Shown here one piece after another: positions 1 through 64,000 of a DNA stretch of 64,000 nt. This DNA is from Xiphias gladius (taxonomy: Eukaryota > Chordata > Actinopteri > Istiophoriformes > Xiphiidae). The translations under genes and the position numbers were made by a program. How positions within the stretch are numbered: the stretch's first letter is position 1; every line of letters begins with the position of its first letter. The stretch is taken from NCBI RefSeq assembly GCF_016859285.1, contig NC_053413.1, forward strand, positions 26,318,439 through 26,382,438, read 5' to 3'. Under the pieces are notes generated by a model. It ran no database searches. It was not told where the DNA came from and worked only from the letters and a program-made list of their open reading frames with translations.

Positions 1-717
1 GTGCTCACGGTCCAGCACAGTAACCATTGCATGCAAGACACTACTGAACATGACTAAATAGAAAAATAATACAGTTAGTTAGATTTTTCAGGTTTTTGAA
101 ATGTTATGGTTGCACAGAAACATATTACAACTAAATACTCTGATTTTGTTCTAAATATTATTACATATCTTTACCTTCTCATCACACAGCCACCTCAGGT
201 TTTTTATTTTTGTGCAGTTTTCACTATTTCAACTTTTTCTTGTGAGAGAAATCGTGTTTGTTCGGTCAGTTTTTCACGGCGGCCGGCTCATAGTACAACC
301 ATACCCATAAGCCTCAGCTGCTTATGGAGAAGAGCCATCCAAAACTGACCCGGAATCTGAGAGTGAACTGATTTTTAAACTGCTGAATGTTTCATCAGGT
401 TTCTACAAGCTGTAATCTTTAGCTTCAGCTCCTAGTTGGAGGAGTACTAGAGAGAATTTTTTTTTTTTTTTTTATGGCCACAGACTTTTGATTTCAAAGA
501 ACCTGATATTTTCTAATACATGTACTTATGGTTTGTAATGTCCATTCAACTGTCAGCTGTCTGATAATGCAGAAAATAACCCCAAATTAGACTTACGCTT
601 TGCTACTAGTGATCTTGCATAAAGTAGAAAAAAAAAAAGTAAGGTCTAGAAATAAGTTTTAGAGTTTTTAAAATTCAAAACCTAAACGACTGCTGTCTTG
701 ATATTCTCTCTCTCCAG
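1..717 (+). other. slco3a1: Intron of slco3a1 (partial)
   Basis: This is sequence upstream of the first visible slco3a1 exon and ends in a pyrimidine-rich acceptor (ctctctctccag) at 717. I see no coding exon in it. It holds poly(T) and poly(A) runs near 459 and 630. Confidence 0.7.
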
Positions 718-3700
718 ACCGACTCTCACCATGACCCAGAGGAACCTGACTGGAGGCTGTAATGTGAACTGCGGCTGTAAAATCCACGAGTACGCTCCGG
801 TCTGCGGCTCTGACGGCATCACGTACTTCAACCCCTGCCTGGCTGGCTGCAGCAGCGTGGCCAACGATAGCACCGGGGTACGGGGCCGGGGATAGCGGAT
901 GAGCAGCACAAGCTAATGCAGTCGTTAAAAGATATCAAGCTTTTACACGATTTTACACGATTAATGTTTCTGTGCAGCTGTAAAAAACATGAAAAAGCTT
1001 AGAAGGCTTAGTGAGTGAGTTCATTGCAGTTTAAGATCTTACCAGGTGAGGAGATTGTTGCTGATGAAACTGAGCTGAAAAATTGTGATTTCATGTCCTG
1101 CAGAATTTAAAGAAGGGGATACTGGTACATTTTTAAAATTTTTGATAGCGTCATTTAATTGAACTGAAATTAAAAGTGTAGAGGCCGAGAGAGGCTGGCA
1201 GTCTTCTTGATGATGATCTCACTTGTTTACAGTTCTGAATTTAATGTCTTTAATAACATGGTATTCAAGTCACAGTCTCTAAACCTCTGTACACGTCCCC
1301 GTCTGCCCTCCAGATTCGTAACTACTCAGACTGCGCCTGCGTCCAGAGTCGGCAGGTCATCACGCCATCGTCCAGCGGCCAGGGCAGCAACCAGCTGCAG
1401 CTTGTCATCGTCAAAACCTACCTGAACGAGAACGGCTACGCTGTGTCAGGGAAGTGCGACCGCACCTGCAGCACCCTCATCCCCTTCCTCATCTTCCTCT
1501 TCATCGTCACGCTCATCACTGCCTGCGCCCAGCCCTCCGCCATCATCGTCACCCTAAGGTATGGGTATGGTAAAAAAAAAAAAGTCAAGTCAAAAGTTTT
1601 ACTGAAACTGAAAAGGCCAAATGAGTTGATCTTGTGATCTTGTGCAGAAAAATCCAAATTTTACAACTTCATAAACTCCAATTGTTACACTTATTGTGGC
1701 AAAAATGGCATATTTGGGATAACCACAACCCATTTATACCCACTTATGCAGAAAGAAATCAACGGAAATATTAATATTTGGTCTTACAGCTGCTAAGTGT
1801 TGAGTGTTGTTGTGATTGTGACATCAATTGATGATATAGAATCTGTCCCAGAAGCAACCTGGAGCTTGTGCACAGTTCACCGGAAGTCCAGCCTCCGATG
1901 CGGATTTACAACCCTTTTTTTGGGGGCTTCCTGTTCTGTTAGAATTTTTTTGGGTCCTTAAAATAATGAAAAAGATGAAGCCACATGACCGAGGTGGACA
2001 GAATAGACTGTTATTGGAGCCCACAAAAATCCCAAGTCATATACAATTGTTATCAATCCTTTCATGGTAAATGCTGCCAGTTTGAATGACGATAGAGAAT
2101 TTTTGTATCCTGCTTGCCGCCTCCTGTTCATTAGCACAAAATTCTGTATTGTAGTTTTCGCATGTATTTCTATGCATTCTATGTGTTTTTAATCATAGTG
2201 TTCCGGTTTGAATGTTCTCCTCTTGTATACAAGTTGATGGTTGGTTTATGGAGGCCATATATTGTTGACATGACAAACAGCTTCGCTTTCCCCAGTTTGG
2301 AACATGATTAAAAAAAACAACCTTGTGATGTTTTATTTGGTAAATCCCGTTCATCTGGCTGTCCGTGTAGTTCAGAAATAGCCAGTTACAACAGTTCCTT
2401 TCTTTGCTTCACTATTAAGGTGTTCCTCAGTCTCCACCTCTCTGTGTGGTTTTGTGTCTTGCAGGTCTGTAGCGGAGCAGGAGAGGCCGTTTGCTCTGGG
2501 AATGCAGTTTGTTCTCCTCAGGACTCTCGGTGAGTGGAATCACCGCAGGAAAAAAAAAAACGGGAGAAAACTACTCCCCAATTTTATTTTTTTTATGCTG
2601 ACAGAGGATTTCAGTTGGTTTGTTGTTGACACGAGAAAAGTCTAAATTCAAAGGTACAATATCAGCAACGTTCTCCGAGGAGATCGGTGCCAGTCTTTCA
2701 CAAACCTGTATCAGTCCAGGCTGACCGACGGCCCGATTTAGCATTAAGAAATGAGATGTTGCCTGTTTAATGCCTCAGCAACATCACCGTTCTCTTGAAT
2801 AGGGGGTGGGGAGTCAAATTGGATTTGATATATGGAGTTTGGACAGAGAGCTGCTGTCAGTATGAATTAACTAGAAAACATTTACAAACTTAGGGCGTGG
2901 ACTTTGAAAGACGTGGGCTGATAACCAGGCAGGGAGAGGACTGAAAGATGTTGGGTTTTTGCATCATGGGAATCGTAGGATGCAGTGTTCCTCGTTAGTC
3001 TATTAATGCAGTTTTGGCCATTGTTTTTTTTCCATCTGTTTCTCGCAAATCCAACAACTTTATTGACGTGCCTGCTGAATCACTGGAGTAGAATAAACTA
3101 TCCCATTTCACTGAGACGATTTGGATCTTCTCAGTTTGGTCAAATTCTGTCGGTTGTGCTTATTTATAAACTCATGAGTGTTGTCTTTTCCCTCTCTGTC
3201 CCTCTTGCTCCTCACTCTTTCCTCACTGTTTTCCTGTCACTGGCCCATCTGTCCCCTTTTCTTGCCACTTTCTTTTTTCTTCATTTTGTTGTTGGCATGT
3301 GCTCCTTCTCTGTTTTCTCCTCCTCTTCCTCTCTTCTCTCTTTTTCATTTCCTCTCGTCTTTTCCCTCTTTTCTCCACTCAGCCTACATCCCAACACCCA
3401 TTTACTTCGGCGCCGTCATTGACACCACCTGCATGTTGTGGCAGCAGGACTGCGGTGTCCACGGCTCCTGCTGGGAGTACGACGTCACCTCCCTGCGTTT
3501 TGTCTACTTCGGCCTTGCCGCCAGCCTCAAGTTCCTCGGCTTCTTCTTCATCTTCCTCACCTGGTACTCCATCAAGTACAAGGAGGAGCGGGTGGAGCGC
3601 TGGCTCAAGCGCCACCTGTCGCCCGTTGACACTGTGGGCAGCCTTGTCTGCCACCCGGGCGGCCACAAGGGCCACGCCCGCACCCGCTCCTGCCCCGTCA

Positions 3701-3903
3701 ACATTCCACGAAGCGACCCTAACACTCTGCCCGCTAACGCTCCGCCACGCGCCGGCGCCCTCAACCGTGGCGTCAGCACCCAGAGTTGCCCTGGCAATGA
3801 GCTAAAAGCAATAACTCCTCCCCCTCCGGCTGCGCCATCACCTGCAGCGGCACCCGCCCCCACGCCGGCCCAATCGCTGGAGCACGTTTCTGTCCGAGTC
3901 TGA
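718..3903 (+). CDS. slco3a1: Solute carrier organic anion transporter 3A1, C-terminal 329 residues (partial)
   Basis: Four exons join in frame: 718-877, 1314-1558, 2465-2529 and 3383-3903, each bounded by AG/GT; the stop is TGA at 3901-3903. The first exon begins on the third base of a codon, so the gene continues left of the window. The peptide opens with the extracellular Kazal-like cysteine domain of OATPs (GCNVNCGCKIHEY, VCGSDGITYFNPCLAGC), then a transmembrane helix around TLIPFLIFLFIVTLITACA, then GMQFVLLRTLAYIPTPIYFG, the acidic loop IDTTCMLWQQDCG, and the last membrane helix before WYSIKYKEERVERW. This closely follows human SLCO3A1 as I recall it; OATP3A1 is a plasma-membrane carrier for prostaglandins, thyroxine and other organic anions. 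The cytosolic tail is long and Pro/Ala-rich, unlike the human tail, and ends SVRV, a possible class II PDZ ligand. The fragment is about 46% of a usual 710-aa OATP. Confidence 0.93.
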
Positions 3904-5689
3904 GTTTCAGAAGGGGGATGGGCGATGAGCCAGGTCCCACTGACATCTCTTTTATTCTGAAATCTAGTCAGCTGGATTTTAGCCGCTGTCAAAGGCACCA
4001 GTCATCACGTGGAGCTCTGCTGTCATCTCAAAACTCTTGTTGGCTGGTAAAACAAGTGGCTTTTCAGTTTTGTCTGCACCAATGGCCTCCGCGGGTCAAA
4101 AACCATCAAGTGGAGGTCCTGATTTGTTCAGAGCCTCCAGATCAGTGGTCGAATGATGAAAAGTTGAAGTAATTTGGGGACCAACCAGCCTGGAGACCCA
4201 TCTCTGACACGAAAAATCTGCTTGGTCGGTGAAAACGTTGAAAGCAGCCAGGTGTTTTCTTTGTTTTCCACCAGCCCGGTGCAGCAAGCGGACAAAGGCT
4301 TGCCTCCCCCCGCTCTGGAGAGAGGAGAGTTCATCGCTCATAACCCCCCACCCACAACCACCATCATCACCCCCTCCCCCGGCAATATGTGCCTTCTGTC
4401 ACCACGGGCCCTCACATGTATAGTACATGTACAAACACACCCACACTGGACGTGTCTCAGATTGTCACCCTGTAGGAATAAGAGTCACCTGAACAGATAC
4501 CTCAGCTTCACCAACCCTCCCGCTTCTCAGTCACCTCACGTCTGTATGCTGCCGCTGCTGCTGCTTCTTCTTCTTCTTCTTCTTCCACACTTGTGTTTTT
4601 TATTTTTTCACCCCCCGTGTGAGCGACGTTTTGTTTTCCGGACACTGCATATCAGCGCTCTCACGGAACAAAAAAAAAAAAAACCCTCTGGAAATGTGAT
4701 ACACTGTAATTAAGTGTTAAGAACTGGAAACCGATGGCTTGGTGCTATGTAAAAAAACAAAAAACAAAAAAAAAACAAAAAACAAAAAAAAAAAGTTTAG
4801 CATCCATTTTTGTTCTTTTTGGGTTGTTTTGTTTTTGTTTCGTTTTTGTTGTTTTTTTAGGGTTAAAAACATTTGAAAAGAACCCAACTGGACAACAGGT
4901 CACTGGGCTAAGCAGCTTGGCACGTACAAAATGCATTCCTGTCCAATGCAAGGCCTTTTGTTGCTCCCCTGACACAATGACACGTAGTATTACCGCTGGA
5001 AGTCGGATTGTTTGGCTTTTGCCAGCTCTATACAATGCATCCATATATCCGAGCCGTTCCCCCCCCCGACTGGCACCCTGATAAGTGGTTTAACCTGAAA
5101 AGAACAGGATCGGCATTTTCCTCCTGACCACATTCCTGGCTGGACGAGTCACTGGGATCCTCCGCACGACTGGAAGAAAAACTGTGCTCGGAGGAGTTTT
5201 CGAGGTTGGACTGGGACAGCGCTCTTGCATTCTTGACGGGCTGTTTTTCTGACTACTTACCAGGCTCAATGAGAGATACAGCCGATCACGTACCAACAGC
5301 AGCACCAACATTTGTACTAAACATGTAAGAAAGACCAAGTAGTCGACCATCACGTAGAGGTCATAGCGTAGTCGTCTATTCTTCGTCAGCTCCAGAAGTA
5401 AAAGCTGCTGATGAATTTTGGGGAGAATCTTTGGATAGAAACTTGTTTTCTTGCCCTGCATCATGTTGGCTAATTGTTTAACAGTAGTACCAGTGATTTA
5501 TGGGTAATGACCTTCTTGCCTGAGAGAATAGGATGTGCAGTTTTCTTCACCACATGCCAGACCAGACAGCAGTTTGCAAATATATGCAAGTTAAAGTGTG
5601 GAAAGTAAAAAGAAGGCAACAGTTTCGAGGTCATGAAAAGTTTTGAAATTTAGCAAAATCACAGGGAAAGTAGGGAAAAGGCTACTGAT

Positions 5690-5900
5690 CATTGCAGCTA
5701 ATGATTGTTTTCTTTATCTAGAAATCTACTGATTATTTTTTAAAATTAAACAATGAGTTTAGAAAGAAAAGAGAGAAAAAAAGTCAAAAAGCGAAAAATG
5801 CTCTCTGAGCCCAAGGTGACATCTTGAAATGCGTCTGACAGTCAGTTGACTAATCACTTACCGTTTGAGCACTAGATTGTCCCTAAACTAGTTGCTCTTT
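5690..5900 (+). repeat. Degraded copy of a dispersed fish repeat (ATTAATCG family)
   Basis: The segment carries the landmarks of a teleost dispersed element I recognise from phrases such as 'gcagctaatgatt', 'agtcaaaaagcgaaaaatg' and 'gagcccaaggtgacatcttg'. Better copies in this window lie at 23170-23480, 25258-25650 and 26425-26730. It has no coding capacity. The family name is not certain to me. Confidence 0.45.
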
Positions 5901-6163
5901 GATAGCTGAGGCCCAGGAGTTGAGGAAGTTCCTGTGCAGAGTAGTTCCTGGTGCCGTCGCTTCATCAAGCCATAACTACACTGTAAAGAAATCTCCATCT
6001 AATCAAGTCATTTTTTTTTTTTTTTTTCGGCCTTAAAAGTCTAAAAAATATTTTCTTAGAAACTGTTGGAAAAAAATTGGCCAGGGCAGAAAGATTTTCA
6101 CCCTGTTTTAAAATACAAAATGGGGGTTTTTTTTCCCGCAAAACAATCTCAGCCCAAGCTTCA

Positions 6164-6572
6164 TTTAGCAGTCGTCACGGAGCTTTCGATCGTTATCGGA
6201 TGATCTTCCTCAGCAGATGAATGCACAGATGTCATAGAGTTGCGGATGTAGTCAAAAATTTCTATTTTATCTGAGCTCTTTAAGGACTCATTTGTCTTTA
6301 CTTAGAAGTTGAGGTTTCCTTCTTGACCGCAGTAAAAGCAGTTGACAAAACAATCCCCATCCCAAGATCCGTTTAGTGGCTCTTCTGGAGTTTTCAGTCA
6401 TATCACTTGATCTTCACCAGCAGAAATCGGCTGTCCTTTAAGTGATCAGAAGAAAAGAAAGAAAAAAAAAAAAAATTTTGAACCTACGCAATTGCATGAC
6501 AACTGAGCAAGCTCCATCTGCCGTTGAAGATCATGTGCTATCATGGAAAGCTCCAGAACAGCTACTAAAGGG
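6164..6572. mobile_element. Non-autonomous DNA element with inverted ends (CGGAGCTTTCGATC family)
   Basis: The left end, near 6170-6190, reads as a CGGAGCTTTCGATC motif. The right end, near 6545-6567, is its approximate inverse (GAAAGCTCCAGAACAGC). A second left-end-like motif (CTTCTGGAGTTTTCAGTC) occurs near 6378-6396, so this may be two nested or joined copies. A related, cleaner element with the same ends lies at 54431-54659. No transposase frame is seen, which suggests a MITE. Confidence 0.5.
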
Positions 6573-8318
6573 AGCCCGAAGGTGACGTTGTCTTGGCAAC
6601 TGTTGTTTCCAAGGTCATAAATGAACTCGGGAAGTTTCAAAAGAACTTCTTTAAATGAGTGTCTCTGTTTGAAGAGAGACTAGAATAAGGCGATGGGACG
6701 CCGCTTTGCGACCAAGAAAACTGACTTAAAACTGGAGGATCTGTTGAAATTATTCCACCACACTGGCAGAGTTTTTCCACAGGTTTTAAGAAAGTGAGAC
6801 CTTTGAGAGACTGTACCCCAAAAAAAAAAAAAAAAATTAGAAATTAGATGGGGTTTTTAAAGCAGCGGAGAAACATTACATTGGACACAAAAGCCAAAAT
6901 CCTCTCATTTTGTAATTTTTCAAAAAAGCGTCTGGCATTATGAAGAGGAAAACTGTACTTAAAGAAAGCAGGGAGAAATTACGCTTTTTCATTTTTCAGT
7001 AGTAAAAATACAACCACATTTAAATCTTATTCTAAAAATTAGTTAGTTTGTAAGATAGTGAAAGTTTGGGATTTTCAGACTGTGGATGTAAGAACGTAAG
7101 AAATGCTGTAATGTGAATTTTATATGAAAACGATCAACCAACTATGAAATTGAAACACCACTGAATTTACAGGACTGGAACATTTTACTTTGAAAACCGT
7201 CGGTTTGATTTTATGTGGTTTCATTTCCCCTCTTTCCATTTAAGTTGTGCCATTTAAGAAACTTTTTATTTTTTTTTATTTTTCATGTTCAAAAATTCAG
7301 ATGGAAAAAAAAAAAAAATCACACGTCTGAGGTTTCCAGTAGGTCATCTGAAGTTTTTCTTTGTTGGATCACACGACTGACTGGAGGTCCCGTCGATCCT
7401 CGTCAGCCCGGATGTTCATGTTTGAATTTTTTTTATGTTGACTTTGGGCGTCTGAATTTTACCAGTCTAATTTGAGCAACCGGATTTTTTTTTTTTTTTT
7501 TTTTTGACCTGAAAGTCGAATCTGCTTTAATTTTTAGATTTGCTTTATGAACATTTTTTTTTTTTTTTTTTTTTAAATCCCTAGAACAAACAAAGAAACT
7601 GCTCCGCTGAAAATGATCCTAGTTGGAACACACACATTCAGACAAATGGTTTTCAGAGTGAAATATTTCAGGGCTCTACATTGTGATTACTCCATAAAAA
7701 TAGGTGACTTTTTTTTTCTTTTTTTTAAAGGGTTAGTCCATGGCATTTCTGAGCTGTAAGACCTGGAGTAACAGTATTAATTTTTCAACACCTTAAAGCA
7801 GTATTACCAGTTATGTCCTAAAGAGCAGCCTCCGTGCTCATGACGCGCGTTGTTACAGCAGTGCGAATCATCAGATTTGTTGGCCTTTCGTTGCAAATCT
7901 CTCCTTTCCACTGTGTTTTTTGTTTTCTTGTTTTTTTAATTATAATTTTTTTCGGTTTATCCTGAATCTTCAGACCTCAATGAAGACACTGTGTTTAGGA
8001 CCGTTGTGCTGCCTGTGGAGGCAAAGTGTTTCACACACACACACACACAACATGCAGTAGTTATGAGCTACCGGGTCAGCTGCTGTCCTCTGAGGACGCT
8101 CGCTGGTTAGGACATGGAACAGCACGTAGAGACAGGAAGGCATTAATTCAAAAAGGAGGAGGAAAAAAAAAAAAAGAGCCGAGAGACAAGACAAAACAAA
8201 ACAAAAACCAAAACAGTATGATTATCAGGAAAAATGGTAGTGGGACTTGTGTCTCATGTGATCAGTACTTTTACATTTGAGAATTTTGTATAAAAAATGT
8301 CGTAAAATGGCGAAAATG

Positions 8319-8484
8319 CTGTTCATGTCCTCAGATGTCGGGTTTAGTCAGACCATCGGCCCGGAAACCCAAAAATATTCACTTCGCTTTCATGGAAGAC
8401 GGAGAAAAAGCTGCAGATTTTCACGTTTTAGAAGCTGGAACCGGGGAATTTTTGGCAACTTGGTAACAGACTAATGGTTTCAGC
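8319..8484 (+). repeat. Copy of dispersed fish repeat (ATTAATCG family), fragment
   Basis: Shared landmarks are 'cagaccatcggcccgg', 'aaacccaaaaatattcac' and 'agaagctggaaccgggg', in the same order as the copy at 23265-23480. The overlapping short reading frame is a by-product of the repeat. Confidence 0.5.
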
Positions 8485-9534
8485 TCCAGCAGGTCAGTTG
8501 TTAACGCTTTGCTGCCTTTTGAAAACATTTCCAAAATCCTTCAGACCATTTTTTTCTGATGCAGAGGTTAAGTGGATTTGAACCTGTTTAAAATTCGCTG
8601 CGGCCAAACAAAAATGTGGTAATGCTTAATCAAACCGCCTATTCTGCATTCCTAAGCAATATATGAGCAGATTACATGAATGTACAGTATTCGTCAACAA
8701 TTCAAACTTCTGTAAAGATATTTTATATATTTTAAAACTGTGTTTCACCAGAGTGTCATCCATTTATTTCGTTTCTACACCAGCATCCAGCTCCATCCGA
8801 TGCGTCACAGGAGGAGTTAAGACTTGTTGACGGATACATTGATAAACACTTAAAAATGCCTGTACAGCTGCTTACAACTACAGCATAGTGAGTTAGAAAA
8901 CCATGTATTAAATGTTGATATAATGCTTATTAATGCTAAGCTGCTGGGTTGAAGTGTTGGAGAACGTTAACCGGCTGAGCCCTTGTGTCCGAAGCTTTCA
9001 ATGCTAGCGTCAACACAGTAACAGTGACAGAATTATTGGCACCGATATCTGAACCGAACCTTTTCGGTACCTTGGTATTGGGAATAGAAACACGTTTTTA
9101 ACCTGAACTGACGTTGCCTCAACACTACGGCTACACCTCACGGTTACTTTCATGATCAGTTAATCTGAGAGTTTGTCCTTGGATTAATCAAGTGGTCGTT
9201 TTGACAAAAAATCGTTGAGGGGGAAAAAAAAAAAAAAAAAAAATCCCCGTCCCGTCAGCTTGTTTTGTCAGACCAATATATTCAATTTACTAGTTTAGTT
9301 AGTACTTCATTTACTTGGAAAAATGAAAAAACGGCATTTAGACCTTCACGTTTGGACAATTAAGTTATTTAAAAAAACATTTAATTATCAAAATAAAAAA
9401 CTTGTGGACTCATGAACTCGGTATTTCTAAAATCCTGGGCACAGCTCTGGGGAGAACACAACTTAGGCTAAAGCTTCTGAGGATGATACTTAATGCTTTG
9501 GATAACAAGAGGTAATCGGTTGCATGTATCAACA

Positions 9535-10332
9535 TTTTTTTTTTTTTTCACGGCCTTGCTACTGTCTATCCTCCTCCCCTGCTCGTTTCACGTCCTCTTT
9601 CGGGCAGAAGGCGGCGTTTGCCTCCGCGCGTCGTTTCATGTAGTAAAATGTGGCATCAATTCCCGACCGTGACCACACACACACACACACACACACACAG
9701 ACTGAATCTGGATCTGTATGAGCTCCATCACACAGATGTAGGTTGGTTCACTTTTTTTGTTTTTTTTTTTTTTTTTCACGGCCTTGCTACTGTCTATCCT
9801 CCTCCCCTGCTCGTTTCACGTCCTCTTTCGGGCAGAAGGCGGCGTTTGCCTCCGCGCGTCGTTTCATGTAGTAAAATGTGGCATCAATTCCCGACCGTGA
9901 CCACACACACACACACAGACTGAATCTGGATCTGTATGAGCTCCATCACACAGATGTAGGTTGGTTCACTTTTTTTGTTTTTTTTTTTTTTTCACGGCCT
10001 TGCTACTGTCTATCCTCCTCCCCTGCTCGTTTCACGTCCTCTTTCGGGCAGAAGGCGGCGTTTGCCTCCGCGCGTCGTTTCATGTAGTAAAATGTGGCAT
10101 CAATTCCCGACCGTGACCACACACACACACACACAGACTGAATCTGGATCTGTATGAGCTCCATCACACAGATGTAGGTTGGTTCACTTTTTTTGTTTTT
10201 TTTTTTTTTTCACGGCCTTGCTACTGTCTATCCTCCTCCCCTGCTCGTTTCACGTCCTCTTTCGGGCAGAAGGCGGCGTCTGCCTCCGCGTCGTTTCATG
10301 TAGTAAAATGTGGCATCAATTCCCGACCGTGA

Positions 10333-10374
<42 letters not shown>

Positions 10375-10883
10375 TGAATCTGGATCTGTATGAGCTCCAT
10401 CACACAGATGTAGGTTGGTTCACTTTTTTTTTTGTTTTTTTTTTTTTTTCACGGCCTTGCTACTGTCTATCCTCCTCCCCTGCTCGTTTCACGTCCTCTT
10501 TCGGGCAGAAGGCGGCGTTTGCCTCCGCGCGTCGTTTCATGTAGTAAAATGTGGCATCAATTCCCGACCGTGACCACACACACACACACACAGACTGAAT
10601 CTGGATCTGTATGAGCTCCATCACACAGATGTAGGTTGGTTCACTTTTTTTGTTTTTTTTTTTTTTTCACGGCCTTGCTACTGTCTATCCTCCTCCCCTG
10701 CTCGTTTCACGTCCTCTTTCGGGCAGAAGGCGGCGTTTGCCTCCGCGCGTCGTTTCATGTAGTAAAATGTGGCATCAATTCCCGACCGTGACCACACACA
10801 CACACACAGACTGAATCTGGATCTGTATGAGCTCCATCACACAGATGTAGGTTGGTTCACTTTTTTTGTTTTTTTTTTTTTTT
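9535..10883 (+). repeat. Tandem array of a ~217-239 bp unit, six head-to-tail copies
   Basis: Six near-identical units follow each other. The landmark CACGGCCTTGCTACTGTC starts at 9549, 9777, 9993, 10211, 10450 and 10668, so spacings are 228, 216, 218, 239 and 218 bp. Each unit is a poly(T) tract, a ~120 bp GC-rich core (ending near ATGTAGTAAAATGTGGCATC), a (CA)n run of variable length, and a closing segment (ACTGAATCTGGATCTGTATG, then GTTGGTTCAC) before the next poly(T). Length differences come mostly from the CA and T tracts. Two further units stand at 11462-11720 and 12343-12580. The open frames across it repeat with the unit and are not genes. Confidence 0.95.
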
Positions 10884-11232
10884 GACGCTTCTGTTCAGCT
10901 GGTGTCCCGGTTTCAAACCCATAAACGATGCAGGACGAGGATGAAACGTCGAGGCCGTCTCTCTGAAGGCTTCTTTGTAAATCTAATTATTACCAGAGCT
11001 ACTTTGACACCTTTTGACGAGTTCACTTTTTCCTCAAATTCGATTTTTGCAAAAATAGTTTTCCCATTTGACATAGTTTAGCTTAAGGATGAGGCTGGTG
11101 TTGTGTCTGTTTCTTATTGTCAGCAAATCCAATGCAAAGACCAGAGCCAACAACGCGTTAGTCCGTCTCCCACAGGACTTTCTGACCTCCCTCCTCTGTC
11201 TGCGGCTCTCGGCTCCTACTGAAGATGTAAAA
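10884..11232. other. Spacer between the tandem array and the composite repeats
   Basis: This interval does not repeat within the window. It begins GACGCTTCTGTTCAGC after the last poly(T) and ends at the poly(A) that opens the first composite unit. The part 11080-11230 (around GGATGAGGCTGGTGTTGTG) looks like a piece of a dispersed fish repeat, but I cannot name it. Confidence 0.4.
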
Positions 11233-11600
11233 TCTTTAGGTAGGAAAAAAAAAAAAAAGTATAGTTTCACCTATAAAACAGGCACAGTCATTTCCTAAAG
11301 CAGCTGGACACTGTAGATGTTGACAGACGTGATCCACATCTGCTGCCGCGGTGTGAGTTTGGGGCCAGCAGACAGCGAGGTTTTGAATCAGTCGGGCAGG
11401 TGGCCTCAGTGTTTCGTCCTCGCGCTGACGATTTTCCCTGCCGACACCAGCTCCGGGATTGTTTTTTTTTTTTTTTCACGGCCTTGCTACTGTCTATCCT
11501 CCTCCCCTGCTCGTTTCACGTCCTCTTTCGGGCAGAAGGCGGCGTTTGCCTCCGCGCGTCGTTTCATGTAGTAAAATGTGGCATCAATTCCCGACCGTGA

Positions 11601-11658
<58 letters not shown>

Positions 11659-12481
11659 TGAATCTGGATCTGTATGAGCTCCATCACACAGATGTAGGTT
11701 GGTTCACTTTTTTTTTTTTTTTTTTTTTTTTTTTAATCAGTATTGTATTTATTTCATAATGAGTGTTTTTGAAAGGCCACACTGAACAGAGGCAAAATGT
11801 AGATTTGTGGACACACTGTTTACAAATGCCTTGACTTCTGTCAAAAAAAATGTGAAAAAACAATAAAACAGTATTACAGAAGCTGTGGGTTTGTGGGTAT
11901 TTATTCTCTGGGTGTACAACATAAAGGCTTCTTTATGGAAACAAACTATCACCAGCATCACTTTTCTTTACCAAATTTGGTTCCAATTGATCCAAGACAG
12001 TGGCTGTGCTATTTTGGTAGGTCTAATCAGATAAAGTCTTATTGTGAAAAGAAGCAGCATTTAATACTATTTTATCCTTTTCTGACCTTTTTTTTTCTGC
12101 AAAAAAAAAAAAAAAGTATAGTTTCACCTATAAACAGGCACAGTCATTTCCTAAAGCAGCTGGACACTGTAGATGTTGACAGACGTCACTCAAACAACAG
12201 CAACGCGGCGGATTGATCCACATCTGCTGCCGCGGTGTGAGTTTGGGGCCAGCAGACAGCGAGGTTCTGAATCAGTCGGGCAGGTGACCTCAGTGTTTCG
12301 TCCTCGCGCTGACGATTTTCCCTGCCGACACCAGCTCCGGGATTTTTTTTTTTTTTTTTCACGGCCTTGCTACTGTCTATCCTCCTCCCCTGCTCGTTTC
12401 ACGTCCTCTTTCGGGCAGAAGGCGGCGTCTGCCTCCGCGTCGTTTCATGTAGTAAAATGTGGCATCAATTCCCGACCGTGA

Positions 12482-12523
<42 letters not shown>

Positions 12524-12980
12524 TGAATCTGGATCTGTATGAGCTCCATCACACAGATGTAGGTTGGTTCACTTTTTTTTTTGTTTTTTTGTTTTTTAAT
12601 CAGTATTGTATTTATTTCATAATGACAGTGTTTTTGAAAGGCCACACTGAACAGAGGCAAAATGTAGATTTGTGGACACACTGTTTACAAATGCCTTGAC
12701 TTCTGTCAAAAAAAATGTGAAAAAACAATAAAACAGTATTACAGAAGCTGTGGGTTTGTGGGTTTTATTCTCTGGGTGTACAACATAAAGGCTTCTTCAT
12801 GGAAACAAACTATCACCAGCATCACTTTTCTTTACCAAATTTGGTTCCAATTGATCCAAGACAGTGGCTGTGTTATTTTGGTAGGTCTAATCAGATAAAC
12901 TCTTATTGTGAAAAGCAGCAGCATTTAATACTATTTTATCCTTTTCTGACCTTTTTTTTTCTGCAAAAAAAAAAAAAAAG
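11233..12980 (+). repeat. Two tandem copies of an ~865-885 bp composite repeat
   Basis: A longer unit occurs twice, about 11233-12098 and 12099-12980. Its order is: poly(A), then a block starting GTATAGTTTCACCTATAAA and ending in CACCAGCTCCGGGATT; then one ~220 bp unit of the 9535-10883 family with its (CA)n; then a block starting AATCAGTATTGTATTTATTT and ending CTGACC, TTTTTTTTCTGC and poly(A). Landmark offsets are 883 bp (CACGGCC at 11477 and 12360) and ~865 bp (AATCAGTATTG). Small differences (an extra CACTCAAACAACAGCAACG stretch near 12186 in copy two; CA lengths) show some divergence. It has no coding capacity. Confidence 0.9.
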
Positions 12981-14520
12981 TATCTTAGTGTCTTTGAAAG
13001 AAAAACAGATTTTGGAAAAGGGACAATTTCAAGTAAGTACAGCAGGAATTAATGCAGTGGTTCTCAAACAGTTTTGATTTTAAAACGTCCTCTTTCAAAG
13101 CCTGGTTGTCTTAAATGAAAAAGGCTTGGTGATAAAAAGACCGGTTTGATAAAATTAAACTGGCGTTGTGAATTAAACTCTGGAACTGGACTTTGGAAAA
13201 GGGATAAATACAGCGGGAATTAAATAGAAATAGCTTTATTTGAATAAAAAAAAAATTAATGAGCTGAATTTTAAGAAACATTAGCTTCTCCCCCAATTTT
13301 GTGGTTTTACATAATGTGTGTGTTTTCTGTATTTGTCCGTGTCGTCATTTACTTAATGTCAGTTTAGTCAATACTGAACCCTTTGGGCCTCCGTAGTTAA
13401 GACTATTGATGCCATAAACAAAAAAAACCTGAATTTTGGAATCAAAAGTAAAATGTGAAGGAAAAATTGCAGCCACACAAGATTTCACATTTTAATGATT
13501 CTATTTTACAGACAAGCTTTTCGTATTAAAAAAAAAAAAAAAAAAAAACACTGGGCTTGCAGGGCATGCATGAAGATACAAACGCTTATTTTTTTCAAAT
13601 CACATCAAGCCCCGTGTGTCTCAGACAGCAGCTTTTTAGAGCAGTTTACAGGTCGTACAGTTCAGTATCCCCAACCTTCATCTTTAAATTCTGCAGATTT
13701 ACGATCTTTATAATATTGTTCCAACGTTCCATGCAAGTTATTTCAGTGCTTTTTTTTTTTTTTTTTTTAAAAGACCTGGAAGTAGTCAGATACATTTCTA
13801 AGAGCTGTTCGGCAAATATATTCGGCCCCTTATCTGCTACACACGTGGTCCATAAACTCAATACTGGCCGAAAAAAAAAAAATCATTCTTTTCTTAATGC
13901 GGAGTCTATGGAGCGAGCTTATTTTGCTTTTACAGCGACTTCAAACCAGAGCATTTGAAAATGATCCGACAAATTAAAAGTAAACACGACGTTGGAAGTA
14001 TAAAACAGCAACACCTTAGAGAAGAAAATAAACTGTTGGTTCGATACTGAAATTAAATCTAAAATGCGCTGACTTAATTTTTGTATGACCTCGCGCATCT
14101 GGGGGCCTCAGACGCAATGTGCAATTTTCTCTAGAAATATCCATTGATATGAATCGTCCCCAAGAAAGGTCCGGAAAAACTAAGCACATATAAAAAAAAT
14201 TAAACACAAGTCATGATACTGAAATTGCTTTTAAAGTGGCACTTTTCCCAATCCGTGTGCACGTGCAGAAGGCTGATTCCAGGAACCGGAGTGAATCCAC
14301 GGGTGTGAGTATACGAAAGACTTCTGTGAGATGAATAAAAACTAAACCGTCAGAATGTGTAAGGCAGAATTTTCCCTCAGTAGCACGACAAGCGCAGGAG
14401 AAAAACGTAGAAGTGGAGACTCCTGAGGAGAAGAAAAAGCCGAAATGGATGAATTTGGGCAAGGATGACTGCATCATTGTCGAGGAAAATGCGGGATGTG
14501 TTAGAAAATACCGTTACCTG
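12981..14520. other. 3' flank of stard3nl and intergenic sequence
   Basis: This sequence lies downstream of the stard3nl stop on the minus strand and should include its 3' UTR. No canonical minus-strand poly(A) signal stands out immediately after the stop, so the transcript end is not placed. There are homopolymer A/T runs near 13531-13549 and 13750-13769. No exon is seen. Confidence 0.5.
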
Positions 14521-17500
14521 CTAAGTCACCTGCTGAATGAGCCCTTTTTCTGGATCGTGTTTATCATCCAGATCCTCATCAGAGTCTGAAAAACAAGCGG
14601 GAAACAAATCAGTGTGAAGATGAAACGGCAAAATTCAGAAAAACAAAAAAAAAACCCAAAACACCACAACCTGGGGCCTTAACGGAATATTCGGACGTTT
14701 TGGGAAATGTGCCTATTCTTGCCAAGATCTTAGACGAGAGGATCGATAACAATCTCGTGTGGTCGTCAGGTATGGAGCTGGAGCCGCAGAGGCGATTAGC
14801 CTAGCTTAGCATCAAGACTGGAATCGCGGAAACTGCGTTGTAATGTTACGTTAGATGTTTGAAGTGTCGTCGTGGTGCCTGCATGTCTCTGTAGTTTGTC
14901 TCAGCTGTTTTATTGTCGCCTCTTGTCTAATCCTCTGTTTTACTGACGGAGCGCCGCTGAGTGCAGGATGCTTCTTATTAGCGGCAGTGCAACAGGTCAA
15001 GCCGCTTATATATTTATTTTCTAGATATATAGAGATAGAAGTCACTTCGGGCGGCGGAAGAAACAGTTTAACTAATCGAGAGGGGGGGGGTCTGCCCGTT
15101 CTCTCTAGATGAACTAAATCGGCCAGAGGGCACTGAGTGCACTCTACCTAGTAGCCTTATCAGCCTAAATGAATTATGGCAGCACATTAAATCTTTTTAA
15201 CCCAAATATTTTACACTGAAATGATAACAACAGACCCGGAGCCGACCAGCGCGCACCTGCCATCACATGTTCATGTGATTTCAAAGCCTAAAGCACAGGA
15301 AAGTTAACGGAGCTTCCTAACGCATCAAGGTAGCCGCCGGTTTTTACATGATCTGCCATGCGAAGTTTACGCTCGACTTTGTGGTCGTCCGTTTCAAACA
15401 AAAAGCAGCCACACTGACGACTTCTCTGACAGGGTGTCCGTTAGTTTGGAGCCCACTCCGTCAGTAAACGTTAGATAAGTTAAAACCTCCATTAGGTTGG
15501 ACCAGTTCAAAGTTGTGAAAACACCAAGTCGACCGGGAGAGACTTCGGCCCTAGTGGACAAAAAGTGTAAAACATTCTGTCATAGTTCTCGTTTTCAAAC
15601 TGTTAGTCTCGTTTTTTTTATCCTGATCAAAAATGAATTGAGGAGCTGAAATCTTTAACTGTAAATACATCATTTCAGTAGTGTTGCCTTCAAAACCACT
15701 TGCAGGGTAAATTATTTGACATTTTACAAATAGATGAAATGATCTGAGCTACAGTAGGAAAAAGGAGACGTCAGTGAATCCACGTCTGCAGCAGCTTTAA
15801 ATGAACCCTCAAACAGTGACCTCTGCAGAAGTTCAGGTGACTTCTAGAGGACACGGCTAAGCTAACGACAAAACAGCAGCCCCTCTGCGTTGAGCTTGGA
15901 TCACAGCAGCCAGACTTCCTGTCGTCAAACTGGGGTAATGGATCGATGGGGAAAAAGGATGAGGTATTCCGGATGTTGTGTTTTGTTTTTTGTTTTTTGG
16001 GTTCAGTGTGAGTAAACGCACCTGCCACAGACTCCGGTGGAGAGTAGAACTGTCCGTCGGATAAAGGACCCGGACCGATGAGAGGAGCTCGCTCTGCGGC
16101 GTCCATGATGGACTGATATCCTGAAACACACAAAAGGGAGAATACGTGGAGAGACCGTAAGAGCGGGGGAAGGACCGCAGAGGATTAACACTGGCAGAAG
16201 TGGCATTAAGATCAGTAGCTTTAGTAGAAGTCGTGAAATACTAGTCACATAAATGGAGGTAACTGTAGTTAGTATAGTCGTCGTGCTGGAAAAGTAATAA
16301 TTTATTACAAAATAATCATACTAGTATTATATTAGTAGCGGCAGCAGTACTACTGCAGGAGCAGAAGTTATAGTGGAGTTAGATCACCTTTACCCAAGGA
16401 GCATTTTGAAGGCTTTTACTAGGAATGGGGTATTTTTACAGCAACGGTACCGACGGTAGCAGTGATAACGGGTGTTGCATTCGTCAGCCATCAGACAAGA
16501 GCTGTGGAGCGACTGGGACTCACTGTTCTCATCCTCGGCCTCCTGAGGCAGAACTTTGAAGTCGAGCAGCCATGTTTCTATCCAGGCCAACACAAAGGAG
16601 ATGATGGGCAGCAGGTACCCAAAGGCCCCCTGAGACAGCAGCTACACACACGAGGAGAGAAGAATGCCTTTAGGTTTCAGCACACTGACCTTATCTGACC
16701 AAAACAACTCCAAAATCAGCTGAATCTTTATATCGTATGAGTTTGTTTTCGGAGTTATTCGGGGTTTTAAGCGTGAATATTTAAATATCTAATTCTACAC
16801 CGACAGGTTTTTACACTGCTGCAAAATAAAAACGAAGCGAGCAGGTTAACAAACGGCCTGCGCATTTAAAGATGGAGACAGAGTCTGGAAATGAGCATGA
16901 ATCATGGTTATTACACCAACTAAGGAAATATTTCATGTTCTATTAGTCTTATGTGTGTATGCGTTATGCAAATAAAAAAATCCTACTAGACTTATTTTTG
17001 ACTCGGGAGACATAGTACTGTCAATAACAATCAAAGTAAAAGGAAATTATTATATTTAATAATAATAATTAACTAAATGTAACTCATCACAAAGTGCTTT
17101 ACAGAAAAGTAAATGAAAAATAAAAAAAACCAATCATGACATTTACAATAAAATAAGGAAAAAGCAGTAAAGTAAGATATTTATTATTATTATTATCATC
17201 ATTATAATAATAAATTAATGAGGGTTTTTAAAAAAAAAAAAAAAAGGGACAAAGGGGTGTTTTACAGCCGGGGAAACAAACAGGACTCATGCATAATTAT
17301 CTGTAGCACATTTCTTCAGCTCAAAATCATGTTGACAAGCCACTCTCACAAAATCAGGAAAAGTAACTAAGAACCAAGCTGATGAAACTACTGTAACTAC
17401 AACCAGTGAACCGTAGTTCTGGCAATGACCTGCAGGCGGAGTAACGAGTGAGCAGCTGACGGCGCCGACCTTTTGACCTCTGGGCCGAAACGCCATTTTC

Positions 17501-18605
17501 CGTACAGTATCCACCAAACTCTTCTAAACAACAAATGGAAAAGTCTCCTTGTACGAGTGTATTTCTCTTACCTTTGATAAAATGACTTTAACGATCAGGA
17601 AAGCGCAGCTGACTGCAGTGGTGACCTGTAGAAAAAGAGACCAGTGGATCAGAGACGCCCCACGATGCAGATATCGTCACAGTTCGGTTTGGTTTTTTTT
17701 GTGTGTGCGATCGTAATCAGAAGTAAGTTCTCTGTTAAAAACGGTCTGATCACGTCAAATCCACAAGTAAGTCATTTTCACACGGCGGCAAAAATGTTTT
17801 GTCAACATCTGAAAATTATGTTGTGAGTGAAGTTTTCGAACATTTTCGCAGAACTTCCATAGTCTGCAGAGGTTCTGCTTTCCAGGTGTGTTTTCATGAA
17901 TTTAAACAAAAACAAAAAACCACAAAGTCTGACCTCACACTGATGAAAACCGTCTAATACGATAAACGTGTAAAGAAAAATACCGGGGGTGGACAATATA
18001 ACAGAAACACCGTTTGTGTGGGAAATCTCTCACGTCCTTCACTCAGAGGGGAAAAAAAAAAAAAAAATCGGATTTGTTCCATTTTACATTCAGACTGTAA
18101 ATAGCAGCAGTTAAATGCCGTATTGGTGGAGATTTAAATGGTCACATGGCTCTTTGCACTGGCAGATGTAATCACATGCTCCTAATATGCTTCACTTGTG
18201 GGTTTTAAGTGCAACATTCTGATCGTACTGGTTTTATCATTTAATCTTATCATCTTTAAGCATCATCTCAGAATTGCATTCTCTTGAAGTGTTTTTATTC
18301 TGTGCTTTAGTTTTGTTTTTTAAACCTCATTTGTTACTGTATCATTATTATTATTGATTTTTATTTTTTTACCTCCGCCCAGGAGGTCCTGTCTTCACCC
18401 GTGTCTGTTCGGTTGTTGGTTTGATGTTTGTCTTGGTGGAGGGATGTGGCAGGGGCGGATCCAGGGATTTTTTTTTTTTTTTCGTCAATATGTGGCCTTG
18501 GCGGAAGAGATATTATTTCGTTCCACTTTTATCTGGTGTTTCTTGGTTTTCTGCTTTTGTAAAGCCTTGTTTTTTAAAAATTGCTGTTCAAATAAAGTTA
18601 GTTAT

Positions 18606-18638
<33 letters not shown>

Positions 18639-20127
18639 GAACAGTTGCCTTTTTAAATTTAGTATTTCATTGTACGAACCCTTTTAAAAACGCTGCCAGG
18701 TGAATGTTCTGTGACGCAGTGAATGATTGAAGTATTTGTTCTCATCTTAGTCAGTGGCACATCTGCATTACATGGATACAAACCACCAATACACAGAAAT
18801 ACAATTATTTACATACGGGGACAAAAACAGCAGAACACTGTTTGTGTTGGAAGTTTCACTGCACATGAAAAATTACGGAGCTCCTCTCAACCTCATCGGA
18901 TAAAGTCAAAAGTCTATTTATTATCAGGACTTTACAGAAGGTATGAGATTTTCCACCAGACGGCGCCCCCTGCCGGTACGAATAAAGTAGTACCGTTGGG
19001 TTACAGCCCTGGAGAAGCATGAAAACTTACTGCGATGGCCCACCAGTGACGAAGCTTACAGACGGCGTAGGCCAAGATGAGGGCGGCGAACCTGAAAACA
19101 GCCAGGAGCTGAGGGAGCAGAGGGAGTGAGAAGACATGGGGAAGAAATTTAAAATTCGAAGAAATAAAGATTAAAGAGGGAGCAACGACAAGAAGATACA
19201 AAAACAAAAGAAATGGATGGTGGTAGAAAAGGAAGGAAGAAAACAAGAGGAGGAGCAGAGAAAAGGGGGAGGGTAACAAAGATAAGGGGAAAGAAATAAG
19301 GAAACAATGAAAAAATAAAAAGGAATGAACAAAGTTGAGCAATTAAATATGGTCTTTCTGTATATGAATAACGAAAAAAATTCACGTCTTACAAAGATGT
19401 CGAAGAAAGAGGCGTGGTAGTCGTATTGGAGGACTTCTTTATTCAGCTGCTGCTGGATGCCGCCGTTCACCTGTCACACACACATACGAGCTACGGATCA
19501 AAAAAAACAAAACCGAACTCTTTACTCTGAAAACTGAAGAGCTCCGCGACACGACACTATCACAGGACGCCATCTTTTCAGTCACACCAGGTTCATTTTC
19601 GGCTGTAAGATGAAAATGTGTGTTCGCTGCACATCTTGGTCACATTCCTTTAAATAACCTTGTTTAAGAGGAATTTGTTTGTTGTGTTTTAATGAATAAT
19701 CGGCCAACGTGACGTCAGCAGCCCGGTTCCCCGTTGTTCGTGTCCACAGCTCGCCAGTTAACACGTTTAACGCTTGTTAAAGACCTTTGCCCCCCCCCAA
19801 AAAAAGGCAAAGGTCGGTTTTACACTCTGCCTCGTGTGCAGAGGAAACAAAACAAGACACAACACATCAATTAGCGACGTAATTCACAGGTGCTGACAGA
19901 GGGATAATACAGAACAGGGGCCGGCCACTGGTTTCAACCGTGAGCCGGATTTTTTTTCCAGCGGGTGCCCGAGAGGCCGGCGTCGATACATTCCCGTAAA
20001 CTGTCGATGTGTTATGTCGATTTCCCTCAATTCACGGAGAACAACACTGACTGACTCACAAACGTGTTTCTCTACCAGACTGGAGATGTAATTGAGTGGT
20101 CATCAGCGCACACGCACGCACACACAC

Positions 20128-20167
<40 letters not shown>

Positions 20168-22659
20168 TACTGATGCTGACACACATCTCTTCTGTGTCCA
20201 AAAAGGGGAAGAAAAAAAAAAAAGCAAAAGGCCGACTTAGATGATTTACCTGCGTTATACATCTCGTATGTTTATTTCAGCACCACCCGCCCTCCCAACA
20301 GGCTGCGCCTCTTCATTCTGGGGCGGCGTTGTGTGTCACGTTCAATGGGATTTACACGAGACTTGTGTTTGTATTGTTATCTCTGAAAAAGCACGTGCAG
20401 TTTTTGATGGCTATTCTCCTACCACTGATATAGAACACCAGCGGCCTTATCATTTCAAGGAAGGTAAGAGACCAGGCTCTTTGTCGATGACGTGACGGAA
20501 ACATTTTAAATCGCCGTTAGCAGTGGGGGGGGGGGGGGGTCTTTACTTTCGGGAGAAGGGGGCCCAGCTCGGCTTTAAAGCACGGGAGGAAACTTCCGTG
20601 ATACGAAAAAGAACTTAGACTAAAAATGCAAACCACAGGCTTCGCTTGACTGGATGTAGTTCTTACTCAGCTGCTTCATCGGGTCCAGTGGTATTATCAG
20701 TATGACTGGAATGAGGCATTCGGCAAAAAGCGCCACTTGTTGATAAAACTGTTTTGGTGACTAGACTCAGCTTTGGAATTTCCCCGCCCGACAAATGATC
20801 TACGTATGACTTGTTGACGAAGTCTTGATCTTCAGTTTCATTCTAGATCTAGATAGACAGATGCTGTATGTCCTCCTTTACCTCCTCGGGTTTACCTTCC
20901 CTTGTGCTGCGCCAACAGCCAAAAAGGTGAATAACTACTTATAAAAGTTACATATTTAATCAACACTGCAGATCTCCTGAGAGGCGTCGACTGCCTCACG
21001 AATGTGAATGGATTTACTGCTCGGAGTGAGTCACTGGAATGTCCTTCCAAATAAAGATATACCAAAAGTGTGAGTGTGAGCTCCTCTGTGTACACACAAG
21101 CTGTTTCAGTCCTCAAGGTCGACGTTGCTCAATCCGGAGCACTCCGGGAACGTGTGCCACGGCAAAAATCGCTTCCTCGTTCAGGGCCCAAAGTTCTACG
21201 ACTGCGTGACCTCGATTCCCGATGACCCCGAAACGGGTCAGGTTGCCCCCGGACCCGTTTCCGTTTGGCCTCGACGCAGTTCAAACAAAATCATCTGACC
21301 ATGAATGCGCCATTGTGCGCGCGGCTTTGGACGCATTACAGTTATATCTGAGCGTACTTATCAGACAAAGTGGTACACAAAATACGACAACTCGTGATGA
21401 ACGAGGTCGGCTGAATTCGTCACACGACACTGGCGATGTGGGTAAAAACGTCAGTTGATGCTTGGTTAACAGACCTGTGCCCACTAGGATACGAGGACCC
21501 CAACAGCTGAATTAAAACAAAACTGCTGGGAACAAGAAAAAGAAAAAAAGAAAGGAGGCCGTAAGCCTGCGGCCGAACGTTTGGGCTTTTCTCTCCTCGA
21601 TTTTTGGTCGGCGAACATAAAAGGGGACTGTTTTCAGCAAACACGAGCACAAAGGTAAAAATATCTCCTCTTTAGAGAATTCAGGGCCCCCGTACATTTT
21701 GCGAATAAAACAAGACACCGTGGCAGGATGCTATGCTGGCTAATTATCACGTCTGCAGCAAAATCACGAGGCTCTTATACAATACACTCATTTCTGCTTT
21801 GCCCTTAAATGTGCTGGGACGTCCGCCTTTAGCCGCACCAATTCGGTCCAGAACCAACAACTATTGGATGGACTGCCATGATTTCTCGGGGCAGACATTC
21901 GTGGTTCCCAGAGGATGAATCCTGATGACTTTGGCGATTGGCTGACTTTTCCTCTTGCGCCACCCTGAGGCTGACATTCTGTGTTTTAGCCAAAATTTCA
22001 ATCTGTACAGTTTGTTTTGTTTTGTGTGCAAATATCTGCAAAACTAATGACATTCCCATCATCCTCGGCTGCACTTTGTGGTCAGCGACAATCATTAGCG
22101 TGCTGACCTAAAATGCCGAACACGATAAATACTACACCTGCTGCACATCGGCGCGATAAGTAAATTTGTCAGTTTGGAAACCAGCTGCAGGACGTGACCG
22201 AAGACGGAGGGGAGAGCCAGAAAACCGCGGTTACGCATCGACTAGGTTCCCCGTTCCCAGTGGTGTTTTTCTCCCCGTATCATTGGCGGCTGCCTGCAGT
22301 AATGACCAATGTCTGGAAGAGAACAGTCTGCTTTTCTGTCTATTTCTGCATTACCTAACTGAAGCTACTTCAATTACATCTCTACTCTCATTAACCTCTG
22401 AAACAGGCTTTTCAGTATCTGACACGCATTCACCACACAAACAGACGTGTCTTACATTGAGCTCTATGATCCAGAGCAAGGTGATGAACAAGAGGTCAAA
22501 GGTGACGAAGAGGCAGAAGGTCCTCCTCACGTCGGAGATGCACTTCTTCTCCCCGGCTTCGTACGACTCCACCCTCGCACAGATGGGCGTGGTGTTGATA
22601 GAGCCCACCCCCCTGCCGGTCAGCCGCGAGTCGGCGCTGCTGCTGCATCGGCTGTCCAT
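14521..22659 (-). CDS. stard3nl: STARD3 N-terminal-like protein (MENTHO), 231 aa, 7 coding exons
   Basis: The coding exons on the minus strand are 22456-22659, 19393-19470, 19031-19108, 17572-17625, 16524-16641, 16022-16120 and 14521-14585, with the stop TAG at 14521-14523. They sum to 696 nt with all phases consistent. ISDVRRTFCLFVTFDLLF, LLWIIELNVNGG, YDYHASFFDIF, ILAYAVCKLRHWWAIA, PIISFVLAWIETWLLDFK and DGQFYSPPES are diagnostic of the MENTAL domain, a four-helix cholesterol-binding domain of late endosomes (helices at about 48-66, 95-113, 117-137 and 142-160). QFYSPPE at 201-207 is the phospho-FFAT motif that binds ER VAP/MOSPD2 proteins, so the protein should tether ER to late endosomes. 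It stops after the acidic tail SDEDLDDKHDPEKG; with no START domain, it is stard3nl and not stard3. Human STARD3NL is about 234 aa. Confidence 0.95.
14690..14840. repeat. Fragment of a common fish dispersed repeat (ttagcctagcttagcat family)
   Basis: The phrases GGAGCTGGAGCCGCAGAGG and TTAGCCTAGCTTAGCATC, followed by AAGACTGGAA, match a very frequent perciform dispersed repeat as I remember it. It sits between the stard3nl last intron acceptor and upstream intron sequence and has no open frame. Confidence 0.4.
18369..18510. mobile_element. Small DNA element with CCTCCGCC...GGCGGAGG-type ends
   Basis: The left end at 18371-18387 reads ACCTCCGCCCAGGAGGT, and near 18494-18507 GGCCTTGGCGGAAG forms the approximate inverse. 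In between are 'gcggatccagggatttttt' and a T-run, which are landmarks of a frequent teleost non-autonomous element. It lies in the stard3nl intron between the exons at 17572-17625 and 19031-19108. Confidence 0.5.
20103..20161. repeat. (CA)n microsatellite
   Basis: An interrupted CA/CG dinucleotide run lies in the first large coding intron of stard3nl. Confidence 0.9.
20524..20541 (+). repeat. Poly(G) run
   Basis: An uninterrupted run of about 17 G lies inside a stard3nl intron. Such runs are unstable and can form G-quadruplexes. Confidence 0.85.
21846..22108 (+). repeat. Fish dispersed repeat (ACTATTGGATGGACTGCC family)
   Basis: The block contains AACTATTGGATGGACTGCC, GACATTCGTGGTTCCCAG, AGGATGAATCCTGATGACTT and TTCCTCTTGCGCCACCCTGA in order. 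These are landmarks of a repeat widespread in teleost genomes. No reading frame of note is present. I cannot assign a family name with confidence. Confidence 0.45.
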
Positions 22660-23169
22660 CGCTGGCCACGCCCTCCGGGCAGGGCAGGCCCCGGGCCGCC
22701 GGTCGACGTTCAGAGGGTGGACCTGGACTCAGAGGAGACGGGGCATTGGGGCAGGAAGCCGGGCCGGTTTAGCGGATGCGGACTCAGTCTGTGGAGGTAA
22801 ACTGTATCACTGCATCTGCAGGGACGGTGAAGCAAAGGGTCAAAAGACCGGTCTCCTCTGAATGAGATACCGTCTACTTTAAGGGATAAGGTTGGCGTTA
22901 TTCTGTATATTTTCCTAAACCAGCTTGTCAATGTCATTTTTAAAAAATAAAATCTTACTCTAACCAGTAGCAAACAGTGCATTTGTTGGGCACTACTTTC
23001 TGCTGCAGATTTATCCACGTTTGGCACTGTGACTCACTGACGTGTTGTCAATAGTTTTTGGTCAACCACAGAGCTCTGTGGCAGTGAGGACTAAGATATA
23101 TCAGAGATTTTCATGAGCTCTGACAATAAGTAAAATATATAGCATCATTGGCTGTATTCTTTAAAGGTG

Positions 23170-23530
23170 TCAGTTTATGAAGAACTAATTTTCTCATTTA
23201 TCTCTAATGATATGTAGCCAAGCAGATAGTTTTGATTTGATGTGTCCAGAGAAATGTGGGTCCATTCATCGCTTCATTGTTTGCTCTATAACATTTCAGA
23301 AAATTGTGAAAATTGTCAAAAAACCAGGGTGTGACACCTTCAAATGTTTTGTTTTGTCCGACCAACGGCCCAAAACCCAAAAGATATTCACGTCACTGTC
23401 GCGGGAGACTAAGACGACCAAAAATACTCTCATCTGAGAACCCTCAACCAGAGAAATATTGTTTTAAAAAACGACTTAAAATGATCCAATTTTTTTTTTT
23501 TTTTTTTTTCACTCAACTAAGTCACCAAAA
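23170..23530 (+). repeat. Copy of dispersed fish repeat (ATTAATCG family)
   Basis: The landmarks are 'ataacatttcagaaaatt', 'cttcaaatgttttgttttg', 'tccgaccaacggcccaaaac' and 'gatattcacgtcactgtc'. This order recurs at 8319-8484. The copy is old and has no gene. Confidence 0.5.
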
Positions 23531-24710
23531 ACTCTCAAATGCATCAGTTTTTGGGATATTAAAAGATGTCAGCTTCCTCCTACAGAGCACTGTCGTCAGC
23601 CAGAATGTTATTATGAAAAATGTACTCAAACAAGAAACTTTTTATAACAAAAAGAGCGGTAAACGGAAGACAAATGGACCTCAAACACCTGACCTAAAGT
23701 AAATTTGAAACATTCAGCATCTACAAATATATATAACAGTGCCCTGTTGGGCAGGTGCATTTTGAAACTGGGGTGGGGGCTACATATCCTTGCTTAATAG
23801 TCTTTTTTCCCCTGCTTTCTAACAAGAATATTGTAAAAACTTTGCTACATGACCCAGTTATTTTCTGGGTGCTGCGACGTTTGCCCCTGACCTCCATAAC
23901 ACTTGTTTACAGTGTCTATGTTTTGGGAAGTGAAGCTGCAAAGAAGAGCAGTTTGGTTGCAGCAGATTTTCTGTCCCCATATAAAAAACTGGCCGCGTGG
24001 TTGCACATGATCTCATGGTTTCACACTGGAGTCAGAAAGAGGCTGCATCTCAGCGCTGCTTTTCTAATCCACCAAAAAAACTCGTGTTTTCAGCATTACA
24101 TGACTTCAAATTCATCGCAAAGCCTCTGTTAGCGGTTAAATAAATAATTTTTTTTTTTTTTTTTTTTTAAAGGCACAAAACCGAAATTGAATGAAATTTA
24201 GAGAGCAACGGTGAACACTTTCATATGAAAAGGAAAGCAACAAGCAAAAAAAAAAAAAAACCAAAACAAAACTGTAACTCCCACGAGTCACATCTTGTAA
24301 TTTCCCCTGGAAATAAAACCTTCCAACATTTGCAGCTTCCTCTTCACATACCAGAGAGCTTTTATAGCTGCACCAGACTTGATGTTCAGACTGATTTGAC
24401 CCTTAGATGCTTTTGGACAGATTTGTAGGGACAAATTTTTGTGACAAAAATATTTCACCATTATTAGTTGGTTTTTTTTTTTCCAACTTTTTTGCTGCCT
24501 AATTTAAGTGTAGCTACATCTGAGAGGCTGCTCTGTGATGTCAACCCAGCTCGCTGAAGAAATGGAAAGGTGTGCGCGTGGTGGCAAAGTGACTGCAGAG
24601 TAAATACTTGGTGTGTAAAATGCAGCCATCGTGCAATGATCAAAAACAGAAAACAGGTAATGTGTCTCAGACGTCTGCTGTGAGACTAACGTTTAAACAC
24701 TTTTAAAACC

Positions 24711-24746
24711 AAACAAACAAACAAACAAACAAACAAACAAACAAAC
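24711..24746 (+). repeat. (AAAC)n microsatellite, about nine units
   Basis: A perfect tetranucleotide run of CAAA/AAAC units in the first intron of stard3nl. Confidence 0.95.
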
Positions 24747-24837
24747 ATAGATTCGAATTCAGGTCATAAAATTAACCGAACACACACGGGGGGCGATTTG
24801 TATTCAATCTGTCCCTTTTCACCCACCTACTTACGAT

Positions 24838-24912
24838 ACCGCGTTTTTGTCATTTATTTGTCGTAAAGCGTCTTTGGGTGTCTTAAAAGCACTGTACAAA
24901 AAAAATATATAT
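24838..24912 (+). repeat. 3' tail of an L2-like LINE or a SINE with such a tail
   Basis: The phrase GTAAAGCGTCTTTGGGTGTC, followed by TTAAAAGCACTGTACAAA and an A-rich end, matches the typical 3' terminus of teleost L2-clade LINEs and of the SINEs that borrow it. Only the tail is recognisable, and no coding part is present. Confidence 0.5.
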
Positions 24913-25257
24913 CATTATTTTTATAGTTTAAGGAGTTTTCTACTGATGTTTTCAATACTTTGATGCAGTGAAAAGTCGTCATCATTGCTTGAACCCGTTG
25001 TTAACTGACGGAACTGTAGTTGCTGTTCTTTGTAAAGACAGGTTTTGGGCGGAGTGTCACTTAAAGACAGAATCTTAAAAAGTTGGGTCTGAGACAGCTC
25101 AACACACCAAGAAGACAAGACAACACTGAGTGAAAACTCCAAAGAAGTTTCCAGGGGGGCACTAAAAAAAAAAAAACTGATTCACCGACCAAAGGTTATG
25201 GTCCTTACGCAAGAGTCAAGTGCTGGGAAAAACATGAAAACTGTTTCCTCTTCTATT

Positions 25258-25650
25258 CCTTTCCTCAATTAATCGGTTTGTCTATAAAAAGGTCAGAAAA
25301 CAGTGAAAGGCGACCGCTCTAGTTTCTCCAAGCCCAACACGATTTATTCAAAGTGCTTGTTTTATTCAAGAGACAGTCCACAAGGCAAAAATATTCAGTT
25401 AATGATCAGTGGTGAGGAAGAAAAGCAACAAATCATCACATTCGCGGTTTTTGAAATTTTTGCTTTAAAACTGATTGAAATAAACTAGTTGCTGACGGGG
25501 CTGCAACCGACGATCACTGTCGATTAATCTGCCGGTTATTTCTTCGATCAACTGTTTAGTCCATGAGATGTCAAAAAATAGTCAAAAAATGCCCGTCGCA
25601 ACTGTGCGAAGCCAACGTGACATCTTCCCAAGTCTAAATACCAAAGAGTA
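25258..25650 (+). repeat. Two adjoining pieces of the ATTAATCG dispersed repeat
   Basis: The first piece (25258-25490) starts with TTAATCGGTTTGTCTATAAA and ends at the 3'-type phrase ACTGATTGAAATAAACTAG. The second (25497-25650) opens with GGGGCTGCAACCGACGATC, the 5' end of the family, and runs to CAACGTGACATCTTCCC. One copy therefore ends where the next begins. Confidence 0.5.
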
Positions 25651-26424
25651 TCTAGTTCACAGTGATATCACCAAAAGGTTGTAGGGGCTGTTGCCCCTTT
25701 AGCATCTTAGCTTAGCAGATTTTTTCTTCGACTTAAATAAACAAAACAAAACAAAAGCCTAAATGAAAACAAGTGCTACACGAATATCATTTGACCTCAT
25801 TTCATCCATTTTAGATGACGACACACAGGCAATCAGCTGCTAGCTAACTGCTAACTCTCAGGCTACGGCCCCGTGCTATGACTCAGTGATAATAAAACAG
25901 TCGCGCTGACGCTGAAAACCCGCGTAGGCATCCTCTCTTTCCACACAGAAGACCGATCAGGAATCGTTGAGAGGATCGATAAAGAATCGGACCAATGAGC
26001 AGAATCGATAATGGCACTGGTATCGATAAAATCTTATCAATTCCCAGCCCTAGTAAAACCAGTACAGTCACGCACAAGAAGATTCGTGAGGGATAAAAGT
26101 GGGTCGATCACTGCAATCTCCCCTTTAGCGCTACTTGTTGTCATTTGATATATTGTTAATATAAAGATTTGTTGGTTACATGGCTGTTAAGGTGAGCAAG
26201 ACACAAATAACCAGCGTAATCGATTAACTGACATAATGGAGACAGACTTGTTGGTTTGTCTACTTCCACACATGAAATACAGCCACAAAAACAGACCCGG
26301 AAATATCAGATTTCCAGATGTTTTCTTCCCCTTTACGTGTCGATAATAGAGAAAAGAAAAAAAAAAAAGAAGAAAAAGGCAGAACTTGGGTCACTTTTAC
26401 CAGAATGTTTAAACACAACTGGAG

Positions 26425-26730
26425 CTGAAACAATAGGTCGATTAATCAAACCAGTCGATTTGACAGCAAAATAAATCACCAGCTAATCTGATAAATCGAT
26501 TAATCGTTTCAGTAATTTTTTTTGCGCGAAAACAGTGACACGAGGGGACATGTCCTGCGAATCGAGCCTGGACAGTGAGAGATTGGATCTGCTGCGTTTC
26601 TTTGTCACACCTCACAGTAAAAACCACACCTTTTCGCGTTTTGGGCCGGCGGCCGAGCGAAACGAGACATTTCATGAAATGAAAAAAGGGAAGGTCTGAC
26701 AGTGGGAATTTCGGAAACCGTACTCTATTG
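26425..26730 (-). repeat. Inverted copy of the ATTAATCG dispersed repeat
   Basis: It carries GCTGAAACAATAGGTCGATT and GATAAATCGATTAATCG, which read as the reverse complement of the family end. The matching orientation-reversed internal phrases follow (GTTTTGGGCC-like at about 26638). Confidence 0.4.
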
Positions 26731-27712
26731 TCACCCTTTCCTTTCATCACTGCTGATGAGATTGAAGCAGCAACGACGAGCCGAACAAGTGATTGAGTCA
26801 TTTGAAAGAAAAGGAACTGTCAACTATTCTGTTGACCTTTCGTTTTAAGTCTTTTTTTTTTTTTTTCTCCCCAAGCACAATGCGAAACATTTGCTGCTTC
26901 CAGCTTTTCCTTGTCACACGTGATATTTTATTTACCATCCGCTGGTCAAACAAAAACCGGCGCTTTGTAGACACCTGCGGGGGGTCCTTCGCCACTTTCT
27001 TGACCAGAGGCCGAATTGATTACTTGGGAAAATAACTGTCAGATTGCTCAATAAAAAGGGGTAAAAAATAAAAATCGTTGGTTGCAGCCCTAGATAAGAT
27101 GCAGGAGCCGAGTCCACAGCCAGACTGGTAAATAACGAGACCGGGTTCATCGTGACAGAGTCTAGACACACCTGACAGGTAATAAGAAGCCCGGATAACG
27201 TTACGATCGTGAGAAGGGGGGGCTGGAGGTTTCTTAAGTAAGTGTCATACCCCACACCGGGTCAAGACTCAAAACCAGGACCCCATAGTCAGCTGTTCTC
27301 AAGGCCCGATATACTGGTCCAGACCCTGGCTGATACCGCACTAAATGTCCCAGCGGCGAGCCTGGTAGAAACGAAAGCTGCACCACTCCGCCGACCGGAA
27401 AAAACGATTCGGTCAGAAAGTGTCGCTGGGGACGGAAACGGGGGGGGGCGCTTGCCTGTGGCGGAGAGGAGGCCAGCGGCGGCTGCTCGGCCCGGTGTGC
27501 CGGCAAATTCGGGCCAGGAGACGACGAAGTAGAACGGAACGGAACGAAACGGTCATGGTGCGGCTGTAACGCCGTCCAGGGATGCCACGGCAAAAAACCG
27601 ATTGTGTTCCCCGGTATCGCTCGGCTCATCTTGACAGCCAGTTAGCTGGCTAGCTTGAAAGTCGTGTATTAAAACCGGGGTTTTAAAAAAAGTCTCCGTC
27701 GTGCTCCTTACC

Positions 27713-27800
27713 TTTTAAAAACTCGCTCGTTCAGGCGGTTTTCAGTCAACCTCGACGCCGCGGACGGGTCATCTGTTTCCCCTTCGTCTGCTCGGACCGG
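27713..27800 (-). other. stard3nl: Probable non-coding first exon of stard3nl
   Basis: On the minus strand, GAACGAGCGAGTTTTTAAAAG is followed by a strong donor, GTAAGGAGC, at 27712. The surrounding 27.3-27.9 kb is GC- and CpG-rich, unlike its flanks. The first coding exon of stard3nl begins with a short leader and needs an upstream promoter on this strand, and no other gene start is visible. The exon's 5' end is not determined. Confidence 0.45.
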
Positions 27801-27837
27801 ATGGATGTAGCCAGCATATTAGAGGAAATCGGACGCG

Positions 27838-27861
27838 AAGGATTCTGGGATATGGAGTCTG
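27838..27861 (-). promoter_or_regulatory. ZNF143/THAP11-type promoter motif (candidate)
   Basis: On the minus strand the sequence reads ACTCCATATCCCAGAATCC, close to the vertebrate promoter element ACTACAATTCCCAGNATGC. It lies about 125 bp upstream of the putative stard3nl first-exon donor, in the CpG-rich stretch. The match is imperfect. Confidence 0.35.
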
Positions 27862-28787
27862 TAGGCTTCGGTCGACGTAGCCTGGCGGCCGGGATTTCCT
27901 CCTTTCATGGGAACAGTCTCAGCTTCGAACTAGAAATACAGTGGGCAAGGAAATGTAAACTGAAGATGTAATAATAAGGCTATGGACTGTTTTTAAAAAC
28001 TAAAAAAAAACTGAACTAACTTTACTCAAAGTACGATAAACAAACAACAACAAAAAAACCCAAACCCCACAAATTCTCCTCGGTACACGTGGGCACAGTT
28101 TCTCAAAGTGCTTGGCAGGTAGGTTGTTCCAAGCATCCTGGCTAATTTTGCCACAGCATACGGGACCAGATTAACCTCTAAGGGGGCCCCCAGGAGCAAA
28201 GGTTTTTCCGTTAGGTCCCCGTACTTTATTGAACACCACTTTACTTAGAAATCCGTACCATGTGAGCACAAAATGAGCCAATACTGCAGGGTCCACCTCA
28301 GTAGATACTGTATTTTAGTGGTTCAAATTCCTTGATAAATTTGGAGAAAATGAAAACCCAGACACGAACTAACACATGTCGAGTCTTGGGATTTTTGGGG
28401 CCACTGCGCAGTTGCCCGCTGAGCCCAGTTGGTGATCCGGCCTTGCACAGTTCTTGGTGCTGTGTGATGGATAAGAATCTAAAGGCCGAAGTGCCTAAAA
28501 CTTTTGCCCAGAACTGTAGATCTTTAAATATATTTTCATTGATAAAGCCAATGCACAACAACCAGACAGACAATAGGATTAAAATTATATTTAAAAATTA
28601 TAAAAATACCACAAATCATGACATAACAACAACAACAATAATAATTATATACTGATATCAATAATGTCATAATCTAAATGTTCAACAATCACATATGGGT
28701 ATAATGTTTGGGTACCCGCATGCAGTGGTTACTTTTGGCCATGGAGTGTATTTGCTACCAGTATAGAACAGGAATATTACCGTCCAC

Positions 28788-29283
28788 CGGTGGTGGAAGA
28801 GTATTAATACCACCCTTTAAAAGGAATCCCTTCAAAGTAAAAGTCTGGGGTTGAAAATGTTGCTTATGTAAGTACAATCAGGAAAATGTACTTAAAGTAT
28901 TAACAGTAAAAGAACTCAATGCAGAAAAATGCCCGGTGTGACTGTTATACTGTTACATATTATATTATTAGATGGCTATCACTTATGCATTAACACACAT
29001 CTTCTTTACAGCAGCATCTTACAGCTTCTTCCACTGTACTTGAGTCTCGTGTCGGGTGGTTTCATTCATAACAACTCATCATGTTTTATAAGATCGTAAT
29101 ATGTTCTATATGTCAAAATCTTAATGTATAATGCAACTAACAAAGCTGTCAAATAGATGTAGTGGAGTAAAAAGTAGAAGTATGAAGTATTAAATGGAAA
29201 TACTCGAGTAGAATACAAGTACCTCACATTTGGACTTGAGTACAGTACTTGAGTAAATGTACTTAGTTACATGCCACCTCTGC
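28788..29283. mobile_element. Non-autonomous DNA transposon with GGTGGAAG...CTTCCACC-type ends
   Basis: The element starts CCGGTGGTGGAAGAGTATTA and ends with TTAGTTACATGCCACCTCTG, forming imperfect terminal inverted repeats. The interior carries 'aagtaaaagtctggggttg', 'gtagtggagtaaaaagtag' and 'tacttgagtaaatgtactt', landmarks of a very abundant teleost MITE family, probably hAT-related. No transposase is present. Confidence 0.7.
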
Positions 29284-29638
29284 TGTCTGCTGCCATCTCA
29301 CAGGTTACTAACAGATTTGTAGTCTGTGATTTGTTGTGCTGTTGCTTATATTAAAGAGAATTCGCCAGAAGTAGAAAAACATATTTTCTCATGTAGCTCT
29401 AGCTACCCATGCTTTTAGTTTGGTTGTTGTCATTTTTTATTTATTTCTTTAATCTGTGTGCACAAGTGCTGTGTGTGTGTGTATCCAAAGCCTGATAGAT
29501 CTTATTCCTCTGAGCCATAGAGTTCCATTGTTGTCCAGACACTATTGAAAACACACCAGTGAGCCGCACCGCTGCACTGGGAGACATGTTCCTTCATCAC
29601 CGTGAACACACACGCTGTAGTTTATTTTGACTCAGTCC

Positions 29639-29740
<102 letters not shown>

Positions 29741-30214
29741 CCGGCTGCCATACAAATACTCTCTTAAGCACCAACTGTGGATTGATCTGCCGCTAAAAAA
29801 CAAAGTGCCCAACAAATGCACTATTTACTGTTATTTTGATCAAAACTACCCTGAGCAGGTGTTTTGGGAAAATTACTAAGCTTAGTTTAAAAATTAGAGT
29901 ATACATTTCTGAGTTTTTAAAGATTTATGCTTTCGGTAGTCAGTTTGGAGTTGAGAGCCAAAGACAGGGTAAAGAGGTCAGAAAGTACTGAGATGGACTA
30001 TGCCTTTGTTAGCTTTGGTCTTTCAGCTGTTTCAGTGCAGAAAGCTGAAAGGACAGAGACTGACTGACAAATGACCTTCTGCTCTGAACATGAACACCGT
30101 CCTTTGTGGTGTTTCAGGGGGAAAACTTCCTCAGTTACACTCTCAGATCAGTTTAACATTTTCTCCATCAGCTTTGAATGAGATCCTGGAATAAAGAAAG
30201 AAGAAAATACTCGA

Positions 30215-30243
30215 TTTATTCTTTAGGGAAAAACAACTTTATT
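30215..30243 (-). terminator. Poly(A) signals for the TRIM gene
   Basis: TTTATT occurs on the plus strand at 30215-30220 and 30238-30243, giving two AATAAA signals on the minus strand about 700 bp downstream of the TRIM stop codon. This gives a plausible 3' UTR of about 0.7 kb. Confidence 0.5.
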
Positions 30244-30948
30244 CATTATGTAGACTTTCAGTTTATTCACACATTCAATCAGTAAAGTTTGTTAAATTAC
30301 GCTTGTTCGGTGATTTCATGTAAAGATTCACTTCATCCACACAATCAGTTTGTTTACCTGATTCACAGATATGGAAAAGAAAATAATGAATAAATCTCCT
30401 TATTGACTATAACCACGATGAATACAGTTTTATAATACATCAGAGCATCTTCTTTGTAAGCCGATTTGTGCAAAGACAACATTTGATCTGACAAACGCAT
30501 TAATATAAACGTAATTATAGCTTTCTTTCTTTTCACAGTGAGAACTAAATATCTCAGATAAAGGAAGGTCTGGTGATTTGTCTGTTCAGGCTCATGCAGC
30601 GGAAGAGAAACAACAACATACAAATACATCAGTACAAATATTCAACAAACATTTAGAGAACAGAGAAGTTTATATTTTCACGTGGAGAAACATAAGTTTA
30701 CGTAAACAAAAATCATCATGAGCAGTGATCTCCTCCGAGGCTCCAGCTCCACCTAAAGAAAGTCAAACATCAACAGGACGATAAAGGAGAAGATGCCAAA
30801 GTACCATCTATAATGTTTGATTGACAGGTGATCTCCATGCAGCGCAGAAGCACAACAGCAATGAGCTTTTAGCAACAAACATGGAGACCAAATAAACGGA
30901 TGAACTAAAACACAGATTTTGACCAACTGTCCCTTAAATGACTTCTTT

Positions 30949-32622
30949 CTATTTGAGTTCACAGAACTCAGCTGTGTCTCCAACATGCCAGTAAAGCCCT
31001 AGTCCAGCATAGAGAGGCTGAGTGAATGTGGTCTGGACTCTGTGGAGGAGAGTCATGGTTTCAGAGACACTGTAGAAGGACAGAATACCTGCACTGTGAT
31101 CCAGATACACTCCTACTCTGGAGGACTGAGGACCTGAGACTGGAGTCTTGATGCTGTTATACCAGAACGTATAACCCATTTGGTCACAATTTAATGCCCA
31201 AGATTTGTTATTTAGTCCGAATACACATTCATCCAATCTTTCTGCTCCACTGATATTCTTGTATGCGACTGCTACATAAACTCTTCTTCTCCACTCCACC
31301 TCCAAGTAACAACGTCCAATCAGACTCTCTCTGCTCAGGACCTGACACCATGTAGTGAATCTTTCTGGGTGACTAGGATAAGACTGTCGCTGACTCATTA
31401 ATGTTGCTTTTCTGTTTCCCTCAGATAATAACAGACGTGTGTGTGCTGTGTTTGGATCCATTGTGATTTCCTGTGAATATTTTAAGAATCCAGCTTTGGT
31501 CTTGGGCTCTGGTTGTGGCAGTAAAACATCCACTTCAGTCACTGTCATTAAGATGTTTGTCCATTTCTCAGTCAGAATGTCCTGTAGTTTATCTCTGACC
31601 TCTGACACAGCTGCTGTCACATCTTCAAAGTACCTCAGAGGACGGATATTGATGCTGGATGAGTCTGTAGATTGACTGAATCCTGACAATGAGGGGTAGT
31701 TGCGTAGAAACTGGTTGTGATCCTCTGTGTGTGAGAGCTGCTTCAGCTCAGCGTCTTTCCTCTTCAGCTCATTGATCTCCTGCTCCAGCTTCTCCTGAAG
31801 CTCTTTTACTCGACTCACTTCAGTTTTCTGCTGGGATCTGATCTGCTGCTTCACACCAGAGCTTCTTTTCTCGATGAGACGGATCAGCTCAGTGAAGATC
31901 TTCTCACTGTCCTCCACTGCTTTATCAGCAGAGCGATTGATGGCCTCCGCCTCCTGTTGAAGCACCTTCACATCTCTCTCTCTGTCCTGGATTCTCTGCT
32001 GGATTTGTTGTCGACTCAGCTCCAGCTCTCTCTGCCTCTCAGTCCTTTCTGCAGCAGCTGAGACTGTGTCGTGGCCTTTATGTTCATCCACAGAGCAGAG
32101 ATAACAGATACACTGCTGATCAGTGCGGCAGAACATCTTCATCAATTCATCATGACGAGAGCAGATGTTCTCCTGGAGCTTCTCTGAGGGGTCCACCAGC
32201 TTGTGATTTTCAAAGGCTGGAAACTCATAATGAGGTTGGAGGTGCTTGTCACAGTAAGAGACAAGACAAATCAAACAGGACTTGACAGCTTTCAGTTTTC
32301 TCCCAGTGCAGACATCACAGGCCACATCTTCAGGTCCAGCATAGCCGTGATCAGCAGGAGCAGCTTGGAGTCCCGTTTTCTTCAGCTCCTCCACCAAAGC
32401 TGCTAACATGGTATTTTTCACCAGGACAGGCCTCGGTGTGAAGGTCTGCCTACACTGAGGGCAGCTGTGGATTTTCTTCTCATCCTCTTCATCCCAGAAG
32501 CTTTTAATACAGTTCATGCAGTAGCTGTGTCCACAGGGAATAGTCACCGGATCCTTCAGTAGATCCAGACAGATCGAACAGGAGAAGGTTTCCTGGTCCA
32601 GCTGAACTCCTTTCTGCGCCAT
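30949..32622 (-). CDS. Intronless TRIM E3 ubiquitin ligase (RING, B-box, coiled coil, PRY-SPRY), 557 aa
   Basis: A single uninterrupted frame of 557 codons plus stop (TAG at 30949-30951). I chose the ATG at 32622 (MAQKGVQLDQETFSC) because fish proteins of this family start this way; an in-frame ATG six codons upstream would add MLLKGE. Domains in order: C3HC4 RING at about 15-57 (C15, C18, C30, H32, C35, C38, C54, C57), B-box-like zinc region around 105-145, a B-box around 155-195 (CSRHDELMKMFC, CSVDEHKGHD), a coiled coil at about 200-300, and PRY-SPRY at about 375-557 (LEVEWRRRVYVAVAYK, VGVYLDHSAGILSFYSV). It belongs to the large teleost finTRIM/TRIM16-TRIM25-like group. The RING should act as a ubiquitin E3 and the SPRY as the target- or virus-recognition module in the cytosol. 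The exact paralogue is not assignable by eye. Being intronless, it may descend from a retrocopy. Confidence 0.93.
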   Translation of the reverse strand: MAQKGVQLDQETFSCSICLDLLKDPVTIPCGHSYCMNCIKSFWDEEDEKKIHSCPQCRQTFTPRPVLVKNTMLAALVEELKKTGLQAAPADHGYAGPEDVACDVCTGRKLKAVKSCLICLVSYCDKHLQPHYEFPAFENHKLVDPSEKLQENICSRHDELMKMFCRTDQQCICYLCSVDEHKGHDTVSAAAERTERQRELELSRQQIQQRIQDRERDVKVLQQEAEAINRSADKAVEDSEKIFTELIRLIEKRSSGVKQQIRSQQKTEVSRVKELQEKLEQEINELKRKDAELKQLSHTEDHNQFLRNYPSLSGFSQSTDSSSINIRPLRYFEDVTAAVSEVRDKLQDILTEKWTNILMTVTEVDVLLPQPEPKTKAGFLKYSQEITMDPNTAHTRLLLSEGNRKATLMSQRQSYPSHPERFTTWCQVLSRESLIGRCYLEVEWRRRVYVAVAYKNISGAERLDECVFGLNNKSWALNCDQMGYTFWYNSIKTPVSGPQSSRVGVYLDHSAGILSFYSVSETMTLLHRVQTTFTQPLYAGLGLYWHVGDTAEFCELK

Positions 32623-32645
32623 TTCACCTTTCAGTAGCAACGACT

Positions 32646-32672
32646 GAGTTTCACTTTCTTAGAACCGAAACT
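32646..32672 (-). promoter_or_regulatory. Two adjacent interferon-stimulated response elements upstream of the TRIM gene
   Basis: On the minus strand the sequence reads AGTTTCGGTTCTAAGAAAG then TGAAACTCAG. It contains GAAAGTGAAACT (32648-32659), a perfect GAAANNGAAACT ISRE core, and directly before it AGTTTCGGTTCT (32661-32672), the inverse-oriented ISRE form. They lie 24-50 bp before the chosen ATG, so they are in the core promoter or the 5' leader. ISREs bind IRF/ISGF3 factors, which fits an interferon-induced antiviral TRIM. Confidence 0.7.
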
Positions 32673-32699
32673 AGTTTGAGCTCTGATCTTAACAACATC

Positions 32700-35600
32700 T
32701 GTTTCTGCAGTGAATGGGGCCTGTCAGCTCTTGCACTTCACCACATGTTGGTTCCACCCATCTTCAAACTGTAGATCTGAAGGGGAAGGAACAAGGAAAT
32801 ATATGGACAGAGTAAAGTTCACTGTGTTTGAGAGCAGGAAGAAGAGGGAGGGTTATCAGGATTCGATTCATTCCAGGAGGAGAGGCAGTTTGATTGTGTG
32901 TTTAACCCTTTTCTTTTTACGATGGAGCTTTTTTTCCATTTAAAAACTCTGTTTGCCTCAACTGTTTGGTGATAACTCTTCTTGTGATCTCTGGGTTTAG
33001 AGATGGTTCCCAGTTTTCAGAATTAGCTCTTCTGTTCGGATTAAATTGAGTTTGGTTAAACTCTCTATAGATTACAATAATTCAAATGCAGTAGATGAAA
33101 AATAGAGAAATGGATTACTGCTATACAAGTAATCCAATTCTCAACTATTGTTTTGACTTACTTGATAATGTCCGTCAAGTATCCTTTTAACAGGAGACGT
33201 TAAATTCAGAACATAATTTTGAGTAAAAACTAAATTTTAATGTAAGATGCATTTAAACAACTAATCAGGTAGGTTACTTGTTGCAAAATGAATCCCACAG
33301 GACATGAATCCACCAGATCATTTGACTCTGTAATTAATTTCGAGACGCACTTCAAGACTTTGGAAAATTTTCAGTTTCATACTCTGGAGTAATAATATTC
33401 CCTCAGTTTTGTTTGAAATTAACCAGCAGACATCACACTTTTGCAGTTAAATTCTCATCAAAACAGTAAAATATTAAGCTAAAATCAGCGATCAATAAAT
33501 CAGAACCCTTTTTACAAAATGTCAAACATGGGAGATTACTAGGTTTATGATAATGATAGAATATAGCCTCAATAAAGAAACATAAACTACATAAAATCAG
33601 TCTGTCATTGCCCTTTTTGAAAAACAAAAACAAATGACCAGCAATATTTTTTATTTCTTTTTTCTATTTTATTTCTCTTAGAGGATGAATTCCTAATAAC
33701 TTACAGCAGAGTCACAGCTCTAACCATTATGTTTTATACCCGCCAGTTTTGTTACAAATGTTATCCTATAGGCGTCAAAACATGTCCCTAAGTTAAAATA
33801 ACAACATATTGAGTTTGGATGTTTTAGGCTCCACTACATCCCTGGTTGGCAGGATGAAGGTACCGTACTGTGTCGTGCATCGGCTTTCAGATTTCAGTCT
33901 TAAACCCGCTGTGACGTTCACCGCATGTTACATGTGAAAACTTCACTGCGCCTTCTTCATTTCAAATAACAAACAGTAAAGACAAAGACAGATTTGGAGT
34001 TTGAATCACTGGCGTGTTTCAGTTAGTTCAGCTTGTAGTGTCACTCCATGTCCATTTGACAACAGACATCGGCGTTAGGTTTGAGTGATCTCTTCACCTC
34101 ATGGTCTTTCCTCCCCTGGCAGGAGTCAGAAGGCTGCACGGATGGAAGTATTTGGCTTGTTGTCAAAGCTGCCCCTAGGTGAAAGATTATTTAGAAAACT
34201 ACTCTGGAACGTACTTTCTAAACCAAACATCAGTCATGGGGTGTTGGAAGTAGTCTGAATATCTTGTTGCTTTTGGACATCAGGTTGTAATGTTTATTCC
34301 CATTTGCTTGAATGCAGCTTTACACATACTCTAGCTGTTAGTATTAAGATACAGCTCTAGCTACAGTATTCATGCAATGTAAATAGTGCAGCAATTTTAC
34401 CCATAACGGTGCAATAAATTAATCAAGGTTGGAAGGTGTTTTAAATCCTGCTTGTGTCTTCTTCCTACATATTTCCTCACCCACAATGCGTGCGCAGGTC
34501 TGTTGTATGCATTTTGTCAGACAGACCAGCAACTCTCCTAAATCCTGGTTCAACCTCCTCGGTTAAGAAAGTCAATAAAATGCCAACACTTCTGTATTTA
34601 GGCGCAAGTATGTGAATTGGACCAGTCACGACAAATCTCCTACTAGGAGATGATTGATACATTTCTGTTTTTCCCCCGTTCTGTTTTCCCACTTCAATTT
34701 TTTCTTTAAACGATATCCAGAAACATGGGACCCTCCTGGATAATGTAACAACCCTACAGGTTTATGTTATGTCCAGCAGTTTTAATTAGTTTAACTTTTC
34801 GTTTCATTTTAGCACGGCAGACAGGTCAGAATCAGGTGTACGTCTGTAGCAAGGACAAGGAAATATGATGAAATATGATTTTAGGATTTTTTTTTTTTTC
34901 ATTCTTCACTTACAAAAATAATATAAGGAACAAAGGTCTGTGCTTTGTAGCTTGTGCAGCAGACAAACAGCAGGAACCTCATTCAATACATGCTAATGTA
35001 ACGTTACTGCTGCTTTTGAGTTTAGCGTTATCACTGCTCCTAGCTATGTTTCTCACTGTAATTCCACGAAAGCCGACAGATGTCCATTGAAGAGCAGCGT
35101 GGTAAAACAGTTGTGGAATTGCGGGGAAAATAACTTCGCTCACTTCGATCAAGTTGCTCAATTGACCCTTCGTAGAGTCCCGCCCCGCTGGCACAGACTG
35201 GCCAATCGCAGCGTAGTATCGGACAGGGTCCGAAAACAACACGGTTGTGCTCCATAGACTTTCATGCGATTGTATTGGACGTTCGTCATTTTAGGGCTGG
35301 TTTTGTGGATTCCGAGCTAATCGTGGTTAACCGTTATTCCCGCGGCATGTGTAACAGTGATACCGATCAAAGTGTGCCCCATGAGATAGGCGTATCTGTG
35401 CCACGCTAGCTACTGAAGCTATACTGAATGTATACACATGCCGCTTTTTAATGGTTTTAACAGTGACCTGCCCTGCTCGACAGGAACAGTGTTGCTCCTT
35501 AATTTCATAGTCTTCTGTCTCGATTGCCAGGTGATGTGGCGGTTCACTTTTACATTGTGATCTGTAGGCTTTAGCTTCCATCTTTATCTTTTCCACCTGT

Positions 35601-36773
35601 TTTTTGCGGCTGCGTCAGTTTGACATCCTCAAACGCATCCTTCCGTCTGCCTCTCCCCGACATCGCCGTTTTCGCTTTTCCACAAACTGGACGATATTTC
35701 TTCAGCGAGTGTAGTTAGTGACAGTGTGGGCGCCCTGCTAGCTCCGACAGCTCGACGGACCAGCAGCGGCTAACAACGAAGAGGCGGGGCTTAGCGAAGG
35801 GTCATTTGCTAAAAATGGTCAAAATGTCCGTACGGTGGATAAGCTGTGGATAAGCCCCATTGATGCGTAAAATTGTTCGCAACCCTCTATTACACATCAA
35901 ACTGCATGTCTGAGAAAATATGCCTGGATCTCAAATAAGCTACAAACCATAACGGCTGTGATTTTGACTTCATGTCCGCTCATGTTTATGAGGCACTTCA
36001 TTTCTTTGATGGAATTATTTAGATTTATCAAAATGCCTGTCGTGAGCTAAGAAATCAGCAAACGCTCGGTAGCTTATAGTCAGAATGCTTCACTGAAATC
36101 CAACTGTTGGCTGTAAGCTGTCTTGGTAGCCTGGACGTTAATTCTATCAATTGGTTGCAATGGAGAGTGATATAACAACACTAAAAGTCACTTTTTAGCA
36201 TGAAGGCAATCATCTGGTAAACATAGCCGGCGGGTACTATTATCTGTGAGCTAGTTTGTCAGGTTGCAGTTAGCAGGAGTCACTGGTCCTGATAGCAGTT
36301 TTAGCAAATTAGCAGCAAATTAACAAATAATTCTATAAAACACTAGACAAAGGCTGTGTCCAAAATCACTCCCTTTTTACGATACATTGCACTAACTTTA
36401 CCATATGCAATTTCATCTGAGTGTCCGAATTCTAAGTGTGAAATGTATGCGCTGCACTGTGCCTAAAGAGTATCCGCAAGGGAATGAATAGTCCATAGCA
36501 TGTACACTATTTTTTTCGCAAACAAAATGCCAAAATGCAATGTGCAGTTTTTATATAGTGCAAAAGTTAACAGTCGGGTAACACTACAGCTGTAAGTGAT
36601 GACGCACAGTGACCATGGTTTATAAATGCCTGAAGTCTTAATTTACTGCTCACTACAGAGAAACTATTGCATATCTACAGGGAGTCGTGACTAGTTGATC
36701 GGGGGAATGATTTGGGGCTCAGTCTCAGAACGCTGTTAAATATCTAAGGTCAAAGGTGAGGGCGGGTGAGGCC
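32700..36773. other. Intergenic sequence between TRIM and epdr1
   Basis: No supported gene exon is present, apart from the doubtful SWIM-like piece at 35327-35627. A GC-richer island with an inverse GC box (GAGGCGGGGC near 35781) spans about 35600-35800. The 3' UTR of epdr1 should occupy the right end on the minus strand. Confidence 0.5.
35327..35627 (-). pseudogene. Remnant reading frame with a SWIM-like zinc knuckle (HCSCRAG)
   Basis: A minus-strand frame contains AYRSQCKSEPPHH, then IETEDYEIKEQHCSCRAG. The order SQ...SEPPH...IE...HCSCxAG resembles the first half of SWIM zinc fingers (CxCx(n)CxH) in the transposon-like SWIM/YqaJ genes common in fish. The second half (CxH) is not found nearby. 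A CpG-rich, promoter-like stretch lies just upstream at 35600-35800. The piece looks like an incomplete or broken fossil copy. A chance open frame cannot be excluded. Confidence 0.3.
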
Positions 36774-39700
36774 TCAGCAGTCCGACTCGGCCATCCTCTC
36801 GGGCCGAGCCGATTGACAGGTGCTCGGCGGCGTGAAGACGTTGGGGTCGCTGATGCCGAGCTGGAGGTTGAAGAAGCGGGTGGAGGTGGTGACGCTGCTG
36901 TTCCTGGCGTAGGTCTCCTGCACCGGATAGCAGTCCTTCAGGGTGTAAACGCCCACCCAGGTCTCATCTGTTGGGGAGCCGAGAGCAGACGTTACGGCAG
37001 CTCAAAGAGGAAGTGGAGTTTTTATTCCACCGACAGCTGCTTTGTAATTAGTTAAAGTTTGATCAAACCTGCCTGGCATGAGAGGAGGAAACTCGCTGGA
37101 CAGTCACTTTTATTTTTGAAGCAGCTGCAGGAAGTGTTGAATGTAGACCAACACTGGCTCTACGTTGCACTACAATTTATTTTTAAATCAACAATGGATC
37201 AAATGACTATATGTTATAAAACTTAAAGGGCCAAAGTTACACCCATATTTCTCACTTATACTTAGTTGCATCTGGCCATACAGCTAGTTTTGGCTCTATT
37301 TGTCCGGGAATTGAGACAAACAAGACTTTCTTCATAAAATGAAACCATATGAAGCATTGTGGAAGCTGTGAAAAACAAATACATTCCATTAACCTCCATG
37401 ATATTTAAAAGGAGGCAGAGATACAATGGGACAGATACCTTAAAACCTGAACAAATGAAACCGAGACTATCTGTACAGCTGGATACGGCTTGAGGTAACT
37501 GAGAGGATTTTTTTTCTTTAGAGGGGTTGCCCGACTCTCTCAATTAATGCGGAATCCAAATTCGGGCAATTATGTATATGAAAGAGACATATTACATGTT
37601 AATACATATTTAAACCTGTAAGAAGTGTTCTTTGACTAATATAAATACATAAAATTTGAAGGCTTGTACATTTGGAAACCACGGTGGCCTGCCAAACTTT
37701 GGTCGTGATTTAGAGGGTCTTCCTATTCCTTTCCCTTCTCAGATGTTTCTCTACCTGCTCCAGTTTTACCTAGAAATGGTTTCTGCTGGCTCGCTTTTAC
37801 CAAACGTTCCCAGGAGCACACGCAGCCCGCGGACAAAACCCAAGTGAATCAGGCACTAAAATTCACTTAGGGCCATTGTTTTCTGGGTTTCCACCACATC
37901 CCAACAACCATGAAGATTATTAAAATTACGTTAGAGTCCCTTCCGATCAGATTTAAATTAGAGCCGGCATCAATTGGCCGTTACTGATACTGCATCGTAA
38001 GGCGCTGAAAGACAGCAACTATTTCTCCAGAACACGCTTGTATGAAGACATGGGCGACAGGTTCACCCCAGCGATAACTAACACATATATGACACTGGAC
38101 AGCACAACAGTAAGATAACTGATACACTGTGGACACCACAAACACTTTAGTGAAACCGTATCCCACAGGCTATTTTTAGCAGGTACGAATCTCTGCCAAT
38201 CGATCTTAGGCTCTACCACTGACCTTAAAGTTACGACCCCTCAAGAGTTTCGTGGCATCGAACCCCATTTTTGATACTACTCAAGGTCAGCAATATTTAG
38301 CGACAGCCATTCAATGTGTTGTGACGTGAATCAGCATGGGACTCAACGCATGTCCGATCACATGTTTATGGGGACCTGGTAAGTTAAGTACATATTTCAA
38401 ACTATTCGTCATGTATGTTTATGTGTTTTAGGTGCGTTTTAGTAGTGTGGAGATGGAAGCAGCCAGGAAGCTCTAGCTACATTCAAATGGATTTCGCTGT
38501 ATCAGATTTCAACCGATTTCCGGCGTTACTTTTTAGCTATTGTCTAGGCTTAATGCACCACTGTACAGAAAGCCGCGGGCGCTCCATTAAGAACCGGACT
38601 TACGTTGGCGCGCCGGCTTCCTGTCCGACCACTCCTGAACCTCCACGTTGTCCCCGGGGCCTCCAATGAAGTACTGGTCCTCGAAGGTGGAGTTGTCGGG
38701 GATGTCGAAGGGATCCCAGGCCTCCGTCAGAGCGATCTTTGAGCAGTCCTTGGTCTTCTGGTCGATCTGGAACATCACCATGCTCTGGTACAAGTAGATG
38801 TACTCAAAAAACCTGAGGCAAGGTGAGACAAAGGGGTGAAAGGCTTTTTCTGGGGGGGAGTTTTTTCTTATCCAAATGGAGGGTCTAAGGATAGACGGCG
38901 CCATATGCTGCACGTATTGTGAATTTGTGACTCGTGAATCGACCTAGAGGGGTGCATTGTTGATAGCAGGATTCAATTCATAGCTGCATTCATTGATTTT
39001 TTTTTTTTTTTTTTTTTTGCTCTTCCTTGGGGGCACCAGGTGAACGCGCACCATCTGACGCAGTATCGCCTTATAAAGCTGTTAAATACTAATGATTTCA
39101 GTTTAATAACGTTACGCATTTCTTTCAAAAAGACGACATTCTGCTTTCGCAAGTACTGAAAAATACACATAAAGGGACAAATAAATAAAAGAGGGAACAC
39201 TAAAAACATAAGGTTTTTTTTTTTTTAAGAGAAAAATAAAAGCAGTGTTTCTGCAGAGGTTCGCCAAGTTGAATTTAATGCTTTATAAGACATTTTTAAT
39301 ACAACGCAGAATACAATTTAACACCTGTTTCATGATCAAACCGGCCAAAGTGTGAAAGTATGACGGAAAACCAGTGGAGACAATAAGGCCTAGAATTATT
39401 TATTATTATGTAACAGTGAATCCTAATGATATGACTAAATTAACGGGACCTGGACCTGGATAAGCAGGATAAAACGGATGGATGGATTTATTTCAGTTCA
39501 TTCAAATCTTTGCTGAAATCTTCCCTTGCCCCTTTTCCCGGGCCAACGAGCTTCCTCGCTCCTGTGGCTGAAGCGGTGACAGCGTTCGCTGCAGGTCTGA
39601 TGGCGAAGGCCGACTGAAACCCCGCAAAAAAAAAAAAAAAAAAAAAAATTATTGAACAGCCTCCTGCAGCGCAACCCCGCTGTTGAAACAGACCCCACTT

Positions 39701-41910
39701 TTTACGCAGCCGCAGAGCCGGTGATATCCGGTGATAGCCGGATATCACCGGATATCAGCCGGTGATCTGCGTGTTTTTTCACCTCGGGCGACAGTTGGCG
39801 CATTTGATCCATTACTAATACAAAAAAAAAAAAAAAAAAAAAGTCAGTAGTGCAGCTTTAAGTTTTGGTGTCAGTATATAAACAATTCAGACCTACGCAG
39901 AAAATCTCTAGTTTTGCCGCTTCTCTCTCAAAAACCTCACGTCATGTCTCTTCCCTCTCATGTGAGGTATGTAGCTGGTGTGACTTGAGTCCTTAAACCT
40001 AGTGAAATACCTGTGAAAGGTGTATATATATATATATTGGCCCTTTTTTTTGTCGCACATCGGCCCCCGGCGTAGTTACTGTGCGCCGACGAGCCCTGAA
40101 GATGAACGTTTGCGGCTCCGATTCCGTCTCAGTTAAATACAAACTGCGGCCACAAAGGTGAAAGAACACACTGCTGTCTGAAATATCTTTATACGCTGCA
40201 GCATTTCGACTACTCTTCACCGGAACTGAGGGGCTGGAGACAGGGGTGTCCACATACTTTTGGCAGGTTACTGTTCTTCGAATACGTTTTGTAAATAAAA
40301 TGCAAAAAAAAATACAGAATTATACCTGATGAGTTATAAATTACAATGAAATTACATTAACTTTTCAATTTGGTTACACGGCAGTCATGAATGTTGATTT
40401 TAGTCTTAATAGATGCTTAATAAATCGTTTTTTTTTTTTTTTAGAAAAATAGACATATTTAGAAAATAAATATATACATATATATATTTTAGAAAAACAG
40501 ATATAAAACTAGATGAGATCATCTACAATACTGAATGGTCATACGGCCCAGTCAGTCTGAGTCACAACCTGGCAACCCAAAAGCCGTTCTCATTAATGTC
40601 TTAACTGACCTATAAAACATTAGCAAATCATTTATTAACTATTAATAACCCCATTAATCTTTATTACTACTACTTCTTGTACTCGTTTATATAATAAAGC
40701 TTTATAGATCTTAATAAGCCACTAAAAAGAGCAACTTTTGGGTTAGACCAATTACACCTGGTGTGTAATAACGCTGTTACTACCAAACAGGAAGGCTAAA
40801 CACCGGCCAAAGAAATTTTTTCACAACCTGGCAACCCGAGGTTTGTCCTTAGTAATGGTTCATAACGGATCTATCAAGCTTTATTCAAAGCTTTAGTTAC
40901 ATTAATAATGTCATTAAATACAACTTATAAACCCTTTATAAAAAGGTGCCTTATTAGAAAGTGGTATCATTATGTCTTTATCATTATTGTTAATATTTAT
41001 TTGATCAAATTTAGTATTTTAACCTGTATATGCTTTATCTGAATGTATTTTTTGGTGTTTGTATCATTATTATTTTATAAGATATATAAATGTGTACTTT
41101 TTATTTGATGAATCTACAAATATATCAGGTATCAGCCAATATTAAGGAATATTTTCAGACGTCCAGGTTGTTAATAAAAAAAAATCCAAAAACAAACAAA
41201 CAAAAAACTCACTTTTTGAAAAAGGGCTCCAGAGGATGTGGAAGAAAATCCGTTTTTTAAAAAGAATTTATTAAGCTAATGTCAACACCTTTTAAGAGTT
41301 ATTTTAAAAAAAAAACATTAATAAAGCCTTTGTCTACTCTTTATAGAAAGTGGTAGGCTACTGTTAAGGCTTAATTCATTAGATATAATGTAGTTTTGTA
41401 CTGTTTGTGTTTTGTATTTTTATGTTTATTTAAATGTATTTGCTGTATTCCATCCATGCATTTTGGTGCCTTTTCATGCTATTTAATTGACCGTGTTTAC
41501 TGGGAGGGGTTGGGAGAGTGTGTGTGTGTGTGGGGGGGGGCGTCGTTATTTTCTGAATATCATCACAGTGTCACTGTGCTACAATACTGTGATATTCCAA
41601 ATAAGCTGATGTGCAAAAGGTAAATCGGTGCAGGGTGACATTTTACCGGCTGACATCGAAGCACTCTGTCTTACTTTTGACACGGGGTGTGTTTCTTGTG
41701 CTGCTGCAGGACTCGGATCCTCTGGTTCAGGCCGTCGTAGGAAACGGCGGCGCGTCTGTTCCTCCCGGTGCTGTGGTCGTACAGCACCCACCTGCCCTCC
41801 CACTGCAGCGGGGCGAGGCAGGGCCCGGCCGCGGGCGAGACGTCCTGCCTCGGGAGGCCGAGAGCCGACGCCGCGACAGCGGCCAGAAACACGAACGACA
41901 GGCCGGGCAT
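36774..41910 (-). CDS. epdr1: Ependymin-related protein 1, 212 aa, 3 exons
   Basis: The minus-strand exons 41675-41910, 38604-38812 and 36774-36967 total 639 nt and join in frame (phases 2 and 1; stop TGA at 36774-36776). The protein starts MPGLSFVFLAAVAASALGLP, a signal peptide. It then carries PLQWEGRWVLYDHSTGRN, SYDGLNQRIRVL, FEYIYLYQSMVMFQIDQ, DNSTFEDQYFIGGP, VQEWSDRKPARQ, TLKDCYPVQETY and NVFTPPSTCQ, matching human EPDR1 (224 aa) along its length. Cysteines at 31, 77, 102, 161, 199 and 212 and N-glycosylation sites at N119 and N171 fit a secreted or lysosomal glycoprotein. EPDR1 folds as a dimeric lipid/hydrophobic-ligand-binding lysosomal protein. It lies beside stard3nl as in human 7p14, with the TRIM gene between. 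Its ATG faces that of nol7, 969 bp away. Confidence 0.95.
39715..39768. repeat. Short imperfect palindrome of GATATCCGGTGAT units
   Basis: The stretch contains GATATCCGGTGATAGCCGG followed by ATATCACCGGATATCAGCC. The 3' half is close to the inverse complement of the 5' half, and GCCGGTGAT flanks both sides. It could form a hairpin or cruciform of about 20 bp arms inside epdr1 intron 1 (38813-41674). Confidence 0.75.
40021..40038. repeat. (TA)n microsatellite
   Basis: A short TATATA run in epdr1 intron 1. A second one lies at 42352-42366, upstream of nol7. Confidence 0.85.
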
Positions 41911-42879
41911 GGCGTCTTGAGAAAAACCGGAGCGTCGCCGGACCGGTCCGGTCGTTGTTATTGCCGACGGCGGGCTGCACCTGCTGCCGTCAAGCTGGCT
42001 ATGATGTGGTGTTTTCCGGATGTGGTTTTCAAAATAAAATGGAACTAGAGCAACATGTAGCTTACTAAAATATTCACAGCAACAGACGGACAACTAGTAA
42101 TGCAAAATCCGCAATACACAAACATATAATAGAAAAAAGAGTAAAAACACACAAGTGGAGAGTAGAGGTATGTAAAAGAGATTGCTTTACCATTAGACTA
42201 TTAGTCATTAGGATATTCATGAGGTCAACCAGATCTCTTTTTTAGTAAATGCTGTTTTCAAAGAGTTTATCAATATCGCATATTATTTATATATTACGTA
42301 TATTTTATATTTTTATTTTATATTTTTGCTTTGTAGAACAACTGAATTGCAAATATATATATATATACTCCGTGAATATTTGATTTGAATTGAAAAATGT
42401 CGTATAATTTTATTTATATTTACATTTTTGCGTTCCGTTTTGCTGGTTAATCGATATTTATATTCAATTTTTAATCTCTGTAATTTTCAAATAAAGTTTT
42501 TTAGAAAATGTTGGTTCCGACAAAAATGCAAAATAAAAGTCCGGGTGACTTGGTTTAGCGTTGAGATTTCAAAATAAGAGCCCCGGTTTTGTAAAATCAA
42601 AATAAAAGCCGCATCGAAGACAAAACTATCAAGCCAACTAGAATGACAAATTAAAAGCAGCTCGAGGTTTATTTTAAATATAAAACTAATAAATAGTAAA
42701 ACTATTAAACTTACGTTATTCATGTAAAGAGTTCAAATAAAAAGCTTTAATTTAGAAATAACATTTAAAACAGTCTACATTCTTTGTTTGGGATCCTCCT
42801 CCCCGCCACTAGAGGGCAGACGTCTCCGCCCCTCCCCTCACCTCCCCCGGTCCCGGTCCTTCGGCGTCACGCAACCAAC
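41911..42879. promoter_or_regulatory. Head-to-head intergenic region, epdr1 / nol7
   Basis: The 969 bp between the two start codons has GC-rich ends (41911-41995 and 42785-42879) and a very AT-rich middle (42100-42780, including a TA run). This suggests two separate core promoters rather than one compact bidirectional promoter. No exon is seen in the middle. Confidence 0.4.
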
Positions 42880-43612
42880 ATGGCGAGGAAACAACGTGGG
42901 GAAACAACTTCGCCGTCAAAGACGGCGGACGACGAAAAAAAGGCCGAAAACTTCAGTTTAAAGCTCGAGTCCAGTGACGATGAGGCGCCCGAAGAGGTGA
43001 CATTCGAAGACTCGAAGGCTCAGGCCTTACGGAGCATGAAACAGGCGCTGGACACAGCCAGAAGGTAGCTAACACGGCGAGCTAACAGGTTCATGTGTAC
43101 GGAGAGGCCGTTACACCAAACCCCATTCAAAACTATCGTTTTACTGTGTTTTCGTGCCAGCGGGCAAAAATAAATACAACATGACGAGTTATTCGTCACA
43201 TATTCTGATTTCTTAGGAGGTCATTTTCATATCGGCGCGGTCACTGACCACTGAGCAGCTCTTTTTTTTTAACAAAATATGTGGAATTGTGTCTTAACGC
43301 GACACCACTGCCGCGTCTGAGACGCAGAAAAGCCGAAGGATTTTTGTAATGAGACTCTGTTGTGGGGCTGCATGTGTGCCGATATGCTCAGTGTCTCCCA
43401 ACAATTCGGAAATACCGGGCAACGCAGTTTGGGGATTGTTCGATGGAGTTTGGTGTAACGATGCTGTCGCAGTTTAACGCTAAACCCGGACAACAGCCCA
43501 CATTAGGCGTCACCTCGTGTTTACGGGTCAACGAAGCATTTTCCTGTCCGCAGGGAAAAGGAGCTGCTGAAAGAGAAGAGGAGGAGGAGACAGGAGCTGT
43601 TCCAGGAACAGA

Positions 43613-43660
<48 letters not shown>

Positions 43661-46600
43661 TAGAACACTTTCAAAGACGTGCCTTAGTAACCCTTTTAAC
43701 ACCCCAGTCTCAGCGTAACGATTGCAAATTTGTGCTTTTCTCTGGTGCAACCACGAACAGTCTGTTTCTGTCTGTGACATTTAGTAACCAGTTTGATTAG
43801 ACACAGTCCGTGGCTGACGCTGAACTTAAGGCCGTTCGTGGTCTCAGATTTCTGGAAACAGCGTAGTGATCATCCCAAGACAGGTCCTCATGCTAAAGCC
43901 CTGTTGTTTTTTTTTCTTTCTTTTTTTAAATATACATCTACATCTGCCCCACACATACAGTAGAATATTTCTGCTAAGTAGATACATGGTTCTGTTGCAA
44001 TTGAAGATAAAAAGAGCTGTAGATGCCAGAATGGCCCAGGATGTCATCACATAACAGACGACGCCAGTAGATTCAAATATTGCACATCCCCAACTGTCAC
44101 GTTTCAAGTTGCTGACAGACTGGATTTTGTGAAGTAATTTTTAACTATTCTTTTTTGCTGAATTTGTCCATTTATGAAGATTTTTTTTTTCCTCCCTTAG
44201 ACTCACTTAGTGTCATGTCAGTAAGTTTATGGTTTGCAACTTAAAAAAAAAACGACTAAAAGAATGGTTTGCGCCATAGTTTAAAATAGTTTAACAGATT
44301 AATTTTCTGTCGATCGACTAGTTGATAAATCGATTAACCGCTGCAGACCTACTTTGGTTCATTAACAAATACCTTTAAAACCAATGACCTTCGTTATCAT
44401 GCTGATGCGTTGCAGTGCCTCGGTACAGCCTCGCGTTTTTGTCCTGTCCTTTATTATTGTTGATGTGTTTGCTGAACTGGGTGGCGATTTGCTGCATGTG
44501 CAGCTGTGTTTATATGATTCAAAAAAAAAAAAATTGAGTTTTTGGATTCAGCTTTTTTCTGTTTTTGAAATTAATACAGTAGTCAGACACGATTTCCATG
44601 TGCTATTTCTTCTTAAACCAAGCTTTTGCGTTGTCTTCCTTCCTTCTACCGATTCCCATAGAAAAGAAAACTCTTACCGGCCGACCTGTTGGAGGAAATC
44701 GACTCAGCCTCTTCAAAGTACGTTTACTGGCCTGACTCATTCTGCAGCTCCTTGATTTTTACGTTCTCTCCTTCATCTCTGCTCAATGAACATCTAAATC
44801 CTCTTTATTTATTTTCCAGGAAGCAGAGACAGTCTGAAGACACAGGTGAGGAAGCTGCCCGTTCTTCTGTCATCCTTTAAACATTTAGCTGACACTCTTG
44901 TCCCGGAAGGACAGACGCTGCCCAACAGAGCAGCGGAATAAGCTTCAGATCAGCATGACTAATGTTCTCTCCCATTTCAGCAACGTCCTTACCAGCTGAA
45001 GAGGAGCAGCAGCAGGAGGAGGAAGGAGAGGGAGAGGAAGAAAGGACGAAGAAGAAGAAAAAGAGTTGGAAATTGGCACATACTCGAAAGTATGTACATA
45101 CACCTTTCATTATTGCTTTTGTCAGCAATTAAAGTTGGATTAATCACTAAGCATGCACTGGCCACCTGACCTAAAATCTAACCGTCAAAGTAGTTAAACA
45201 AAAACAATCTTAACTCAAGGTCCACTCACTGGCTTTTTTTTTCTTCTCCTTTTTTGGGGGGCTTTCAAGTGAGAGATGCTGAAAACTCTGAAAGCAAGTT
45301 AGGAAGTGGACCTTGAGTTTGGATTCTGTCTTGTCAAATTTTAGTAGTAGTTTTATAACGTAACAGCATTTTCACGCACTCTAGGTCAGTTACCAGCGGT
45401 TAAATGATAACACAGAACTGCTTGTTGTTGACTTCCCAGATTTAGAAGCGGGTGAGTAAAACACATCATGTGGCCAGAAGTATGTGGACACCTCTGTGTA
45501 CGTTTTGGTCTAGGTCCCTTAGTTCCAGTGAGGGAAATCCCTGGAAGTAAGGTTCCAGTGATTTCTATAACTACGCGCATAAGTAAGACACATGGGTGTA
45601 GTGTTCTAGTGTCCGCATACTTTTTGCCATATGGTTTATTAGGAAAACTGATAAGCCAGGGCAGAGACTCTCCCCGCATTCAGCCGACCAGTAACCGAAA
45701 CATTTGGTTTTGATTGAAGTATAAACCGGACTCGTTCCTGTTTTGTCAGTCTGAAGGGAAACTACACGGTGGCGACGCTGAAGGAGGAGCGGGTGCTGGC
45801 GTCTTTCCAGCAGCGGGCGGCCGAGGACTTCCTCCGGTCCAGGCTGTACGGACCAGGAAGCTGCAGGACCACAAGTAAGAAAGGCAGCGTTCGCACTGCA
45901 GCTCAGATGAGTGGTGACGGCGGAGTGGGGCTTCCCAGCCCGTTGCGTCACCGGTACATTGATTTACCTGTGACCACGTTTGACCGGCGGCACCCGGAGT
46001 GAAAAACAGTTTAGAGCAGCAGAATCGTGTGGCACTGCCGACACGAGCGATTCAGTCATACACTTAGGTCCGTAAGTATTTGGACCACGCGGGCGATTGA
46101 TCTGCCGCTGAACATAGTCGCCCGGCAAATTCGCCGTTTCCCCCTGTTTGGGGGACGTCTGCTGGAACGTACAGTCGCCAGGTGTTTTAGGAAACGCCCG
46201 AGCCCTTTGTGAACATGAAACTACATATTTTTCAGCCGCTGTTTTGTTTTGTTTTTTTTAAAATATTGACGTCTTCAATGGGGACCGACGGGCTTGAGAC
46301 TGAGAGCGGCAGACGGGCGTGGGGGAGAATGTACTGAGAGACGGACTAACACATTGTTGGTTTTGGTCTTTTCATGGGAGTTTGGAAGATGAAACAAAAA
46401 AACAAAAACAGAAGTAGACTTATACCAGCCAACTACCACGTTTTCTATTGAATCTGCTGTTCGGGCTCATTACTAGAAGTGAAAAGTGTAAAAGCAGGCT
46501 ACACTCTGTGGCAGTAGTCTGCAAAGACCATGATCTGTCTCAATTTGAGCTGTGCTACAGCGACGAGCCGTCCCGTCCCGCCGGGGGCGCCTGGCTCTCC

Positions 46601-47971
46601 CGGGACCCCTGCTGCGGCGGGGCTGGGGCGGCGACACTCGCAGCCCTCGGGTCTGACTTTCCGACCCGTCGTCCGTCTGAAAGGGGGCTTCACACTCTCC
46701 TGTCCTTCTGCTTTCAGGTGGCGAGATGCTCTCCCTCCAGAACAAGAAGGGGAGGAATAAAAGCGCGGCAGTGCAGTTTGTCAAGAAGGACTGGGGTAGG
46801 TTCAGTAGAAGAAACTAAGGTTGCTGATCCGTGGATACTGGGTGTTCATCGTGTGTCGAATCTGGATTAAAAAAAAAAAATCAAATCAAATCCTGAGCTG
46901 TGTCCAAGCGCCACACTTCGTACAAACTCCAATTACGTTTTGAGCGTGTGGTGGATTGACATCGGAAAAAGCCTGCTGAATGAAGCGTGCGCCGCCGGCG
47001 GCCGTGTCCGAACCCGCAGTTTGTTTGCTCCGGTCTGAACCCGGTGCAACGGGTTCGTGAACGGGACGCGTCTTCCGCTTCGCTCGGTTTTATTTTCACA
47101 CGGGGAAAGAATCCAAGCGAACAGAAGCGCGTCACCAAACGCTGTGCGAGGAAGGAGGTCCTGAAGAAAGTCCCGTCTGCCCAGACACGAGGAAACCAGT
47201 TCGGCTTCGGACGTGGACTTGTCCTCTGGCAGCAGCTGTCGGTTTCTGCTGCTGCTGGAGCCGACAAGCTCAACCCTGCGGAGTAGGCCTGGGCTCAGAT
47301 CCGGGTCGGTTCAGACTCCTACCACAAGCGAACCGCTCCAGAATTCTTTTTTTTTTTGTGTGTGATTTGACCGAGACCACTTTTTCTAAAGGGTCTCCTC
47401 GGCACGATGGCTTTGTTCGGATCTGCCCAAACAAATTGTACCAGGAGGGGAAAAGGGTCTAAGCAATGCGGGTTTTGAAAATGCCCTATAAAAAGGTGCT
47501 GGACTTGCCCCGCAAGGCGAAGCACAAAGGCCACAAATAGAGGGGCTACTCAAAGCTGCAAGTTTGTTTGGATCATGATGAGACAGCGTCAGGAAGACAT
47601 CGGAAGTTTAACCGTATACATTAACTGGCGGGACGGTGTATTGTATAAATCCGAATACCGTTCATACTGTGTACCGATCGTACGTAGAGTGGAATCGGGA
47701 CGGGGCTTTGATTTCATGGCGCTGCCACACAGAGGGAAGTTACCCAAGTCCTGTTCAGACGGGGGGTATGTAACACTGCCGGCCTCAGTGGTCCTAAACG
47801 GGATGGAGGCCGGCTGCGGGTTTTAACATCAACTTTAGCATTAGACTCAAAAAATCCAGTGTTGCTCGGTGTCTCATCTTGTCTGATCTTCTTCCAGCCT
47901 GCAGGGAAAAAGCCAAAGCGGAGAAGCTGAAGAAGAGGTGGATCCACAAGCAGAAGATCCCCCCCTGCTGA
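42880..47971 (+). CDS. nol7: Nucleolar protein 7, 237 aa, 8 exons
   Basis: Exons 42880-43064, 43554-43614, 44662-44717, 44820-44845, 44981-45089, 45750-45874, 46718-46795 and 47898-47971 total 714 nt with all phases consistent; the stop is TGA at 47969-47971. Diagnostic stretches are SSDDEAPEEVTFEDSKAQA, KELLKEKRRRRQELFQEQKK, RKLLPADLLEEI, NYTVATLKEERVLASFQQRA, FLRSRLYGPGSCRTT, AAVQFVKKDWA and the basic end KKRWIHKQK, all in the order of human NOL7 (257 aa). NOL7 is a small basic nucleolar factor involved in early ribosomal RNA processing. The acidic patch near 31-41 and the later Lys/Arg clusters fit nucleolar targeting. The ATG sits in a CpG-rich leader (CACGCAACCAACATGGCG). The donor of exon 2 is the first unit of a GT microsatellite. 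Confidence 0.95.
43615..43659 (+). repeat. (GT)n microsatellite starting exactly at the nol7 exon 2 donor
   Basis: About 22 GT units begin directly after the last exonic base 43614 (GAACAGAAG). The splice donor GT is thus the first repeat unit. Confidence 0.95.
44293..44352 (+). repeat. End fragment of the ATTAATCG dispersed repeat
   Basis: GATTAATTTTCTGTCGATCG, then ACTAGTTGATAAATCGATTA and CCGCTGCAGACCTA, form the 3' terminus of the family. The fragment lies in nol7 intron 2. Confidence 0.6.
45467..45634. mobile_element. Internally deleted Tc1/mariner-like element
   Basis: The left end CATGTGGCCAGAAGTATGTG (then GACAC) and the right end GTGTCCGCATACTTTTTGCC (then ATATG) are inverted repeats of about 25 bp with few mismatches, and both carry the 'gtatgtggacac' phrase typical of fish Tc1-related MITEs. 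Only about 168 bp remain and no transposase is present. It lies in nol7 intron 5. Confidence 0.65.
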
Positions 47972-48049
47972 CCGGGCGTCTCCAAAAACCCTCGACCCCC
48001 CCGGGGCCCGCAGACCCGACCTGTCGGAGACCGGGACCTGGTCTGGACG

Positions 48050-48055
48050 AATAAA
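48050..48055 (+). terminator. nol7: Poly(A) signal of nol7
   Basis: A canonical AATAAA lies 79 bp after the nol7 stop codon, giving a short 3' UTR. Confidence 0.75.
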
Positions 48056-50347
48056 TTATATTGACTTAAATCTGGGAGCAGCAGCAGCCTTTATCCCTCA
48101 GTTTTCAAGATAGAAGCTTTTTCGTGGGGACAGTGTGCGGCTGCCACAGAACGGGGGGAGTGGGATCGCACCGGGATGAAAGTCCTCTTACAGGACCGGC
48201 AGAGCCAAAACTCCTCGTCCTCTGCCAGACGGCCCACGGATGGGGTTCTCACGGTTCTCGAGACGTTTCCCTCGCACGTCTGCGCCTTGCCGGGTTTCTG
48301 AAAGAGCAGAACAGGCGGAGACGCGGGTCTCCGGGGTTCCTGACTTCATAAGCTCATCCTCAAAAAAAAAAGTGGATTGCCGAGGCGCGAGACTCAAATG
48401 AGCTGCTTTGTTAATAAATGCTTGTTACTTTTGTATCTTTAAATATTCTGTCAAAATGCAAAATAAAGACTTGAGTGAACACACGCCTGAAAGCTTTACT
48501 CCTTCAAATAGTCATAATAGTCTGATTAGTTTTTCTGCTCATCAACCGAATTCAGCAGCGAGGCGACAGCAGAGAAAAGGCTCACTCGACTCACTCGCCT
48601 TTTCCGAGCTTTCCATCTCACCTCACGGTCTTCCTCAACAGGTAGAGCTCTGATAAAAAGCGTGTAAGTGGACCTTGAGTTTTTTCTTTTTTCTTCTTCG
48701 ACAATCATACGAACTGTTCCCAAGGCCAAGAGACAACTTTGACATTTAATTCCGCTTCTTCGGTGACTGAATCTACAGCCCGAAAACGACTATTAGTCGA
48801 TCGGCCGTTTGGCACAAAACGCGCGGCAGCCATTTTAACGATCGATCGGCTTTCGGAGTTTTTCCGACGCGACGATCGGCCGCGTTTTGCCCCCTCCGTT
48901 TTATTTTAGCGACACACACTCATTGGGTTTTCGGATTTTATTGACATGGATGTGGCCTTTTCTCGCCGAGGGGGAGTCTCGGTCGACTAATCGCTTTTGT
49001 TTCGATTTTTTTTAACACACAGGCTTTTTTTTTTTTACCTTTGAGCAACCTGGTATTTTCTAACTCCGTGTCTCACCTCCTGGTACCGAGGAGCGACCCG
49101 GGAGAGTTTTACATCCAGCAGCGTTTATGAGGAGCCCGGACTCCCGGAATAACTTCTCCCGGCGAGCTGAACATGTGACACAGACCGGAGCAGAGGGGGG
49201 AACAGAGTCACGAAAACTCCGTTTGACGGGGCTTGATGCGGGAGACTGAGGTTACAGCCCCGGTCCACAGAGGTCTCCCCCGATCCGTGTCGGCTCACAT
49301 GGCTGCGTTTGTAAAGCCCCCCCAGTGGTTCCGAGGCAGGTGCCGAGCCACCCACAGAGAACACTATGCAGGGGCGCCGGGGGTTTTCACGGCAGCCGGG
49401 ACGCGACCGTCTCATCTTGCGTCCGGGGTGGTGGTGAAGCCCGAGTCTCCGGTCCCTGCATCCTCGCCCCAGGCCTAAACCGGCCAGCGCGCCGTCACAT
49501 CTTGGCCTTCGGGAAGGCGTGTGCGGAGGCAAGCGAGCGGTCTTCGGCTGTGCACCCCCGGAGGAGCCCCGGCTGGGTCCGGCTGATGTTCCCCATGCCA
49601 CCAGCGAGGACTACACAATCCCTGGATCGGGTTTTTCATGTTTGCCACAAAAACCGTAACCTTATTATGAGTTAGTCTGATGTGTATCATCAGTGAGTGT
49701 GAGCCCGTAATCAGGTTGGGGACGCGGGGGGTGCAGGGGGGGTCTTTAAGTGCAGAGAACCCGCGGACCCGAAGCAAATCCTCCGCGTTTCCATCGGCAA
49801 AACGACCGAAACCGGCGTACGACCGGACCGAGGAACCAATGTGGTCGGCGGGACGAGCCACCGCGCGTAGCCCACCGAAGCAGGAGCGATTGACAACGTG
49901 TTGACAACGCGTGGGACGTGGACTCGGCGCCGGTCCAGACCCACGTGCCGGCGGGAGTGCGCTCCAGCCCCATGCGCTGCGTCGCGGGGCCCACAGAGGG
50001 CGCACCGGGGTCGGGTCGCTCCGGCACCTTATAGCGCTCGGTCCTCGCTGGTCGCGCCTAGTGAGCGTCCGGGAGCAGGACTTTGACGGGGCCGCGTCGC
50101 GCTGCGAACAGGGAGAGGTGGAGGAACGGATTTCTCCTTTTTGGATTCCTCTTCCTTTTCTCTTTGGAGAATTTTTTTTTCTCTCTCTCCCCCAGGACCC
50201 GGCAAGTTGTTCCCCGACAGACGCAGGGGTCCGGGGCCGAAGCTTGGGACCCCACAACAACCAGAGCTCTTACTGAGAGACAGCCTCCGGTCCTTTTTCT
50301 GCCCGTGTCTTCATTTCATTTTCATTTTTTCTTTTCCCCTTTTGCAG
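48056..50347. other. Intergenic region, CpG-rich upstream of the neuropilin-like gene
   Basis: The left part (48056-49000) shows no exon. The right part (about 49080-50300) is clearly GC- and CpG-rich and reads like a promoter/CpG island with a non-coding first exon for the downstream gene. A pyrimidine-rich stretch ending TTTTGCAG at 50347 could be the acceptor of the first coding exon. Long open frames here are on GC-rich sequence and have no recognisable domain. Confidence 0.45.
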
Positions 50348-50375
50348 ATTGCCTGCGTCCTGCCATCTGCCGAGG

Positions 50376-51573
50376 ATGCGCGGTGGATTGCTCTTGTTGC
50401 TTCTCACCCAGGCCGCCTCGGCCTCGGCTCCGACCGGTAGGTTGCCGCCTCTCGCCCGGTCCGCCAGGGGGTTCGAGTGAGACCAGGTGGACGCCGTTTG
50501 TACCGTTATCACGGGGAATAAAGGACTGAGGACAGAAACAGCGTTACTGTATTTTATAGAACGAACGTTAAGTCATACCCAAAGGTTGGTGAAGCGCCTT
50601 AGGATCACTATGAACTGACAGTTTAACACACCAGGAGTCCCCATGTTAAGCTTTTCCTCATTATGGTAGAAAAACTAGGCTTCAGGGCAGGTTTCCACTA
50701 AAGCTTGACGTGATCATTCCTTAGAGAAAAAGGAAACGTTATCATCCTGCCTGTTTTTGCAGGGGAAGCAGCAGCAGCAGCCGCCGCCGCCATCCCACCT
50801 TATGGCAGGGTTGCAAAGGAGCCCGCCCCACTTTATCCCACACCTTTTCTAAAGTATCACCATCGAGGGGCTTGTTTTTTCGCCCCCTTTCAGGCCGATA
50901 TAAATTCCTGGGATGTGAATTTCCAGCTGAAAAGTGTGGACCGGGGCTTGGCGTCTTAGTTTCCTCGCTCCTTCCCTGCTGATGCTCTCAAACCTCTTCC
51001 CTCAAAATGTGCCACCAGTCAACGTTTGAGCGCAGCTCAGAAAAGTCAGTTTCTCTCAGCTAACTACCTGAACAGCCCCCCCCCCCTCTTTTCTCATGCT
51101 GCAGGTAACTGCGGGGGGAATATAACGGTAGAGGAGCCGGGCTACCTGACCTCCGCCGGCTATCCCATCACCTACCCGCCCTCCCAGCGGTGCGCCTGGG
51201 CGATAACCGCCTCTGAGCCCGGTCAGAGGATCCTCGTCAACTTCAATCAGCATTTCTATCTGGAGGACAGAGGCTGCAAGTAAGAGTCCACTCCTCACTC
51301 GCTGTCCCCTCCGCTGTCACGGGTGGATGTTGCGTGGATAGAAAGGCCCACGGGTCATGAAGGTTCGGAGGCTGTGATCTAGTGTGAAACACTGAACTGG
51401 GAGAAGGTCAAAGAGTCTGAGCCCTGCTCACCTTTGGCATCTGCAGTCTGGGGCCTGTGAAACGGGCCGTCTGGTCCTGAAGTCACCCTGCATCTCGGCG
51501 TCGCCTTTTTTCACGCACGCATGACGTGTGAAGCCTCCACAGGCTCAGGGACTCGGTCTGATCCAGTGCAGTG

Positions 51574-51628
<55 letters not shown>

Positions 51629-54600
51629 ACATATATGCTCAAATTCACAGAAACACCACCACCTTCTTCTTCTCTTGCACTTAAACATGCACTTTGACTC
51701 CTGCGATCACAAACATCTTGCACAGAAGCGGTGCGACGGCTGTTATCACTGTCTCTCTCTCTCTCCCCCTCTCCTCCTGCCTTCCTCTCTCCCCCTCTCT
51801 CCCTCTCCCTCTCCCTCCGCCTCCCTCTCCCCCTCTCCCTCTCTGCCTGACCCACCACCAGAACGAGGACCCTCGGTCCAGTCCAATGCGGTGTATTTTT
51901 TCCCCGAACATACTTGAGACGGAGCTGGTATTTTCTTACGGGTCTGAACAGCAAAAAAAAACAAAATAAAAACATGCACACAAGATCATTTTTCACCTCA
52001 GATGTAGACGAGTGGATATAGGATCAAAACACTGAATAATTCACTTGCAAGTGACAGGTTTTTAAAAAAAAAAAAAGGTACGGTCAGTATTGATGCATCC
52101 GCAGCGAGAACATGACTTTTATTCTCCAGTGAGGTTCAAGCTCCAAACTGTTGATCTTGCACTTCCCATAGTGCAAACTGGATGGTGTCTTTCATCAGTC
52201 TCTCCGTGCCCCTAACCTGTAACACTGGCTCTCTCCTAAACCAGTCTCGTCAATGGCTAAACCTGCATCTGCTCGCTCCTCTCCCACAGGTACGACCACG
52301 TGGAGGTTTACAACGGCGGGGATGAGCTTTCGCCCTTGTTGGGAAGGTTTTGCGGGAATGTCGCGCCGTCCCCGATCGTCTCCGGCGGGAACCGGCTCCT
52401 CATCAAGTTTGTCTCTGACAACGAGACCCAGGAGGCAGGATTCTCCCTTCGCTACGAGGCCCTCCAGAAAGGTGGGTGGGGGTCTGTGGTTTCGTCATAC
52501 GCCTGCTGAAATGTCCCCGTCGTAGCTGCTGGTACTGGAGAGCAGCATCAGCTACGAGCGCAAACAAAAGAAGCCTCATCTTTCATTCCCATGAATAATA
52601 ATAGTTTGCCGAGACCTGGGAACTCGCTGAAAAGGATTCAGGCAGAGCATGAAACATGAGCAGCGGACTACTTGGCCTTGAATGTTTCCAAAATAAGAGA
52701 ATCCGTGGTGGATTTATGCGAGGTTCAGCTCTGGTTCAGCTCCCAACGCTTCGGTACCACGGGAAGGAAGGTATGATGCGATCTCATCGCGCCGGTACCG
52801 ACGGCGTCCTCGCCGCTGCAAAAACGAGGCGTCGGGAACGGCATGGGCGGTCGAGCCGGGAGCTGGAAACCCCCCGTTCGAATCTACACCCACAGTAAGA
52901 GGGACACACGTTCCGAGGCTTCCCCCCGTTGTTTTTGCTTTACGTAAAATCACCACAGCAAATCTTCGAAACTGCAACCAAGTGTCAAATCTTGAATTTT
53001 CATCTGAGAGGTTGTGAACAAACCCCCAAATGGGCCAAATTCATCGGAGAGAGAAAAGAGAAATGAAAGGCAAACGTTTCAATTTGTGTCTGCTCTCCGA
53101 TCGTCCGAATGCTCGTGTTTCACGTCTAGTTTGTCTGAATTATAACATTATCACCGAGTTCCCAAAACTCTGCAGTTACTTTGGTAGGTTCAGTATTACG
53201 ATAACTGGGAAATGAAGAAAAAAAAAAGTTTGTGCCAATAAACTGGAATGACTTCTCATGTGTGTTTTTCTCGGTTGTTTGATCGAACTAGGGCCCAGTA
53301 CCCCGAGGTCGCTTTTCAGAGAATGTAACAGGATTAAAAGTATTTCCAAATTCGGTTCCCAAGGTCGGCCAAGGTTGTCCAAACAGCCCGAGCTGAACCT
53401 CCGGTACACTGACCCAGAATTCCGTTGAGGACCGGCAGTTTCCAACTAGGCTAGATGCTAACAGGATGGGCTTACACAAACACTGCCTGCCGGGGAAGGA
53501 ACCTTGGTCCCTTGTCCTACATTCGTATTTGCTCTGGCCTCCGGGGTCCGCCTGAGCAACGGCCACGTGCGCCAGATGTCAAACCTCCCGTGACCACTTC
53601 AGTTTCCACCAACGGGGACCGGAGCTGAAGCAGATAAAAAGGGGAACGTGTTTACGTGAGAGTCCCCGTTCTTTTCGTTTGCACCCCCGGGAGCAATAAA
53701 GATTCGCAGGATCCAGGACTGACAGTCCCCCGTGTGGCGTTGTGTTGAAATGTCCTGTTCTGTACCGTGGGAAATGGGTAGGAAAGTGCTCTTTTGTACT
53801 GAAATGAGGAGTGGGGCAATAATAGGAGCAGGGTTGGGGGGCCCAGTTCACACTGGAGCTCCTCCCGGCTCTGCACTCGCTGCACCCGCAGCCGTCTCCC
53901 CTGTCGGCTGGAAAGTGCTTCTGACACCGCAAACTTGTTCAACTTTAATTTCAGGCTGCAAAGTGGAGCCGTGACTGATGAACGACAGGATGTAATTAGA
54001 AAGTCAGTGGTCCTGAACATTTTTCATTTAGAATTTTTTTTTTTTTAATGATTATAGCTTCCAGAGAGATTTCGGCTGATTTATATTCGAGCTCCGATCT
54101 GTAAGAAAATGATGTGACTGGGACTCGTAGGCTCTGCTATTGCAGGGTCACCTGCCCGTTCACTGTCAGAAAAAGTATAACTTTGTGTCATTTGTGGCTG
54201 AAATTGACACCTGTGATGGGGTTGAAAGGGAAATTTAAATTTGACATGAGGCTGGTGAATCTTGAGGGTCTAATAAAACTGCAATAAACTGTCAGTTGAA
54301 AAGCATAAATGTAATTTAAAGGTTCAGTTCAAAGGAATATTTTAGCATTTACCTCAAGTGTAGTGGTATCTCGCCATGTAAACAGACACCGTACTGTACA
54401 AATAAACAGCTAGACTGATAAGGTCCATTTAGGAGCCGTTCTGGAGCTTTCGATCCCTTTTTGTTTTGTTTTTTTACCTCAGCAGAGTTCGCCCAGTTTT
54501 CATGGAGCTATAACTGATGAAATGTCTGTTCGTTTTCTTTTGTTTTTGTTTTGTTTTGAAATCACTTGCTGAGTATGAACCTCAGCTTTTATGGGCCAAA

Positions 54601-56901
54601 CTCAAAAACTGCTGATGAGGATCATGTCGTGTGATCAAAAGCTCCAGAACAGCGACTACAGTCCATGCAACTTGTGGCGAGACCCTTTGACCATCTGAAC
54701 TCGCTTCCAGTCTGCTCCGACTCAGTCACCGCCGTGACTTCCGTGCACCGATGCAGTTGGTGGAGGAATAAAGGAAGAGTGTTACGTTTACATTGGCAGA
54801 TCTGCTGGTCTGAGCCTGCAGGGTATGAGCGCGGTGGTAGATGCCAGGTCTAGGAGTCTCCACGTGCTGCCGCTGCCGCTGTCCCTCCTCGTTTGTCGGA
54901 GCAACCGCCGCCTCCTCTCTGCTGGCTGCTGCTCAGCTGCATGTCGGACGCTGCAGAGCGAGCTGGGAACTTTCTTCTTGTGCGTGCGGACGTGGTTAGC
55001 GGCCTTTTCATGCTGTGGATTATCGCTGCACATCTTTTTCCATCTCTTGCTTGTGTGTGCAACAGACCAATGCACGGAACTCCAGGCTCATTTAGCTCAC
55101 GGGCTGTTCGGCCGTGGAAGTAATAATTGGGCACTTTCCTTGAATTTTTCCAGTGTTTCTAAGAAATATATGGTCCAAAGACTTAAAAGACTCTGTGAAG
55201 AGGTCAGAGCTGTAAAAGTGTTTTGGGCTGACCCAGGAGGGTCAAAAAACGGACGGTATTTCAGTTTGTGTGCATTTCCATTATGTCTGTATTGTTCACA
55301 GGCCCAGAGTGTTCCAGAAACTTCACGGCTCCCCGGGGCGTCATCCAGACGCCCGGCTTCCCCGAGCACTACCCCAGCAACCTGGACTGCACCTTCGTGA
55401 TCTTCGCCCCCGAGGCGTCAGAGATCGCGGTGGAGTTCGACAGCTTCGACGTGGAGCCCGACGCCAAGCCGCCGCCGCCGCCGGGCGCCCTCTGCCGACA
55501 CGACCAGCTGGAGATCTGGGACGGCTTCCCTGCAGGTGAGGAGAGGATCCGGATCAGGCTGAGATCAGTGAGAAAGGTGGATGAAATGCCGACTGAAATC
55601 TGGGAGGGTAGGGAACGGGTAGGAGGGGGGAGGAGCACAAAGGATGGGTGGCTTCCCTGTAGGTGGGACGAGTTCGGATGGAGAGATGGACGTGGAGGAG
55701 GAAAAATAAGTTGATAAAGACAAGAGGAAGGTGCTGGACATAGGAAGGGAGGAGAGAAAGCAGAAAGGCAGAGCTAGGCGAGTCCAGCTGTTTTATTTTG
55801 GGGAGAGAACGTGTTTGTGCTTATGTCAGCTAGAACAGGAAAAGTCCTTGAAACAGGATGCACTTGTCACAACACTGAAGCATCTGGCGTCTTCAGATAA
55901 TATTTTGGAGAATTTTCTCTCTCTGATGGATTCACGGGCTGTTTCGGGACTTTGGCACGTTAGAATAATCGAGTATATCCCTGTCCCGATTGGCTGGATG
56001 TACAATGGGTCCGCTCTACCACCTTGGCCCTGATGGACTGATTTCTACACTGACTGTGGAGCTCGAATCGAATGGGGGAGAGAGGTTTTGCTATGGACAA
56101 CACAATTTTTGAGTCACTTCCTTACATCTCAAGAATGTAAGACATGGTTCTTGTGGACCTTTTAGATCCTTCAAAATGTGGCCGATTTGAGAAGAGTCAA
56201 GAATTTTAAAGACTTTTAAATGTTTCTGAAAATACAAGAATGACTTTGAAAGAGCTTGAATTTCAAAATAAAACTAAAGCTAATCAGCATGTCAGCTCTC
56301 TGGCTCCGGGGAAATGTCTGCGATTTGCGTCGAAATAGCAGAATTAAACTGCTTTTCATCAAATTTGCTTTGACTTGACAAAGTCATATGCAACTTTGTT
56401 GAGAAGTGTCAAGCTTGTACGTTTTTGCTTTCAGTCACGAAACGTTTCCCAGGACGGTGAGGCCAGGGAGGGACAAAGTGAATAATAAAAGCACTCTGCA
56501 GTTAATGAGTGAGGCAGCTGACGCTCTCCTTTTTCTTCACCTCCCCTGCTCCATCTGTCACTCCCTTTGTCTCTCCATCAACCCTTTGTTTTTTCTTCCT
56601 CCCCTCTTCTTTTACTTTGACTCCCTCTCAATCCATCTGTTTCATGCCTTCTCTTTCATCCTTCGCTTTTGAACTGCCTCTCCTTTGTCCCTCTTACAAC
56701 CCCCCCCATCCTCCCTCCCCCCCAGTGGGTCACCACATTGGCAGATACTGTGGTCAGACCTCCCCGGGACGCGTGATCTCCCACACCGGCATCCTGTCCA
56801 TGACCCTCATCACTGACAGCTCCATCGCCGGAGGGGGATTCTCCGCCAACTACACCATCCACAGCAGGGGAGCCTCCCCTTCGGCCCGGCTGGATCAATG
56901 A
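50376..56901 (+). CDS. Short secreted neuropilin-1-like protein with two CUB domains only, 275 aa
   Basis: Five exons, 50376-50436, 51105-51279, 52290-52471, 55302-55535 and 56726-56901, total 828 nt and join in frame (stop TGA at 56899-56901). Residues 1-20 (MRGGLLLLLLTQAASASAPT) are a signal peptide. CUB1 (about 22-140) has NCGGNITVEEPGYLTSAGYP, PPSQRCAWAITASEPGQ, CKYDHVEVYNGGDE and KFVSDNETQEAGFSLRYEAL. CUB2 (about 141-262) has GPECSRNFTAPRGVIQTPGF, NLDCTFVIFAPEASEI, HDQLEIWDGFPAVG, IGRYCGQTSPGRVISHTG and GGGFSANYTIHS. Sequence and intron positions match the a1-a2 domains of neuropilin-1, the co-receptor for class 3 semaphorins and VEGF. Normal neuropilins (about 920 aa) continue with two discoidin domains, a MAM domain, a membrane helix and a PDZ-binding tail. 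Here the frame ends 13 residues after TIHS (RGASPSARLDQ), with no GT donor before the stop and AATAAA 6 nt beyond it. It could be a separate truncated paralogue or a short isoform ending before exons beyond the window; the lack of a donor favours the former. Confidence 0.88.
51580..51626 (+). repeat. (CA)n microsatellite
   Basis: A pure AC run of about 23 units in intron 2 of the neuropilin-like gene, preceded by GCGCGC. Confidence 0.95.
51747..51850 (+). repeat. Polypyrimidine (CTCTCC)n tract
   Basis: About 100 bp of nearly pure CT-rich sequence in intron 2 of the neuropilin-like gene. It is a mirror-repeat candidate and can in principle form H-DNA. Open frames here are low-complexity artefacts. 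Confidence 0.85.
54431..54659. mobile_element. MITE with GTAGTCGCTGTTCTGGAGCTT-like inverted ends
   Basis: The left end AGGAGCCGTTCTGGAGCTTT (then CGATC) and the right end, read on the minus strand, GTAGTCGCTGTTCTGGAGCT (then TTTGATC) match over about 25 bp. The interior is AT-rich with no frame. It lies in intron 3 of the neuropilin-like gene. A relative lies at 6164-6572. Confidence 0.7.
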
Positions 56902-56906
56902 TGAGA

Positions 56907-57113
56907 AATAAAGGAGTTCGGATTTCATTCGTCTTTAGGAAGGACCAGGGTTGATTGCCTGGATAATTGTGTGTGTTATTTGTCTTGTGTAGTATAAAAG
57001 TACTAGTACAGACCCCAAAAATTGGCTCATCCGCTGCTGATTACCCTGATAATTACTGGAGGAAACTGTGATGTTCATGTAAACAATACTTGGACTGTTA
57101 TGTATTCAATAAA
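56907..57113 (+). terminator. Two poly(A) signals of the neuropilin-like gene
   Basis: AATAAA lies at 56907-56912, only 6 nt after the stop codon, and again at 57108-57113. Use of the first would give a 3' UTR of only about 20-30 nt; the second gives about 220 nt. Confidence 0.7.
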
Positions 57114-57994
57114 ATATATTCCTTATAGGCAGAAACGGCACGTTTAATCATAAGTTTGCACAGAGTGGTGGAGGAGAGAGAGAAATCCTCCTGATCCGCA
57201 GGTTCCTAAAGGCCTGAGGAAGCAAATGTGTTATCTTTCAAGGTTAGCGAGGGAGAGAGCGGAGACAGGTACACTATTGTGCCAGTTTGCAGGTGGGAAC
57301 TTGCCTGATAAGGACGAGCAGCTCCGATAATTGGGTGTCTTCCTAGCAACCGCCATAGTCATGACTCAGCAATATTTTAGAATTAGCCCAAATCAGACAA
57401 CTCCGTGTATAACTGTTGACCAATCAGTAATATTCGCCTCGGTCCTGGAGGAGCATGGAGCGTGAGGGATGAAAGAATATGTCGGAAAAGAGATTCTTGC
57501 TCTGTCCCCTTCGCATGTCAGATTTGTACTTTGTACTCTGTTATTCGAAGAATAAAAATTGTCATTCATTAAATTTCTTATCCTCCTCTGCCTTTGATTT
57601 GATTCCTACGAACCCAGAAGTGAATGTTTGATCGAGTCTGTGGAAGAGTCGAAGTACACAAGAAAATCCACAACACACGACTGAATTAATGGTTTTAATT
57701 CAGCTTCAGCCCGAGTGTCCTTGAGCAAGACGCCGAAGCCCTCCCAGCTCTAAAGGAGCTCGTCTACATCTGGTCTGTGGTGAGGACGGCCCTCCTTCGG
57801 TTCAATTTCAATGGAGAGACAAGGTGGGTAAATGAACATGAGGGGACACCCCAGCAGTGCTTGCTGAGAATGCCAGTTAGTAGCAGAGAGTAGTTAGAAG
57901 AAAAGTCTAAACAGTTTTCTAAAAGTAAAAAAGCATGAATAAACTCTTCAAATGGATAAAGTAATGGTTGAGCTGTGGATATAGATAGCTAAAG

Positions 57995-58081
57995 GTAACG
58001 GATAAATGGTTGAACGGTTATTTAAACGTAACGGATAAATGGTTGAACAGTTATTTAAACGTAACGGATAAATGGTTGAAA
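57995..58081 (+). repeat. 33-bp tandem repeat, about 2.6 copies
   Basis: The unit starts GTAACGGATAAATGGTTGAA and continues with (C)(G/A)GTTATTTAAAC. Copies start at 57995, 58028 and 58061, with a single G/A difference between the first two. Confidence 0.85.
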
Positions 58082-61000
58082 TATCCAGCTTCTGCCAGCA
58101 AATGTGAGCAAACCAACTTCAACAATAGTTCAATTATTGCTGTATCATAGCGTTTTCACAGCCAATTTAAAATCCATTCAAATGAACATATTTGGAACAT
58201 GACGGGGTAGTGTCATTTAAGGGGTTAAAGCTTGAGATCTGATGGGGATCTGCAAGGGTGCATCTGACAAAAAAAAAAGGTTGGGGACACTGAAAGATTT
58301 GGCCCTGAACATTGTCAACGTCAACAAATCTTGATGGTGAGCACAAAATCCAGCTTCCTGGAGCCTCTTTGGTGATCTCGCAAGCAAACTCTCTCCCCCC
58401 ATTTATCTGTGTTACTTTGAATGATGTGCGGTCGTGTCAGTCTCGCAGGCCATGTGTCTCCAGGGTGCCCTCCCTCATTTGGGTTTGTCCTTCCCCTGGC
58501 TCCTCTACTGCCACAGGCTGGACACTGCCTCCTGCTGTTTTGAAAGTGTTTCACAAGGCCAAGGGATTGTGGAACTTTCTCAATCCACAGAGGACTGCAT
58601 TATCCTTCTGATAAAGATGTATTGTAAAAAAATTTTTTTAAAATCACCAAAATTAGAGCTAAATATTTACACGACGTTAGCTCCAATATGCGCCCATGAC
58701 ACCTCACGAAACACGACGACATTTAAAATTACAGAGGAGGTGGGACAACACTTCTTGTTTGTGATTGGACAGAAACCCTGAAGTTGCTTGGCAAGCAACC
58801 ATCACCACCACCACCTGCTCCCGGCAAGAAACCAAGTTCGGCAGCAGAGGAAAATTACAAATAGCACCTTTAAGAGTATTTTATCAAACAAAACCGCAAA
58901 ACAGGTTACACATCTTTTTTTGGACTGTTGATAGGACAAAACCTGTTTTTTGAGTCTGACCAATATTAGTTTATCACTGATATACCACTGGCATGTGTGT
59001 GACAGATTACTACCCAAAAAAAAATAAATGCCAAAGATATGTTTATGGTCATTTGGAAACTATTGCAGTTACTTGGCTTTTAGATAACATGGACATGTTT
59101 CATAAAATGCTGTGCTTGGTGCATAGCTTTGTGAGAATGAACAAATTTAGGGCAAGTTCTGAATTTTATTATTATTAATAACTAAAATATTTATTATTAT
59201 TATTATTAAGTGATATAGTCAGATTTTTTTGAAGACTTGAGTATTAATTTTGGCCTCCAAAAAAAAAAAAAAAAAAGTATTGCTCAGGCCTTATTTTAAT
59301 TTTGCTTTCTCACGTAATAGGTTGACAGAGGAATCAATATTGAACATATTTATTAATCCTAGCCGTATATCATCTAGGTTGAGTCGGTTATTTAAAAAGG
59401 AAAGAAACGACATGATCAACTACTTCTGGGTTTTAAGGTGGACTTTTTCTTTCAGGTTTCATACGCGTGTTACTGTGTTCAAAATGCTGGGAAAAACGCT
59501 TTTGAAGGATCATCTTCAGCCAAACGCGTCTTTTAGGATTAAACTGAACCCCGTACAACCTCAGCTGGTCACTGGCTCCGTGAATTCACTGGGTAGCAGG
59601 ACTTAAACGGTTTCATGGGGAGAAGACAGATTTCAGCTCCAGGTTTCATGCAGCATCCAGACAAGTCCGATCATCATTTGTCATTTTTAATATAAATCTT
59701 TTCACCCTCACACAAATTGCACATTTTTTTTTTCTCCAAATGGACACACAGTCAGCAGTGGATAACTTACTGGTTGACATCTTCCTTATACACCGTGAAC
59801 TGGCTAAAAGGAGGAGAAACAAAAAGAATAAAATAAGAGACATCTAACTTGATCTTACCACCACTTTACTATGGCATGCATAGGTTTCAGACCTTACTCA
59901 GAAAGAGACAACAGACACTTTGTCTAAGAAATTTTCTAAACGATGCCGTGACTGCTTGCGATCCAGAAAAGAAACAAAGCGAGAAACCAACCAAGGTACA
60001 GAAAAACTCTGTTCCACCGTGAGGAGAAATGTCAACTCGGGACCCCTTGGAAAAACTAGGGGAGAAGATGTGTCTAGCAAAAAAAGCCTCGGCGTTCCCG
60101 TTTGTCTGCAAATGGCCGGCGCAAACACACAGGCTTCAGACACACGGCTGCGAAGTAGTCTTCCTAAAAGTATTTGGTTCTTTATTTTGTAAGTATGGTA
60201 GCCACAGTGCAGTTGACAATACTGGATGTTTTTTTATGGTTTTTCTGTTTTTGTATTTTCCCCATCGATGCTTTGAGCACTAAGAGGCCAGAGGAGGATC
60301 TGGTAAAAAAAAAAAAACAAGAAACAAAAACCAAAAACAAACTGAAACCTAGTGGGTAGAGGAAGGATGATGGGTAGACATGGTCAGTCAGAGACAGGTG
60401 GACTTGGGGGCTTTTCATACCTGAATTCTATTTCAGCAGCAGCTTTAGAAAATAATAACTAGGTAGTAAAATGCTGCCGGGGTCGAGGTTGACAGAAGGA
60501 AAGCTGGTGACCGAGCCAGTCCGGGGTCAATGTTAATTAGCACATAAACTGAGAACAAAACAAGCAACAAACTTGACTTTGACTACCCAACATTAAAATC
60601 GAACTGAAATTCAAATTCTTGTTTGCAGAGAAATTAGTATACACCTCCTCGGCATTGGATTGGAGTTGTGTACTCATTGGGTCAGAACTGTTATTACCAA
60701 AAAGAAGAAATTAAAGGTTTTGAACTTATTTTTTTTGCAATAATAGTGCCCCCCTACATTCATGATATCCAGGGGGGAGTGAATTTTTGGCAGCCACTCT
60801 TAATGTTGGTACCAGTAATTAGTCCTATATCGGTGTAGGTTGGCACTAAACACAGTTCATATTACTGCTTCAAATCTAACGGCGACATTCAGTTGACCAG
60901 CCGGGGAGGCTAAAGTGGTTGCTGCGACACCCTGAGGTACCGTAAGGACAGACAGAGAGGTATCCTGCAGCCAAGACCGGTGATAAAAAGCTCACGGTTA

Positions 61001-62236
61001 CAAGACGCAACACGTTTTCCAGGACCTGAGTTGTGGTGCACAGCAGTTAGGAATAGCAACTGACAGAGCAGTGGTGGAAAGCTTTGTTATTGTAAACAGA
61101 AACCAAAAAAAAAAAAAATGCTGATACATCTGACTGAACCTGAGCCAATCAAAAAGACTCAAATCAGACTGTACAGTGAAAGCTACCTGGCTTACAGCTT
61201 TTCATAAAAACACTCGCTATGAAGGGGAACTGTTGAAAAAGCGTTTGGGAACCACTACCGTTGTCCCTTCCCTACATGACTGTGACTCCGTACATCGGTT
61301 ACTCTGTCATGATTAAAATTATGCAACAACATACAGAGTGCTGCGGTTACAAGACTACTCATCGCTGTAGATTTCTACACTGTGGGACAAACACAGGGCT
61401 GCCCATAATTCAGCAGCTGTTACATTAACATGTAGGAAAAGTAACGTCTAGTGGGAAGCAAACTAGGCCTACTAGCTTCCACTTTCCCAGTGGAAAACAA
61501 TGTTAACATCACAATGAGTCCTCCCATATTTTAAATGTTGAAGGGACAGACAGCCTAAACTGCTAACAGCTGATAACCAACACTATTTGGACTTGTTCAA
61601 AGGGGGGGTGGGGGAGTCTTGTAGCAACATTTGGTAACTATAACACCACATGGCTATTATATTTTCCAGTCAGTAGCGCACCAGGGAAGTTGACGACATG
61701 GTGCCTACCAAGCTCGGCTGTCAAAAGATGGGAAATGCCTACTCAGAGGCTTGAAGCTTGGACATAAATGTGTCCAAAAATCCTGTCAACCCCCTTTGAC
61801 AATTAAAAAGTGGATAGCTGCAGCATCATTATCGTTCCTCACGCAGAATTCTTCAAATGAGAAGAATTCAAATTTCAGTTCAACTTTAAATCAGACGCAG
61901 AGCTCATTTAAGAGGTCACCTCCGCAGCAGCTGGGTTTTGCTGTTGCTCGGTCTTCTGGTCTGAGTTCAAGTCTGAAAAGCCTGCTGCTGCGCAGCTACA
62001 CACAAAAACGAGTCCGCCTGTACTTAAGGCCCAGGGCCCAGGGTCTGTCAGCTGCTTGATTGGACCTTACTATGCTAAACCGAGGAAGAGGAACAAAGGG
62101 ACATATCGGCTCCTGAGTTCTTTTTGGGTGAAGGATTAGCATAGACATTGATAAGAATATAACGATTAACAATGTTTGCATCAAACCTGCTGTGCAGCTG
62201 GGGCTTTTGAGGAGGGGTTAGGGGGTGTCAGAAATC

Positions 62237-62463
62237 ATTCCAGGGTTCCTACGCAGGTTTTCCATTTCACAGATTTCAGACTTTGTCGAGAAGTGTTTGA
62301 GGATGTAGCAAAGGCTCTAGTGAAGAGAGATTACCTCACAGCAAATTCCACAATGTGTGAAATAAAAGTTATAAAACTTAAGAGTAAGTCGGTTTTCCAA
62401 ACTTTTACAGACCTGGAAGTGGTCAAATACATCAGATTTCCACCTGCGTAGGAACCCTGGAAT
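62237..62463. mobile_element. hAT-like MITE with ATTCCAGGGTTCCTACGCAG ends
   Basis: The first 21 bases (beginning ATTCCAGGGTTCCTACGCAG) are the exact inverse complement of the last 21. Interior phrases such as 'ttttccatttcacagattt' and 'cagacctggaagtggtcaa' are those of a common teleost hAT-derived MITE. No clear target-site duplication is visible beyond the perfect inverted repeat. The small open frame inside is not a gene. Confidence 0.8.
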
Positions 62464-62921
62464 CAACTGAACGAGAAACACAAAATCTGCAGACTAGGAA
62501 CAACCAGTACGCTTGAGGGGTCACTTTTGTCAGTACAAAGCATTGCAGGATTGTTTTTTTTGTTTCAAAAATTTCCTTTCATTTCATAACTAAATATCCC
62601 GCTCTACGTATATAATTCAATTCTGTTGAACTCATATATAAACGTTAACATGTACACACGCTCGTCACTGGTAATCGGTGGAATCGGGACCTTTATTATA
62701 ATAAGTTGGTGGAACTTGCTCTTGCTGGCGCTCAACAAATATACTGTGAATGCAAGTAACAATAATTAATATAATGATAATTAGAATAATAATAATAATG
62801 ATAGTAATAATAATAATAATCATCATCGCCGTCGTCTGCACCATGCCTTGTAAACCTGGAAAAACTAAAAACAAAACAAGAGCCAGGTAACCACGCCTCC
62901 TCAACCCACCCCCACCCCCCC

Positions 62922-62955
62922 CAAACACACACACGCACACACACACACACACACT
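62922..62955. repeat. (CA)n microsatellite
   Basis: An ACACAC run with one CG interruption, next to a C-rich stretch. Confidence 0.9.
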
Positions 62956-63107
62956 TCACCCATGAAAAACAAAAACAAAAGATTAAAAACAGGGAACATT
63001 GAGTTGAGACTGTAGATTCTCTCTGGCTTCTTCGAAGTCCTAAGTCCACTTGCGTCACATATGAACGTCCGGCAATGTCCCGAAGGCAGTGGAGGGGAGC
63101 TGGGGGT

Positions 63108-63143
63108 GTGGTGTGGTGGGGTGGGGTGGGGTGGGGTGGGGGT
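63108..63143 (+). repeat. (GGGGT)n run, G-quadruplex candidate
   Basis: Five or more successive G4 tracts separated by single T (GGGGTGGGGTGGGGT pattern). If ranbp9 is transcribed leftwards over this point, the G-rich strand is the non-template complement in its 3' UTR region. Confidence 0.8.
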
Positions 63144-63885
63144 TGGCTGTCGGCAACAGAGCCTCACATGGGCTGGAGATCGAGCACTTAGCGAGCCATT
63201 GTGGAGATGGACTTTTCCATCCCGTTTTCAGCATCAGCCTGCCTCTGTGTTCGCTCCGTGTTGTGTGTGTGTGCGCATTTACCTGGTAAGCCAGGTTTAC
63301 GGGGACCACGTTAAAGGGTGGTCGGCCATGGTGGTCGCTTGTCCGTTTTCCTTTTTTTCGTTGTTTTTTCCTTATTTTGCCACGTATGTTTGACCAGGGG
63401 TCTTCGCCACTCTCTCTGCCCCGGTTTAATGCCGCCAGGTATAGGGGGCACCGAGTATCTGCACCGAGTCCACGAGGTTGGCTCACCGGGAGTATTTTCA
63501 AGTTGGCTACTCTTGGCTGGCGTCCCCGCTGTCGGTCAGAATGTCGTCGCCGCGGCCTCGGAGGGCCGGAGGAGGGGGTTAGCGAGGCCAACCAACTAAG
63601 AGGCGTAATTTCATATTTACGATGGAAAGGGAGGTGGTGGGTTTGTGTGTGTGTCCGTCTGTGTTTTAAATGTAAGCGGTGTCTGTTGGCGCCCGAAAGA
63701 CCTGCTCAGAAATGTCTCCCGGCCCTTGACGGTGTTTCTGTCGATCAGTCAAAGCAGAACAAGAAGCGAGTGAGATGGCTAAACTTTCTACTGCTTGTTA
63801 TCGTGCAGAGGAGCGTCTCCTCAGCTAATATGACGCCAATGTTGGAGGAGGTTGAGGGAGACACTTCTGGACAGGTCTTCAGAGT

Positions 63886-63909
63886 ATGTGTGTGTGTGTG
63901 TGTGTGTGT
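63886..63909 (+). repeat. (GT)n microsatellite
   Basis: A short GT run about 30 bp left of the putative ranbp9 stop codon. Confidence 0.9.
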
Positions 63910-63937
63910 ATGCATGTATGTGCGTGTGTACGCGGGG

Positions 63938-64000
63938 TTAGTGCAAGTAATCGTCCACAGAGGCAAAGGCGCAGGAGCCACTGCCAGTCCGTGCCATGAT
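63938..64000 (-). CDS. ranbp9: RAN-binding protein 9, last 20 codons (partial, runs off the right edge)
   Basis: Reading the minus strand from the window edge gives IMARTGSGSCAFASVDDYLH and then a TAA stop (63938-63940). As I recall them, the C-termini of RANBP9 and RANBP10 end in a very similar stretch (SCAFATVEDYLH type) of the CRA domain, which helps assemble the CTLH/GID ubiquitin-ligase complex. The position supports ranbp9: in human 6p23, RANBP9 lies next to NOL7 in convergent orientation, as here. Only 63 nt are available, so the call rests on a short peptide plus synteny. ranbp10 is the main alternative. Confidence 0.6.
   Translation of the reverse strand: MMARTGSGSCAFASVDDYLH

Follow-up and report, generated by a model that had tools for sequence, protein, structure and literature searches.

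A putative a1a2-only neuropilin gene in Xiphias gladius, derived from a partial duplicate of nrp1

Among the a1a2, b1b2 and c fragments of neuropilin, AP-Sema3A was reported to be bound by a1a2 only; VEGF binds b1b2, and isolated recombinant a1a2 is described as showing no melting peak (PMC7072815). According to an earlier study, cited in the cryo-EM paper on Sema3A/PlexinA4/Nrp1 (PMC8155012), formation of the ternary complex needs a1a2b1b2. Soluble neuropilins have been reviewed (s11NRP1, s12NRP1, sIIINRP1, sIVNRP1 and s9NRP2; PMC4854174); as described there, they are secreted and their membrane part is missing, as is predicted for the gene reported here. Two nrp1 genes, nrp1a and nrp1b, are described in zebrafish (PMC13136202), and a study of trout plasma reports neuropilin-2 in plasma, with no short form described in its account of that protein (PMC7579410). 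None of the matches listed from the open-access literature we searched describes an a1a2-only neuropilin gene.

Here, we analyzed a 64,000-nt stretch of the Xiphias gladius genome (the window; C14:26318439-26382438 within a 690.8-Mb genome) in which an initial annotation had proposed a separate, a1a2-only, neuropilin-1-like gene of the secreted type. That proposal holds up, as full nrp1 genes lie elsewhere in the genome and the locus in the window, which we call the mini-gene, appears to be a partial copy. It has in common with full-length neuropilin-1 (nrp1-C14) the signal peptide, the a1 and a2 CUB domains and the exon structure, and differs from it in having no b1, b2, MAM, transmembrane or cytoplasmic parts.

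Exon structure, predicted product and neighborhood

The mini-gene (50376-56901, plus strand) consists of five exons that together give a 275-aa open reading frame, with consensus splice sites and intron phases 1, 2, 1 and 1. Exon 1 (50376..50436) carries the start codon and a signal peptide assigned by eye, and a homologous exon 1 can be read in the parent gene. The first half of CUB1 (a1) is encoded by exon 2 (51105..51279), and its second half by exon 3 (52290..52471), which also contains a new NET sequon at residues 123-125. CUB2 (a2) begins in exon 4 (55302..55535), which exceeds the four paralogues of this genome by 6 bp, in frame, and is completed in exon 5 (56726..56901), followed by a 13-residue tail and a stop codon at 56899-56901. 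On reading the printed sequences by eye, we found the boundaries of exons 2-5 to be identical in the mini-gene and both full nrp1 genes, which, with the clean splicing, bears out the initial annotation of five exons with conserved neuropilin intron positions. Third-position G+C is 0.82 in the exons compared to a G+C of 0.48 in the introns.

The resemblance of CUB1 and CUB2 to neuropilin-1, also noted earlier, is equally clear. Pfam recognizes two CUB stretches in the protein (184.6 bits), and among solved structures neuropilin-1 is nearest with 359 bits, ahead of neuropilin-2 with 272 bits. Identity is 151/238 to the Nrp1 chain of 4gz9, which we take to be the mouse protein, and 124/240 to NRP2. 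The mini protein thus belongs to the neuropilin-1 lineage by descent: it is closer to NRP1 than to NRP2, and its source was an nrp1 gene. It has two N-terminal CUB domains with the eight cysteines and the calcium-site acids of neuropilins. The b1 and b2 discoidin domains of the receptors are missing from the mini-gene and none was found in the window, and the MAM domain, transmembrane helix and cytoplasmic tail are missing from the locus. A leucine-rich N-terminus, judged by eye, forms a putative signal peptide, and no membrane helix is evident in the mini protein, where 19-residue hydropathy reaches at most 1.11 anywhere. A single-sequence AlphaFold model of the protein was poor (pLDDT 45.6). 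Scans against viral and prokaryote collections gave no relative, with one scan returning 31 pattern matches of which 0 were confirmed.

Pfam and PDB matches identify the other genes of the window as OATP transporter exons (about 1.3-3.5 kb, plus strand), a MENTAL-domain exon (16.4 kb, minus strand), a single-exon TRIM gene (30952-32658, minus strand), ependymin-type exons (36.8-38.9 kb, minus strand) and a NUC129-domain exon (45.8 kb, plus strand), the last of which presumably belongs to nol7. The downstream neighbor of the mini-gene is ranbp9, represented on the minus strand by its last 20 codons and stop (63938..64000); 15 of the 20 residues are identical to the RANBP9 C-terminus, followed by the stop at 63938-63940. 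NOL7 and RANBP9 are adjacent in human.

Origin from nrp1 and loss of the 3′ half

Searching the genome with the mini protein (84 matches; 140 of 210 candidates scored), we found the exon sets of four other neuropilins: nrp1-C14 (C14:24.49-24.53 Mb, minus strand), nrp1-C5 (C5:2.88-2.91 Mb, plus strand) and two nrp2 genes (C16:7.61-7.63 Mb and C13:7.77-7.79 Mb, both minus strand). The lower-scoring matches presumably belong to other CUB proteins. In each of the two nrp1 copies we could read discoidin exons, which are also among the matches listed at both nrp2 loci, and the neuropilin-type transmembrane/cytoplasmic exons listed in the genome number four, one per full locus and none at the mini-gene. 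Judging from these two kinds of exon, which are present at the four loci, both nrp1 genes and both nrp2 genes appear to be full-length. Whether full-length nrp1 genes exist elsewhere in the genome was a check suggested by the initial annotation, which is thereby answered with two, in addition to the two nrp2 genes. Integrin-beta exons lie beyond the last nrp1 exon at a distance of ~25 kb on C5 and ~27 kb on C14, in agreement with the human NRP1-ITGB1 neighborhood.

The introns and upstream blocks of the mini-gene align in order with nrp1-C14 (window 48891-58694 against C14 24,536,968 down to 24,490,314); compared to nrp1-C5, only the exons align, and not the introns or upstream sequence. The two copies on C14 are inverted relative to each other and 1.84 Mb apart, and the alignment does not reach exon 6, stopping inside intron 5 of the parent. 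The duplicated block measures 9.8 kb at the mini-gene and 46.7 kb in the parent. Its upstream and 5′ UTR portion (48891..50375, plus strand) contains two alignable blocks, 48891-49110 and 50172-50282, which by blastn are colinear with reverse-complement positions 8033-8244 and 12316-12435 of C14 24455001-24545000 at substitution levels of 0.36 and 0.25, respectively. Downstream, the former nrp1 intron 5 (56902..58694, plus strand), now 3′ flanking sequence and presumed 3′ UTR, has four blocks alignable to intron 5 of nrp1-C14. The mini-gene is almost certainly a DNA-level duplicate of one nrp1 gene, judging from this colinearity. The retained introns are homologous to those of the parent, which rules out a retrocopy.

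Both copies sit on one assembled chromosome, as they would if a haplotype copy or misjoin of nrp1 had produced an assembly artefact. However, the alignable introns differ by 22.9% substitutions and intron lengths are very different, and the window contains zero N. On these grounds we reject the artefact, which is very improbable. The duplicate itself has diverged to 76.4% amino-acid identity with the parent (233 aligned codons). Most likely, the mini-gene is the derived, displaced copy and the full C14 gene the parent, because the mini-gene is missing half of the gene and both full genes have the integrin-beta neighbor. In this scenario, an nrp1 segment that begins in the upstream region, spans exons 1-5 and ends within intron 5 was copied in inverted orientation 1.84 Mb away, beside ranbp9.

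The initial annotation had noted that exon 5 has no usable donor and that a poly(A) signal follows the stop at once, and we find both. The best donor-like GT of exon 5 lies inside CUB2 and scores 3.9, whereas the mini-gene's four real donors score 7.6-11.3, and alternative donors in exon 5 were rejected on this basis. In the alignment with the parent, a 2-bp insertion occurs just past CUB2 and a 20-bp gap covers the parental donor CTTGG/GTGAGG, the exact placement of both being aligner-dependent. The last residues and the stop of the mini protein are read from sequence beyond this gap that corresponds to parental intron 5. An AATAAA begins at 56907, six bases past the stop codon (a second is at 57108); this hexamer is not a rare one in the window, where the chance of meeting it no further than 30 nt from a chosen position is ~0.036. 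The stretch downstream of 56907 is GU-rich, with 7 TGT/GTG per 55 nt (background mean 1.8, 95th percentile 5), though the AATAAA at 53695, which lies in an intron, exceeds this with a count of 10. As aligned, the exon-5 donor was lost within the 20-bp deletion, and because of this loss exon 5 reads into the old intron 5, where it meets the stop and, at once, the AATAAA of a putative poly(A) site.

The parent itself has an AATAAA 35 bases into intron 5 and an in-frame stop there if the donor is ignored, and GATGAGAAATAAA is common to the mini-gene and nrp1-C14. Given this intronic stop and AATAAA, a more speculative and doubtful reading is that intronic polyadenylation already allows the parent to produce an a1a2-only isoform, which the duplicate may then have fixed.

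Queries with b1, b2 and MAM-transmembrane-cytoplasmic sequences (tblastn, whole 64 kb, both strands) gave no match above shuffled controls, and a Pfam search of 56903-64000 in its three plus-strand frames revealed no hidden neuropilin exon; hidden downstream exons in the window were rejected accordingly. These results bear on the simplest alternative, that the mini-gene is merely the front part of nrp1a or nrp1b and that the other exons lie further to the right. Its exons and intron phases are indeed those of nrp1. However, two apparently complete nrp1 genes are found elsewhere, the parental exon-5 donor is missing, ranbp9 follows on the opposite strand and the window holds no b1, b2, MAM or transmembrane exon. 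The continuation of exon 5 into downstream discoidin exons, which the initial annotation had named as the observation that would overturn its reading, is thus refuted on the assembly, and we regard this alternative as exceedingly improbable.

Constraint on the coding sequence

In the alignable introns, divergence between mini-gene and parent corresponds to a K2P distance of 0.278. Indel events number 0.0169 per aligned bp, and 82% of them are not a multiple of three. With half of the divergence given to the mini branch and the tail left out, these introns predict 4.9 frameshifts in the 705 CUB-coding bases, compared to 0 seen (P 0.008); counting both tail indels, the 2-bp insertion and the 20-bp deletion, P becomes about 0.11. 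The CUB frame is also free of stops, for which P is 0.075 if the 97 substitutions predicted by the introns are assumed, and 0.15 if 70 are. All eight cysteines and six calcium-site acids (14 positions, D85 included) are unchanged (neutral P 0.024), where the assignment of calcium ligands and the anchor of residue numbering at Cys27 are our assumptions. Of the 55 changes between mini protein and parent, 15 fall at the 101 of 233 positions that are invariant in six other neuropilins (hypergeometric P 0.004), and neutral simulation gives P 0.04 for this avoidance by count and 0.006 by share.

The protein has nevertheless changed fast compared to its parent. When the 55 amino-acid differences were polarized by nrp1-C5, 36 fell on the mini branch, 7 on the parent branch and 12 were undecided. 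Synonymous changes numbered 3 and 10, respectively, counts that are few and whose polarization is unreliable because the outgroup is saturated. A codon model on a fixed tree (2 of 235 aligned codons dropped for gaps) gave a lnL of -2822.65 with one shared omega, -2783.08 with a free omega on the mini branch and -2784.59 with the mini omega set to 1. One omega for all branches is rejected (p 6e-19); the free estimate hits its upper bound, and omega = 1 is nearly as good (p 0.08). The codon model therefore gives no sign of an omega below 1 on the mini branch, as purifying selection on its amino acids would produce. Pairwise omega between mini and parent is 0.68 (NG86) or 0.36 (YN00). Taken together, the fast change and the omega estimates suggest a mini protein that may be loosely constrained, under positive selection or released late from constraint.

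These data raise the possibility of a dying partial duplicate, that is, a pseudogene-like copy whose CUB frame is lesion-free by luck and whose product has no function. The excess of mini over parent amino-acid changes, an omega that is about 1 or unconstrained, the 15 changes at otherwise invariant sites, and the lost exon-5 donor with two tail indels would all be expected of such a copy. However, its CUB exons have remained without frameshifts at an intron K of 0.28 and without stops, all eight splice sites of introns 1-4 are intact, the cysteine and calcium sites are kept, and changes avoid invariant sites. Combining the frameshift, stop, cysteine/calcium-site and invariant-site results, we lean towards the view that selection held the CUB frame open for part of the mini-gene's history. 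On balance, the mini-gene is probably a maintained coding gene; because the two tail indels lie outside the frameshift test, our confidence in this is reduced and that in decay raised, although decay remains the rather less likely outcome.

Semaphorin contacts and comparison with known systems

If it is maintained, the mini-gene would produce a secreted protein consisting of CUB1 and CUB2, in which disulfides and calcium sites are intact. We mapped the contact residues given in the cryo-EM paper on Sema3A/PlexinA4/Nrp1 (PMC8155012), and 13 of the 17 mapped contacts are in the mini protein as in the Nrp1 chain. The changed ones are P73Q (a1, Sema3A side), Y127N (plexin side), and Y208H and A252S (a2, Sema3A side), and each of these four positions is conserved across the two full nrp1 genes and the two nrp2 genes. 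The same paper gives Glu126 where the Nrp1 chain has Asp. When only residues that both full nrp1 genes share with the Nrp1 chain are considered, changes are seen at 4 of 16 contacts compared to 23 of 142 other positions (Fisher p 0.48), so that, for the contacts given in that source, there is no preferential keeping of semaphorin/plexin contacts. The NET N-glycosylation sequon created by Y127N lies at the Nrp1 groove that receives plexin Lys343. Residue 26 carries another new sequon, NIT, and two such gains have a P of 0.04 in neutral simulation.

We hypothesize that the product weakly binds the sema domains of class 3 semaphorins in soluble form, competing with or tuning full-length neuropilins. 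The protein would have no membrane anchor and, as VEGF binds b1b2, would be expected not to bind VEGF. For the predicted activity, our best single guess is a weak soluble modulator of semaphorins, a role we put forward tentatively; the decoy function suggested in the initial annotation is likewise tentative. A dedicated, lineage-specific soluble neuropilin gene, encoding a semaphorin-facing antagonist with most sema contacts kept and the plexin face altered by Y127N, is doubtful; if true, it would bind Sema3 yet hinder assembly of the plexin complex.

Alternatively, the gene could encode a neofunctionalized secreted CUB protein that acts outside semaphorin signaling and has been positively selected for another ligand. 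An omega that, left free on the mini branch, exceeds 1 (not significantly different from 1, p 0.08), the two sequon gains and the lack of preferential contact keeping point in this direction. However, 13 of the 17 contacts are still those of the Nrp1 chain, relaxation accounts equally for the acceleration, and complement split products are unlikely as the ligand, as the human NRP1 CUB-Ig protein was reported not to bind them (PMC6753332). We consider neofunctionalization unlikely. The explanation we prefer, with confidence only slightly above even for the whole, is an inverted partial copy of nrp1 that lost its exon-5 donor, kept its frame and would bind Sema3 weakly.

Comparison with described systems sets this gene apart. 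The soluble isoforms in the review (PMC4854174) are transcripts of NRP1 and NRP2 that keep a and b domains; the mini-gene occupies a locus of its own, is not the product of a full-length gene, and encodes a domains without any b domain. Recombinant a1a2 (PMC7072815) and NRP1-CUB-Ig, residues 1-264 (PMC6753332), cover almost the same stretch of protein, but as described they are laboratory constructs originating from full-length genes, in contrast to a natural gene. Because the reviewed soluble neuropilins keep their b domains (PMC4854174), a genome-encoded a1a2-only form would be a natural gene in which contact with semaphorins is uncoupled from contact with VEGF, and would make it possible to study in vivo whether a1a2 by itself acts on class 3 semaphorins. 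A parallel may be srGAP2C, a partial duplicate whose truncated product is reported to inhibit its parent (PMC7785817); the proteins are unrelated and antagonism is reported for srGAP2C, but by analogy the mini protein could likewise antagonize its parent. It would then be one more example of a partial duplicate, truncated relative to its source, with a possible action against the gene from which it arose.

Length and alignment of the duplicated block

The inverted partial duplicate of nrp1-C14, the full-length parent neuropilin gene on the same chromosome, occupies 9.8 kb in the window (48891-58694), compared to 46.7 kb in the parent, which is a large change of intron length in one copy or the other. 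The longest noncoding stretch of the duplicate that can be aligned to nrp1-C14 is a 1.5-kb block in intron 3 of the two-CUB mini-gene (52910-54421), with a substitution value of 0.233 relative to the parent intron.

Repeats and a TRIM gene in the window

A tandem repeat (57990-58080; 33-bp unit, 2.8 copies) lies within the former nrp1 intron 5. Elsewhere, a 218-bp unit forms a tandem array of 6.1 copies with 89% matches (9535-10887), and a single-exon TRIM gene on the reverse strand (30952-32658) has a 569-aa open frame encoding RING, B-box, coiled-coil, and PRY-SPRY domains.

Start of intron 5 in the parent gene

In nrp1-C14, an AATAAA lies 35 bases beyond the exon-5 donor (G000:C14, about 24,493,61x), with GU-rich sequence 3′ of it; an in-frame stop is also present past this donor. 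Judging from sequence, this is a candidate intronic polyadenylation site, which would yield a parental isoform carrying only the a1 and a2 CUB domains.
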